A stretch of DNA of 39,838 nucleotides from a bacterium TMED217 (GTDB lineage Bacteria > Fidelibacterota > Marinisomatia > Marinisomatales > UBA1611), in NCBI GenBank assembly GCA_002169695.1, contig NHJO01000008.1, positions 1 through 39,838 of the forward strand, written 5' to 3'. The position numbers were made by a program, and so were the translations under genes. The notes below the pieces were generated by a model. The model worked only from the letters and a program-made list of their open reading frames with translations. It did not search any database and had not been told where the DNA came from. Positions 1 through 39,838 of this stretch are shown piece by piece. The stretch's first letter is position 1. Every line of letters starts with the position of its first letter.

Positions 1-1
1 A

Positions 2-556
2 TCTAATTATGGTGGTATTACAAAAACACAGGAAGGTCTTGCTGTATTCTCCGAATTTATTACAGGGTCTATTGATGTTGATCGTATGAGAAGGATATCA
101 GATAGAGTCCTTGCGATTCAAATGGCAATTGATGGTGCCGATTTTATTGAAGTGTTCAAATATTTTGTTAAAAAAAATAACTCTAATAACCAAGCCTTTG
201 AAAGTACAAGGCGTGTTTTTAGAGGAGGGGTGTTAACTGGTGGTGCGCCTTTTACTAAAGACCTTGTTTATCTCGATGGATTAATAAGGGTATATAACTT
301 TTTCAGGTCTGCTATCTCGCAAGGTAAAACTGAATGTATTGAATTGCTATTTTCAGGAAAGATAGATTTAGATGATATTCCTATTATCTATAGTTTATAT
401 AAAGAAGGATTGATCAAAAAGCCGAATTTTATTCCACCGTGGGCAGTTGACATAAATTATTTAATCTGTTTTTTTTCTTTTTCGGTGTTTTTAGAAAATG
501 TTAATTATGATAATGTAACTAATTATTATGAGTCTCTTTTAAAAGGTGTTGATTGA
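2..556 (+). CDS. QEGLA-motif (DUF1704) metallopeptidase-like protein, 3' part
   Basis: The reading frame is open from base 2, so the gene starts upstream of the window. The first in-window ATG (86) is internal. The 184 visible residues begin with a segment containing T-Q-E-G-L-A-V-F, the hallmark of the 'flavohemoglobin expression-modulating QEGLA motif' family (DUF1704), and continue with a family-typical R-G-G-x-x-T-G-G-A-P-F-T-K-D stretch around residues 75-90. Members related to eukaryotic MATCAP tyrosine carboxypeptidases are zinc peptidases with an HExxxH motif upstream and the QEGLA glutamate as a further ligand. The HExxxH would lie outside the window, so activity cannot be judged here. 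The C-terminal part has hydrophobic stretches. The gene converges with the GH1-thioredoxin gene with a 2-base gap. The family call is firm; the cellular role is unknown. Confidence 0.85.
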   Translation, partial: SNYGGITKTQEGLAVFSEFITGSIDVDRMRRISDRVLAIQMAIDGADFIEVFKYFVKKNNSNNQAFESTRRVFRGGVLTGGAPFTKDLVYLDGLIRVYNFFRSAISQGKTECIELLFSGKIDLDDIPIIYSLYKEGLIKKPNFIPPWAVDINYLICFFSFSVFLENVNYDNVTNYYESLLKGVD

Positions 557-558
557 TA

Positions 559-2421
559 TTATTCTTGTATTAATAAATCAATTTTATTTATCATAGTCTG
601 AAACTCTTCTTTATCAAACAATCTAGTTAAAAATGCAATTTTACCATTTTTATCGATTACAATATTTCGAGTCACTCCAGAGTTAATATGTGCAAATTTA
701 GAAAAATGTTTGGCGCCAGGATCAAGAGCGATTGGATAAGTAGTACCAACTTTTTTTTGAAACTTTTTCACAACATCTAAAGGTTCGTCTTTATCTATAC
801 CTATTAACATTAATCCTCTATCTTTATACGTATTCCAAACTTCTTTTTCTAGATGCGGCATTTCTTGAATACAAACTGAACACCAACTTGCAGTAAATTG
901 TAAAACTACAACCTGACCTAAAAAATCTGAGAGTTGCACAGTTTCTCCAGTTGTGTATTCTAATAAAAGATCAGGTGCTTGATCGCCTATAGAGACTATA
1001 TAGCCACGTTTATTTGCTGTTGGTTGCTTGACTATATTAGAAAAGGCTAGGCTGCCTTTTCTGAGCTTTCTATTTTGGGTAGTGAAATCAACCTCATATA
1101 GGCCAAACTTCATTTTATACCCTTCGGCCCATTCAAAATTATCCATTAAAGTCCAATAAAAATATCCTCTTATATCATAGCCGTCCATCATAGCTTTATA
1201 TAAGGCATACAGATATCTTTCTATGAATAATTTTCTTCTATCATCCTTATCATCAGCTATCCCGTTTTCTGTTATAATTATTGGTTTATTTAAGTTACTT
1301 ATGGTTTGAATCGCTCTGTAAAATCCTTCTGGATATATTGAGTAAGGCATGTCAGTTTGTATATCCTCTAGCCTTGTTTCAAATGTAAAAGGGTTTGTAG
1401 CGTTAAAGTGCCCTTTAACATGCCACCTAGAATAATAATTTAATCCAATAAAGTCTATTGCACCAATTGCGTCTGTATTTTTAAATGAAATATTTGCCAT
1501 TCCGGGCAAATAAAAATTGAAATTACCTGTTGATAATAAATCTATAGTATTGTTTGTAAAAATATCATTTAGTATCCTGCTAAAATACCAATCAAGAATA
1601 TGCCACCTTCTTAATGGATCAAATTGAGTAATGTTTTTGACAAGGCCAATTTGAACATTCTTACCATTTGGAAGTGATTTTAGATGTCTAAAGACCCTTA
1701 CATGTGCATTTAATAAATTTTTCATTACATAACCAGCGAGAACTGGGTCCTTTTTACCTGGTGGGAAGACACCATTAAAATATCCTTGGGATACATACAC
1801 AGCAGGCTCATTGATTGTACACCAATAAGGAACTAGATCAGATAGTTTATTAAATACAATTTCTGAAAATTCTAAATAATGTTTTATATTTTCTTCTTTT
1901 TCAAACCCTCCAAGGTCTTCAAACCAAATTGGGTGTGTAAAATGATGAAGGGTAACTACAGGTGTAAGTCCTGAGTCGATTAGAGCAATACAAAGATCTC
2001 GATAGTGTTCAAGTGCTTTTGCATTGAATATTCCATTTTCTGGTTCAATTTTGCTCCATTCTACTGAGAACCGATAGTACTTAACACCTAATTTATTCAT
2101 TAGGCCTATATCTTGATTATATCTATTCCAGTGGTCAGCAGCTAGACCCGACTTATCATTATTGTGTATTCGTGGTTTACCGTTGCTGTCTTTTTGATGC
2201 TCAAAACGATACCAATTGTTATTAGTGTTATTACCTTCAACCTGATGTGCAGCAGTTGCAGTACCCCACATAAAATCATTTGGAAAATAAATTTTATCTG
2301 TTTTGATTTTATCCCAATTCCATTGTAGTTCGGGATTAGATATACGATAATTAACTATTGTTAATAACAACAATAGGAAGGGGATAATTAATAATATTAA
2401 AAGATATTTTCTAGAATTTAT
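559..2421 (-). CDS. GH1 beta-glycosidase fused to a TlpA-like thioredoxin domain
   Basis: One uninterrupted frame encodes two enzymes. Counting from the TTG at 2373, residues 25-450 are a glycoside hydrolase family 1 barrel with acid/base E189 (T-I-N-E-P) and nucleophile E369 (I-T-E-N-G). Residues 455-604 are a thioredoxin/TlpA-type domain with active site W-C-S-V-C (C498, C501) and a Thr where the usual cis-proline sits. GH1 enzymes cleave beta-glucosides or galactosides, and TlpA-type domains reduce or exchange disulfides outside the cytoplasm. Upstream of the TTG the frame stays open for 16 more codons that encode a lysine/arginine start and a very hydrophobic helix, so I place the start at ATA 2421, overlapping the stop of the upstream gene. 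This gives a membrane-anchored or exported protein. No ATG is available, and TTG 2373 is the conservative alternative. The gene is probably co-translated with the upstream CBS-type gene. Confidence 0.85.
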   Translation of the reverse strand: MNSRKYLLILLIIPFLLLLLTIVNYRISNPELQWNWDKIKTDKIYFPNDFMWGTATAAHQVEGNNTNNNWYRFEHQKDSNGKPRIHNNDKSGLAADHWNRYNQDIGLMNKLGVKYYRFSVEWSKIEPENGIFNAKALEHYRDLCIALIDSGLTPVVTLHHFTHPIWFEDLGGFEKEENIKHYLEFSEIVFNKLSDLVPYWCTINEPAVYVSQGYFNGVFPPGKKDPVLAGYVMKNLLNAHVRVFRHLKSLPNGKNVQIGLVKNITQFDPLRRWHILDWYFSRILNDIFTNNTIDLLSTGNFNFYLPGMANISFKNTDAIGAIDFIGLNYYSRWHVKGHFNATNPFTFETRLEDIQTDMPYSIYPEGFYRAIQTISNLNKPIIITENGIADDKDDRRKLFIERYLYALYKAMMDGYDIRGYFYWTLMDNFEWAEGYKMKFGLYEVDFTTQNRKLRKGSLAFSNIVKQPTANKRGYIVSIGDQAPDLLLEYTTGETVQLSDFLGQVVVLQFTASWCSVCIQEMPHLEKEVWNTYKDRGLMLIGIDKDEPLDVVKKFQKKVGTTYPIALDPGAKHFSKFAHINSGVTRNIVIDKNGKIAFLTRLFDKEEFQTMINKIDLLIQE

Positions 2422-3374
2422 CAGATTTTAAATCCATTATGCTTCATCCACTCATCTCTTGGAAATTTTGTCATGTAATTCCGTATGCTATCGGCTAAAA
2501 TAACAAGGCAGTTTTGTCCAGGCTTGAGTTCTGATGCAGCTTGCAAGGCCGCGACCATTGTAGCTCCACAAGAGCCTCCACATAGTAGTCCTTCTTCTTT
2601 GATTAGTCTTCTGGCCATAATAAACGACTCCTCATCATGTGTTTTTATATATTGATCAATTAGATTATTATCTAGTACATCAGGAATAAAATCATAGCCT
2701 ATTCCTTCTACGAGATATGAACTAATTCCATCACCTCCACCAAGTATTGACCCGACTGGATCGGCTCCAACAATTTTTATATTTGGTAATTCTTTTTTTA
2801 AACGTTTTGCTACTCCTGTTATTGTACCACCAGTTCCAACAGATATAACAATCATGTCAAGATCGCTACCAAAATCTTTAATTATTTCTTCAGCAGTACC
2901 TTCATAATGTGCATTAGGATTTGACGGGTTTGAGTATTGATCTAAAATATGTGAATTTTTTATTTCTTTTTGTAGCTTTTTCGCAACAGAGATGTGGCTA
3001 TCCGGATCACTAGAAAGTGCTTCGGTCGGTGTTCTTACAATTTTTGCACCAAGTGATTCGAGAACGATTTGTTTTTCTTGGCTCATTTTTTCTGGCATAG
3101 TAATAATGCATTTATATCCTTTTACGGCAGCTGCTAGAGCTATTCCTTGCCCTGTATTTCCAGACGTAGGCTCTATTAAGGTATCACCAGGTTTTATTCG
3201 TCCAGATTTTTCTGCGTCTTCAACCATCTTCCAGCCTATCCTATCTTTAACTGATCCACCAGGATTAAAGAACTCACATTTGGCAAAGAGGTTACAGTCT
3301 AACTCTTTAGAAATTTTGTTAATTTTTACAACCGGAGTATCCCCAATTGTGCTTAAAATAGTATCGTGTATCAT
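2421..3374 (-). CDS. Cystathionine beta-synthase / cysteine synthase (PLP, fold type II)
   Basis: This is a PLP enzyme of the cysteine synthase/CBS family, forming a C-S bond on an activated serine. The PLP lysine is K43 (G-G-S-V-K-D-R), the substrate loop is P-T-S-G-N-T-G at 69-75, and the phosphate-binding loop is G-T-G-G-T at 180-184. Wording such as [19 protein letters not shown] and R-N-Y-M-T-K-F matches cystathionine beta-synthase better than CysK. At 317 residues it has only the catalytic core, with no N-terminal heme segment and no C-terminal CBS (Bateman) domains. It would act in transsulfuration from homocysteine or in making cysteine/H2S; which of these cannot be decided from sequence. 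It is the first gene of a minus-strand pair, and its TGA overlaps the proposed start of the GH1-thioredoxin gene. Confidence 0.85.
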
Positions 3375-3459
3375 TTATCTATATTCACTTAATTATTAGT
3401 TCTATATTAGTGATTACTCTAGATAATATAAACGTCTTCTTTTATGAGCATATAAAAAA

Positions 3460-4938
3460 ATGGTAAATCAATCACATAAACTAAGTGGTCCTTTTTTAAT
3501 TGAATTAAAGAATAAATTCCGTGAGATTGCAGGAGATGATAATAAAATTGATCGAGATGAGTTTAGCAAAGGTCTCTCTATAAATAATGAAAAAATAGTT
3601 AATCGGATTTTTGATATTTTTGATAAAGACCATAATGATTATTTAGATATAAATGAGTTTATATCTGGAATTGAATCTCTTATCAATGGTGAAAAAGAAG
3701 AAAAAATTAGATTTGCTTTCGACATACATGATTTTGATGCTAGTGGTGATATAGATCGCAAAGAGCTAAAAGTACTTATTAAAAATATACTTTTAGAAAA
3801 TAATCTAGAGTTTGATATTTATCAGGTAGATTTAATTGTTGATGAGTTTTTTAAAACTGCAGATTTAGATCATAACGGTGTAATAGACTTTGATGAATTT
3901 TTAAGTCTTGTTGAAAATTATCCAGATTTAATAAATAGCTTAGCGGTGAACCCAGTCTCATGGTTTAATCCAAATCGGAAAGAGTTTATTGTTGAATCGA
4001 AGTTAAAAACTCAATCAAAATCGTATAAAGTACAGGTACAAGATCTGAGTATCCTCCAATGGTTATTAGTACCAAGACTTATTTATTTTTATAATATAAT
4101 ATTAAACCGAGCCAAAAATAAATTAGATATATCTATCGATTCATTACAGATATTACCTGAAAAAAATATATCATTTTCATTTATAAAACCTGATTGGTTT
4201 AATTATAAATCAGGGGACTATGTTTACATTAACTGCCCATGGATATCAAAACTAGAGTGGTATCCATTTAATATAGTCAGTGCAAGTAATAGTGATTCAG
4301 TTTTTTTAAATATCAAAGCTAATGGCCTATGGCCTGAAAAAATATATAATAAAACGATAGAGATGTTAAACCAAGACACCGTTGATAGACTCCGTATAAG
4401 GATTGATGGGCCATATGGCTCATCAACTGATAATATATTAAAAAGTGAAAATTTAATAATTGTTGCTGCTGGCACCGGAGTAGCAAAATTTGCCTCAATT
4501 ATGCAAGATATTGCCTATCGAGAAAGATCAAATAATATAAGGTCAAACGTCAAAAAATTGTCTTTTATATGGCTTAGTGATAATGAGTTTTATCTCGAAT
4601 GGTTTAAAAAATTATTAAATGAATTAAGGAAAGATTTCAAGCTCATTATGTTTGAATATCATATTTTTTTTATTGATAGAGTAGCTTCAGAGCTACCCAA
4701 GAATATGCTTTATGTTTCAAAAGATATTTATAAGGACGATCTTAATATTAATTTAGTATCTCATTCAAAAAAGAACTATAGCATAGGACATCCGAATTGG
4801 AATGATGAATTGAAACAGATAAAGTCAAAGTTTAATAATGAAAAAATTACATTATTTTATTCAGGTCCAAGACACGGAAAAAAAAACTTAAAGAATTCCT
4901 GTAAAGCTCTAGATATTGATTTTAATAGCAGCATCTAA
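3460..4938 (+). CDS. EF-hand protein fused to NOX5-type FAD/NADPH dehydrogenase, no heme domain
   Basis: This 492-residue protein starts with a calmodulin-like region. Three canonical EF-hand loops lie at residues 55-66, 91-102 and 135-146, each with acidic positions 1, 3 and 12, and a degenerate one is near 25-36. From about 196 it follows the C-terminal half of NOX5-type NADPH oxidases: L-Q-W-L-L-V-P (199-205), E-W-Y-P-F-N at the FAD motif (266-271, usually E-W-H-P-F-T/S), D-G-P-Y-G (316-320), a glycine loop A-G-T-G-V (337-341), G-H-P-N-W (443-447) and S-G-P (468-470, usually C-G-P). The six-helix heme-binding ferric-reductase domain that should lie between is absent; only about 30 residues join the halves. 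In the family, Ca2+ binding to the EF-hands switches on electron flow from NADPH to FAD to heme to oxygen. Here the acceptor is unknown, and the changed His and Cys positions leave catalysis uncertain. It is monocistronic, with no clear ribosome binding site. Confidence 0.8.
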   Translation: MVNQSHKLSGPFLIELKNKFREIAGDDNKIDRDEFSKGLSINNEKIVNRIFDIFDKDHNDYLDINEFISGIESLINGEKEEKIRFAFDIHDFDASGDIDRKELKVLIKNILLENNLEFDIYQVDLIVDEFFKTADLDHNGVIDFDEFLSLVENYPDLINSLAVNPVSWFNPNRKEFIVESKLKTQSKSYKVQVQDLSILQWLLVPRLIYFYNIILNRAKNKLDISIDSLQILPEKNISFSFIKPDWFNYKSGDYVYINCPWISKLEWYPFNIVSASNSDSVFLNIKANGLWPEKIYNKTIEMLNQDTVDRLRIRIDGPYGSSTDNILKSENLIIVAAGTGVAKFASIMQDIAYRERSNNIRSNVKKLSFIWLSDNEFYLEWFKKLLNELRKDFKLIMFEYHIFFIDRVASELPKNMLYVSKDIYKDDLNINLVSHSKKNYSIGHPNWNDELKQIKSKFNNEKITLFYSGPRHGKKNLKNSCKALDIDFNSSI

Positions 4939-4947
4939 AAATTGATA

Positions 4948-4979
4948 AAAGAGGAGGAAAAATAAATTTCCTCCTCTTT
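4948..4979. terminator. Bidirectional terminator between the NOX-like gene and hsp20
   Basis: A perfect 13-bp stem (4948-4960 with 4967-4979) closes a 6-base loop. The arms begin and end with runs of A and T, so U-rich tails are made on both strands. It sits between two convergent genes and can end both transcripts. Confidence 0.85.
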
Positions 4980-4989
4980 GTATGTAAGA

Positions 4990-5427
4990 TTATTTTACTT
5001 TTATGCTTCTAAGACTAGTTTGTGTTTCTTCTGTTTTGGGTAAAATAACAGTTAAAACTCCGTTCTTAAAAACAGCAGATATTTTTTTCTCATCAACCGT
5101 TAATGGAAGTTTGAACGATCGAAAAAACTTACCATGGTTCCGCTCATGATAGTGATATTCAACATCTTTATCTGCTTTTGTATATTCTCGATTTCCACTT
5201 AACCTTAACATATTATCTTCTACTGAAATATCAATATCTGATTTATTAAGTCCCGGTATATCAGCAGTTAAGGTAAATGAAGAACTATCTTCATTTATGT
5301 CTACAGCTGGCAACCAGTTTTCTTTGATGTCCTGTTTGTAGATATTATTATTTAACACCGTATTCATTACTCTATTCATATCATCAAATATAGATATTGG
5401 TCTAGAATTCAAATTAATTAATTTCAT
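4990..5427 (-). CDS. Hsp20/alpha-crystallin small heat-shock protein
   Basis: A 145-residue small heat-shock protein, an ATP-independent holdase for unfolding cytoplasmic proteins. The alpha-crystallin domain spans about residues 37-145. It includes a W-L-P-A-V-D-I start, A-D-I-P-G-L, an R-x-S-G-x-R/N segment, and the closing G-V-L-T-V-I-L-P-K motif with the I-x-I-like tail reduced to S-I-K-V-K. A clear AAGGAGACA ribosome binding site (5431-5439, read on the minus strand) fixes the ATG start. Upstream lie a perfect TAnnTTTG promoter element and two copies of a palindrome described separately. The protein is monocistronic and ends at the bidirectional terminator. Confidence 0.93.
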   Translation of the reverse strand: MKLINLNSRPISIFDDMNRVMNTVLNNNIYKQDIKENWLPAVDINEDSSSFTLTADIPGLNKSDIDISVEDNMLRLSGNREYTKADKDVEYHYHERNHGKFFRSFKLPLTVDEKKISAVFKNGVLTVILPKTEETQTSLRSIKVK

Positions 5428-5484
5428 TATTGTCTCCTTTTTTTTGTTAAAATTAATTCAACATTATTCTTTCAAATTCTATAC

Positions 5485-5492
5485 CAAATTTA
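5485..5492 (-). promoter_or_regulatory. hsp20 promoter -7 element (TAAATTTG)
   Basis: TAAATTTG matches the Bacteroidota-type -7 consensus TAnnTTTG exactly. No TTG is present at the expected -33 position (19-21 bases further upstream), unlike other promoters in this window. This suggests dependence on a protein bound at the adjacent palindromes. The assignment is inference from pattern. Confidence 0.45.
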
Positions 5493-5519
5493 TTTACTTG
5501 CATTTTTATAACGCGTAGG

Positions 5520-5532
5520 TGACATAATGTCA
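5520..5532. promoter_or_regulatory. Palindromic operator copy 1 upstream of hsp20
   Basis: TGACATAATGTCA is a perfect 13-base palindrome with a single central base. The identity with copy 2 extends over 18 bases (5520-5537). Its centre lies about 48 bases upstream of the predicted hsp20 start site. It is not CIRCE, HspR/HAIR, FNR or CRP-like. Confidence 0.6.
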
Positions 5533-5560
5533 TATATTGTCATTTTAAAATTTTTTATAA

Positions 5561-5573
5561 TGACATAATGTCA
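5561..5573. promoter_or_regulatory. Palindromic operator copy 2 upstream of hsp20
   Basis: This is the second exact TGACATAATGTCA, 41 bp from copy 1, close to four helical turns, so both would face the same side of the DNA. A TGTCA half-site (5538-5542) lies between them. It could also influence the divergent DegT-tldDE operon, whose predicted promoter starts at 5616. Confidence 0.6.
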
Positions 5574-5615
5574 TATATAATTGAAATATATATAAATAAT
5601 TCATTGCCGATAAGA

Positions 5616-5646
5616 TTGTTGTGTGTAAAAGACCTTCGTAAGTTTA
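5616..5646 (+). promoter_or_regulatory. Bacteroidota-type promoter for the DegT-tldD-tldE operon
   Basis: TTG at 5616-5618, 20 bases, then TAAGTTTA at 5639-5646 fits the -33 TTG / -7 TAnnTTTG pattern. Transcription would start near 5653, giving a leader of about 30 bases before the TTG start codon at 5682. Confidence 0.5.
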
Positions 5647-5681
5647 GATAAATTTATTCTATAAAAAATGAAAGATTAATA

Positions 5682-6917
5682 TTGAATTCTGATTTAGCAA
5701 TCTTTGGTGGTACCCCTATTCGGACTAAACCTTTTCCGGTTTGGCCTAGAATTACAGATGACATAAAGAACAGTGTAATTGATACAATTGAGAATGATGA
5801 GTGGGGTATTGGTAGCTCTGCAATTGATTCATTTAATGATAAGTTTGCAGAAATGCAGAATGCAAAATTTTCTTTAGCAATCCACTCTGGTACTTCTGCC
5901 ATTTGGATCAGTTTAAAAGCATCAGGTGTGGAGGCAGGAGATGAGGTTATAATTCCATCCTATACCTTCATTGCAACTGCAACTGCTGTTGTCCTAGCGA
6001 ACGCTGTCCCTGTATTTGCAGATATTGATTTAGAGACTGGTAATATTGATCCAGAATCTATTGAACATTTAATTTCAAATAATACAAAGGCAATCATACC
6101 TGTTCATACTGCTGGGTCGCCTGCTGATATGAGTAGGATTATGGATATATCAGTTAGACACAATATTCCAATTATTGAAGATGCTGCACAAGCGCACGGC
6201 GCACAGTTAAATGACAAAAAAGTTGGTTCCTTAGGCTTAGGTGGCATTTTTAGTTTTCAAACATCTAAAAATATGAGCGCGGGTGAAGGTGGTGCGATTG
6301 TAAGCAATAATCAATCATTTATCGATAGGTGCTTTTCATATCACAATTGTGGTAGAGTTCGTGATGGAGATTGGTATGAGCACCATATATTGGGTAGCAA
6401 TCTAAGAATGAGTGCGTTAAATGCTGCCATTTTGATTCCACAAATAAGTACATTAGTAAGTGATTTTTCTTTACGTGAAAAAAACAGAAGACTTTTAGAT
6501 CAGGCTTTAAATACAATGGATGGATTAATTCCAATGAAAAGTATTGATGGTGGAAAGTCCTCAAACCATATTTACATGTGTCGATATGTTGAAAAAGAAT
6601 TTGAAGGTGTTAAAAGAGATGTCTTTTTTAAAGCTATGCAGGCAGAAGGTGTATTCACTTATAAAGGTTGGTCACCCTTATATAAAGAACCTTTGTTTAC
6701 TATTAACTCAAAAGAATATCCCTGGTTCAAGGATGTGAAATACAAAAAAATTTGTCATAAAAATACTGAAATGTTTGCAGAAAAGCAGGCGGTTTGGTTA
6801 AAGCAAAATCATTTAATTGGAACTAACGATGATACCAATGATATAATTAATGCTTTTGAAAAGGTTGTCTCAGCGATAAAAAAGGACCCGAAAAAATTCT
6901 TAAACTTAGATTTATAA
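5682..6917 (+). CDS. DegT/DnrJ/EryC1/StrS family PLP aminotransferase
   Basis: A 411-residue fold-type I PLP enzyme. The opening F-G-G-T-P-I-R-T-K-P-F-P is typical of the family. Further motifs are H-S-G-T-S-A (68-73), P-S-Y-T-F-I-A-T (92-99), E-D-A-A-Q-A-H-G (166-173) and the catalytic lysine K196 in F-Q-T-S-K-N-M-S-A-G-E-G-G. Relatives transfer an amino group, usually from glutamate or glutamine, to a keto-sugar or a cyclitol; some make 3-amino-5-hydroxybenzoate. No sugar-nucleotide genes are nearby, so the substrate is unknown. The start is TTG 5682, since the ATG at 5668 is out of frame and stops at once. tldD begins 10 bases downstream, implying one operon with tldD and tldE. Confidence 0.88.
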   Translation: MNSDLAIFGGTPIRTKPFPVWPRITDDIKNSVIDTIENDEWGIGSSAIDSFNDKFAEMQNAKFSLAIHSGTSAIWISLKASGVEAGDEVIIPSYTFIATATAVVLANAVPVFADIDLETGNIDPESIEHLISNNTKAIIPVHTAGSPADMSRIMDISVRHNIPIIEDAAQAHGAQLNDKKVGSLGLGGIFSFQTSKNMSAGEGGAIVSNNQSFIDRCFSYHNCGRVRDGDWYEHHILGSNLRMSALNAAILIPQISTLVSDFSLREKNRRLLDQALNTMDGLIPMKSIDGGKSSNHIYMCRYVEKEFEGVKRDVFFKAMQAEGVFTYKGWSPLYKEPLFTINSKEYPWFKDVKYKKICHKNTEMFAEKQAVWLKQNHLIGTNDDTNDIINAFEKVVSAIKKDPKKFLNLDL

Positions 6918-6927
6918 AGGAAATTAT

Positions 6928-8370
6928 ATGAAGATAGATACAAATCTTAATGATATGCTAAATGCAGTTGAGGTAGCAGCTGACTGGGTTGGTATTAGAG
7001 AAGTATACGAGGCTCATACGCCTCGCATGATTCGTGATGGGGTACCGGTAGAAAATGGGCGCCATTCAACGCATGGAATAATGGTAGAGGTTCTGGTCGA
7101 TGGACAGTTTGGTTATTATGGAACACCTGATATTAGTAAAGAAGGCGTTGCAAGAGCATCTAAAAACGCCTTCAATCAAGCTAAAAAAGCATCTAAGTAT
7201 GCTTTACATAGCTTTACATCAGAGGTTCGACCAAAAAGTGTGGGCAATTATAAATCTCCATTTTTGAAAGATGTTAGAGATGTAACCGCAAAAGAGTTGA
7301 ATGTTTTACTGTTAGAGGCTTACAAACATTTAAAAGTTTCAGATAAAATAGTAAGTGCAAGTTCATTGGCGAGTACTATAGAAACAAATTTTCATTTTAT
7401 AAGTTCAAACGGGAGTGATATTGGGCAACAATTTTTGATGATAGAATTTGATCTTTCTGCAACAGCAGTTGATGGTTCGAATCAGCAAACGCGTACATTT
7501 GGTGGGATGAGAGGTACTTGTCGCCAGGCTGGGATGGAGTTTTTAGACCAAATGGAGATACTATCACAAGCAAATAAAATTGGGGAACAGGCTGTTGAAT
7601 TGTTGACAGCTGATGAAACACCTACCGGTGAAATGGATTTAGTTATTGCATCTGATCAGATGATGCTCCAAATACATGAAAGCATAGGCCACGCACTAGA
7701 AGTAGATCGAATACTAGGAGATGAGCGGAACTATGCTGGTTGGAGTTTCGTTAAACTTGAAGACTTTGGTAATCTTCAATATGGTTCTGAACATATGAAT
7801 ATCACCTTTGATCCAACAGTATCATCAGAATTTGCTTCATATGCGTATGATGATGGTGGATTAAAAGCAGAAAGAGAACATCTAATTAAAGATGGTGTTC
7901 TGGTTAGAGGGCTTGGTGGTATGGAGAGTCAAGTCAGATCAGGAATAAATGGCGTAGCTAACTTTAGATCTAGTTCATGGAACAGGGCACCAATAGATAG
8001 AATGGCAAATATAAATCTTGAGCCAGGTGATTCTTCTTTTAATGAAATTATATCAAATGTTGATAGAGGTGTATACGTAGAAAGCAACCGTTCATGGAGT
8101 ATTGATGACTATAGAAATAAGTTTCAATTTGGATGTGAATATGGCAAGTTAATTGAAAATGGTAAGTTGACAAAAACAATAAAAAATCCGAACTATAGAG
8201 GGATAAGCAATCCCTTTTGGAATAGTTTAAAAATGGTGGGAAATAAGGATACATTTGGCATCTATGGTACACCAAACTGTGGAAAAGGCGAACCAAATCA
8301 AGTAATTCGAGTAGGACACGCATCGCCAGTTTGTCTATTTAGCAATGTCCAGGTATTTGGAGGAGCATAA
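6928..8370 (+). CDS. tldD: TldD-family metalloprotease subunit
   Basis: A 480-residue TldD/PmbA family protein. The zinc motif H-E-S-I-G-H is at 250-255, and a C-terminal Cys in G-T-P-N-C-G-K-G-E (near 451) is the probable third ligand. In well-studied pairs, TldD carries the metal and forms a heterodimer with TldE. Together they degrade unfolded or leaderless peptides inside a closed chamber, for example microcin B17 leader removal and CcdA turnover. The GGAAATT ribosome site precedes an ATG 10 bases after the aminotransferase gene, and tldE starts one base after the stop. The aminotransferase neighbour is unusual and might indicate a modified-peptide or scavenging pathway, but no precursor peptide is visible. 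Confidence 0.93.
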   Translation: MKIDTNLNDMLNAVEVAADWVGIREVYEAHTPRMIRDGVPVENGRHSTHGIMVEVLVDGQFGYYGTPDISKEGVARASKNAFNQAKKASKYALHSFTSEVRPKSVGNYKSPFLKDVRDVTAKELNVLLLEAYKHLKVSDKIVSASSLASTIETNFHFISSNGSDIGQQFLMIEFDLSATAVDGSNQQTRTFGGMRGTCRQAGMEFLDQMEILSQANKIGEQAVELLTADETPTGEMDLVIASDQMMLQIHESIGHALEVDRILGDERNYAGWSFVKLEDFGNLQYGSEHMNITFDPTVSSEFASYAYDDGGLKAEREHLIKDGVLVRGLGGMESQVRSGINGVANFRSSSWNRAPIDRMANINLEPGDSSFNEIISNVDRGVYVESNRSWSIDDYRNKFQFGCEYGKLIENGKLTKTIKNPNYRGISNPFWNSLKMVGNKDTFGIYGTPNCGKGEPNQVIRVGHASPVCLFSNVQVFGGA

Positions 8371-8371
8371 A

Positions 8372-9694
8372 ATGGAAAGTCAATTTAAATCATTATCAAA
8401 AAAACTATTTTCTTTATTAAGTAAAGATGAGGTCTTAACTGCCTCCTTTACTGGAGAGGAAAGTCAGTTTATTCGATATAATAACGCTAAAATTAGGCAG
8501 ACAGGATTAGTGGATGATTCGTCTATTGGACTGAAGATGATAGCGAATAATAGAACTTGCAATGGGAGTTTTACTTTATCAGGTGATGAAAACATAGATT
8601 TATTAAGAGGTAGAGCTGAGATTGATAGAATGAGGATAGAGTCAAAAGAAATATTAGAGGATCCATATATTGTAATGCCTTCTGGGAGTGGTTCTAGTCA
8701 TGAGTTAAAGACCGCAAATGGCCTAGACTTTGATGATGCAGTAGATGCGATTATGCCGATCGTCCAAGGTGTAGATTTTGTGGGTATTCTTTCAAATGGT
8801 AAAATGTATAGAGGTAATTCAAATTCTTTAGGCCAAGAACATTGGTTCGAGACTGAGTCTTTCTGTCTTGATTATTCTTTGGTTTCGAAAAATCATCAGA
8901 TGGTAAAAGGTACTTTTGCTGGTACAGATTGGGAGCAAAATAAATATGAGAATTACCTTAAATTGTCAAAACAAAAACTAAAGATGATGGAATTAAAGCC
9001 TGTTAGTGTTGACACAGGAGAGTATAGGACTTGGTTTGAGCCTGCTGCAGTATCTGATTTCATAGATATGTTTTCATGGAATGGCATAAGTGAGGCTAGT
9101 ATACGTCAAGGTTGTAGTGGTTTTGGAAAAATGAGACATGATGGCGTTAGACTGTCACCTCATTTTTCAGTTTCAGAAGATTTTTCATCGGGCATGGTTC
9201 CAAAATTTAATTCCAACGGTGAAGTATCGCCCTCTTTGATACCCATTATTAAAAGTGGTGAATTGAAAAATACTCTTATTAGTTCAAGGACTGCTTCTGA
9301 GTATAACGCGGAAACAAACTATGCGGAAACTGGTGAGTATCTGCGTTCTCCAAAGATGGATTCTGGAAGTTTAAGTCAAGAAAACATACTTAAAGAGATA
9401 GACAACGGTCTGTATTTGTCTAATATTCATTATCTTAATTGGAGTGATAATCCTGGTGGAAGAATTACTGGGTTAACTCGATATGCATGTTTTTGGGTTA
9501 ATAATGGTGAGATAGAGGGTCCTATTAACACAATGAGGTTTGATGATACATTTTATAAGTATTTAGGTGAAAATCTTGTACATGTAGGAAAAGAAACAGA
9601 ATACATTCCTAATACAAGTACATATGGTAATAGAGAATTAGGTGGGACAATATGTCCTGGGATTTTGGCAAATTCTTTTGCCCTTACACTATAA
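8372..9694 (+). CDS. tldE: TldE/PmbA-family subunit
   Basis: A 440-residue partner of TldD. It belongs to the TldD/PmbA family but lacks the HExxxH zinc motif, as expected for TldE. The C-terminal region has family features such as R-T-A-S-E-Y-N-A-E-T-N and N-L-V-H-V-G-K-E-T-E-Y. I chose ATG 8372 because GGAGGAG sits at 8359-8365 just before it; a longer in-frame start at 8345 would overlap tldD and has no ribosome site. The one-base gap to tldD implies equal production of the two subunits. Confidence 0.92.
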   Translation: MESQFKSLSKKLFSLLSKDEVLTASFTGEESQFIRYNNAKIRQTGLVDDSSIGLKMIANNRTCNGSFTLSGDENIDLLRGRAEIDRMRIESKEILEDPYIVMPSGSGSSHELKTANGLDFDDAVDAIMPIVQGVDFVGILSNGKMYRGNSNSLGQEHWFETESFCLDYSLVSKNHQMVKGTFAGTDWEQNKYENYLKLSKQKLKMMELKPVSVDTGEYRTWFEPAAVSDFIDMFSWNGISEASIRQGCSGFGKMRHDGVRLSPHFSVSEDFSSGMVPKFNSNGEVSPSLIPIIKSGELKNTLISSRTASEYNAETNYAETGEYLRSPKMDSGSLSQENILKEIDNGLYLSNIHYLNWSDNPGGRITGLTRYACFWVNNGEIEGPINTMRFDDTFYKYLGENLVHVGKETEYIPNTSTYGNRELGGTICPGILANSFALTL

Positions 9695-9706
9695 AAATAT
9701 ATTTAT

Positions 9707-10801
9707 ATGGGCTCTGAAGTTATATTATTTATTTTTGGTTTTATTATGGGGGGATCTCTTGTCTGGTTTTTACGACAAAAGCAACTTGATTCAATTAAAC
9801 AAAATCAAGAAGAAGTAAGGCAAGCATTTGGAGATTTATCTAATGAAGTTTTGGTTGAGAGTCAAAAAAACTTTCTTGATCTTGCTGAAGATAAATTTAA
9901 ATCATTATTAAAAGACTCTGGTCAGCAGTTAGATGAAAAAAAAGAGCTAATTGATACCACTTTAAAAGATATGAAAGATGGGTTAAAGCATCTCTCTGAA
10001 AATACCGTAGCTCTTAAGTCTCAAATGGAAGAGTCTCGTAAGAGTGTAGGCGATCTTTCTGACACAACAAGTAAACTGCGTCAGATATTGTCTAGTTCTC
10101 AAGCTAGAGGACAGTGGGGTGAAAGGATGGTAGAAGACATCCTTAATTTTATTGGACTTACAGAAGGGATTAATTTTACACAACAGTCTCAGAGTGGAAA
10201 TAATCGTCCTGATTTCACGTTTTATTTACCAGATGATAAAATAATTAATATGGATGTTAAATTTCCACTTGATCACTATGAAAAATACATTCATGCTGAT
10301 TCTGAAACAGAAAAAAAAGCAGAAAAAAAAGCATTTCTTAAGGATGTTAGAAATAGAATTAAAGAAGTGTCTGACAGGTCATACATTGACCCTGAAGGAG
10401 GTACTGTAGATTATGTTTTGTTATTTATACCTAATGAGAGTATTTATTCTTTCTTAAATCAAGAAGATGGAACGTTAATTGATTTCTCACTTGAAAAGAA
10501 AATTATTCTATGTTCGCCTATTACATTATATGCAATTTTATCTCTTATTCGTCAGGCAGTTTCAAATTTTGCCATGGAGAGAAAGGCTGGAGAAATGCAA
10601 GAATTAGTAGGTGTTTTTAGAAAACAGTGGAGCCAATTTAAGCTTAAGATTGATTCAATGAATAAATCACTAGGTGCTCTTACCAATCATTATGAAGATT
10701 TAAGAGGTCCAAGACTCAGAGAATTAGAAAAGCCTATGGAGAAAATATCTGAACTTCAACTAGGAAATAGCGATGGAGTGTTAAAGTCTAATGAAGAATA
10801 A
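9707..10801 (+). CDS. rmuC: RmuC-family DNA recombination protein
   Basis: A 364-residue RmuC protein, thought to limit inversions and rearrangements of DNA. Residues 1-22 form a membrane anchor (G-S-E-V-I-L-F-I-F-G-F). A long coiled coil follows (about 25-120), then the RmuC domain from about 125 with G-Q-W-G-E (136-140), R-P-D-F-T-F-Y-L-P and M-D-V-K-F-P-L, which form the PD-(D/E)XK-like nuclease core. It starts 12 bases after tldE and overlaps the next lipoprotein gene by 11 bases, so it is probably part of the same transcript. Confidence 0.92.
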   Translation: MGSEVILFIFGFIMGGSLVWFLRQKQLDSIKQNQEEVRQAFGDLSNEVLVESQKNFLDLAEDKFKSLLKDSGQQLDEKKELIDTTLKDMKDGLKHLSENTVALKSQMEESRKSVGDLSDTTSKLRQILSSSQARGQWGERMVEDILNFIGLTEGINFTQQSQSGNNRPDFTFYLPDDKIINMDVKFPLDHYEKYIHADSETEKKAEKKAFLKDVRNRIKEVSDRSYIDPEGGTVDYVLLFIPNESIYSFLNQEDGTLIDFSLEKKIILCSPITLYAILSLIRQAVSNFAMERKAGEMQELVGVFRKQWSQFKLKIDSMNKSLGALTNHYEDLRGPRLRELEKPMEKISELQLGNSDGVLKSNEE

Positions 10802-11237
10802 AAAGATTATAGATTATTTTAAAATAATTTTTTTATCGAATTACATCTTTTTATTCAATTGTGTTTCACCACCAGATTATGATGATGGTTTGCTTCAAAA
10901 TATACCTGCAATAGTTAATGAAAATGACTTTTTTTCACTTAGTCTTAATGGTGAGGATTATACGATGGAACATAGCTGGGATTTAGTATTTAATGGTTTA
11001 AGTACTGACACGCTTTATACTTCATTAATCATCAAAGATTACTCTGGCTCAATAAATGATTCAACCCATATAAGATTATATAATTCAAATGACGCAAGTA
11101 TATTTGATATTTTAGTTAATTCAGAAGTCACGTCGATTGATAAGATTTCAATTGAATATATTGGGAATCCAGCTAAAATAGAGCTATCTGCAAATAATTT
11201 TAATGGTTTAATTGATTTACAACTTATAAAACAATAG
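10791..11237 (+). CDS. Small predicted lipoprotein, unknown function
   Basis: I do not recognise this 148-residue protein. It has a basic N-terminus, a hydrophobic helix and a lipobox-like L-F-N-C around residues 21-24, so it is probably lipid-anchored after cleavage before the Cys. The mature part is rich in beta-strand-like, Asn/Asp/Ser-rich sequence with no obvious motif. It overlaps rmuC by 11 bases and converges with the helicase-nuclease gene with a 3-base gap, leaving no room for a terminator. Confidence 0.65.
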   Translation: MKNKKIIDYFKIIFLSNYIFLFNCVSPPDYDDGLLQNIPAIVNENDFFSLSLNGEDYTMEHSWDLVFNGLSTDTLYTSLIIKDYSGSINDSTHIRLYNSNDASIFDILVNSEVTSIDKISIEYIGNPAKIELSANNFNGLIDLQLIKQ

Positions 11238-11240
11238 CAT

Positions 11241-14228
11241 TTATCCTTCCCATATTGGGCAAGATAGGTCCTTATAATCGCACCAATTACAATGATGACC
11301 TTTTATAGGTTCAAAGTTTTTATTTTTTATTCCATCTGCAACTTGAAAAATCTTTTTTTCAACTATCCTTAGTTCATCATAATTAAAGGTGTGTTCGCGT
11401 ATAGGATCTTCATTATTTCTTAGAAAGTAAAGAGAAGAAGAAATAGGGGCACCGCTTATAATCTTTTCTTCAGATTGTTCAAGAAATAAAGAATATATTG
11501 CTAATTGTAAGCTCGACTTTGCATTTGTTGGTGTTTTACTAGTTTTGTAATCAATGATGCTAATATTATTATCTTTACTTTTATCGATTCTATCAATTGT
11601 TCCAACAATAGTAATATTCTCAATTTGAAAGTTAAAGCTGTATTCAGTTTCAATTACATCAGGGTTGGTTTTCTTTGTATGTTGATAATAATGTGAAAGC
11701 ATATCCTTTCCTTGAGATTTAAATTTTTCTTCTCTAACTCTATACTCAAATTTTCCAGGCTGCCATTCCTCTTCAAATATTCTGAGGATGCGATTTTGGT
11801 TTATGGGTTTATTTTTCTCATGAAAACGTTGTAGGGTTTTATGAATGATATTCCCGAATACTAATTCAGGCTTGCTTGCAGTTTGGGGTATTTTGTCTAT
11901 CTTTGACATACGAAATTTTAAAGGGCATGAAATATATGTTTCTAATGAACTAGCAGATAATATGATTTGTTCTGGTATATCAGGAACAAATTCTACCTCT
12001 AAGTCATTTTTCAGTTCTATTTCTAATTCAGAGTTTCCAATTGAATAGTCCTCTCCGGCTTCATGTCTATCTATAATAATAAGTAGATCAGTGATTTCTT
12101 TAATTAAAGAGTATTGATCATTAGATAATGCATCTTGCAGCATTCTTGAGTATTTGATCTTTAATTTTGAATATGAGTTAATTTTCAAATCAATTTTATC
12201 CTCTATTCTGTCATTCATTAATTCATCTGGAAGTTCTTTAATAAATTTAGATGTAGCTTTTTTAGGAGCTAGAATATATAATAATTCTTTTGCTCTTGTT
12301 ATTGCAACGTAAAATAATCTTTTTTCTTCTTGATAGTAATGTTCTTTAGGAGTCAAATCTGTATGATTAGAATAGTTAAGTAATATATCTGGCGGATTTT
12401 TTATTTTTTTTTCGGATTTAAAAGTAATAGGGAAACTTGATGTGCGTTGAAATGGTAAAAATACAATTTTAAATTCCCCGCCTTTGACACCATGCACTGT
12501 ATTAACGGTAATAAATTCAGTCTGATTGTTCTCTAATGGGGAGACTGAGGGAAGGCCACCAGAACTCATAATTGCTTCGATGTAAATATTAAAGGCATAA
12601 AGGTTGTCTTGTTTTTTATTAGGTATACTATCAGAGAATTTTTGTGCTCTTGATAAAAGGTCACCTATATTTAAAATGGCATAATGGTCGTCGACCATAT
12701 ATCTTTTAGCTCTTTTTTTAAGAAAATTTAATTTTTCACATATTTGCCAAACAAGTTCTCCGGCTGACCTCTTATGTATAATATTTTGAAAATGATCTAT
12801 TAAATCAATTATTTGTTTTATAGAATTATTGTTTTTGATGAGTTTTACATCTTTTTTAATAATATCAAATATTGATATCTCACTTCTTGAAGAATATTTA
12901 GTAAAAATATCGTGTGCAATTTTATCACCACAATTATTTCTTAGAATTCTATAAAGCGCAATATTTTCGGAATTACCTTTACCAATGATTTGCATCCATG
13001 AAACAAGGTCTTTTACAGCTGGTATACTAAACAGTCCTCTTCTCGGTGATTTATTTGGCATGCCATATTTATCTAAATATTCTATGACCTGTGCTGATTG
13101 ACTATGTGTTCGACAGAGGATTGCAATATCTTTATAGCTATAATCATTCTTTAATTTTATTATTTCATTAATAATAAAATCTAGTTGATCTGGTTTTTCA
13201 CCCCAAAATCGAATTGGTTTAACACCTTTATTATTTTTATTAGATATAAGTTTTTTTTCTATTCTATCGACATTCTTACTTATTGATTGGTTTGCTAGAT
13301 CTAGAATAGTCTGTGAAGATCTATAATTCTCTTCTAATGTTATAGATTTATATTTTGGGTGATTAGCGTAAGTATTATGAAACGTACTGATATTATATGA
13401 ATTCGCTCCTCGGAAACTATAAATGACCTGATCGTCGTCTCCAACAACTGTTATTGATTGTTCTTTACCTGCGATCATTCTGACTATCTCATTAAGAGCA
13501 AAGTTATTATCTTGAAACTCATCAATTATAATATGTTTATACTTATCCTGTATTTCTTTTAATAGTAAATGGTCATTTTTTAAATAATGAAAGGCATCCG
13601 TAATCATATCATTATAGTCGATTAAGTTTTGCTCTTTTTTCCATTTTTGGAAAATAGGATAAATTCTCAAGAGATCTTTTATTTGATAATACAGCTCTAG
13701 ATTATCTTTATAGTGAGCCTCTAGTTCATTTAGATTTATATGATCTAAATCAATTAACTCATCTCTTATCCTATTGAAAAACGGTATAAAACTATCTATT
13801 ACAGATGTTTTAGGGTTCATAGAAAATTCATTTGATTCAAATGGATGTAGGTCATCATATCGGTTTAATAACATGTGAATCGCTTCACTCTGATCGATAA
13901 GTATTGATAAATTATTATTTTTTACAAAGTTTTTTATTATTAAATAGCAGAAAGAGTGAAATGTACCTACGAACATAGCTTGTGCTTCATTTCCAACGTT
14001 CTTAATAGTCCTAGCTTTTAATTCACGAGCAGCTTTTTCAGTATATGTAATTGTAAGAATATTACTAGGATCAACATTTTGTTTTTTAATCATATACACT
14101 ATTCTATTTTCCAGTGTAAATGTTTTTCCTGTGCCAGCTCCAGCAATAATCATTAAAGGAGAAAGTGGATGTTTAATTGCTTTTTGTTGTGCAGTGTTTG
14201 CAATGTTTAATATTTTATCATTATACAT
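11241..14228 (-). CDS. UvrD/Rep-type helicase with C-terminal Fe-S PD-(D/E)XK nuclease
   Basis: A 995-residue superfamily 1A helicase-nuclease. Helicase motifs: Walker A G-A-G-T-G-K-T (30-36), I-I-I-D-E-F-Q-D (Walker B), G-D-D-D-Q-V-I-Y-S-F-R-G-A, E-E-N-Y-R-S-S, V-H-G-V-K-G-G-E and Y-V-A-I-T-R-A-K. From about 750 a Cas4/AddB-like nuclease begins with S-x-L-E-T-Y-I-S-C-P, has I-I-D-Y-K-T-S-K as the catalytic D...K pair, and ends in C-N-W-C-x6-C (C980, C983, C990). With the first Cys these make a probable 4Fe-4S clamp. The layout suggests double-strand end processing in the manner of AddAB/RecBCD in a single chain, though a partner AddB-like protein is not in this window. It diverges from the sigma-factor gene. 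Confidence 0.9.
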   Translation of the reverse strand: MYNDKILNIANTAQQKAIKHPLSPLMIIAGAGTGKTFTLENRIVYMIKKQNVDPSNILTITYTEKAARELKARTIKNVGNEAQAMFVGTFHSFCYLIIKNFVKNNNLSILIDQSEAIHMLLNRYDDLHPFESNEFSMNPKTSVIDSFIPFFNRIRDELIDLDHINLNELEAHYKDNLELYYQIKDLLRIYPIFQKWKKEQNLIDYNDMITDAFHYLKNDHLLLKEIQDKYKHIIIDEFQDNNFALNEIVRMIAGKEQSITVVGDDDQVIYSFRGANSYNISTFHNTYANHPKYKSITLEENYRSSQTILDLANQSISKNVDRIEKKLISNKNNKGVKPIRFWGEKPDQLDFIINEIIKLKNDYSYKDIAILCRTHSQSAQVIEYLDKYGMPNKSPRRGLFSIPAVKDLVSWMQIIGKGNSENIALYRILRNNCGDKIAHDIFTKYSSRSEISIFDIIKKDVKLIKNNNSIKQIIDLIDHFQNIIHKRSAGELVWQICEKLNFLKKRAKRYMVDDHYAILNIGDLLSRAQKFSDSIPNKKQDNLYAFNIYIEAIMSSGGLPSVSPLENNQTEFITVNTVHGVKGGEFKIVFLPFQRTSSFPITFKSEKKIKNPPDILLNYSNHTDLTPKEHYYQEEKRLFYVAITRAKELLYILAPKKATSKFIKELPDELMNDRIEDKIDLKINSYSKLKIKYSRMLQDALSNDQYSLIKEITDLLIIIDRHEAGEDYSIGNSELEIELKNDLEVEFVPDIPEQIILSASSLETYISCPLKFRMSKIDKIPQTASKPELVFGNIIHKTLQRFHEKNKPINQNRILRIFEEEWQPGKFEYRVREEKFKSQGKDMLSHYYQHTKKTNPDVIETEYSFNFQIENITIVGTIDRIDKSKDNNISIIDYKTSKTPTNAKSSLQLAIYSLFLEQSEEKIISGAPISSSLYFLRNNEDPIREHTFNYDELRIVEKKIFQVADGIKNKNFEPIKGHHCNWCDYKDLSCPIWEG

Positions 14229-14327
14229 AAAAAAATATGAGCTTATTTTTTATTTAATGCTACTAATCTATTAATAATTATATTTTTTTAACCTTTTATG
14301 ATTATTATAGTCTAATATTCTGATGGT

Positions 14328-14852
14328 ATGCATGATGACAATAATCTAATTCAAAAATTTCAATCTGGAGATGAAAAATCATTTGATAAGCTTGTTGAAA
14401 TTCATTTACATAATGTATTTGGATTCTTTCTTAAAATCACTAGAGATGAGATGGTAGCAGAAGATCTGTCTCAGGATGTATTTATGAAGTTATATAAAAA
14501 TCTTAAAAATTTTAGACATGAGTCTTCCTTTTCAACATATTTGTATAAAATAAATATGAATACCGCAAACACATGGATAACAAGAAATAAATGGAAAAAC
14601 ATTTTGCACATTGACCAAATACCTGATAGAGGTGAAATTGATAGAACAAATGAGGAAGAGTGGAAAAGAAAGGAATTATGGGATGGTATCTCTAAACTTC
14701 CAAAAAAACAACGCACGGTTGTAATGCTAAGAATATCAGACTCACTTTCTTATAAAGAAATATCAGATATTACAGGTATGAGCAAGGGATCTGCAAAAGT
14801 AAATTATCACCATGCTATTAAAAGACTTAAAGAAATATTAGACGATGCATGA
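14328..14852 (+). CDS. ECF-type (sigma-70 family) RNA polymerase sigma factor
   Basis: A 174-residue ECF sigma factor. Region 2 (about 10-80) includes A-E-D-L-S-Q-D-V-F-M-K-L-Y-K and the -10 recognition stretch F-R-H-E-S-S-F-S-T-Y-L-Y-K-I. Region 4 (about 120-170) includes L-P-K-K-Q-R-T-V-V-M-L-R and the helix-turn-helix S-Y-K-E-I-S-D-I-T-G-M-S-K-G-S-A-K. The ATG at 14328 gives the correct family start but has no strong ribosome site. The gene overlaps the following membrane-protein gene by 8 bases, as sigma/anti-sigma pairs do. Confidence 0.92.
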   Translation: MHDDNNLIQKFQSGDEKSFDKLVEIHLHNVFGFFLKITRDEMVAEDLSQDVFMKLYKNLKNFRHESSFSTYLYKINMNTANTWITRNKWKNILHIDQIPDRGEIDRTNEEEWKRKELWDGISKLPKKQRTVVMLRISDSLSYKEISDITGMSKGSAKVNYHHAIKRLKEILDDA

Positions 14853-15252
14853 TTTTGAAAATAAAATAATCAACTTAGTACAGAACGAAAGTAGTGGGCC
14901 AGATGCTGCGTCATTTATTTTAAGTTTTCGAGGTAGACAGCAAAAAGAAATATTACAAACGAACAGACTCTATTCTAGTCTAAATGCGTTAGCCTTTATT
15001 TTATTGGTTTGTGTGTTTACTATTGGTCAATTAGACCATATGCAAAGCGATGTGGAATACTTCGCAGAAGATATAAATACTCAGGAGTATTTTGACACAG
15101 ATTTTAATTTAATAGATCAAGCTTATAATTTATCAGATATTGAAACATTTACGCTTTTTATGTTAGATGAGTCAATAATTATAGACGCTGAAGAATTGGT
15201 CTTTTACAATGAATTATATGAAAACATAATAGACGATGAGGTTTCGCTATGA
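14845..15252 (+). CDS. Single-helix membrane protein, candidate anti-sigma factor
   Basis: I do not recognise this 135-residue protein by motif. It has a cytoplasmic-type N-terminus (about 1-45), one membrane helix (about 46-63, A-L-A-F-I-L-L-V-C-V-F) and a very acidic outer part (about 65-135). There is no H-x3-C-x2-C zinc anti-sigma motif. Its position, translationally coupled between an ECF sigma factor (8-base overlap) and an exported Spy-like protein (ATGA overlap), and its topology make an anti-sigma role likely. That role is inferred from context only. Confidence 0.6.
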   Translation: MHDFENKIINLVQNESSGPDAASFILSFRGRQQKEILQTNRLYSSLNALAFILLVCVFTIGQLDHMQSDVEYFAEDINTQEYFDTDFNLIDQAYNLSDIETFTLFMLDESIIIDAEELVFYNELYENIIDDEVSL

Positions 15253-15806
15253 GGATATTATACATATTTATCACACTATCATTATTTATATCGCAGAGCA
15301 TATTGAATGCTCAAGATACTCCAGATTATGAAGATGAATTACCTGATTCATTGATAGAAGAGGAGAAAAAAGCGATGCAGACTATGATGATCTGGAAACT
15401 GACAGAAGAGTTAGATCTCGAGGTAGAACAGGCAGATAAATTCTTTCCTAGATTCAGAGAGCATAGAAAAGAAGTGGATGCACTCAAAGATGAGGAGAGG
15501 ACTATAGGTAGATCGTTGAATACAAATATGAAAAGCGATAAAAAACTTACGGGTGCTGAAGTCAATCAAATGATTAAAAAGTCAACGAGTCTTCGAAAAA
15601 AAATGGCAGATCTAGAGGAGAAGTTCCTTTTAGAATCTGGCGATATTTTAAACCCAAACCAGCAAGCTAAGCTTGGTTTATTTAAACATAAAATGATGAA
15701 AAATATGAAGGGTAAAATGAAAAAAAGACATAAAAGGCGTGGAATGAGAGAAGACAAAAAATTGAAAAGAGGTAGAAAAAATAATAAACGTGGTTTCTGG
15801 AACTAA
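15249..15806 (+). CDS. Exported Spy/CpxP-like protein
   Basis: A 185-residue protein with a clear signal peptide (1-21, cleavage likely after L-N-A). The rest is alpha-helical, charged and rich in Lys, Glu and Met, with an L-x-P-x-Q-x-A-K-like segment (L-N-P-N-Q-Q-A-K-L, about 137-145) reminiscent of the LTxxQ motif of Spy/CpxP/ZraP chaperones and sensors. The C-terminal 35 residues are extremely basic. In relatives such proteins bind misfolded envelope proteins or metals and feed back on stress signalling, which fits the sigma-factor operon. The gene overlaps the preceding gene by ATGA. Confidence 0.65.
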   Translation: MRILYIFITLSLFISQSILNAQDTPDYEDELPDSLIEEEKKAMQTMMIWKLTEELDLEVEQADKFFPRFREHRKEVDALKDEERTIGRSLNTNMKSDKKLTGAEVNQMIKKSTSLRKKMADLEEKFLLESGDILNPNQQAKLGLFKHKMMKNMKGKMKKRHKRRGMREDKKLKRGRKNNKRGFWN

Positions 15807-15838
15807 GGTTTTAATTAATAGAAATAGAGGAATTAATT

Positions 15839-16870
15839 ATGAGAATAATATTGAATATAATTTTATTGGTATTTACACTATTTATTGGATGTACTGATGT
15901 AGAACAAAATAATAATGATGAGTATGATAAAGCTGAATTATTAAGGGTTCTCGATGAAGACGATGCACTTGGTTTGAATGGCTTCGATGATGGTGGACTT
16001 ATTGATTTAGACTATGATACAGGTCTAGAACTGTTTGGCTTGTCCCGAACAGCTGGAGATACTCTAAACTACGGAGAAGGATATCGCATTCGTTTTGGTA
16101 GGCAGATAACAGATAGAGATAGGACAGTAGACTTTAACATTGATGGTGATACTGCTGTTGGAGTAGTCTCATACTTGATAAACGGTGTTTTTATGGCAGA
16201 GGCGAGAGACACATCAACAATGGAGGCAATCGACTCTATTAGTTTTTCAAAGGATTTTACTTCTTCAATGACTAGAAAAGTAAAATATGAGAGAGTGGAT
16301 GATAGTAATAACCCGGAAGGCTATAGCTGGAAAATTATTGCATTTACTCCTCTATATGGTGGAGCGGGGGATAAGGTATCTATCACCTCAATTGATATAT
16401 ATGAATTTAATCTATCGGTAGATGAGGTCACTGGATTAACTGGAGAGGAGGGGGATTTAGTATTCTCAGTATCTTCTGAAGGTATAGGTGACTTATATAT
16501 GGATAGAGATAACCTACCTACTTTTAATGCATTTGATTATTATGTAGCAAAAGTAACAGTGAATAATAATGGTCCAGAGTATACAATAGACTCTGCTGGT
16601 GTTGGTGAGTGGGTAATGCTGCGTTATGGTAGAGCAGTAAATCAAAGAGGTCGGAAAAGGCTAAATGACCTTGGTAATGGTGCAGACGCTGTTGTTAATG
16701 ATAATATCCACACAAAAGCTTATCGTATGCATGGTCCTGGTTTTGGTAGACAATCAAGAGTATTTCGTTCATTTTATAGTAATGTAGACCTCGCTACATT
16801 ATTTACTGAAGACGGTGGATATAATAGCTCTACCTGGTCTATACCTTATAGTTCACAAAGGCCCGAGTAA
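15839..16870 (+). CDS. Large predicted lipoprotein, unknown function
   Basis: I do not recognise this 343-residue protein. Residues 1-18 are a lipoprotein signal ending in F-I-G-C. The mature N-terminus is acidic (D-E-Y-D-K-A-E-L-L), followed by beta-rich sequence with many Asp, Gly and Thr and an Arg-rich C-terminal third. AGAGGAATTA precedes the ATG. It is 32 bases after the Spy-like gene and probably in the same sigma-factor operon, which suggests a surface role linked to envelope stress. The long hairpin at 16883-16956 follows. Confidence 0.65.
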   Translation: MRIILNIILLVFTLFIGCTDVEQNNNDEYDKAELLRVLDEDDALGLNGFDDGGLIDLDYDTGLELFGLSRTAGDTLNYGEGYRIRFGRQITDRDRTVDFNIDGDTAVGVVSYLINGVFMAEARDTSTMEAIDSISFSKDFTSSMTRKVKYERVDDSNNPEGYSWKIIAFTPLYGGAGDKVSITSIDIYEFNLSVDEVTGLTGEEGDLVFSVSSEGIGDLYMDRDNLPTFNAFDYYVAKVTVNNNGPEYTIDSAGVGEWVMLRYGRAVNQRGRKRLNDLGNGADAVVNDNIHTKAYRMHGPGFGRQSRVFRSFYSNVDLATLFTEDGGYNSSTWSIPYSSQRPE

Positions 16871-16882
16871 TTTTTATTGAAC

Positions 16883-16956
16883 AGCTACTACGCTCCGATC
16901 AGTTTGGAATAAAACATTTAGTCGACAACATTTTGTTCTAAAGGAGCGTAGTAGCT
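16883..16956. repeat. Long inverted repeat / hairpin, MITE-like candidate
   Basis: A perfect 14-bp stem (16883-16896 with 16943-16956) continues, after a 6-base bulge, into a 12-bp inner stem with two G-T pairs (16903-16914 with 16931-16942) around a 16-base loop. The arms are GC-richer than the surroundings. ATTGA occurs on both sides (16876-16880 and 16957-16961), which might be a 5-bp target duplication. No T-run follows, so it is not a standard terminator. It lies between the lipoprotein gene and serC. Confidence 0.6.
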
Positions 16957-17020
16957 ATTGACCTGTTGCTAGGTTTTCTAGAAATTTATATACATATTTT
17001 TTTAAATTATTTCACCTTAT

Positions 17021-18106
17021 ATGAATGATATATATAATTTCAGTGCAGGTCCTGCCTGTCTTTCAGAAAAAGCATTAAATGGTGCGAAGGATGTGCTCTT
17101 AAATTATCAATCAAGCGGTATAAGTCTTTTAGAAATGAGTCATAGATCTCCCCAAGTTGTTAATCTTTTTGAAGAGACTACTATTAATCTTAAAAATCTT
17201 TTAAATGTTCCAGATAATTATCAAGTATTATGGCTTCAAGGTGGAGCGTCATTACAGTTTTCTATGGTGCCTATGAATCTTTTACCTGACAGTGGTTCAG
17301 CTGACTATATCGATACTGGTGTTTGGTCTGCAAAAGCAATATCAGAGTGCGAGAAAATTGGTAATGTTAATGTTGTAGGCTCTAGTAGAGATTCAAACTA
17401 TACATATATTCCGAAAAATATAATAAATAATAATAGATCGTCTTATTTACATATCACTAGTAATAATACAATATATGGCACTCAGTATAAAGCATATCCA
17501 GAAGTAAATAATGAGAATAGTTTTTTGGTGGCTGATATGAGTTCAGATATTTTATCGGGACCAATTAATATTTCAGATTTTGGTTTGATATACGCTGGGG
17601 CTCAAAAAAATATGGGTCCAGCGGGCGTTACACTTGTCATAATTAGGTCAGATCTTGTGGAAAACAAATATCGAAATATTCCAACTATGATGAGATATGA
17701 AACGCATGCATTGAAAGATTCAATGTTTAATACTCCACCAGTCTTCTCTGTATGTGTTGTTAATGAAACCTTAAAATGGATTAAAGAGTTAGGTGGACTT
17801 GAGAAGATGGAGAAAATAAATATCGAAAAATCTAATCTTCTTTATAATGAGATTGAGCGTAATAGTTTATTTACAAGCCCAGTAAATAAAGAAGATCGAT
17901 CAACAATGAATATTCCATTTGTGTTTTCTGATACTAATATTATTGATCAAATCTTCCTAGATTTTTGTGATAATAGAGGCCTTAAAACATTAAGAGGGCA
18001 CCGCTCGGTTGGCGGATTTAGAGCTTCTATTTACAATGCCATGCCTATATCAGGGGTTAATGCCTTAATAGAGGCGATGAAGGAATTTGAGAAGAACTTC
18101 TCTTAG
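17021..18106 (+). CDS. serC: Phosphoserine aminotransferase
   Basis: A 361-residue SerC, converting 3-phosphohydroxypyruvate and glutamate to phosphoserine in serine synthesis; it may also serve pyridoxal phosphate synthesis. It opens with Y-N-F-S-A-G-P-A and continues with S-H-R-S-P and W-L-Q-G-G-A-S-L-Q-F. The PLP lysine is K196 in A-G-A-Q-K-N-M-G-P-A-G, and the C-terminus has R-G-H-R-S-V-G-G-F-R-A-S-I-Y-N-A. Length is normal. No serA or serB is nearby. The gene abuts the stop codon of the convergent lipoprotein gene with no gap. Confidence 0.95.
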   Translation: MNDIYNFSAGPACLSEKALNGAKDVLLNYQSSGISLLEMSHRSPQVVNLFEETTINLKNLLNVPDNYQVLWLQGGASLQFSMVPMNLLPDSGSADYIDTGVWSAKAISECEKIGNVNVVGSSRDSNYTYIPKNIINNNRSSYLHITSNNTIYGTQYKAYPEVNNENSFLVADMSSDILSGPINISDFGLIYAGAQKNMGPAGVTLVIIRSDLVENKYRNIPTMMRYETHALKDSMFNTPPVFSVCVVNETLKWIKELGGLEKMEKINIEKSNLLYNEIERNSLFTSPVNKEDRSTMNIPFVFSDTNIIDQIFLDFCDNRGLKTLRGHRSVGGFRASIYNAMPISGVNALIEAMKEFEKNFS

Positions 18107-18874
18107 TTAATCATCTAAAGGAACAACAACGGTTGTTTCATCAGCATTTGCTGCGATAAATACTCCGCTAGCACCTTCTATATTAACTCCTATTGCTAAT
18201 GAATCAGATCCGAGAGCGTTTTCATTTTCCGCCGAAATACCATTAATAGCAGTGACTGTAATTTGACATTCTGCATAGCCACCCCAAGATGAACTTATAT
18301 CAAACCATGCTGCAGGAATAGTATAGGTAGTAGCAGTTGGGTCAAGAAACCCTGAATTATGATCTTCATCACCCATAGGATCTGTCATAGTAACCTCTAT
18401 TGCTGTTGCATGATCAACAGAGTTCCACTGCACTTCAAGAGCTGTATTTTTTTGATGTACGTCACCCGAGTCAATGTTTGTAATTGTAGGGTTACTTGGT
18501 ATGCATGTCTTACCGCTAGCAATTAAAGTCCCATTGTGAGTTACTTCTAATTCCATTTCTGCGCCATCCGTTGCAGCAATCATTCCTGTGTAACCCATCA
18601 TCTCATCATAAGTAAATGTACTATTTCCCATTTTAACTTCAGCATCAACAACATTCTCGCCATCTTTTGATATCATAACAACACCACAGCCCTGCATGCC
18701 TCCAAAAGCTTGAGCGACGACCATGTAATCATTGGTTGGTGTATTAGTTGGGGTATCTGTGCACAAAGAAGCAACTACATCTGCAGCTTCATCTTCATCA
18801 GAGCTACAAGCTGAGAATTGGACAGAGGCCATTGTAAAGAACATTAGAATAAATAGTAGTATATGTTTTTTCAT
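18107..18874 (-). CDS. Predicted lipoprotein with beta-sandwich-like repeats, unknown function
   Basis: This 255-residue protein has a lipoprotein signal ending in F-S-A-C (residue 23), then an acidic linker (S-S-D-E-D-E-A-A-D) and a Thr/Pro stretch. A fibronectin-III-like segment is suggested at about 125-220, with I-x-W-N-S-V...A-I-E-V-T-M-T. No enzyme motif is seen. It is the last gene of a three-gene minus-strand unit with the multidomain protein and MsrA, overlapping msrA by 4 bases (ATGA). It is probably a surface or outer-membrane-anchored companion of the multidomain protein. Confidence 0.65.
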   Translation of the reverse strand: MKKHILLFILMFFTMASVQFSACSSDEDEAADVVASLCTDTPTNTPTNDYMVVAQAFGGMQGCGVVMISKDGENVVDAEVKMGNSTFTYDEMMGYTGMIAATDGAEMELEVTHNGTLIASGKTCIPSNPTITNIDSGDVHQKNTALEVQWNSVDHATAIEVTMTDPMGDEDHNSGFLDPTATTYTIPAAWFDISSSWGGYAECQITVTAINGISAENENALGSDSLAIGVNIEGASGVFIAANADETTVVVPLDD

Positions 18875-19473
18875 TTTATGATTCCTTTTTTAACTAGTTT
18901 GTCTAGCTTTGGTTTAATTACAAACATGCAATATGGTTGATTTGAATTATTGATATAATAGTCATTATGATAATCCTCAGCATCAGAATAATTTAATAGT
19001 TCTGTAATCTCAGTTACAATCTCTTTTGGCCAATATCCTGATTTATCTGCTTTTTTCTTGGATTCTAAAGCAATTTCCTTTTGTTCTTTATTATGAAAGA
19101 ATATTACTGATCTGTATTGGGTGCCTATGTCATTTCCTTGCCTGTTTAATGTTGTTGGGTCATGGGCCTGCCAAAACACATTCAATATCTGTTCAAAAGT
19201 TATAATATTACTATCATATTCTATTTTTGCAACTTCTGCATGACCAGTAGTACCTTTACAAACTTCTTTATAGGTAGTTGTTTTAGATTCGCCTCCAGCA
19301 TATCCTGGGGTAACAGATATCACCCCATCAATCCTTTGATATACTGCTTCAATACACCAAAAACAGCCTCCGCCGACAGTTGCATAATCTGATTTATCCA
19401 TACTCATTCCTAAATTAAATAAAAAAATAGTAAAAGATAGAAAGCAAAAAAGACTTATTTTGGAATAAGCCAT
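18871..19473 (-). CDS. msrA: Peptide methionine sulfoxide reductase MsrA, exported form
   Basis: MsrA reduces methionine-S-sulfoxide in proteins. The catalytic motif G-C-F-W-C is at 36-40, with C37 the sulfenic-acid-forming residue. Also seen are G-Y-A-G-G, G-H-A-E-V, D-P-T-T-L-N-R-Q-G-N-D-I-G-T-Q-Y-R-S and the terminal region with A-E-D-Y-H-N-D-Y. Residues 1-24 are hydrophobic and look like a signal peptide, so the enzyme probably acts in the periplasm. The gene overlaps the 3' end of the large multidomain gene by 19 bases and the next lipoprotein gene by 4, indicating a single operon. It probably repairs oxidised envelope proteins. Confidence 0.94.
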   Translation of the reverse strand: MAYSKISLFCFLSFTIFLFNLGMSMDKSDYATVGGGCFWCIEAVYQRIDGVISVTPGYAGGESKTTTYKEVCKGTTGHAEVAKIEYDSNIITFEQILNVFWQAHDPTTLNRQGNDIGTQYRSVIFFHNKEQKEIALESKKKADKSGYWPKEIVTEITELLNYSDAEDYHNDYYINNSNQPYCMFVIKPKLDKLVKKGIIK

Positions 19474-22400
19474 ATGTCAGTACCGTAAAAATCGCCTCTT
19501 TTATTTCTAATTCTAATTTTCTTTTCTTTTGTTCGATAATTGTTTGTAGGTGCATTTGTGCGAATCATTAAAAAACCTGTGTCTTGCACTGCTATAGCAA
19601 ATTTCCCATTAAGACCAGTAATTCTTCTTCCTTTTTCTTCTGGATAACTATTTATTGTCGGGGCATTGTAAAGAGTTTTCTGTGTAGGCATTCTATTTCC
19701 ACCTTCCCAAGTTTCACCCGCGAATAGATTGATGAGATTGGTTTGACTTGCTTCATTTGAAGGGGTGGGAGTTCCATATAATCGTATTTCTGCGCCAAAA
19801 ATAGGCTCTCTGGTGTAGTAATCTCGAACCACACCAAACACCAAAGAATTATCTAAATTCTCTTCGGGTAAAAATCTAGGTAGATGGTCAACATCTAGTG
19901 GATTTGAAATATAATTTTTTTGGATTATTCCAAGATTTTCATACCTACCATAGCTAGGCACATAACAATGTGATGGGTTTATCATTATCGAGTCATTTAC
20001 ATTGATAGTAATAAATCTTTTTGAGTCTAGTGTATATGATACAGAGTCAATTTGTATTCTATTTACCTCATATGAATTATCGCTATTCATTGCGGTAGTG
20101 TAAATTATATGACCAATATGGAAATATGCTTGAGTTTTGCTTAAGATGAGGTCATCTGCTTGTTTGTCATACATCTCTGAAGATTCAAGATTCATTACAT
20201 AGTCACCAGTGCCATGAGGAGAATAGTGTTTTACCCTCAAATAATGAGGCCCAGGTAATAATGGAAGTTTTATTAAAAAATTATTACTATCTCTACTATT
20301 GTCATCAGCAGCTAATAACTGACCTGCGTTATTTAAAAGCTCAACAAATACATCTGTATTACCAGATGATTTTGTAAGAACTGTAATAGGATATTTTAGA
20401 TCGAACCTAAAAATATCAACATCGCCACCTAGTTCAATAATCCCAGCGGAACTACTTCCAATTTTTATCTTTGTTGCCGCAGAGAACTCATTACCATGGT
20501 CATCACCACTAAATTCTAAAGTTGGTTTATTATCGTTATCAATAATGGTATAAGTATATCTAGTAGAAGAGCCCATCGTTGCATTCTCTGGTTCGCCAAT
20601 AAGGTTAACGATTAATAATTCATCATATTCATCAATAGAATCATCTATAACTTTAAAATTAATACCAGACTTACCTGGCGGTCCTGCAGGAAATATCATT
20701 GTTCCATTATCTAGTATATAGTCTTTTTTCTTTTTTGAGGTTGTCCCATAAGTACTTACTCTATATCTCACAGATATTTCTTTTTCTGAATGACTAGATA
20801 GTGAATAGGATATATACTGCGAACTATCAGATTCTAGGCCGCTACCTTTTTCATTATCTACGTAGATATAAGGAGGGGGGTCATCGTCGTTTATCTTGAT
20901 TGTGTGTATTGATTTTGATCCAATTGTTGAATTGTATGGTTGATTTAACGAGAGAACAATTGTTTGCCTCGGTTCATCTATCGTATCATTGACTATTGTA
21001 ATATCTAGCGTATCTCTAGTTTTTCCAATAGGGAAGTAAGATATTCCTGATTCTATGATATAATCTTGCTCAGATATAGCAGTACTTAGCGATTGAACTG
21101 CATAATTAACTGATATTTCCTTACCGCTTCTATTAGAAAGTGCAAGTACAAGATAATGTTTACCTACTGATTCTGATACAGTAGTATTAGAAGATAAAAA
21201 TTCGACTGATGGAGGAAGGTCATCATCTATAATAGTTAGAATATGACTACGTGTTGGTCCTGTATTCGCGTTTGCAATTGTAGAATCAATTATTTTAATA
21301 ATCAAAGTTTCATCGGGTTCATCTATATTATCATTATTTATGTTTATAGGGAAAGTAATGCGTGTTTTTCCAGCGGGTACAGAAATAATTTTATTGATGG
21401 AAGTATAATCTTTTCCATTTCCTATGGCAGTACTATCATAAGTCATAGCATGGATTGACGCTTTTTTTCCTGACTTGGCGGATACTCCTAGCGAAATTTT
21501 TGCCATACCAGTTCCCTCATTTGTGCTTGAACTACTGGTTAGCAATATAAGTGGTTCAGGGATATCAACTATAAAAATATTAACAGTATCAAGGCTAGAG
21601 TTATATTTATCTTCAACTATAAGCTCAAATGACAATGTGTCTTCTAGAGTTGATGTTGTAGCTAATGTAATAACTGATTGATCCCAGTTCTTTGTCTTAA
21701 CTTTTTCTCCTAAGATCTGCCGCCATTTATATGACTTTATCTCCCCATCGGGATCATTACTTTTTGAAGCGTCTAAAATGATAGGTTCAGCAATATCAAT
21801 AGTTTGATCATCTCCTGCAATTGCTATTGGGAAAATATTTTTATTGTAAACAATAACTTTTACTGTGTCATCATCAATTATTTTTCCGGGGCCTTTTACT
21901 GTTAATACAAACTCGAAAGTTTGATCAGTTTTTGGCGAAAGAAATTCAAAAATAGGTTTTGTAGGATCTTTAATGGTTAGCTTATCGGATAATTCTATCC
22001 ACTCATAGGATTGGATTATGTTATCAGGGTTGTAACTCTGGGTTCCATCGACAACTACGGTTTTTTCATAAGCCATTTCTTGATCGGGTCCTGCATTTGC
22101 TTGAGGCGGTTCTGGCCCAAATGGGAGTGTCTCAGTGTCTTGTTTCTCTTTTAGTAGTGTCACATCGATATCTTTTATACTTTGGTTGTTTTTAGGCCAG
22201 GACTTGAGCTTGAATTTGATTAGCATCTTTTTCTTAGAGATAGTAAGATTATAATTAGCGGGCTTAAGATTTTCTATAACAAATAGTCCTTCTTTATCTG
22301 TTTCTATCTCTTCAACAGCATTATAGTTTTCATCAATTAGTATTACTTTTGCTTTTTTTACCGGCTTTCCTTTTTTATTCACTACTTTACCGCTAACAAA

Positions 22401-22895
22401 TACTTTTTCTATCTTTTTCGGTTTTTTTGTTGGTCTTTTATTCGCCTTATTTTTGGTTAACTCTGAGTTCAAATCTTTTTCGGGTTCTTGAGATGATGTT
22501 AAGGCTAAATCATCGTTGCTTTCTGGCTTAGGACCGAAAGAAGTTTTTTGGTTTTTACCTTTTTCTGACAGGGTGACTTTTAGACCCTTAATATCTTTAT
22601 TGTCGGAAGGCCATGCTTTAATCATTACTAAAGATTGACCCTTTTTTTTATTTGTTATTTTAAGATAGTAATTTTGAGCTTTTAATTCTTTTAGACTGAA
22701 GTTCCCTTTTTTGTCAGTTTTTGAACTTGCTATTTTCTCTTTCTCAGATGATAATAGTTCTATTTTAGCTTTCTTAACAGGCTTTCCTTCATCATCTACA
22801 ACAACACCTTCGATAGAAACAGTTTCTGCTGAATAAAGAGTAGACACCATTATTATAAAAAATATTTTAATTATTCGTACTTTACTATTGTTCAT
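19455..22895 (-). CDS. Large exported multidomain protein: CarboxypepD_reg, PKD, Calx-beta, PPC domains
   Basis: This 1146-residue protein has a signal peptide (1-23). Two carboxypeptidase-regulatory-like beta-sandwich domains (about 25-110 and 165-250) are near copies of each other, sharing the K-K-A-K and F-G-P-x-P blocks. They are separated by a Lys/Glu-rich linker. Two PKD domains follow (about 264-350 and 356-445), then three Calx-beta domains (about 450-785) each ending in an I-x-D-D-D/N-like turn. A pre-peptidase C-terminal-like domain (about 800-900; D-V-D-I-F-R-F-D) and a last carboxypeptidase-regulatory-like domain (about 1045-1140) complete it. No protease catalytic domain is visible. 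Such arrays occur in Ca2+-binding adhesins and surface proteins. It leads the operon with msrA and a lipoprotein. Confidence 0.82.
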   Translation of the reverse strand: MNNSKVRIIKIFFIIMVSTLYSAETVSIEGVVVDDEGKPVKKAKIELLSSEKEKIASSKTDKKGNFSLKELKAQNYYLKITNKKKGQSLVMIKAWPSDNKDIKGLKVTLSEKGKNQKTSFGPKPESNDDLALTSSQEPEKDLNSELTKNKANKRPTKKPKKIEKVFVSGKVVNKKGKPVKKAKVILIDENYNAVEEIETDKEGLFVIENLKPANYNLTISKKKMLIKFKLKSWPKNNQSIKDIDVTLLKEKQDTETLPFGPEPPQANAGPDQEMAYEKTVVVDGTQSYNPDNIIQSYEWIELSDKLTIKDPTKPIFEFLSPKTDQTFEFVLTVKGPGKIIDDDTVKVIVYNKNIFPIAIAGDDQTIDIAEPIILDASKSNDPDGEIKSYKWRQILGEKVKTKNWDQSVITLATTSTLEDTLSFELIVEDKYNSSLDTVNIFIVDIPEPLILLTSSSSTNEGTGMAKISLGVSAKSGKKASIHAMTYDSTAIGNGKDYTSINKIISVPAGKTRITFPININNDNIDEPDETLIIKIIDSTIANANTGPTRSHILTIIDDDLPPSVEFLSSNTTVSESVGKHYLVLALSNRSGKEISVNYAVQSLSTAISEQDYIIESGISYFPIGKTRDTLDITIVNDTIDEPRQTIVLSLNQPYNSTIGSKSIHTIKINDDDPPPYIYVDNEKGSGLESDSSQYISYSLSSHSEKEISVRYRVSTYGTTSKKKKDYILDNGTMIFPAGPPGKSGINFKVIDDSIDEYDELLIVNLIGEPENATMGSSTRYTYTIIDNDNKPTLEFSGDDHGNEFSAATKIKIGSSSAGIIELGGDVDIFRFDLKYPITVLTKSSGNTDVFVELLNNAGQLLAADDNSRDSNNFLIKLPLLPGPHYLRVKHYSPHGTGDYVMNLESSEMYDKQADDLILSKTQAYFHIGHIIYTTAMNSDNSYEVNRIQIDSVSYTLDSKRFITINVNDSIMINPSHCYVPSYGRYENLGIIQKNYISNPLDVDHLPRFLPEENLDNSLVFGVVRDYYTREPIFGAEIRLYGTPTPSNEASQTNLINLFAGETWEGGNRMPTQKTLYNAPTINSYPEEKGRRITGLNGKFAIAVQDTGFLMIRTNAPTNNYRTKEKKIRIRNKRGDFYGTDIWLIPK

Positions 22896-22937
22896 AATTT
22901 TTATTGGATATTGTCTAGTTAAAACATAAAAAAAGTT

Positions 22938-22967
22938 AAAACATAGACCACCTCAGATTTACATCAA
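22938..22967 (-). promoter_or_regulatory. Bacteroidota-type promoter of the multidomain protein-msrA operon
   Basis: On the minus strand, TTG (22965-22967), 19 bases, then TATGTTTT (22938-22945) fits -33 TTG / -7 TAnnTTTG. The -7 sequence is repeated 17 bp downstream as TATGTTTTAAC (22918-22928), so a second start is possible. The leader would be about 35 bases. Confidence 0.45.
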
Positions 22968-23084
22968 GTTACAAAATACTTTAATAATCTACAATGTTAT
23001 CAATAGGCCTATAATAATCATCATTTTAATCTTATTATATATCTATAGAATTAAAAATATATGATTATATTAATTTAGAATTTC

Positions 23085-24785
23085 ATGCAGTACAAAATAG
23101 AAAAAAGTAAAATAATAAAAGATCTACAGAGCATTCTTGGTTCTAAAAATGTTATTACATCTGAATGGAATAAACAGCCTTATTGTAAAGGATGGAGGTA
23201 TGGGGAAGGTGAAGCTCTGGCTGTTATAAAACCAAGGACATTGATTGAAATTTGGAAAGTTTTACAAATATGTGTACGTGAGAATATTATTGTTATTATG
23301 CAGGCTGCAAATACAGGTTTAACAGGCGGATCTACACCTTTTGGGAGTGATTATGATCGATCCATTATAATTATTAATACTATGCGAGTCAGCGATATTC
23401 ACATATTAAATAAAGGTAAACAGATTGTCGGCTTTTCAGGAAGTACTTTATTCGGCTTAGAAAATAAATTGGCACAATTCGGAAGAGAGCCACACTCTGT
23501 AATTGGCTCCTCTTGCATAGGCGCTTCAATTGTAGGAGGAGTCTGTAATAACTCAGGTGGTGCCTTAGTAAAAAGAGGACCTGCATATACAGAGCTTTCT
23601 TTATATGCTCAGATTAATTCAAAAGGAGAGTTGGAATTAATAAATGATTTAGGAATTGAACTAGGTAAAAGTCCAGATGATATTTTAAATAATTTACAAT
23701 CTAAAAATTATAAAAATAATCAAATACAATTTCCTAACAAGCTAGCATCGGATAATAAATATCAAAATAGGGTAAGAGATATAGAAGCAGATACACCGGC
23801 ACGGTTTAATGCAGATGGAAGACGACTTTATGGTGCTTCTGGTTGCGCAGGTAAGATTGCTGTCTTTGCTGTTCGGCTGGATACTTATCCTATTCCTAAA
23901 CGGACTCAGGTTTTTTATTTAGGCACTAATAGTCCATATGTATTAGGTAAAATCCGGCGTGATATTTTATCTAGGTTTAAAAACCTTCCCACCTCAGGTG
24001 AATATTTACATAGAGATTGCTATGATGCGGCTAAAAAATATAGCAAAGATACTTTTATAGCGATTGATAAAATGGGGCCTAGTTTTATTCCAAAGCTATT
24101 TGAATTTAAACGAAAAGTTGATTTGATAGCTGAGAAATTCAATTTTCTACCTACTAAATTTTCGGATAGGCTTATGCAGTTCTTAAGCGATCTATTGCCC
24201 AATCATCTACCACATCGTATGGAAGAATATAGAAAATTATACGAGCATCATTGGGTAATTGAAATGTCAGATGAAGGGATTGATGAAGCTCAAGCATATT
24301 TAGAAAAGTTTTTTTTAGATAATGAAGGCGACTTTTTTGAGTGTAATAAAAAAGAAGCTAAAAAAGCAATTTTACATCGTTTTGTTGCTGCGAGTGCGCA
24401 AGGTCGCTATCACGCTATTAATCAAAAGAACTTAGGTGAAATGATGTCCATGGATATTGCTTTTCCCCGAAATGAAAAGGATTGGTTTGAAAAATTGCCC
24501 CCAGAGATTGATGATCTTTTAGAAATGAAGTTATATTATGGACACCTTTTTTGTCATGTATTGCATCAAAATTACATTTTTAAAAAAGGGGTAGATGCAG
24601 ATGCTATAAAACAAAAATTATTAAAGACTTATGATAATAAAGGTGCTGAATATCCAGCAGAGCATAATGTTGGGCATGAATATTTTGCAAAAGATTCGCT
24701 ATCAAATTTTTATAAAAAGCTTGATCCAACTAATGGGTTTAATCCAGGTATTGGTAAGACAAGTAAGCGTAAACATTGGAAATGA
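23085..24785 (+). CDS. dld: FAD-dependent D-lactate dehydrogenase (quinone)
   Basis: A 566-residue membrane-associated D-lactate:quinone oxidoreductase, close in length to E. coli Dld. The N-terminal FAD-binding (PCMH/VAO) domain has A-A-N-T-G-L-T-G-G-S-T-P-F-G (about 74-87) and G-S-S-C-I-G-A-S-I-V-G-G-V-C-N-N-S-G-G (about 141-159). A Lact-deh-memb-type C-terminal domain follows, with H-W-V-I-E-M-S-D-E-G, Y-Y-G-H-L-F-C-H-V-L-H-Q-N-Y and Y-P-A-E-H-N-V-G-H-E-Y near the end. It oxidises D-lactate to pyruvate and passes electrons to the respiratory chain. It is monocistronic, divergent from the multidomain-protein operon, with ATG at 23085. Confidence 0.93.
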   Translation: MQYKIEKSKIIKDLQSILGSKNVITSEWNKQPYCKGWRYGEGEALAVIKPRTLIEIWKVLQICVRENIIVIMQAANTGLTGGSTPFGSDYDRSIIIINTMRVSDIHILNKGKQIVGFSGSTLFGLENKLAQFGREPHSVIGSSCIGASIVGGVCNNSGGALVKRGPAYTELSLYAQINSKGELELINDLGIELGKSPDDILNNLQSKNYKNNQIQFPNKLASDNKYQNRVRDIEADTPARFNADGRRLYGASGCAGKIAVFAVRLDTYPIPKRTQVFYLGTNSPYVLGKIRRDILSRFKNLPTSGEYLHRDCYDAAKKYSKDTFIAIDKMGPSFIPKLFEFKRKVDLIAEKFNFLPTKFSDRLMQFLSDLLPNHLPHRMEEYRKLYEHHWVIEMSDEGIDEAQAYLEKFFLDNEGDFFECNKKEAKKAILHRFVAASAQGRYHAINQKNLGEMMSMDIAFPRNEKDWFEKLPPEIDDLLEMKLYYGHLFCHVLHQNYIFKKGVDADAIKQKLLKTYDNKGAEYPAEHNVGHEYFAKDSLSNFYKKLDPTNGFNPGIGKTSKRKHWK

Positions 24786-24891
24786 TATTAATTAGGAATT
24801 GTTATTTTTTTATTAGAAAAAAATACAAACCTAGTCTATTGTAGAAAAATAAATAGATAACTAATTTGAGTATATTAATACGAGGTGTATA

Positions 24892-27168
24892 ATGCGGAAT
24901 AAAAACCTAAATATTTACAAACTTATAATAAGCATTCTATTATGCTATTCCTCTGCTTTTAGTGAGTCCGTTGCGAAAATCATTAAGGCTGAAGGAGTGG
25001 TTTATATAAAAAGATTAGGAATGCAAACCTATTCAGAAGTTGCTCAAATTGGAGGGTCAATTAATAATGGCGACGCAATTAAAGTTGGAGATTATGGATT
25101 TGCGGCTGTTATTTTTATAGATGATAGATCGGTAGTAAAGATCAAACCTAATTCTCAGTTTGAGTTTATGGATACAAAAAATACAAGATCTTTAAATATA
25201 GAGTTTGGTACTATTTTAAATAAAATTGAAACAGAAAATAGGAATAAAGCTTTTAGAGTAGTATCTCCAGTCAGTGTTGCTAGTGTTAAAGGAACTGAAT
25301 TCGCTGCAATGATCAACCCATCTGGAGTTGACCAGTTTATTGGGAAAGAAGGTTTGTTTGATGTTTTTAATTCAGTTAGTGGCCAGACTGTAAGTGTCGG
25401 CCCTGGGCAAAAAGCATTAAGCGGATCATCTGGCAGTCTTATGCAAGCGCCAGCAAGCCCTAGTGAATATCCTCAAGACCCAGAAATAGAGAATGTTATC
25501 GAAGAAAGGAAACCGCCTTCAGAAAGAAATGAGTCTTCAAAGTCAATAGATAAAACTCAAACTATTGAATCCATTCAAGATCAGAATAATAATCAAGATT
25601 CAAACTTAGAAGATAATGGAACTAATAGTGAATCATCTGGTGAACAGAATTCGTCAAGTGAAGCTATGCCAGATAGCAAGCCGAGTGCTCCAAAAAAACC
25701 ATTCGGTATGGGTCTTGGAATTGGTTCAGCTACAATAGATGAAGTTCTTTATAATCAGATTGCACTTAGACCAGAGATAAATATAGCGGGCATTGGTATA
25801 GGATTAGACTTAGTAGTTTATATGGATAATGAGGGAAATGTTCGTGAAGACGAGTGGGATTTTAAAAATGATCCTGATTTAATATATGATAAAATTTTAT
25901 TTATCCGTTTCGGTGAAAAGTCTTCACCTTTTTGGGCTAAATATGGTTCAATTGAAAACATGACCCTCGGTCAAGGTGGTTTGATGAAAGGCTACTCGAA
26001 CATGATGGAGTTTCCTACTGTTAGAAGGGTCGGGGTAAATACAGGTTTTAATGTTGGTCCCATAGGTGGTGAGTTATTCTTATCAAATATAAAAGATTTT
26101 TCAAGAGGTGGAACTATTATGGGTCTTAGGGCACAGTATAAAGTTTCTGATGCACTTCCGATAACAATAGGTTTAAACTATATTTCAGATGCAAATATGT
26201 TCTCATCAATGAAAGACAAGGATGGTGATTCATTTCCTGACGTATTTGATGATTTTCCTTTAGACAGCTCTCTCTGGAATGATACCGATGGAGATGGCTG
26301 GCCTGATCCTGGTCATGGGAACACTGTCCCCGATTCTTTAATAGATATTGATTCTGATGGTGATAATCTTGTAGATACAATGGATGATAGTATAACACTC
26401 AAAGCAAGGCCGTTTAGTATAAATGATAATAAAGCGGCTGTATCTGCATGGTCTTTTGATATATCATACCCGATTATATCTAGTGATTTGCTTTCACTTT
26501 CTATTTATACTGAATTTAATTCTTTATTGTTCCCTGAAGTAGTAACTACCAATGTAAATGAAGATACATTATTTTATAGGCCAAAGCGATCTGGCGCTGG
26601 CATGACATTACCAGGTATTAGGTCAAAACTATTTGGTCTTCTAGATATATCTTTTGAGTATAGGTCCGTTAAGGGCTCATATGTTCCACAGTTTTTTGAT
26701 CAGGCATATGACCTGAACAGAGTAATTAGCATGTCTAAAGGTACAGAAACAACTATTATGACAAAGGATATGTCTATTTTTTCTGATTATGATGATAATT
26801 GGACCTCTAGCGGTCTATATGGATCTGCAAATATGAATCTTTTTGGGTTGGTTAGTTTTAACGCTTCTTATGCTAGTATGATTGCAGATACTGTTGAATA
26901 CAATAGTTTTAACTCTGTGTTAACACTAAATACAGATAATATTCCAAAGTTAAGCGCTGCTACTGCTTTTTACAGAAGGAATAATGATAAAGATCCGTTT
27001 GATTTTAAAAACCCTTCTGAGAATACGGTAATGGGATATCGAGTGGGATATGAAATGAGTAAAGGAGTTAGCTTAATATGGGAATACAGCGAGTTTTATA
27101 GAGACAATGGTACTGGAGTATTAGAGCCAGTCAAGCAAACGAAAGTAGAAACCGCATTTAGCTTTTAA
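24892..27168 (+). CDS. FecR-domain protein with TSP3-like repeats and predicted beta-barrel C-terminus
   Basis: A 758-residue protein with a signal peptide (1-24). A FecR domain spans about 28-175 (G-D-A-I-K-V-G-D-Y-G-F-A-A-V, F-R-V-V-S-P-V-S-V-A-S-V-K-G-T-E-F). A Pro/Ser/Glu/Asn-rich linker covers about 185-265. From about 270 to the end there are alternating strands with the final residues T-A-F-S-F, a typical outer-membrane-barrel terminus. Inserted at about 440-505 are Asp-rich thrombospondin type-3-like repeats (D-x-D-G-D-S-F-P-D, D-T-D-G-D-G-W-P-D, D-S-D-G-D) that should bind Ca2+. FecR domains usually sense or bind ligands in the periplasm. It is the first gene of an operon with the three unrecognised genes downstream. 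An imperfect TTG-N20-TAATTTGA promoter lies at 24839-24869. Confidence 0.72.
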   Translation: MRNKNLNIYKLIISILLCYSSAFSESVAKIIKAEGVVYIKRLGMQTYSEVAQIGGSINNGDAIKVGDYGFAAVIFIDDRSVVKIKPNSQFEFMDTKNTRSLNIEFGTILNKIETENRNKAFRVVSPVSVASVKGTEFAAMINPSGVDQFIGKEGLFDVFNSVSGQTVSVGPGQKALSGSSGSLMQAPASPSEYPQDPEIENVIEERKPPSERNESSKSIDKTQTIESIQDQNNNQDSNLEDNGTNSESSGEQNSSSEAMPDSKPSAPKKPFGMGLGIGSATIDEVLYNQIALRPEINIAGIGIGLDLVVYMDNEGNVREDEWDFKNDPDLIYDKILFIRFGEKSSPFWAKYGSIENMTLGQGGLMKGYSNMMEFPTVRRVGVNTGFNVGPIGGELFLSNIKDFSRGGTIMGLRAQYKVSDALPITIGLNYISDANMFSSMKDKDGDSFPDVFDDFPLDSSLWNDTDGDGWPDPGHGNTVPDSLIDIDSDGDNLVDTMDDSITLKARPFSINDNKAAVSAWSFDISYPIISSDLLSLSIYTEFNSLLFPEVVTTNVNEDTLFYRPKRSGAGMTLPGIRSKLFGLLDISFEYRSVKGSYVPQFFDQAYDLNRVISMSKGTETTIMTKDMSIFSDYDDNWTSSGLYGSANMNLFGLVSFNASYASMIADTVEYNSFNSVLTLNTDNIPKLSAATAFYRRNNDKDPFDFKNPSENTVMGYRVGYEMSKGVSLIWEYSEFYRDNGTGVLEPVKQTKVETAFSF

Positions 27169-27179
27169 AATTTTATAAA

Positions 27180-27947
27180 ATGAGAATTATTTTAATATTT
27201 TATGTTTTACAATCTTTTTTATTTTCTCAAGATGAGATAGTTGTCCTCAGTCCGCGTGTAGGAACTATTATTGATATACATGAAAATCGGTTTTATAGTA
27301 TATTTCCAAAAGTAAGAAATTATTTTAGCGCTCAAATTTATACTACATCAGATTTAAAATATAAAGTACGTTTTGTTGTTAATAGAAAAGGAAAAAGAAA
27401 AACATATGAAAAAAAAATGTCTCTTAAGCAATTTACAAGATTTCAAAATAATGTAAATGCGCAGCCTGAATTTACTGAAAAAGCCAGAGAGGTAATGTAT
27501 TCAGGAATGGATTTTTTAAGAGCAGCAGAAATAATAGATAATTTACCAAAGCCTCAATATGTTACGGTAATTCATAATGATAATAAACGATTAAAGGGAA
27601 CTTTATTATCGTTTGAAAATAATATTATAAATGTTCAAACAGCTCGGACTGTAGAAAAAATAAATTTAGATTATGTTGAACTTCTTTCATATAGACTTTC
27701 TAATAATGAATTTTTAGGTTTAAAGCCGTATATTTATGCATTGAGTGGGGCGATGGGTTTAAAAATGGCTACTTTATATAATAGCCAACGAAATCCTAGG
27801 TTGGATGAGTCGTGGTATTATAGATTCTATGGTATAACAGCGGGTTTAATTTTTAGTAGTGAGCTATATGAGGCTCTTTCTACGATTTTAACCCCGACTG
27901 AAACGTTCATTCTTTCCCAGGAAAAGTATGAAAAAAATAAAAGGTAA
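27180..27947 (+). CDS. Exported protein of unknown function
   Basis: I do not recognise this 255-residue protein. It has a short signal peptide (1-16, ending L-F-S-Q). A basic, beta-rich region lies at about 40-80. A compact segment (about 121-170; V-T-V-I-H-N-D-N-K-R-L-K-G-T-L) resembles an Sm-like or small-barrel fold in pattern. A final part has two weakly hydrophobic stretches. It starts 11 bases after the FecR/barrel gene without a clear ribosome site and probably belongs to the same envelope system. Confidence 0.6.
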   Translation: MRIILIFYVLQSFLFSQDEIVVLSPRVGTIIDIHENRFYSIFPKVRNYFSAQIYTTSDLKYKVRFVVNRKGKRKTYEKKMSLKQFTRFQNNVNAQPEFTEKAREVMYSGMDFLRAAEIIDNLPKPQYVTVIHNDNKRLKGTLLSFENNIINVQTARTVEKINLDYVELLSYRLSNNEFLGLKPYIYALSGAMGLKMATLYNSQRNPRLDESWYYRFYGITAGLIFSSELYEALSTILTPTETFILSQEKYEKNKR

Positions 27948-27961
27948 TAACTGGAGACAAT

Positions 27962-28396
27962 ATGGCCGAAACAAATAATGGTAATGGTGAGGATAAACCA
28001 AAAGTAGATCCTCAGAAGCAATATTTAATCGAACAGTTTGGCAACCTTATGGAAAAAGTCGGTGAAGGATATGGTGGGCCACTGCAGGAAGAGCTTATTC
28101 GACGAATGGAGCAAACTATAGCAGATTTCGATGAAGAAGTAACAGAAATGTTAGAAAACTTGCGCGACAATTCTGAAAAAAGGCATGAAAAGCTAAAGCA
28201 AATATGGGAAAACCCAGAAGAGCTTAATCCTGAAGATTCTAATGGTGATGGTGCGTCTGGTGCACCAGAAGATTCTAGTGACTGGGAAAAAAGATTAGAA
28301 GGCATGGCTGATGGAGCAGCGGACGATGCCAATGCTGATAAGCCTAAAGAAGAAGAGCCTAAGAAAAAAGGTTTGTTTGGTCGCGGTAAAAAGTAG
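27962..28396 (+). CDS. Small acidic helical protein, unknown function
   Basis: I do not recognise this 144-residue protein. It lacks a signal peptide, so it is cytoplasmic. Residues 15-70 are predicted helical and coiled-coil-like with many Glu. Residues 75-120 are an acidic low-complexity linker. The end (about 127-144) alternates acidic and basic blocks, closing with K-K-K-G-L-F-G-R-G-K-K, a possible membrane- or nucleic-acid-contacting tail. A good GGAGAC ribosome site stands 7 bases before the ATG. Its stop codon overlaps the GTG start of the next gene. Confidence 0.6.
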   Translation: MAETNNGNGEDKPKVDPQKQYLIEQFGNLMEKVGEGYGGPLQEELIRRMEQTIADFDEEVTEMLENLRDNSEKRHEKLKQIWENPEELNPEDSNGDGASGAPEDSSDWEKRLEGMADGAADDANADKPKEEEPKKKGLFGRGKK

Positions 28397-28785
28397 TGAC
28401 AAATTTGGAGGTGATTTTTCGCCTTCAAATTATAATTAGATTTTTTCTTCTGCTCTCTTTTTCGTTTTGCCAAGAATCGAGTAGCAAACCAAAAACTTTT
28501 TCTCCATTAACAAAAAAAGTTTATAATTTTTCTAAGCTTGATTTTGTTACTTCTGAAGGAGAGTTCAATGAGGCGATATGTACCCTTACCATTCCAGATT
28601 TAATTTCTGATAGTCCTCCATTTATTGCAATTTATTATCGAAGAGAAAACTCCCAGTGGTTTACCGAGTCCCTTTATAGAAAAAGATTGCGCTTTAGCTT
28701 TAAAAATGGTGTTATAAAACTAGACCGGTCTAATTTTTGGGATTGGTTTGAAATTGAAGAGATAAAAATAGTCGTTATTTATTAG
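28396..28785 (+). CDS. Small exported protein, unknown function
   Basis: I do not recognise this 129-residue protein. A hydrophobic N-terminal segment (about 10-25, ending F-S-F-C-Q) looks like a signal peptide or lipobox. The mature part is beta-rich with aromatic residues (Y-Y-R-R, W-F-T-E-S, F-W-D-W-F-E) and ends in I-V-V-I-Y. GTG 28396, overlapping the previous stop, is the likeliest start; GTG 28411 in frame is possible but leaves no ribosome site. It is last in the FecR/barrel operon and is followed by an AT-rich terminator. Confidence 0.55.
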   Translation: MTNLEVIFRLQIIIRFFLLLSFSFCQESSSKPKTFSPLTKKVYNFSKLDFVTSEGEFNEAICTLTIPDLISDSPPFIAIYYRRENSQWFTESLYRKRLRFSFKNGVIKLDRSNFWDWFEIEEIKIVVIY

Positions 28786-28789
28786 TCAG

Positions 28790-28815
28790 AATTATATAAG
28801 ATATAATTTTTTTTT
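28790..28815 (+). terminator. AT-rich terminator after the FecR operon
   Basis: An 8-bp stem (28790-28797 with 28801-28808, all A-T) around a 3-base loop is followed by seven T. The stem is weak, but the placement right after the last gene and before the SRP RNA gene supports it. Confidence 0.5.
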
Positions 28816-28886
28816 GAGCTAATTTTTTTATAATAAATAAACTATTTTTTTAGAATAAAAATATAGCGATTTGAAAATTAATTTTA

Positions 28887-29158
28887 GGCCGTGCTAGGTG
28901 GGGAGTTAGCGGTGCCCTGTCACCTGCAATCCGCTATAGCAGGATCGATGCTTATACGAGGTTTTTATCGGATCTATATAATAATATTGAACGGTGTTGA
29001 TGATCCAATCCTGTCGCAACATTAATTGGGTGAACTCCGTCAGGCCTGGAAAGGAGCAGCGGTAAACTTATTTTAGTGTGTGCTTGCAGTTAATTAGATT
29101 TGAGCTAGTAAGGTATTAGATATATATTTATGAAATTTCCAAATATAAGTGCACGGCC
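28887..29158 (+). ncRNA. ffs: Signal recognition particle RNA (long, Alu-containing type)
   Basis: This RNA of about 272 bases is the 4.5S/7SL-type scaffold of the signal recognition particle. The ends pair perfectly over 8 bp (28887-28894 with 29151-29158). The 5' Alu portion carries the GGTGCCCTGT-CACCTGCAATCCGCT block seen in B. subtilis scRNA. The S-domain hairpin has GTCAGGCCTGGAAAGGAGCAGC-like sequence near 29040-29060, the binding site of Ffh. dnaX begins only 9 bases after the 3' end, leaving no room for a separate dnaX promoter or ribosome site. Confidence 0.96.
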
Positions 29159-29167
29159 AATAGTTTT

Positions 29168-30886
29168 ATGACATACAAAGTATTATCATTAAAATGGCGT
29201 CCTCAGGTATTTAGCGATATAGTTGGGCAAGAGCATGTAACTAAAACACTTATTAATGCATTTAAAGCAGATCGCATTGCTCAAGGATATATATTTACTG
29301 GTCCAAGAGGTGTTGGTAAAACAACTACTGCTAGGATTTTATCGAAAGGATTGAATGCTGAAGGTGGACCTAGATATGATTTTGATCCTAATACAAATAT
29401 TTCTGAAGAGATTTCTCAAGGAAGAGCGCTAGATGTTCTTGAAATTGACGGTGCATCTAATAGAGGCATTGAAGAAATAAGAAGCCTTAGAGAGCAAATA
29501 AAATTTGCTCCAATGACTGGTCAGTATAAAGTGATTATTATTGATGAAGTTCATATGCTTACAAATCCAGCTTTTAACGCATTATTGCGTACACTTGAAG
29601 AGCCACCTGATCATGGAAAATTTATTTTTTGTACAACAGATATTCATAAAGTTCCTGCAACAATAATATCGAGATGCCAGAGATTTGATTTTAATAGAAT
29701 AGCGACAGGTGTAATTATAGATAGAATATCATTCATTTTAGAAAATGAAAAAATAAAATCTGATCAAGCTAGCCTGCAAATAATTGCTAGAAAAGCAGAC
29801 GGAAGTATGAGGGACGCACTAAGTATATTAGATCAGATAATAAGCTATTGTGGAACGGATATTAATTATGAACAAACAATATCAGCTCTTGGAGTTATAT
29901 CACATGATCTTTATTTTGAATATACTGAAGCATTATTAGCAAAAGATGGACAATTGATGATAAATAATTTGGAAAAGTTTTTCCAATATAGTGTTCCAGT
30001 TAGTGAAATAATAAAGGGTTTAAACAATCATATAAAAAATTTATTATATTCAAAAATAAATAATGGTATTAACCTCTTAGATATGAATAAAGAAAGTAAA
30101 AATTTATATTCGAAGCATTCAGAAAAATGGGACAATCGTGATCTTTTAAGAATTATTCAAATATTTTCAGATGTTTCATCGCACATTAATAGATCAGATG
30201 ATCCGCATCTTGTTTTAGAATTTACCTCTCTTAAATTATTAGAAATGGATAAATCTATATCTCTGGATATGCTTTTAGGGCAAACTATCGACCCTCTTCC
30301 AAATAGTATTAACAGCAATGTAAATATAAATGATGAAAAACCTGATCAAAAAAAAAATAGAATTGATGAAAAAAAACTAACAAATACATTAATCGATAAA
30401 AAAGGCGATACAGATATTATTGCTAAAACGGAAAAAGCTGATATTGAAATTGATAAAGATGAAGGTTCTAATAATATTAATATGGAAGATGATTTAAACG
30501 ATTCTAATAACTTGAATGCTATAAGCATTGATGATTTGCAAGACAATTGGCAAAGTTTTATAGATAATGTTCATATAAAAAAACCATCAATTGCATCAAT
30601 ATTAGATAAAAGCATTCCAATTGCTTTAGTTGATGGTATTATAACAATAAAAATAGCGAGTGGGTTAGATTTTCATATAAGCATGATTGAAAATAATAAA
30701 AATGTGATTAATGAAATATTGTCATCTGTTTTTGGCGGTGGGATAGGTTTTAGTTTAGAAAAAAATACAGAAAATGATATTTTATCTTTAAATGAGGGGC
30801 AAGAAACAGAAATTGATAATTCAGAAAATGATGAACAAGTTAGAGATAAAATAGTTGATCTTTTTGATGGTGAAATTTTAACATAG
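29168..30886 (+). CDS. dnaX: DNA polymerase III clamp-loader subunit tau (and probable gamma)
   Basis: A 572-residue DnaX, the AAA+ ATPase that loads the sliding clamp and holds the replisome together. Walker A G-P-R-G-V-G-K-T is at 45-52, Walker B I-I-I-D-E-V-H at 123-129, T-T-D at 156-158, and S-R-C-Q-R-F at 168-173. The zinc-binding module normally between residues 60 and 85 (four Cys) has no Cys at all. The collar domain ends near 370. A lysine/aspartate/asparagine-rich linker follows (about 370-450), then a tau-type C-terminal domain. The linker starts at a run of ten A that would give a 397-residue gamma form by slippage. It is the first gene of the dnaX-recX superoperon, with ATG 9 bases after the SRP RNA. 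Confidence 0.95.
   Translation: MTYKVLSLKWRPQVFSDIVGQEHVTKTLINAFKADRIAQGYIFTGPRGVGKTTTARILSKGLNAEGGPRYDFDPNTNISEEISQGRALDVLEIDGASNRGIEEIRSLREQIKFAPMTGQYKVIIIDEVHMLTNPAFNALLRTLEEPPDHGKFIFCTTDIHKVPATIISRCQRFDFNRIATGVIIDRISFILENEKIKSDQASLQIIARKADGSMRDALSILDQIISYCGTDINYEQTISALGVISHDLYFEYTEALLAKDGQLMINNLEKFFQYSVPVSEIIKGLNNHIKNLLYSKINNGINLLDMNKESKNLYSKHSEKWDNRDLLRIIQIFSDVSSHINRSDDPHLVLEFTSLKLLEMDKSISLDMLLGQTIDPLPNSINSNVNINDEKPDQKKNRIDEKKLTNTLIDKKGDTDIIAKTEKADIEIDKDEGSNNINMEDDLNDSNNLNAISIDDLQDNWQSFIDNVHIKKPSIASILDKSIPIALVDGIITIKIASGLDFHISMIENNKNVINEILSSVFGGGIGFSLEKNTENDILSLNEGQETEIDNSENDEQVRDKIVDLFDGEILT
30348..30360 (+). other. Candidate slippery poly-A site in dnaX (gamma form)
   Basis: Ten consecutive A (30348-30357) are followed by TAG. 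In frame the codons read CAA AAA AAA AAT AGA. A -1 ribosomal slip, or transcription adding one A, makes TAG (30358-30360) the next codon, giving a protein of 397 residues. E. coli and Thermus dnaX use comparable A-rich sites to produce gamma. Seen in sequence; use is inferred. Confidence 0.55.
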
Positions 30887-30896
30887 GAGTAAAGTA

Positions 30897-31220
30897 ATGT
30901 TTAAAGGAAATATGGCAAAAATGCTAAAACAGGCGCAGGATATGCAAAAACAAATTGAAGGTGTTCAATCTGAACTATCAGATATAATAATTAATGCTGA
31001 TTCGGGTGGTGGGATGGTAAAAATAAAAATCAATGGTCATTTAGAACTTTTAGAGCTAAAAATTGAAGAAGATGTATTAAAAGAAGAAAAAGAACTTATT
31101 GAAGATTTAATTATCTCTGCTATTAATAAAGGGATTGCTGATGCGCAGTCTGCATCAAAAGAGAAGATGAATTCTGTTACTGGAGGAATGTTGTCAGGTT
31201 TAAATATACCCGGTATGTAG
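30897..31220 (+). CDS. YbaB/EbfC nucleoid-associated protein
   Basis: This 107-residue protein forms tweezer-like dimers that bind DNA. It matches the family in its helical N-terminus (M-A-K-M-L-K-Q-A-Q-D-M-Q-K-Q), a central beta part (G-G-G-M-V-K-I-K-I-N-G-H) and the Met/Gly-rich end (T-G-G-M-L-S-G-L-N-I-P-G-M). AGGAG precedes the ATG. It sits between dnaX and recR, the classic gene order, with recR starting one base after its stop. Confidence 0.95.
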   Translation: MFKGNMAKMLKQAQDMQKQIEGVQSELSDIIINADSGGGMVKIKINGHLELLELKIEEDVLKEEKELIEDLIISAINKGIADAQSASKEKMNSVTGGMLSGLNIPGM

Positions 31221-31221
31221 T

Positions 31222-31815
31222 ATGTCTTTGTATCCAAAGTCAGCAAATAGATTAATAAATCAGTTATCTAAACTTCCTGGGATAGGAAAGAAGACTGCTT
31301 CAAGGTTAGCTTTTTATATTTTAAAGTCTGACGAGATATACAATAATAATTTATCTAATGCTATTAAAGAGGTTAAGCTAAAAATAAGATTTTGTAATTC
31401 TTGTGGCATGATGACAGAAGGTAGTGAATGTGATATCTGTTTAGATCATAATAGAGATGATAATATTATATGTGTTGTAGAGCAACCTCAAGATATATAT
31501 CCATTTGAAAAAACTAGTACATACAAGGGCAAGTATCATGTTCTTGGTGGAGTGTTATCTCCATTGGATGGTGTCGGGCCAGAAGATTTAAATCTTGATG
31601 GTCTTTATAATAAGATTAAAAAAGGTATGGAAATTATTTTAGCGACAAATCCTAGTATTGAAGGTGATACAACTTGTCTTTATTTAGCTAAAAAGCTAGA
31701 AGGCTTGGGGGCAAGGGTTACTCGCTTAGCTAGAGGTCTCCCTGTTGGAAGCGATCTTGAATATATGGATGACTTGACTTTAGTTAGGGCAATGGAAGGA
31801 AGGACTTCGATATAA
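31222..31815 (+). CDS. recR: Recombination mediator protein RecR
   Basis: A 197-residue RecR, acting with RecO/RecF in loading RecA on gapped DNA. It has an N-terminal helix-hairpin-helix (L-P-G-I-G-K-K-T-A-S-R, 14-24), a C4 zinc finger C-N-S-C...C-D-I-C (about 57-72), and a Toprim domain (V-V-E-Q-P-Q-D and L-A-R-G-L-P-V-G-S-D-L-E-Y). The C-terminus overlaps the proposed ATA start of pgsA; the same bases supply the pgsA ribosome site. Confidence 0.96.
   Translation: MSLYPKSANRLINQLSKLPGIGKKTASRLAFYILKSDEIYNNNLSNAIKEVKLKIRFCNSCGMMTEGSECDICLDHNRDDNIICVVEQPQDIYPFEKTSTYKGKYHVLGGVLSPLDGVGPEDLNLDGLYNKIKKGMEIILATNPSIEGDTTCLYLAKKLEGLGARVTRLARGLPVGSDLEYMDDLTLVRAMEGRTSI
31794..31803 (+). promoter_or_regulatory. 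Strong ribosome binding site that sets the pgsA start
   Basis: GGAAGGAAGG lies inside the end of recR and is 8 bases before ATA 31812. It is one of the best Shine-Dalgarno sequences in the window and points to that ATA, not to the TTG at 31875. Confidence 0.6.
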
Positions 31816-32405
31816 ATATACCTAATTTATTATCACTAATAAGAATAATTCTTACACCGTTATTTATTATTCTATTGTTTTCTGATTTTGACACTGCAAA
31901 ATTATTCGCTTTGCTTGTGTTTGTTATTGCAGCAATAACTGACGCGTATGATGGTCATTTAGCAAGAAAATATAATCAAATTACTCCAGAAGGGAAGTTT
32001 CTTGATCCTCTAGCTGACAAGATCTTAGTTGTTTCCGCATTTTTTTCTTTTTCGGTTATTGGCATTATTGATTATTGGATAGTTGGTATTATAATATTTA
32101 GAGATTTATTTGTAACTGGTTTGCGTTTAATCATCTCAAGTAGTGGTTTTGAATTCGTTACTTCAAAATTGTCGAAATATAAAACTGCTTTTCAGTTAAC
32201 TATAATAATAGTAACACTTATATTTATGGCAATCGAAGGCTTGGATATAAGTATTTTTATACCTACACTAGAAATTATTAAACAATATAGGATAATATAT
32301 CTCCTTACAATGTTCACTGCTATCTTTACAGTTTATACTGGAATTATTTATTTATATACTAATAGAATGATGATAAGAAAATTTATTAGAGAAAACAGTG
32401 ACTAA
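31812..32405 (+). CDS. pgsA: CDP-alcohol phosphatidyltransferase (phosphatidylglycerophosphate synthase)
   Basis: A membrane enzyme joining CDP-diacylglycerol and glycerol-3-phosphate. The signature D-x2-D-G-x2-A-R-x8-G-x3-D-x3-D is seen as D-A-Y-D-G-H-L-A-R-K...G-K-F-L-D-P-L-A-D-K, with four or more membrane helices. The conserved family start N-I-P-N-L-L-S-L-I-R lies upstream of the first conventional start (TTG 31875), which would remove the first helix. The codon at the expected Met position is ATA 31812, preceded by a strong ribosome site. Either ATA is used as start or the base is altered. With ATA the protein has 197 residues. It overlaps recR by 4 bases and pgpA by 8. Confidence 0.9.
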   Translation: MNIPNLLSLIRIILTPLFIILLFSDFDTAKLFALLVFVIAAITDAYDGHLARKYNQITPEGKFLDPLADKILVVSAFFSFSVIGIIDYWIVGIIIFRDLFVTGLRLIISSSGFEFVTSKLSKYKTAFQLTIIIVTLIFMAIEGLDISIFIPTLEIIKQYRIIYLLTMFTAIFTVYTGIIYLYTNRMMIRKFIRENSD

Positions 32406-32853
32406 GTTTGCAGAAGTAATCTCAACTGTTTTTTATATAGGCCGTTTGCCCTTAGCTCCTGGAACATGGTGCAGTTTTATTGCATTTTTGATGTGGTATT
32501 TTATAAGATCATATAATATTGAAGGAGTGTTTATTTTATATGCTAGTTTGGTATTATTTTTTATTGGTGTCGCTGTAACAACGATATATTCAGAGTCTCT
32601 AGGTGAAGATGATCCCTCTGAAATTGTTATTGATGAATGGGTTGGTCAGTGGATTGCTCTATGGTTGATACCGCATTCATTCATTTGGGGTTTTGTATCT
32701 TTTTTATTTTTTAGAGCATTTGATATTCTTAAGCCTGGACCTGTTCAGATTATGGATGATATTAAATCTGGAACCGGTATTATGATGGATGATGTTATTG
32801 CGGGTATATTGGCTTTATTAGTGACACAAAGTTTAATTTATTTTATTGGATGA
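32398..32853 (+). CDS. pgpA: Phosphatidylglycerophosphatase A
   Basis: A 151-residue membrane phosphatase taking phosphatidylglycerophosphate to phosphatidylglycerol, the step after PgsA. Family motifs: G-R-L-P-L-A-P-G-T-W-C-S (15-26), E-D-D-P-S-E-I-V-I-D-E-W-V-G-Q-W (about 71-86) and F-D-I-L-K-P-G-P. Three to four hydrophobic helices are present. GTG 32398 is the start, overlapping pgsA by 8 bases. The stop overlaps cinA by 4 bases. Confidence 0.94.
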   Translation: MTKFAEVISTVFYIGRLPLAPGTWCSFIAFLMWYFIRSYNIEGVFILYASLVLFFIGVAVTTIYSESLGEDDPSEIVIDEWVGQWIALWLIPHSFIWGFVSFLFFRAFDILKPGPVQIMDDIKSGTGIMMDDVIAGILALLVTQSLIYFIG

Positions 32854-34073
32854 GAGCATCTGTTTTAGCTATTGGGGATGAATTACTTTCAGGTAAAACA
32901 ACTAATACAAATGCCACTTGGATAAGTCAAAAATTAATGGTTGTTGGATGTGATGTAGTTAGACATCTTGTTGTTAGCGATGATGAAATAGAAATAATTG
33001 AGAGCCTCAATACTTTATTTAACTACAAAATTGATCTAATAATATGTACAGGGGGGCTCGGCCCGACAGATGACGATATAACTAGAAAAGCTATTTTTAA
33101 TTTTTTTAATAGTGACTCACATTTTGATAATGATTATTGGGAATATCTACAAAATAAATTTTTAAGTATAGGATATAAAATACCAAAATCTAATAAGTCA
33201 CAAGCAATTATTCCTTCCAATGGTAAAGTCTTTTCAAACCCTACAGGTTCTGCAAGAGGGTTATTATTCGAAAAAAATAATATAACATTAATGGCATTGC
33301 CAGGCGTACCATCAGAGATGCAGTTAATGATTAAAGAAACTGTCATTCCTTGGGTTTCCAAAAAATCAAAAAAACAAAATTATTCGATAAATATACGTAC
33401 TACTGGAGTTCCTGAATCAGTATTATTTGAAAAAATTAATAATAATAATAATTTAGATGAGATTAAGATTGGATATTATCCTTCTTTGCTTGGTGTAGAT
33501 ATTAGAATTAATGGCAGTAATAAAAAATCAATTAAACTATTTGAAAAAATGATAATTAGTAATGTTAGCGAATATATTTATACAATTGGAGAAGAATCTT
33601 TAGAGGAATTAGTTGTAAAAAAAATGTTGAATAGTAATATTACTATTTCAACTGCAGAATCATGCACTGGTGGTCTAATAGGCCACCGAATAACACAAGT
33701 ACCTGGTAGTTCAAGTATTTATCAAGGGGGCGTCGTATCATATAGTAATAAATCTAAATTGACTCAACTTAATATAAATAGTAATACGTTGAAAAAACAT
33801 GGAGCAGTTAGTAAAGAAGTCGCATTAGAAATGGCAGTTAATATTCGGACTATTTTTGATTCAAATATCGGTTTATCTGTTACCGGAATTTCTGGCCCAG
33901 GTGGAGGTTCATTAGATAAGCCTGTTGGCTTGGTATATGTAGCTTATTGCGATCATAATATTTCAAAGGTTGAGAAGTTCAATTTTCACTCTAATAGGCA
34001 ATCTAATAAATTTCTTACCAGCCAATCAGCATTGTATTTAATTTTAAAAAATTTAATAAAAAATGAAAAATAG
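32850..34073 (+). CDS. cinA: CinA: ADP-ribose/NMN-related pyrophosphatase with nicotinamide-nucleotide amidase domain
   Basis: This 407-residue, full-length CinA has the N-terminal MoCF/COG1058 domain (A-I-G-D-E-L-L-S-G-K-T-T-N-T-N, G-G-L-G-P-T-D-D-D) and the C-terminal CinA amidase domain (T-A-E-S-C-T-G-G, V-T-G-I-S-G-P-G-G). The amidase deamidates NMN for pyridine nucleotide recycling; the N-terminal part hydrolyses ADP-ribose or related compounds. It is coupled by ATGA to pgpA and overlaps thpR by 11 bases. The cinA-thpR-recA order is common in bacteria. Confidence 0.95.
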   Translation: MRASVLAIGDELLSGKTTNTNATWISQKLMVVGCDVVRHLVVSDDEIEIIESLNTLFNYKIDLIICTGGLGPTDDDITRKAIFNFFNSDSHFDNDYWEYLQNKFLSIGYKIPKSNKSQAIIPSNGKVFSNPTGSARGLLFEKNNITLMALPGVPSEMQLMIKETVIPWVSKKSKKQNYSINIRTTGVPESVLFEKINNNNNLDEIKIGYYPSLLGVDIRINGSNKKSIKLFEKMIISNVSEYIYTIGEESLEELVVKKMLNSNITISTAESCTGGLIGHRITQVPGSSSIYQGGVVSYSNKSKLTQLNINSNTLKKHGAVSKEVALEMAVNIRTIFDSNIGLSVTGISGPGGGSLDKPVGLVYVAYCDHNISKVEKFNFHSNRQSNKFLTSQSALYLILKNLIKNEK

Positions 34074-34638
34074 ACTTCTGAGAACTTTTATTGCTATTCC
34101 TACACCACATAGTGTGAAGAGCATTAAGCAAATGCTTATCTCTACTTTGGAGAATGACAAATCTGAAATCAGATGGGTGAAACACATTAATCTCCATCTT
34201 ACTATTAAATTTTTGGGTTTTACGCCTGAAAATAAAATTGAAGGAATTTGTGATGATATTAATACTTTAGTGAAATCGCGTAGCACATTTCATTTGTCTA
34301 TATCAAATACTGGTTGTTTTCCTAATAAGACTAAACCATCAGTTTTGTATTTAGATGTTGATGGCGATTTAGATTCATTATCGTCATTGGTTGGTGATAC
34401 TGAAGAATTATTTATAAAGAAAGGATACCCTAAATTGGAAAATCATTTTTCTCCTCATGTTACCCTTGCAAGAATTAAATACCCTCAGAAATTTACGCCT
34501 GACATCACATCTTTTTTGAATTCTTCATATGACAGTATTGATTTCCCCGTAAATCATGTGCAATTTTTTAGTAGTGAATTACTACCTGAAGGAGTTTTTT
34601 ATAATTTATTAGGAACTTTTCCACTTTCAGATATCTAA
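34063..34638 (+). CDS. thpR: RNA 2',3'-cyclic phosphodiesterase (LigT family)
   Basis: A 191-residue 2H phosphoesterase that opens 2',3'-cyclic phosphates on RNA ends. Both catalytic H-x-T motifs are present: H45-L-T47 in H-L-T-I-K-F-L-G and H131-V-T133 in P-H-V-T-L-A-R. It opens with R-T-F-I-A-I-P as usual. It overlaps cinA by 11 bases, and recA follows after 14 bases with an AAAGGA ribosome site. Confidence 0.94.
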
Positions 34639-34652
34639 AAAAAGGATTTATT

Positions 34653-35663
34653 ATGACTACAGAATCAAAAAAAGCAAAAGCTCTAGACCTAGCAATCACC
34701 CAGATTGATCGTCAATTTGGGAAAGGTTCTATAATGCGTATGGGTGATAATCATGTTAGTATTAGTGATAATGTAATTTCTACCGGGTGTTTATCATTAG
34801 ATGTTGCTTTAGGTGTGGGAGGTGTACCAAAAGGAAGAATAATTGAAGTATTTGGACCTGAGTCATCTGGAAAAACAACATTAGCTCTCCATGTAGTTTC
34901 AGAAGCTCAAAAATCAGGTGGTTATGCTGCATTTATTGATGCTGAGCATGCAATGGACCCTGAATACGCAAAAAATCTAGGAGTAAATTTAGAAGAATTA
35001 CTTGTTTCTCAGCCTGACTCAGGTGAACAGTCACTTGAAATCACTGAAACATTAGTTAGAAGTGGCGCTCTTGATGTAATTGTTATTGATTCGGTAGCTG
35101 CATTAGTTCCTAGGGCTGAATTAGAGGGTGAGATGGGGGACTCCCATATGGGTTTACAGGCAAGATTAATGTCTCAAGCGTTACGAAAATTAACTGGTAC
35201 TGTGAGTAGATCAAATACGACAGTGTTATTTGTGAATCAAATAAGAGAGAAAATCGGTGTGATGTTTGGGAACCCTGAGACTACCCCAGGTGGAAGGGCA
35301 TTAAAATTTTATTCTTCTGTGAGAATGGATATAAGAAGGATTGGTAGTCTCAAAGAGAGCACTGATATAGTAGGTAATCGCACTAGAGTTAAAGTAGTAA
35401 AAAATAAAGTTGCGCCACCATTTAAAAATACAGAATTTGATATAATGTACGGGAAAGGTATATCCAAGGAGGGAGATATTATAGACCTTGCCTTAAAAGG
35501 TGATATAATAGAAAAAACCGGTGCCTGGTTTTCTTATGGTGATATGAAAATTGGACAAGGGAGAGAAAATTCAAAAAAATACCTTATTGAAAATGAAGAT
35601 ATTTATAAAGAAATAATCCACAAAGTAAGGTCTTTTATGGGCATTGATGGTGTCGAAGAATAA
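34653..35663 (+). CDS. recA: Recombinase RecA
   Basis: A 336-residue RecA, the strand-exchange ATPase and SOS coprotease. It has G-K-G-S-I-M-R-M (24-31), Walker [10 protein letters not shown] (68-76), [12 protein letters not shown], the L2 region with [20 protein letters not shown] and a short C-terminus without a long acidic tail. It is embedded in the superoperon with a 14-base gap upstream and no visible LexA-type operator, so SOS control from its own promoter is not evident. It overlaps recX by 17 bases. Confidence 0.98.
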
Positions 35664-36285
35664 TAGAATTCTATCTATTATTTCACAAAGAAATAAAAAA
35701 AATAAATATATAGTTACTACCTCGGATGGTCAGTCAATAGAGGTCTCTAAAGAGATAATACAGTCTGAATCTTTATTTGAAGGACGTGAGTTAGACGCTT
35801 CTGATTTTGAGAAAATAGTAGTAAATGAAAATTACTTTCGTGTTAGAGAGGCTGGATTAATACTCTTAAGTTATCGAATGAGAAGTAAGAAAGAGCTGTA
35901 CCAAAAATTAAATAAAAAAGGTTTTTCTTTGAAAGTTATAACTGACGTTGTGGATGAATTTGAAAAAAAAGATTGGCTAAATGATTATAAGTTTGGGTTA
36001 GCTTTTGCGAAAGATCAAATTAATAGAAATAATATTGGGCCAATAGCCTTAAAGTATAAACTAAAGAATTTTATAGATTCACTGGAATTAATTGAGCAAA
36101 TATTAAATAGTATATACTCTGATTTTGATATTGAAGATGTGATTATTAAAATTTTACAAAAACATTCTGTGAATAAGATTCTCATCGATTATAGTTTGAG
36201 AAGAAAATTAATTAATAAGCTTAAAAGGAAAGGGCACTATTGGCAAGATATAGACAGTGCATTTAAAAAATATACCAACTCTTAA
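35647..36285 (+). CDS. recX: Regulatory protein RecX
   Basis: A 212-residue RecX, which binds RecA filaments and limits their activity. The family pattern of three-helix repeats is visible, beginning with [15 protein letters not shown] and including [13 protein letters not shown], then [21 protein letters not shown] 35647 follows directly after an in-frame TTG; both lie within the recA end. The gene is longer at the N-terminus than E. coli RecX. It ends the superoperon, and alaS does not follow. Confidence 0.9.
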
Positions 36286-36463
36286 GTATTTATTTATCGA
36301 GCCACTTAAAGTAATAGATTCAATGGGATGCTTTTCTCAATCAAAATTAATATTAAAGTCCAAGTTATATATTATTTAGTCTAATTTAATTTAAAAAAAT
36401 ACATTATCTGATTCTCATAAGTTGTTAAATAAATAGATATACATAAATTATATAGTGAAGTAT
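36286..36463. other. Non-coding stretch after recX
   Basis: This AT-rich sequence has no open frame of note, no clear stem-loop and no promoter that I can support. It separates recX from the convergent small-RNA candidate. I see nothing in it. Confidence 0.5.
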
Positions 36464-36553
36464 AAAAAAATTGGGGCAGACTTCACAATTACCTCGGAAT
36501 AAAGTGAACGTCTACCCCTTCCACATACCAAAGGTACCAAACCAGCACCTTTA
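36464..36553 (-). ncRNA. Candidate small RNA with its own promoter and terminator
   Basis: On the minus strand a predicted start near 36553 is followed by about 90 bases ending in a strong stem (36504-36518 with 36473-36486, one C-A mismatch, one bulge, 17-base loop) and seven T (36464-36470). The 5' part contains G-G-T-G-C-T-G-G-T-T-T-G-G-T-A-C-C-T-T-T-G-G-like sequence that could pair within itself. There is no coding potential. The stem could instead merely terminate a tRNA-Leu read-through transcript. I do not recognise the family. Confidence 0.45.
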
Positions 36554-36558
36554 TAATT

Positions 36559-36589
36559 AAAAGATATATGTTTATTTGATGCGAGTCAA
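36559..36589 (-). promoter_or_regulatory. Bacteroidota-type promoter for the candidate small RNA
   Basis: TTG (36587-36589), 20 bases, TATCTTTT (36559-36566) on the minus strand. It also reads as TTGACT-N17-TATCTT, compatible with a general sigma-70 promoter. Confidence 0.5.
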
Positions 36590-36632
36590 GAGAAATATAT
36601 AAATTATTTTAATTTATTTTTGTAGACAATAG

Positions 36633-36716
36633 TACCGAGGGAGGGACTCGAACCCCCACGGGCTTACACCCACCAGATTTTGAGTCAGGCGCGTCTACCA
36701 ATTCCGCCACCCCGGC
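36633..36716 (-). tRNA. tRNA-Leu (anticodon CAA)
   Basis: An 84-base type II tRNA. The acceptor stem is 36710-36716 with the 3' side ending at 36634 (first pair G-U, as in other tRNA-Leu). The D-arm segment is GGCGGAATTGGTAGACGC, the anticodon loop is C-T-C-A-A-A-A giving anticodon CAA, and a long variable arm and a T-loop TTCGAGT are present. The anticodon stem has a U-U mismatch at its middle pair (29-41). CCA is not encoded. Confidence 0.95.
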
Positions 36717-36734
36717 TATTCAAAAATCATTACT

Positions 36735-36766
36735 GAAACTTATTCTAATTATTATTCATTAGTCAA
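36735..36766 (-). promoter_or_regulatory. Bacteroidota-type promoter of tRNA-Leu
   Basis: On the minus strand TTG (36764-36766), 21 bases, TAAGTTTC (36735-36742). The predicted start lies about 13 bases before the mature tRNA 5' end. Both this and the small-RNA promoter carry TTGACT at the upstream element. Confidence 0.5.
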
Positions 36767-36873
36767 GCTTATAGCTAGCTAATTGGTATAATTAATTTTT
36801 AAGATTAAATTAAGCTGTTTATTTTTTTAGAGTTGAATATACATGACCTATTATATAGTAAAGGAGTTTTCAT

Positions 36874-38652
36874 ATGAATTATACCCCCCAGATATTATTA
36901 AATAATAAAAACAACTATCCCAATGAACCAGCCCTGTCAGTAAAAATAAACGGTATTTGGGAAATTATGACCTGGTCTGAATATTATGATTTTATGATGG
37001 CTATATCAAAATCTTTAGTTGCATTTGGTCTTAAGCCTGGGGAAAAAGGTTCAATTTATAGTTATAATAGGAAAGAATGGTTTGGCTGCTATAGCGCACT
37101 ACAAATGATCAATAGTGTGTCTGTTGCAGTTTATCATACCTCTTCAGCTCCAGAAGTAGAATGGGTGGTAGGTAATTCTAATTCAAAAATTATTTTTGTT
37201 GGCAATAATCCAAATGATAATAATGAAAAAGAAAAAATGCCTATTCATAGATTATTATCTGTTGTCAGTAACTTAGATGAGGTAAAGACTATTGTAGTAA
37301 TGGGTTCTGATATTGAGTCTGTTAAAAATGATAAAATCATTTCTTGGAATGAGTTTATTGCTATGGGTGAATCTGTAGATGAGAATGAAATCATTAAGCG
37401 AATGGAAAATATTCAACAAGAAGATACATGCTCATTAATTTATACTTCTGGAACTACAGGCAATCCAAAAGGGGTAGAGTTAACTCATAATAATTTTAAG
37501 ATTGAGCTTGATTCAGTATCTGAGGTTTTAAAGTTTAACCAAGGAGAAAAGTATCTCTCCTGGTTGCCTCTAGCTCATGTTTTTGGCCAGCTAGTTGATA
37601 ATCATTATTGGATAAGAAGGGCATTACATATGTCGATTGTTGATAGTCCTTTAAATACCGTTGATTATGCCAAGGAAATTCAGCCACATTTATTTATAAG
37701 TGTCCCAAGAATTTATGAAAAAATATATTCCAATCTTAAAGCGGCTATTGATTCAAAACTTATTTTGAAAATCGGACTTAAAATTCCTGGGTTGTCAACC
37801 ATATTTAAAAATAAACTCAAAGAAGCTGCTGGTTTTAGTAATAATCGTTTCTCTATTTCTGGTGCAGCTCCAATCAATCCAGATATTCTTAAATTGTTTC
37901 AATTTATTGGTATCCCTCTTTTCGAGGGATATGGTATGACAGAAAACACAGCTGGTATTTCAATAAATTTTTATGGCAACAATAAAATAGGTTCGGTTGG
38001 TAAATGTATGCCGTTTTTTGATTTAAAAATAGCTGATGATGGTGAAGTATTGATAAAAGGTGATAATGTAATGAAGGGTTATTATAATAATCCTAAAGCT
38101 ACAAGTGAGACTATTATCGATGGATGGTTGCATACTGGTGACGTTGGAAAAATTGACTCTGATGGATATCTTTTTATTACCGGGAGAAAGAAAGAAATCT
38201 ATGTTAGTTCAAGTGGGAAAAATGTCGCTCCTTTAGTTATTGAAGAAACAATGAAGTCAATCCCTATTGTATCTCAATGTTTTTTGGTTGGAGATGGGCG
38301 CAAATATTGTTCTGCTTTAATTACATTGGACATGGGCGTTATATTGAGGGACAAGATTGGAATTGATCCAAATGATATCCCAAAAGATCCTGCAGAGCAA
38401 ATACAAATGATTATAAATAATGATAAAGCGCTATCTGATTACACTGAAAATAAAGATTTATATAATGAAATTTCTGATGAAATTGATAGGCTTAATATGA
38501 ATTTCTCAAATCCTGAACAAATTAAGAAATTTGCAATTTTGCCAAGAGACTTATCTATCGATGATGGAGAATTAACCCCAACACTGAAAATTAGAAGAAA
38601 ACAAATCAATGCGAACTGGGAATCCATAATTAATGATATGTACTCTGAATAA
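36874..38652 (+). CDS. Long-chain fatty acyl-CoA synthetase (AMP-forming)
   Basis: A 592-residue ANL-superfamily ligase activating fatty acids with ATP and CoA. Motifs: L-I-Y-T-S-G-T-T-G-N-P-K-G (about 188-200), L-P-L-A-H-V-F-G-Q, G-Y-G-M-T-E-N (about 350-356), G-W-L-H-T-G-D-V-G (about 426-434) and G-R-K-K-E-I-Y-V-S-S-S-G-K-N-V-A-P (the C-terminal domain with its catalytic Lys downstream near K559). The length and the G-K-N-V-A-P wording match the FadD15/long-chain group. A clean AAAGGAG stands before the ATG. gpsA begins 6 bases after the stop, so both supply phospholipid precursors. Confidence 0.92.
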   Translation: MNYTPQILLNNKNNYPNEPALSVKINGIWEIMTWSEYYDFMMAISKSLVAFGLKPGEKGSIYSYNRKEWFGCYSALQMINSVSVAVYHTSSAPEVEWVVGNSNSKIIFVGNNPNDNNEKEKMPIHRLLSVVSNLDEVKTIVVMGSDIESVKNDKIISWNEFIAMGESVDENEIIKRMENIQQEDTCSLIYTSGTTGNPKGVELTHNNFKIELDSVSEVLKFNQGEKYLSWLPLAHVFGQLVDNHYWIRRALHMSIVDSPLNTVDYAKEIQPHLFISVPRIYEKIYSNLKAAIDSKLILKIGLKIPGLSTIFKNKLKEAAGFSNNRFSISGAAPINPDILKLFQFIGIPLFEGYGMTENTAGISINFYGNNKIGSVGKCMPFFDLKIADDGEVLIKGDNVMKGYYNNPKATSETIIDGWLHTGDVGKIDSDGYLFITGRKKEIYVSSSGKNVAPLVIEETMKSIPIVSQCFLVGDGRKYCSALITLDMGVILRDKIGIDPNDIPKDPAEQIQMIINNDKALSDYTENKDLYNEISDEIDRLNMNFSNPEQIKKFAILPRDLSIDDGELTPTLKIRRKQINANWESIINDMYSE

Positions 38653-38658
38653 CATTTT

Positions 38659-39660
38659 ATGGTAAATAGTGTAGCGTTTTTAGGATGCGGGTCATGGGGC
38701 GCGGCACTTAGTACGATTCTATCTCAAAAAGGAGTCAAAATAAACTTTTGGCATCGTAATCCTAAAATAATAGAGTCAATGACTAAATCAAGAAGTCATT
38801 ATCTTTTACCTAATGTTAAATTTGTAGAATCAGTTCGTTTTTTTACAGATATTGAGGAAGCTACTGCTGGTATTAATACTTTTGTTATTTCTGTACCATC
38901 TCAACATGTGCGTGAAGTTATCTCTAAGCTTCAAATTCATATTGATAGTTCAAAAAACATAATTAATATAGCTAAAGGCATTGAAAATCATACCTTAATG
39001 ACAATGAGTCAGGTTATAAATGATGTAATTGGTGATTCAGTTAAAATTGTTACTTTATCTGGACCTAGTCATGCTGAAGAGGTAATCGATAATAAACCAA
39101 CCGCTATTGTTTCATCATCCACTCAAATTTCTTTAGCTAAAAATGCTCAAGCTATGTTTTCAACTAATAAATTCAGAGTATATACTAATAGTGATATTAT
39201 CGGTGCAGAAATTGGGGGGTCAGCGAAAAATGTAATTGCTATAGCTGCAGGTTTTTGTGATGGTGTTGGCTATGGAGATAATACAAAATCTGCGCTTATT
39301 ACTCGAGGAATAAGCGAGATATCAAAGCTTGGTAAGAAACTTGGAGCCAATTCTGATACTTTTTTCGGTCTTACAGGTGTAGGTGATCTTATAGTCACTT
39401 GTGCAAGTATGCATAGTAGAAATAGAAAGTTAGGTGAATTTATCGGCAAAGGAGAAAATCTATCTAAAATATTATCACAAAGTCATATGGTTGTAGAAGG
39501 TGTTGAAACTGCGCATTCAATTTATAATTTAAGTTCAAAGTTAAATGTTGAAATGCCTATTTGTGATTCTGTCTACCGAGTTTTATATGAAAATGCTAAT
39601 CCAATAGTAGAAGTAGATAGTCTTATGACAAGAAATTTAAAGTCTGAGTCTATAAAATAA
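38659..39660 (+). CDS. gpsA: Glycerol-3-phosphate dehydrogenase [NAD(P)+]
   Basis: A 333-residue GpsA, reducing dihydroxyacetone phosphate to sn-glycerol-3-phosphate for phospholipids. Nucleotide-binding G-C-G-S-W-G-A-A-L-S is at 9-18, V-S-G/L-S-G-P-S-H-A-E-E-V is seen near 134-144, the catalytic Lys is in I-G-G-S-A-K-N-V-I-A-I-A-A-G, and the C-terminal domain has G-L-T-G-V-G-D-L-I-V-T-C. It follows the acyl-CoA synthetase by 6 bases and has no ribosome site of its own, suggesting coupling. The product is the substrate for PgsA-pathway lipids encoded upstream. Confidence 0.96.
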   Translation: MVNSVAFLGCGSWGAALSTILSQKGVKINFWHRNPKIIESMTKSRSHYLLPNVKFVESVRFFTDIEEATAGINTFVISVPSQHVREVISKLQIHIDSSKNIINIAKGIENHTLMTMSQVINDVIGDSVKIVTLSGPSHAEEVIDNKPTAIVSSSTQISLAKNAQAMFSTNKFRVYTNSDIIGAEIGGSAKNVIAIAAGFCDGVGYGDNTKSALITRGISEISKLGKKLGANSDTFFGLTGVGDLIVTCASMHSRNRKLGEFIGKGENLSKILSQSHMVVEGVETAHSIYNLSSKLNVEMPICDSVYRVLYENANPIVEVDSLMTRNLKSESIK

Positions 39661-39759
39661 AGTATCTATTTAAATTTTTATAACATTCCGATATATTATT
39701 TTAATTAAATAATAATAACATTATATTTACCGGCTTTATCGACGAGAATTAACCTGTAT

Positions 39760-39831
39760 ACCCTCGTAGTTCAATGGATAGAACAAGTGCCTCCTAAGCA
39801 TTAGATGCAGGTTCGATTCCTGCCGAGGGTA
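39760..39831 (+). tRNA. tRNA-Arg (anticodon CCT)
   Basis: A 72-base tRNA with a perfect 7-bp acceptor stem (39760-39766 with 39824-39830) and a D-arm of 4 bp. The anticodon loop is C-T-C-C-T-A-A giving CCT (reads AGG). The T-stem is GCAGG/CCTGC with loop TTCGATT. CCA is not encoded. The region between gpsA and this tRNA is AT-rich, and no clear promoter was found. Confidence 0.95.
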
Positions 39832-39838
39832 CTTATTA

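Follow-up and report, generated by a model that had tools for sequence, protein, structure and literature searches.

What can a NOX5-type oxidase become once the heme domain between its calcium switch and its dehydrogenase has been removed? The question is raised by an open reading frame in a 39,838-nucleotide stretch of contig NHJO01000008.1 (hereafter the window) from the bacterium TMED217, whose assembly GCA_002169695.1 measures 1.1 Mb, is 64% complete and has a Candidatus Neomarinimicrobiota MAG as its nearest named relative. A sequence-only reading of the window had described three intact EF-hand loops joined directly to the FAD/NADPH half of a NOX5-like oxidase, and had offered three possible functions: a calcium-controlled soluble reductase, a partner for a separately encoded membrane heme protein, or a non-catalytic sensor. 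The features of the locus are collected in Table 1.

Table 1. Features of the heme-less NOX5-like gene and its immediate neighbours, in window coordinates
Feature	Position	Strand	Basis
Cysteine synthase-like gene (PALP), divergent neighbour	2421..3374	-	Conserved synteny
Heme-less NOX5-like protein	3460..4938	+	ORF with ATG start, 492 aa; orthologues conserved
EF-hand 1, degenerate as in NOX5	3508..3573	+	Colinear with NOX5 EF1; loop non-canonical
EF-hand 2 loop DKDHNDYLDINE, canonical, residues 55-66	3622..3657	+	Ligand positions invariant
EF-hand 3 loop DFDASGDIDRKE, canonical, residues 91-102	3730..3765	+	Ligand positions invariant
EF-hand 4 loop DLDHNGVIDFDE, canonical, residues 135-146	3862..3897	+	Ligand positions invariant
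Variable linker, residues 170-197, replacing NOX5 preTM1 + TM1-TM5	3967..4050	+	Alignment; low model confidence
Retained TM6-equivalent helix, residues 198-221, QWLLVPRLIYFYN...	4051..4122	+	Aligns with DUOX1 M6 through R1270
FAD_binding_8 domain, residues 224-322	4129..4425	+	Pfam, 71 bits vs cut-off of about 22
YPFN replacing HPFT, FAD isoalloxazine motif	4261..4272	+	Motif alignment
NAD_binding_6 domain, residues 330-481	4447..4902	+	Pfam, 78 bits vs cut-off of about 22
GTGVAK replacing GxG[IV]TP, NADPH loop, Pro to Lys	4471..4488	+	Motif alignment
SGP replacing CGP	4861..4869	+	Motif alignment
Hsp20 gene, convergent neighbour	4990..5427	-	Conserved synteny

The joining of EF-hands to a NOX5-like dehydrogenase is confirmed by domain and structure matches. 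In Pfam, EF-hand_7, EF-hand_6 and EF-hand_1 fall within the first 154 residues of the window protein and are followed by the two dehydrogenase domains; Pfam gives no match to Ferric_reduct (PF01794), and a motif check for bis-His heme sites finds no His-X12-14-His pair. Human NOX5 is the best solved structure by sequence (E 9e-57), residues 17-170 being colinear with human NOX5 14-167 and residues 199-485 with 374-711, so that about 200 aa are missing between the two blocks. Searched by itself against the PDB, the dehydrogenase half has NOX proteins as its sole matches at E<=1e-10, the best being NOX5 of Cylindrospermum stagnale (csNOX5), and generic reductase families match the window protein far more weakly (NCBIfam, E 7e-7). 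An AlphaFold2 model of the window protein built from 18 orthologues is of medium confidence (pLDDT 71.5, pTM 0.60); its first Foldseek matches are human NOX5, DUOX1, csNOX5, NOX2 and SpNOX, with generic FNRs below. Because matches by both sequence and fold lead to NOX first, the C-terminal half is NOX-like, and the concern that it might be a general ferredoxin reductase can be set aside, NOX-specific families and structures being dominant.

The excision is nevertheless smaller than had been described. All six helices of the heme domain had been thought missing, with the retained LQWLLVP segment following the last of them; five helices are indeed gone, but the sixth is present. Window residue 201 aligns with human DUOX1 1252 and the match extends through R1270, a residue that sits on M6 and contacts the dehydrogenase (PMC7794343), and the csNOX5 transmembrane construct 5o0t spans the corresponding stretch in a full-length relative. 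LQWLLVP is therefore TM6 itself, from which it follows that TM1-TM5 were lost along with both heme sites while TM6 was kept. Mean pairwise identity in the region of this helix (residues 191-222) is 62%, compared with 62% for the EF part, 48% for the FAD part and 43% for the NAD part. The region has a conserved Arg or Lys at the position where NOX5 has Gly, and its conserved basic residue K219 is the one that aligns with DUOX1 R1270. Its hydrophobicity is borderline, similar to that of TM6 in full NOX5.

At the N terminus, the window protein has the four EF-hands of the NOX5 subfamily, EF2-4 being canonical; these are the three loops recognised earlier, to which the degenerate EF1 is now added. 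Across 18 orthologues the side-chain calcium-ligand positions 1, 3, 5 and 12 of EF2-4 are kept in every readable cell (208/208). In NOX5 itself, EF-hands 3 and 4 fold in response to calcium and bind the dehydrogenase (PMC7317449; PMC11088703). The csNOX5 docking segment can be aligned in the heme-less proteins and, as we read the alignment, its two key Asp are partly conserved.

While the calcium ligands are invariant, the cofactor residues have mostly been lost. We numbered residue equivalents after NOX2 and counted them at the readable positions of the 18 heme-less orthologues. The His of the HPFT motif (His338 equivalent) is kept in two and is Tyr in 15, and its Thr (Thr341 equivalent) is likewise kept in two, with Asn in the other 16. 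No orthologue retains the Arg356 equivalent (Lys in 17, Gln in one) or, among 17 readable proteins, the Pro415 equivalent of the GxGxxTP loop, where all have Lys or Arg. The 2'-phosphate arginines, Arg446 and Arg513, which we assign to these motifs by analogy with NOX2 and from the conserved motif positions, are kept in 1/15 and 0/18, and the CGP Cys (Cys537 equivalent) in 2/18. The changes of the FAD-motif His to Tyr and of the CGP Cys to Ser had thus been called correctly for the window protein, and the list grows by the Thr of HPFT, the GxGxxTP loop and the two arginines for the NADPH 2'-phosphate: judged against the cofactor-binding and hydride-transfer residues of the FNR superfamily, the His, the Thr, the loop Pro, both Arg and the Cys are all replaced. 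Retained features are the Pro-Phe of the isoalloxazine pocket (18/18), the GPYG aromatic residue (17/17), the Trp (18/18) and the C-terminal Phe (13/18), the last having been lost only in the genus of the window, two members of which, G002 and G003, additionally lack the GxG loop and CGP. Two full-length NOX5 proteins from the same bacterial family, encoded in G017 and G023, keep every listed cofactor residue.

Motif filters published for bacterial NOX (PMC5676040) divide these proteins in the same way. The FAD filter H[PSA]F[TS][LIMV] rejects YPFNI of the window protein and 17 of the 18 orthologues, the NADPH motif rejects GTGVAK and all 18, and both full-length proteins pass the two filters. 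On its sequence, then, the window protein is NOX5-like in build yet falls outside the tests that define a NOX. The isoalloxazine pocket of NOX2 comprises P339, F340, T341 and R356; a T341K mutant no longer incorporates FAD, H338Y is a disease-causing change and disease also maps to P415 (PMC13296129). In DUOX1 the NADPH 2'-phosphate is held by R1424 and R1495, and the transmembrane domain contributes part of both cofactor sites (PMC7794343). SpNOX, which has no 2'-phosphate arginines, accepts NADH and NADPH equally, and in its C370A mutant only the KM is raised (PMC11564096).

Matches were found in 23 of 245 genomes of the phylum (Marinimicrobia), all within one family. The heme-less form is present in 22 of them, some matches being cut by contig ends, and full-length NOX5 in two, of which G023 carries both genes. 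As the first evidence was a single MAG contig, an obvious concern was that a normal NOX5 gene had been cut short by misassembly or deletion, a possibility that we now regard as vanishingly small: the layout is repeated in nine genera, in separate assemblies and at the same locus, full NOX5 lies at a different locus, and these orthologues exclude both assembly error and a private deletion. The gene is intact in about 20 species, and no match to it contains an internal stop. Values of dN/dS for close pairs are about 0.10-0.13, indicating purifying selection, above those of cysK and comparable to those of some other neighbours, and the EF part mostly evolves more slowly than the NAD part. A quick tree, with a root of our choosing, places the 18 heme-less proteins apart from the two full NOX5 and groups the members of genera g1, g4 and g10, consistent with vertical descent. 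Mobile or viral spread was rejected as a route, no viral contig or plasmid match having been found. From the colinearity of the sequences we infer that the heme-less protein arose from a NOX5 ancestor by loss. Beyond the Marinimicrobia, the search consisted of one strict pattern scan of genome contigs.

In every case with readable flanks, cysK runs divergently from the heme-less gene, and hsp20 and tldD-like genes are close by. Upstream of the heme-less gene (window positions 3400-3459, for example) is a conserved AT-rich stretch that includes ATAAATTA, which in many relatives precedes the start by about 35-45 bases; this stretch is a possible promoter within the cysK-divergent region. The start codon is TTG in most relatives outside the genus of the window. 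Also adjoining cysK, in the window (562-2373, minus strand) and in many relatives, is a gene of about 600 aa in which a family 1 glycosyl hydrolase is fused to an AhpC/TSA redoxin, the redoxin part standing alone in G018, G023 and the g2 genomes. In g9 (G023, G031, G032) the heme-less gene is followed by an SDR gene in an operon-like run, with a gap of about 5 bases at most between the two or an overlap of 1 base. A PF03358 FMN reductase comes next after the SDR in G023 and G032, and adjoins the heme-less gene itself in G022. Several carriers lack this reductase, so it can be taken as no more than a hint of redox context, and as an obligatory partner it is unsupported. At the same locus in G017 and G028, cysK is directly divergent from the SDR, followed by the FMN reductase, and the heme-less gene is absent; since other g9 members have it, it was probably lost in G028. 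G026 also has the locus without the heme-less gene, and there only a short remnant of the SDR is left.

Among known systems, the closest is NOX5 itself (human and csNOX5), which shares with the heme-less protein four colinear EF-hands, TM6 and the order of FAD_binding_8 before NAD_binding_6, and differs in having TM1-TM5, the heme histidine pairs and intact FAD and NADPH motifs; human NOX5 also has a PhosR insertion without counterpart here. The full Marinimicrobia NOX5 proteins (662-663 aa) come from the same bacterial family and have EF domains about 45% identical to those of the heme-less proteins, but they contain Ferric_reduct and their dehydrogenases are only 28-30% identical. Their genes belong to a conserved run that also encodes several CxxCH-rich multiheme c-type cytochromes, which suggests an electron-transfer role beyond superoxide production. 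DUOX1 likewise combines EF-hands with a NOX dehydrogenase, but has a heme domain, a peroxidase-like domain and functional NADPH arginines. The isolated dehydrogenase of SpNOX has the FNR fold and is able to act without its membrane part, whereas natural SpNOX keeps its membrane domain together with an active cofactor site and lacks EF-hands (PMC11031084). The FNR fold is also shared by generic ferredoxin-NADP+ reductases and by flavin reductases such as Fre and LuxG, but their matches are much weaker. In the literature searched, which takes in few subscription journals, we found no account of a NOX5 relative of this heme-less kind.

Of the functions proposed, the non-catalytic one is favoured, because the calcium ligands are invariant while the cofactor residues have been lost. 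We consider it somewhat probable that the heme-less protein is a calcium-switched pseudo-dehydrogenase, probably acting as a calcium-responsive regulator and not as an oxidase. Several observations pull the other way: the retained Pro-Phe, GPYG, Trp and, in most orthologues, C-terminal Phe, the activity of SpNOX without 2'-phosphate arginines, the redox neighbours in g9, the only partly conserved docking Asp and the medium confidence of the model. A calcium-controlled soluble flavin or quinone reductase, which would use NADH or either nucleotide, bind its flavin loosely and deliver electrons to some soluble acceptor where a NOX would use hemes, appears unlikely to us, if still a serious competitor. 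The SpNOX dehydrogenase, once separated from its membrane part, still works as a flavin reductase (PMC11031084), the missing 2'-phosphate arginines are compatible with NADH use, the pocket retains Pro-Phe, GPYG, usually the C-terminal Phe and a Lys at R356, and in g9 the heme-less gene leads the run before the SDR and the FMN reductase. However, nearly every member has other residues in place of the HPFT Thr and His, of the loop Pro and of the CGP Cys, and the genus of the window has dispensed with the C-terminal Phe as well, G002 and G003 going further still.

The conserved TM6 helix and K219, equivalent to a dehydrogenase contact in DUOX1, would suit a cytosolic subunit that docks through this helix on a separately encoded membrane heme protein and so rebuilds a split NOX. 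The membrane gene that this would call for, a ferric reductase of the kind suggested for a search by the sequence-only reading, did not appear: PF01794, the membrane heme family searched for, was not found in the carriers, many of them incomplete genomes, except for the full NOX5 of G023 itself. This weakens the partner option, as do the lost NADPH residues, which would block electron input, and we hold a split NOX to be improbable. We give marginally less credence to a decaying or dispensable NOX5 relic without function, for which one could cite the NAD domain as the part diverging fastest and the clean absence of the gene from the conserved locus of G028 while its g9 relatives have it. A relic would not be expected to remain intact in about 20 species at a dN/dS of about 0.1, with invariant calcium ligands and with both synteny and upstream sequence conserved.

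If the heme-less protein is a calcium-switched pseudo-dehydrogenase, its origin and action might be pictured as follows. A NOX5 relative would have lost TM1-TM5 and both heme sites, keeping the four EF-hands, the TM6 helix and the FNR-fold dehydrogenase. Calcium bound to EF2-4 would, by analogy with NOX5, order the EF domain and cause it to dock on the dehydrogenase, which may still hold flavin and would serve as a conformational effector or docking platform in place of transferring hydride from NADPH; the protein may be membrane-peripheral through its TM6 helix. The effect of calcium would then be an altered shape or binding surface in place of electron flow, with any downstream partner responding to that change. 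It is quite conceivable, if a little short of probable, that excision of TM1-TM5 converted a membrane oxidase that made superoxide into a dedicated calcium-dependent regulator that one marine bacterial family has retained, with the dehydrogenase domain as a calcium-gated docking or flavin-sensing module.

NOX5 ties its calcium switch to its electron pathway, making the switch hard to study alone. In these bacteria evolution appears to have parted the two, leaving the switch invariant and removing the heme domain and most of the cofactor residues. If this is true, the EF-dehydrogenase pair of NOX5 can serve alone as a calcium-signalling module, the docking of EF domain on dehydrogenase could be studied in a natural protein without the heme domain, and a largely uncultured marine phylum would gain a predicted calcium-binding protein.
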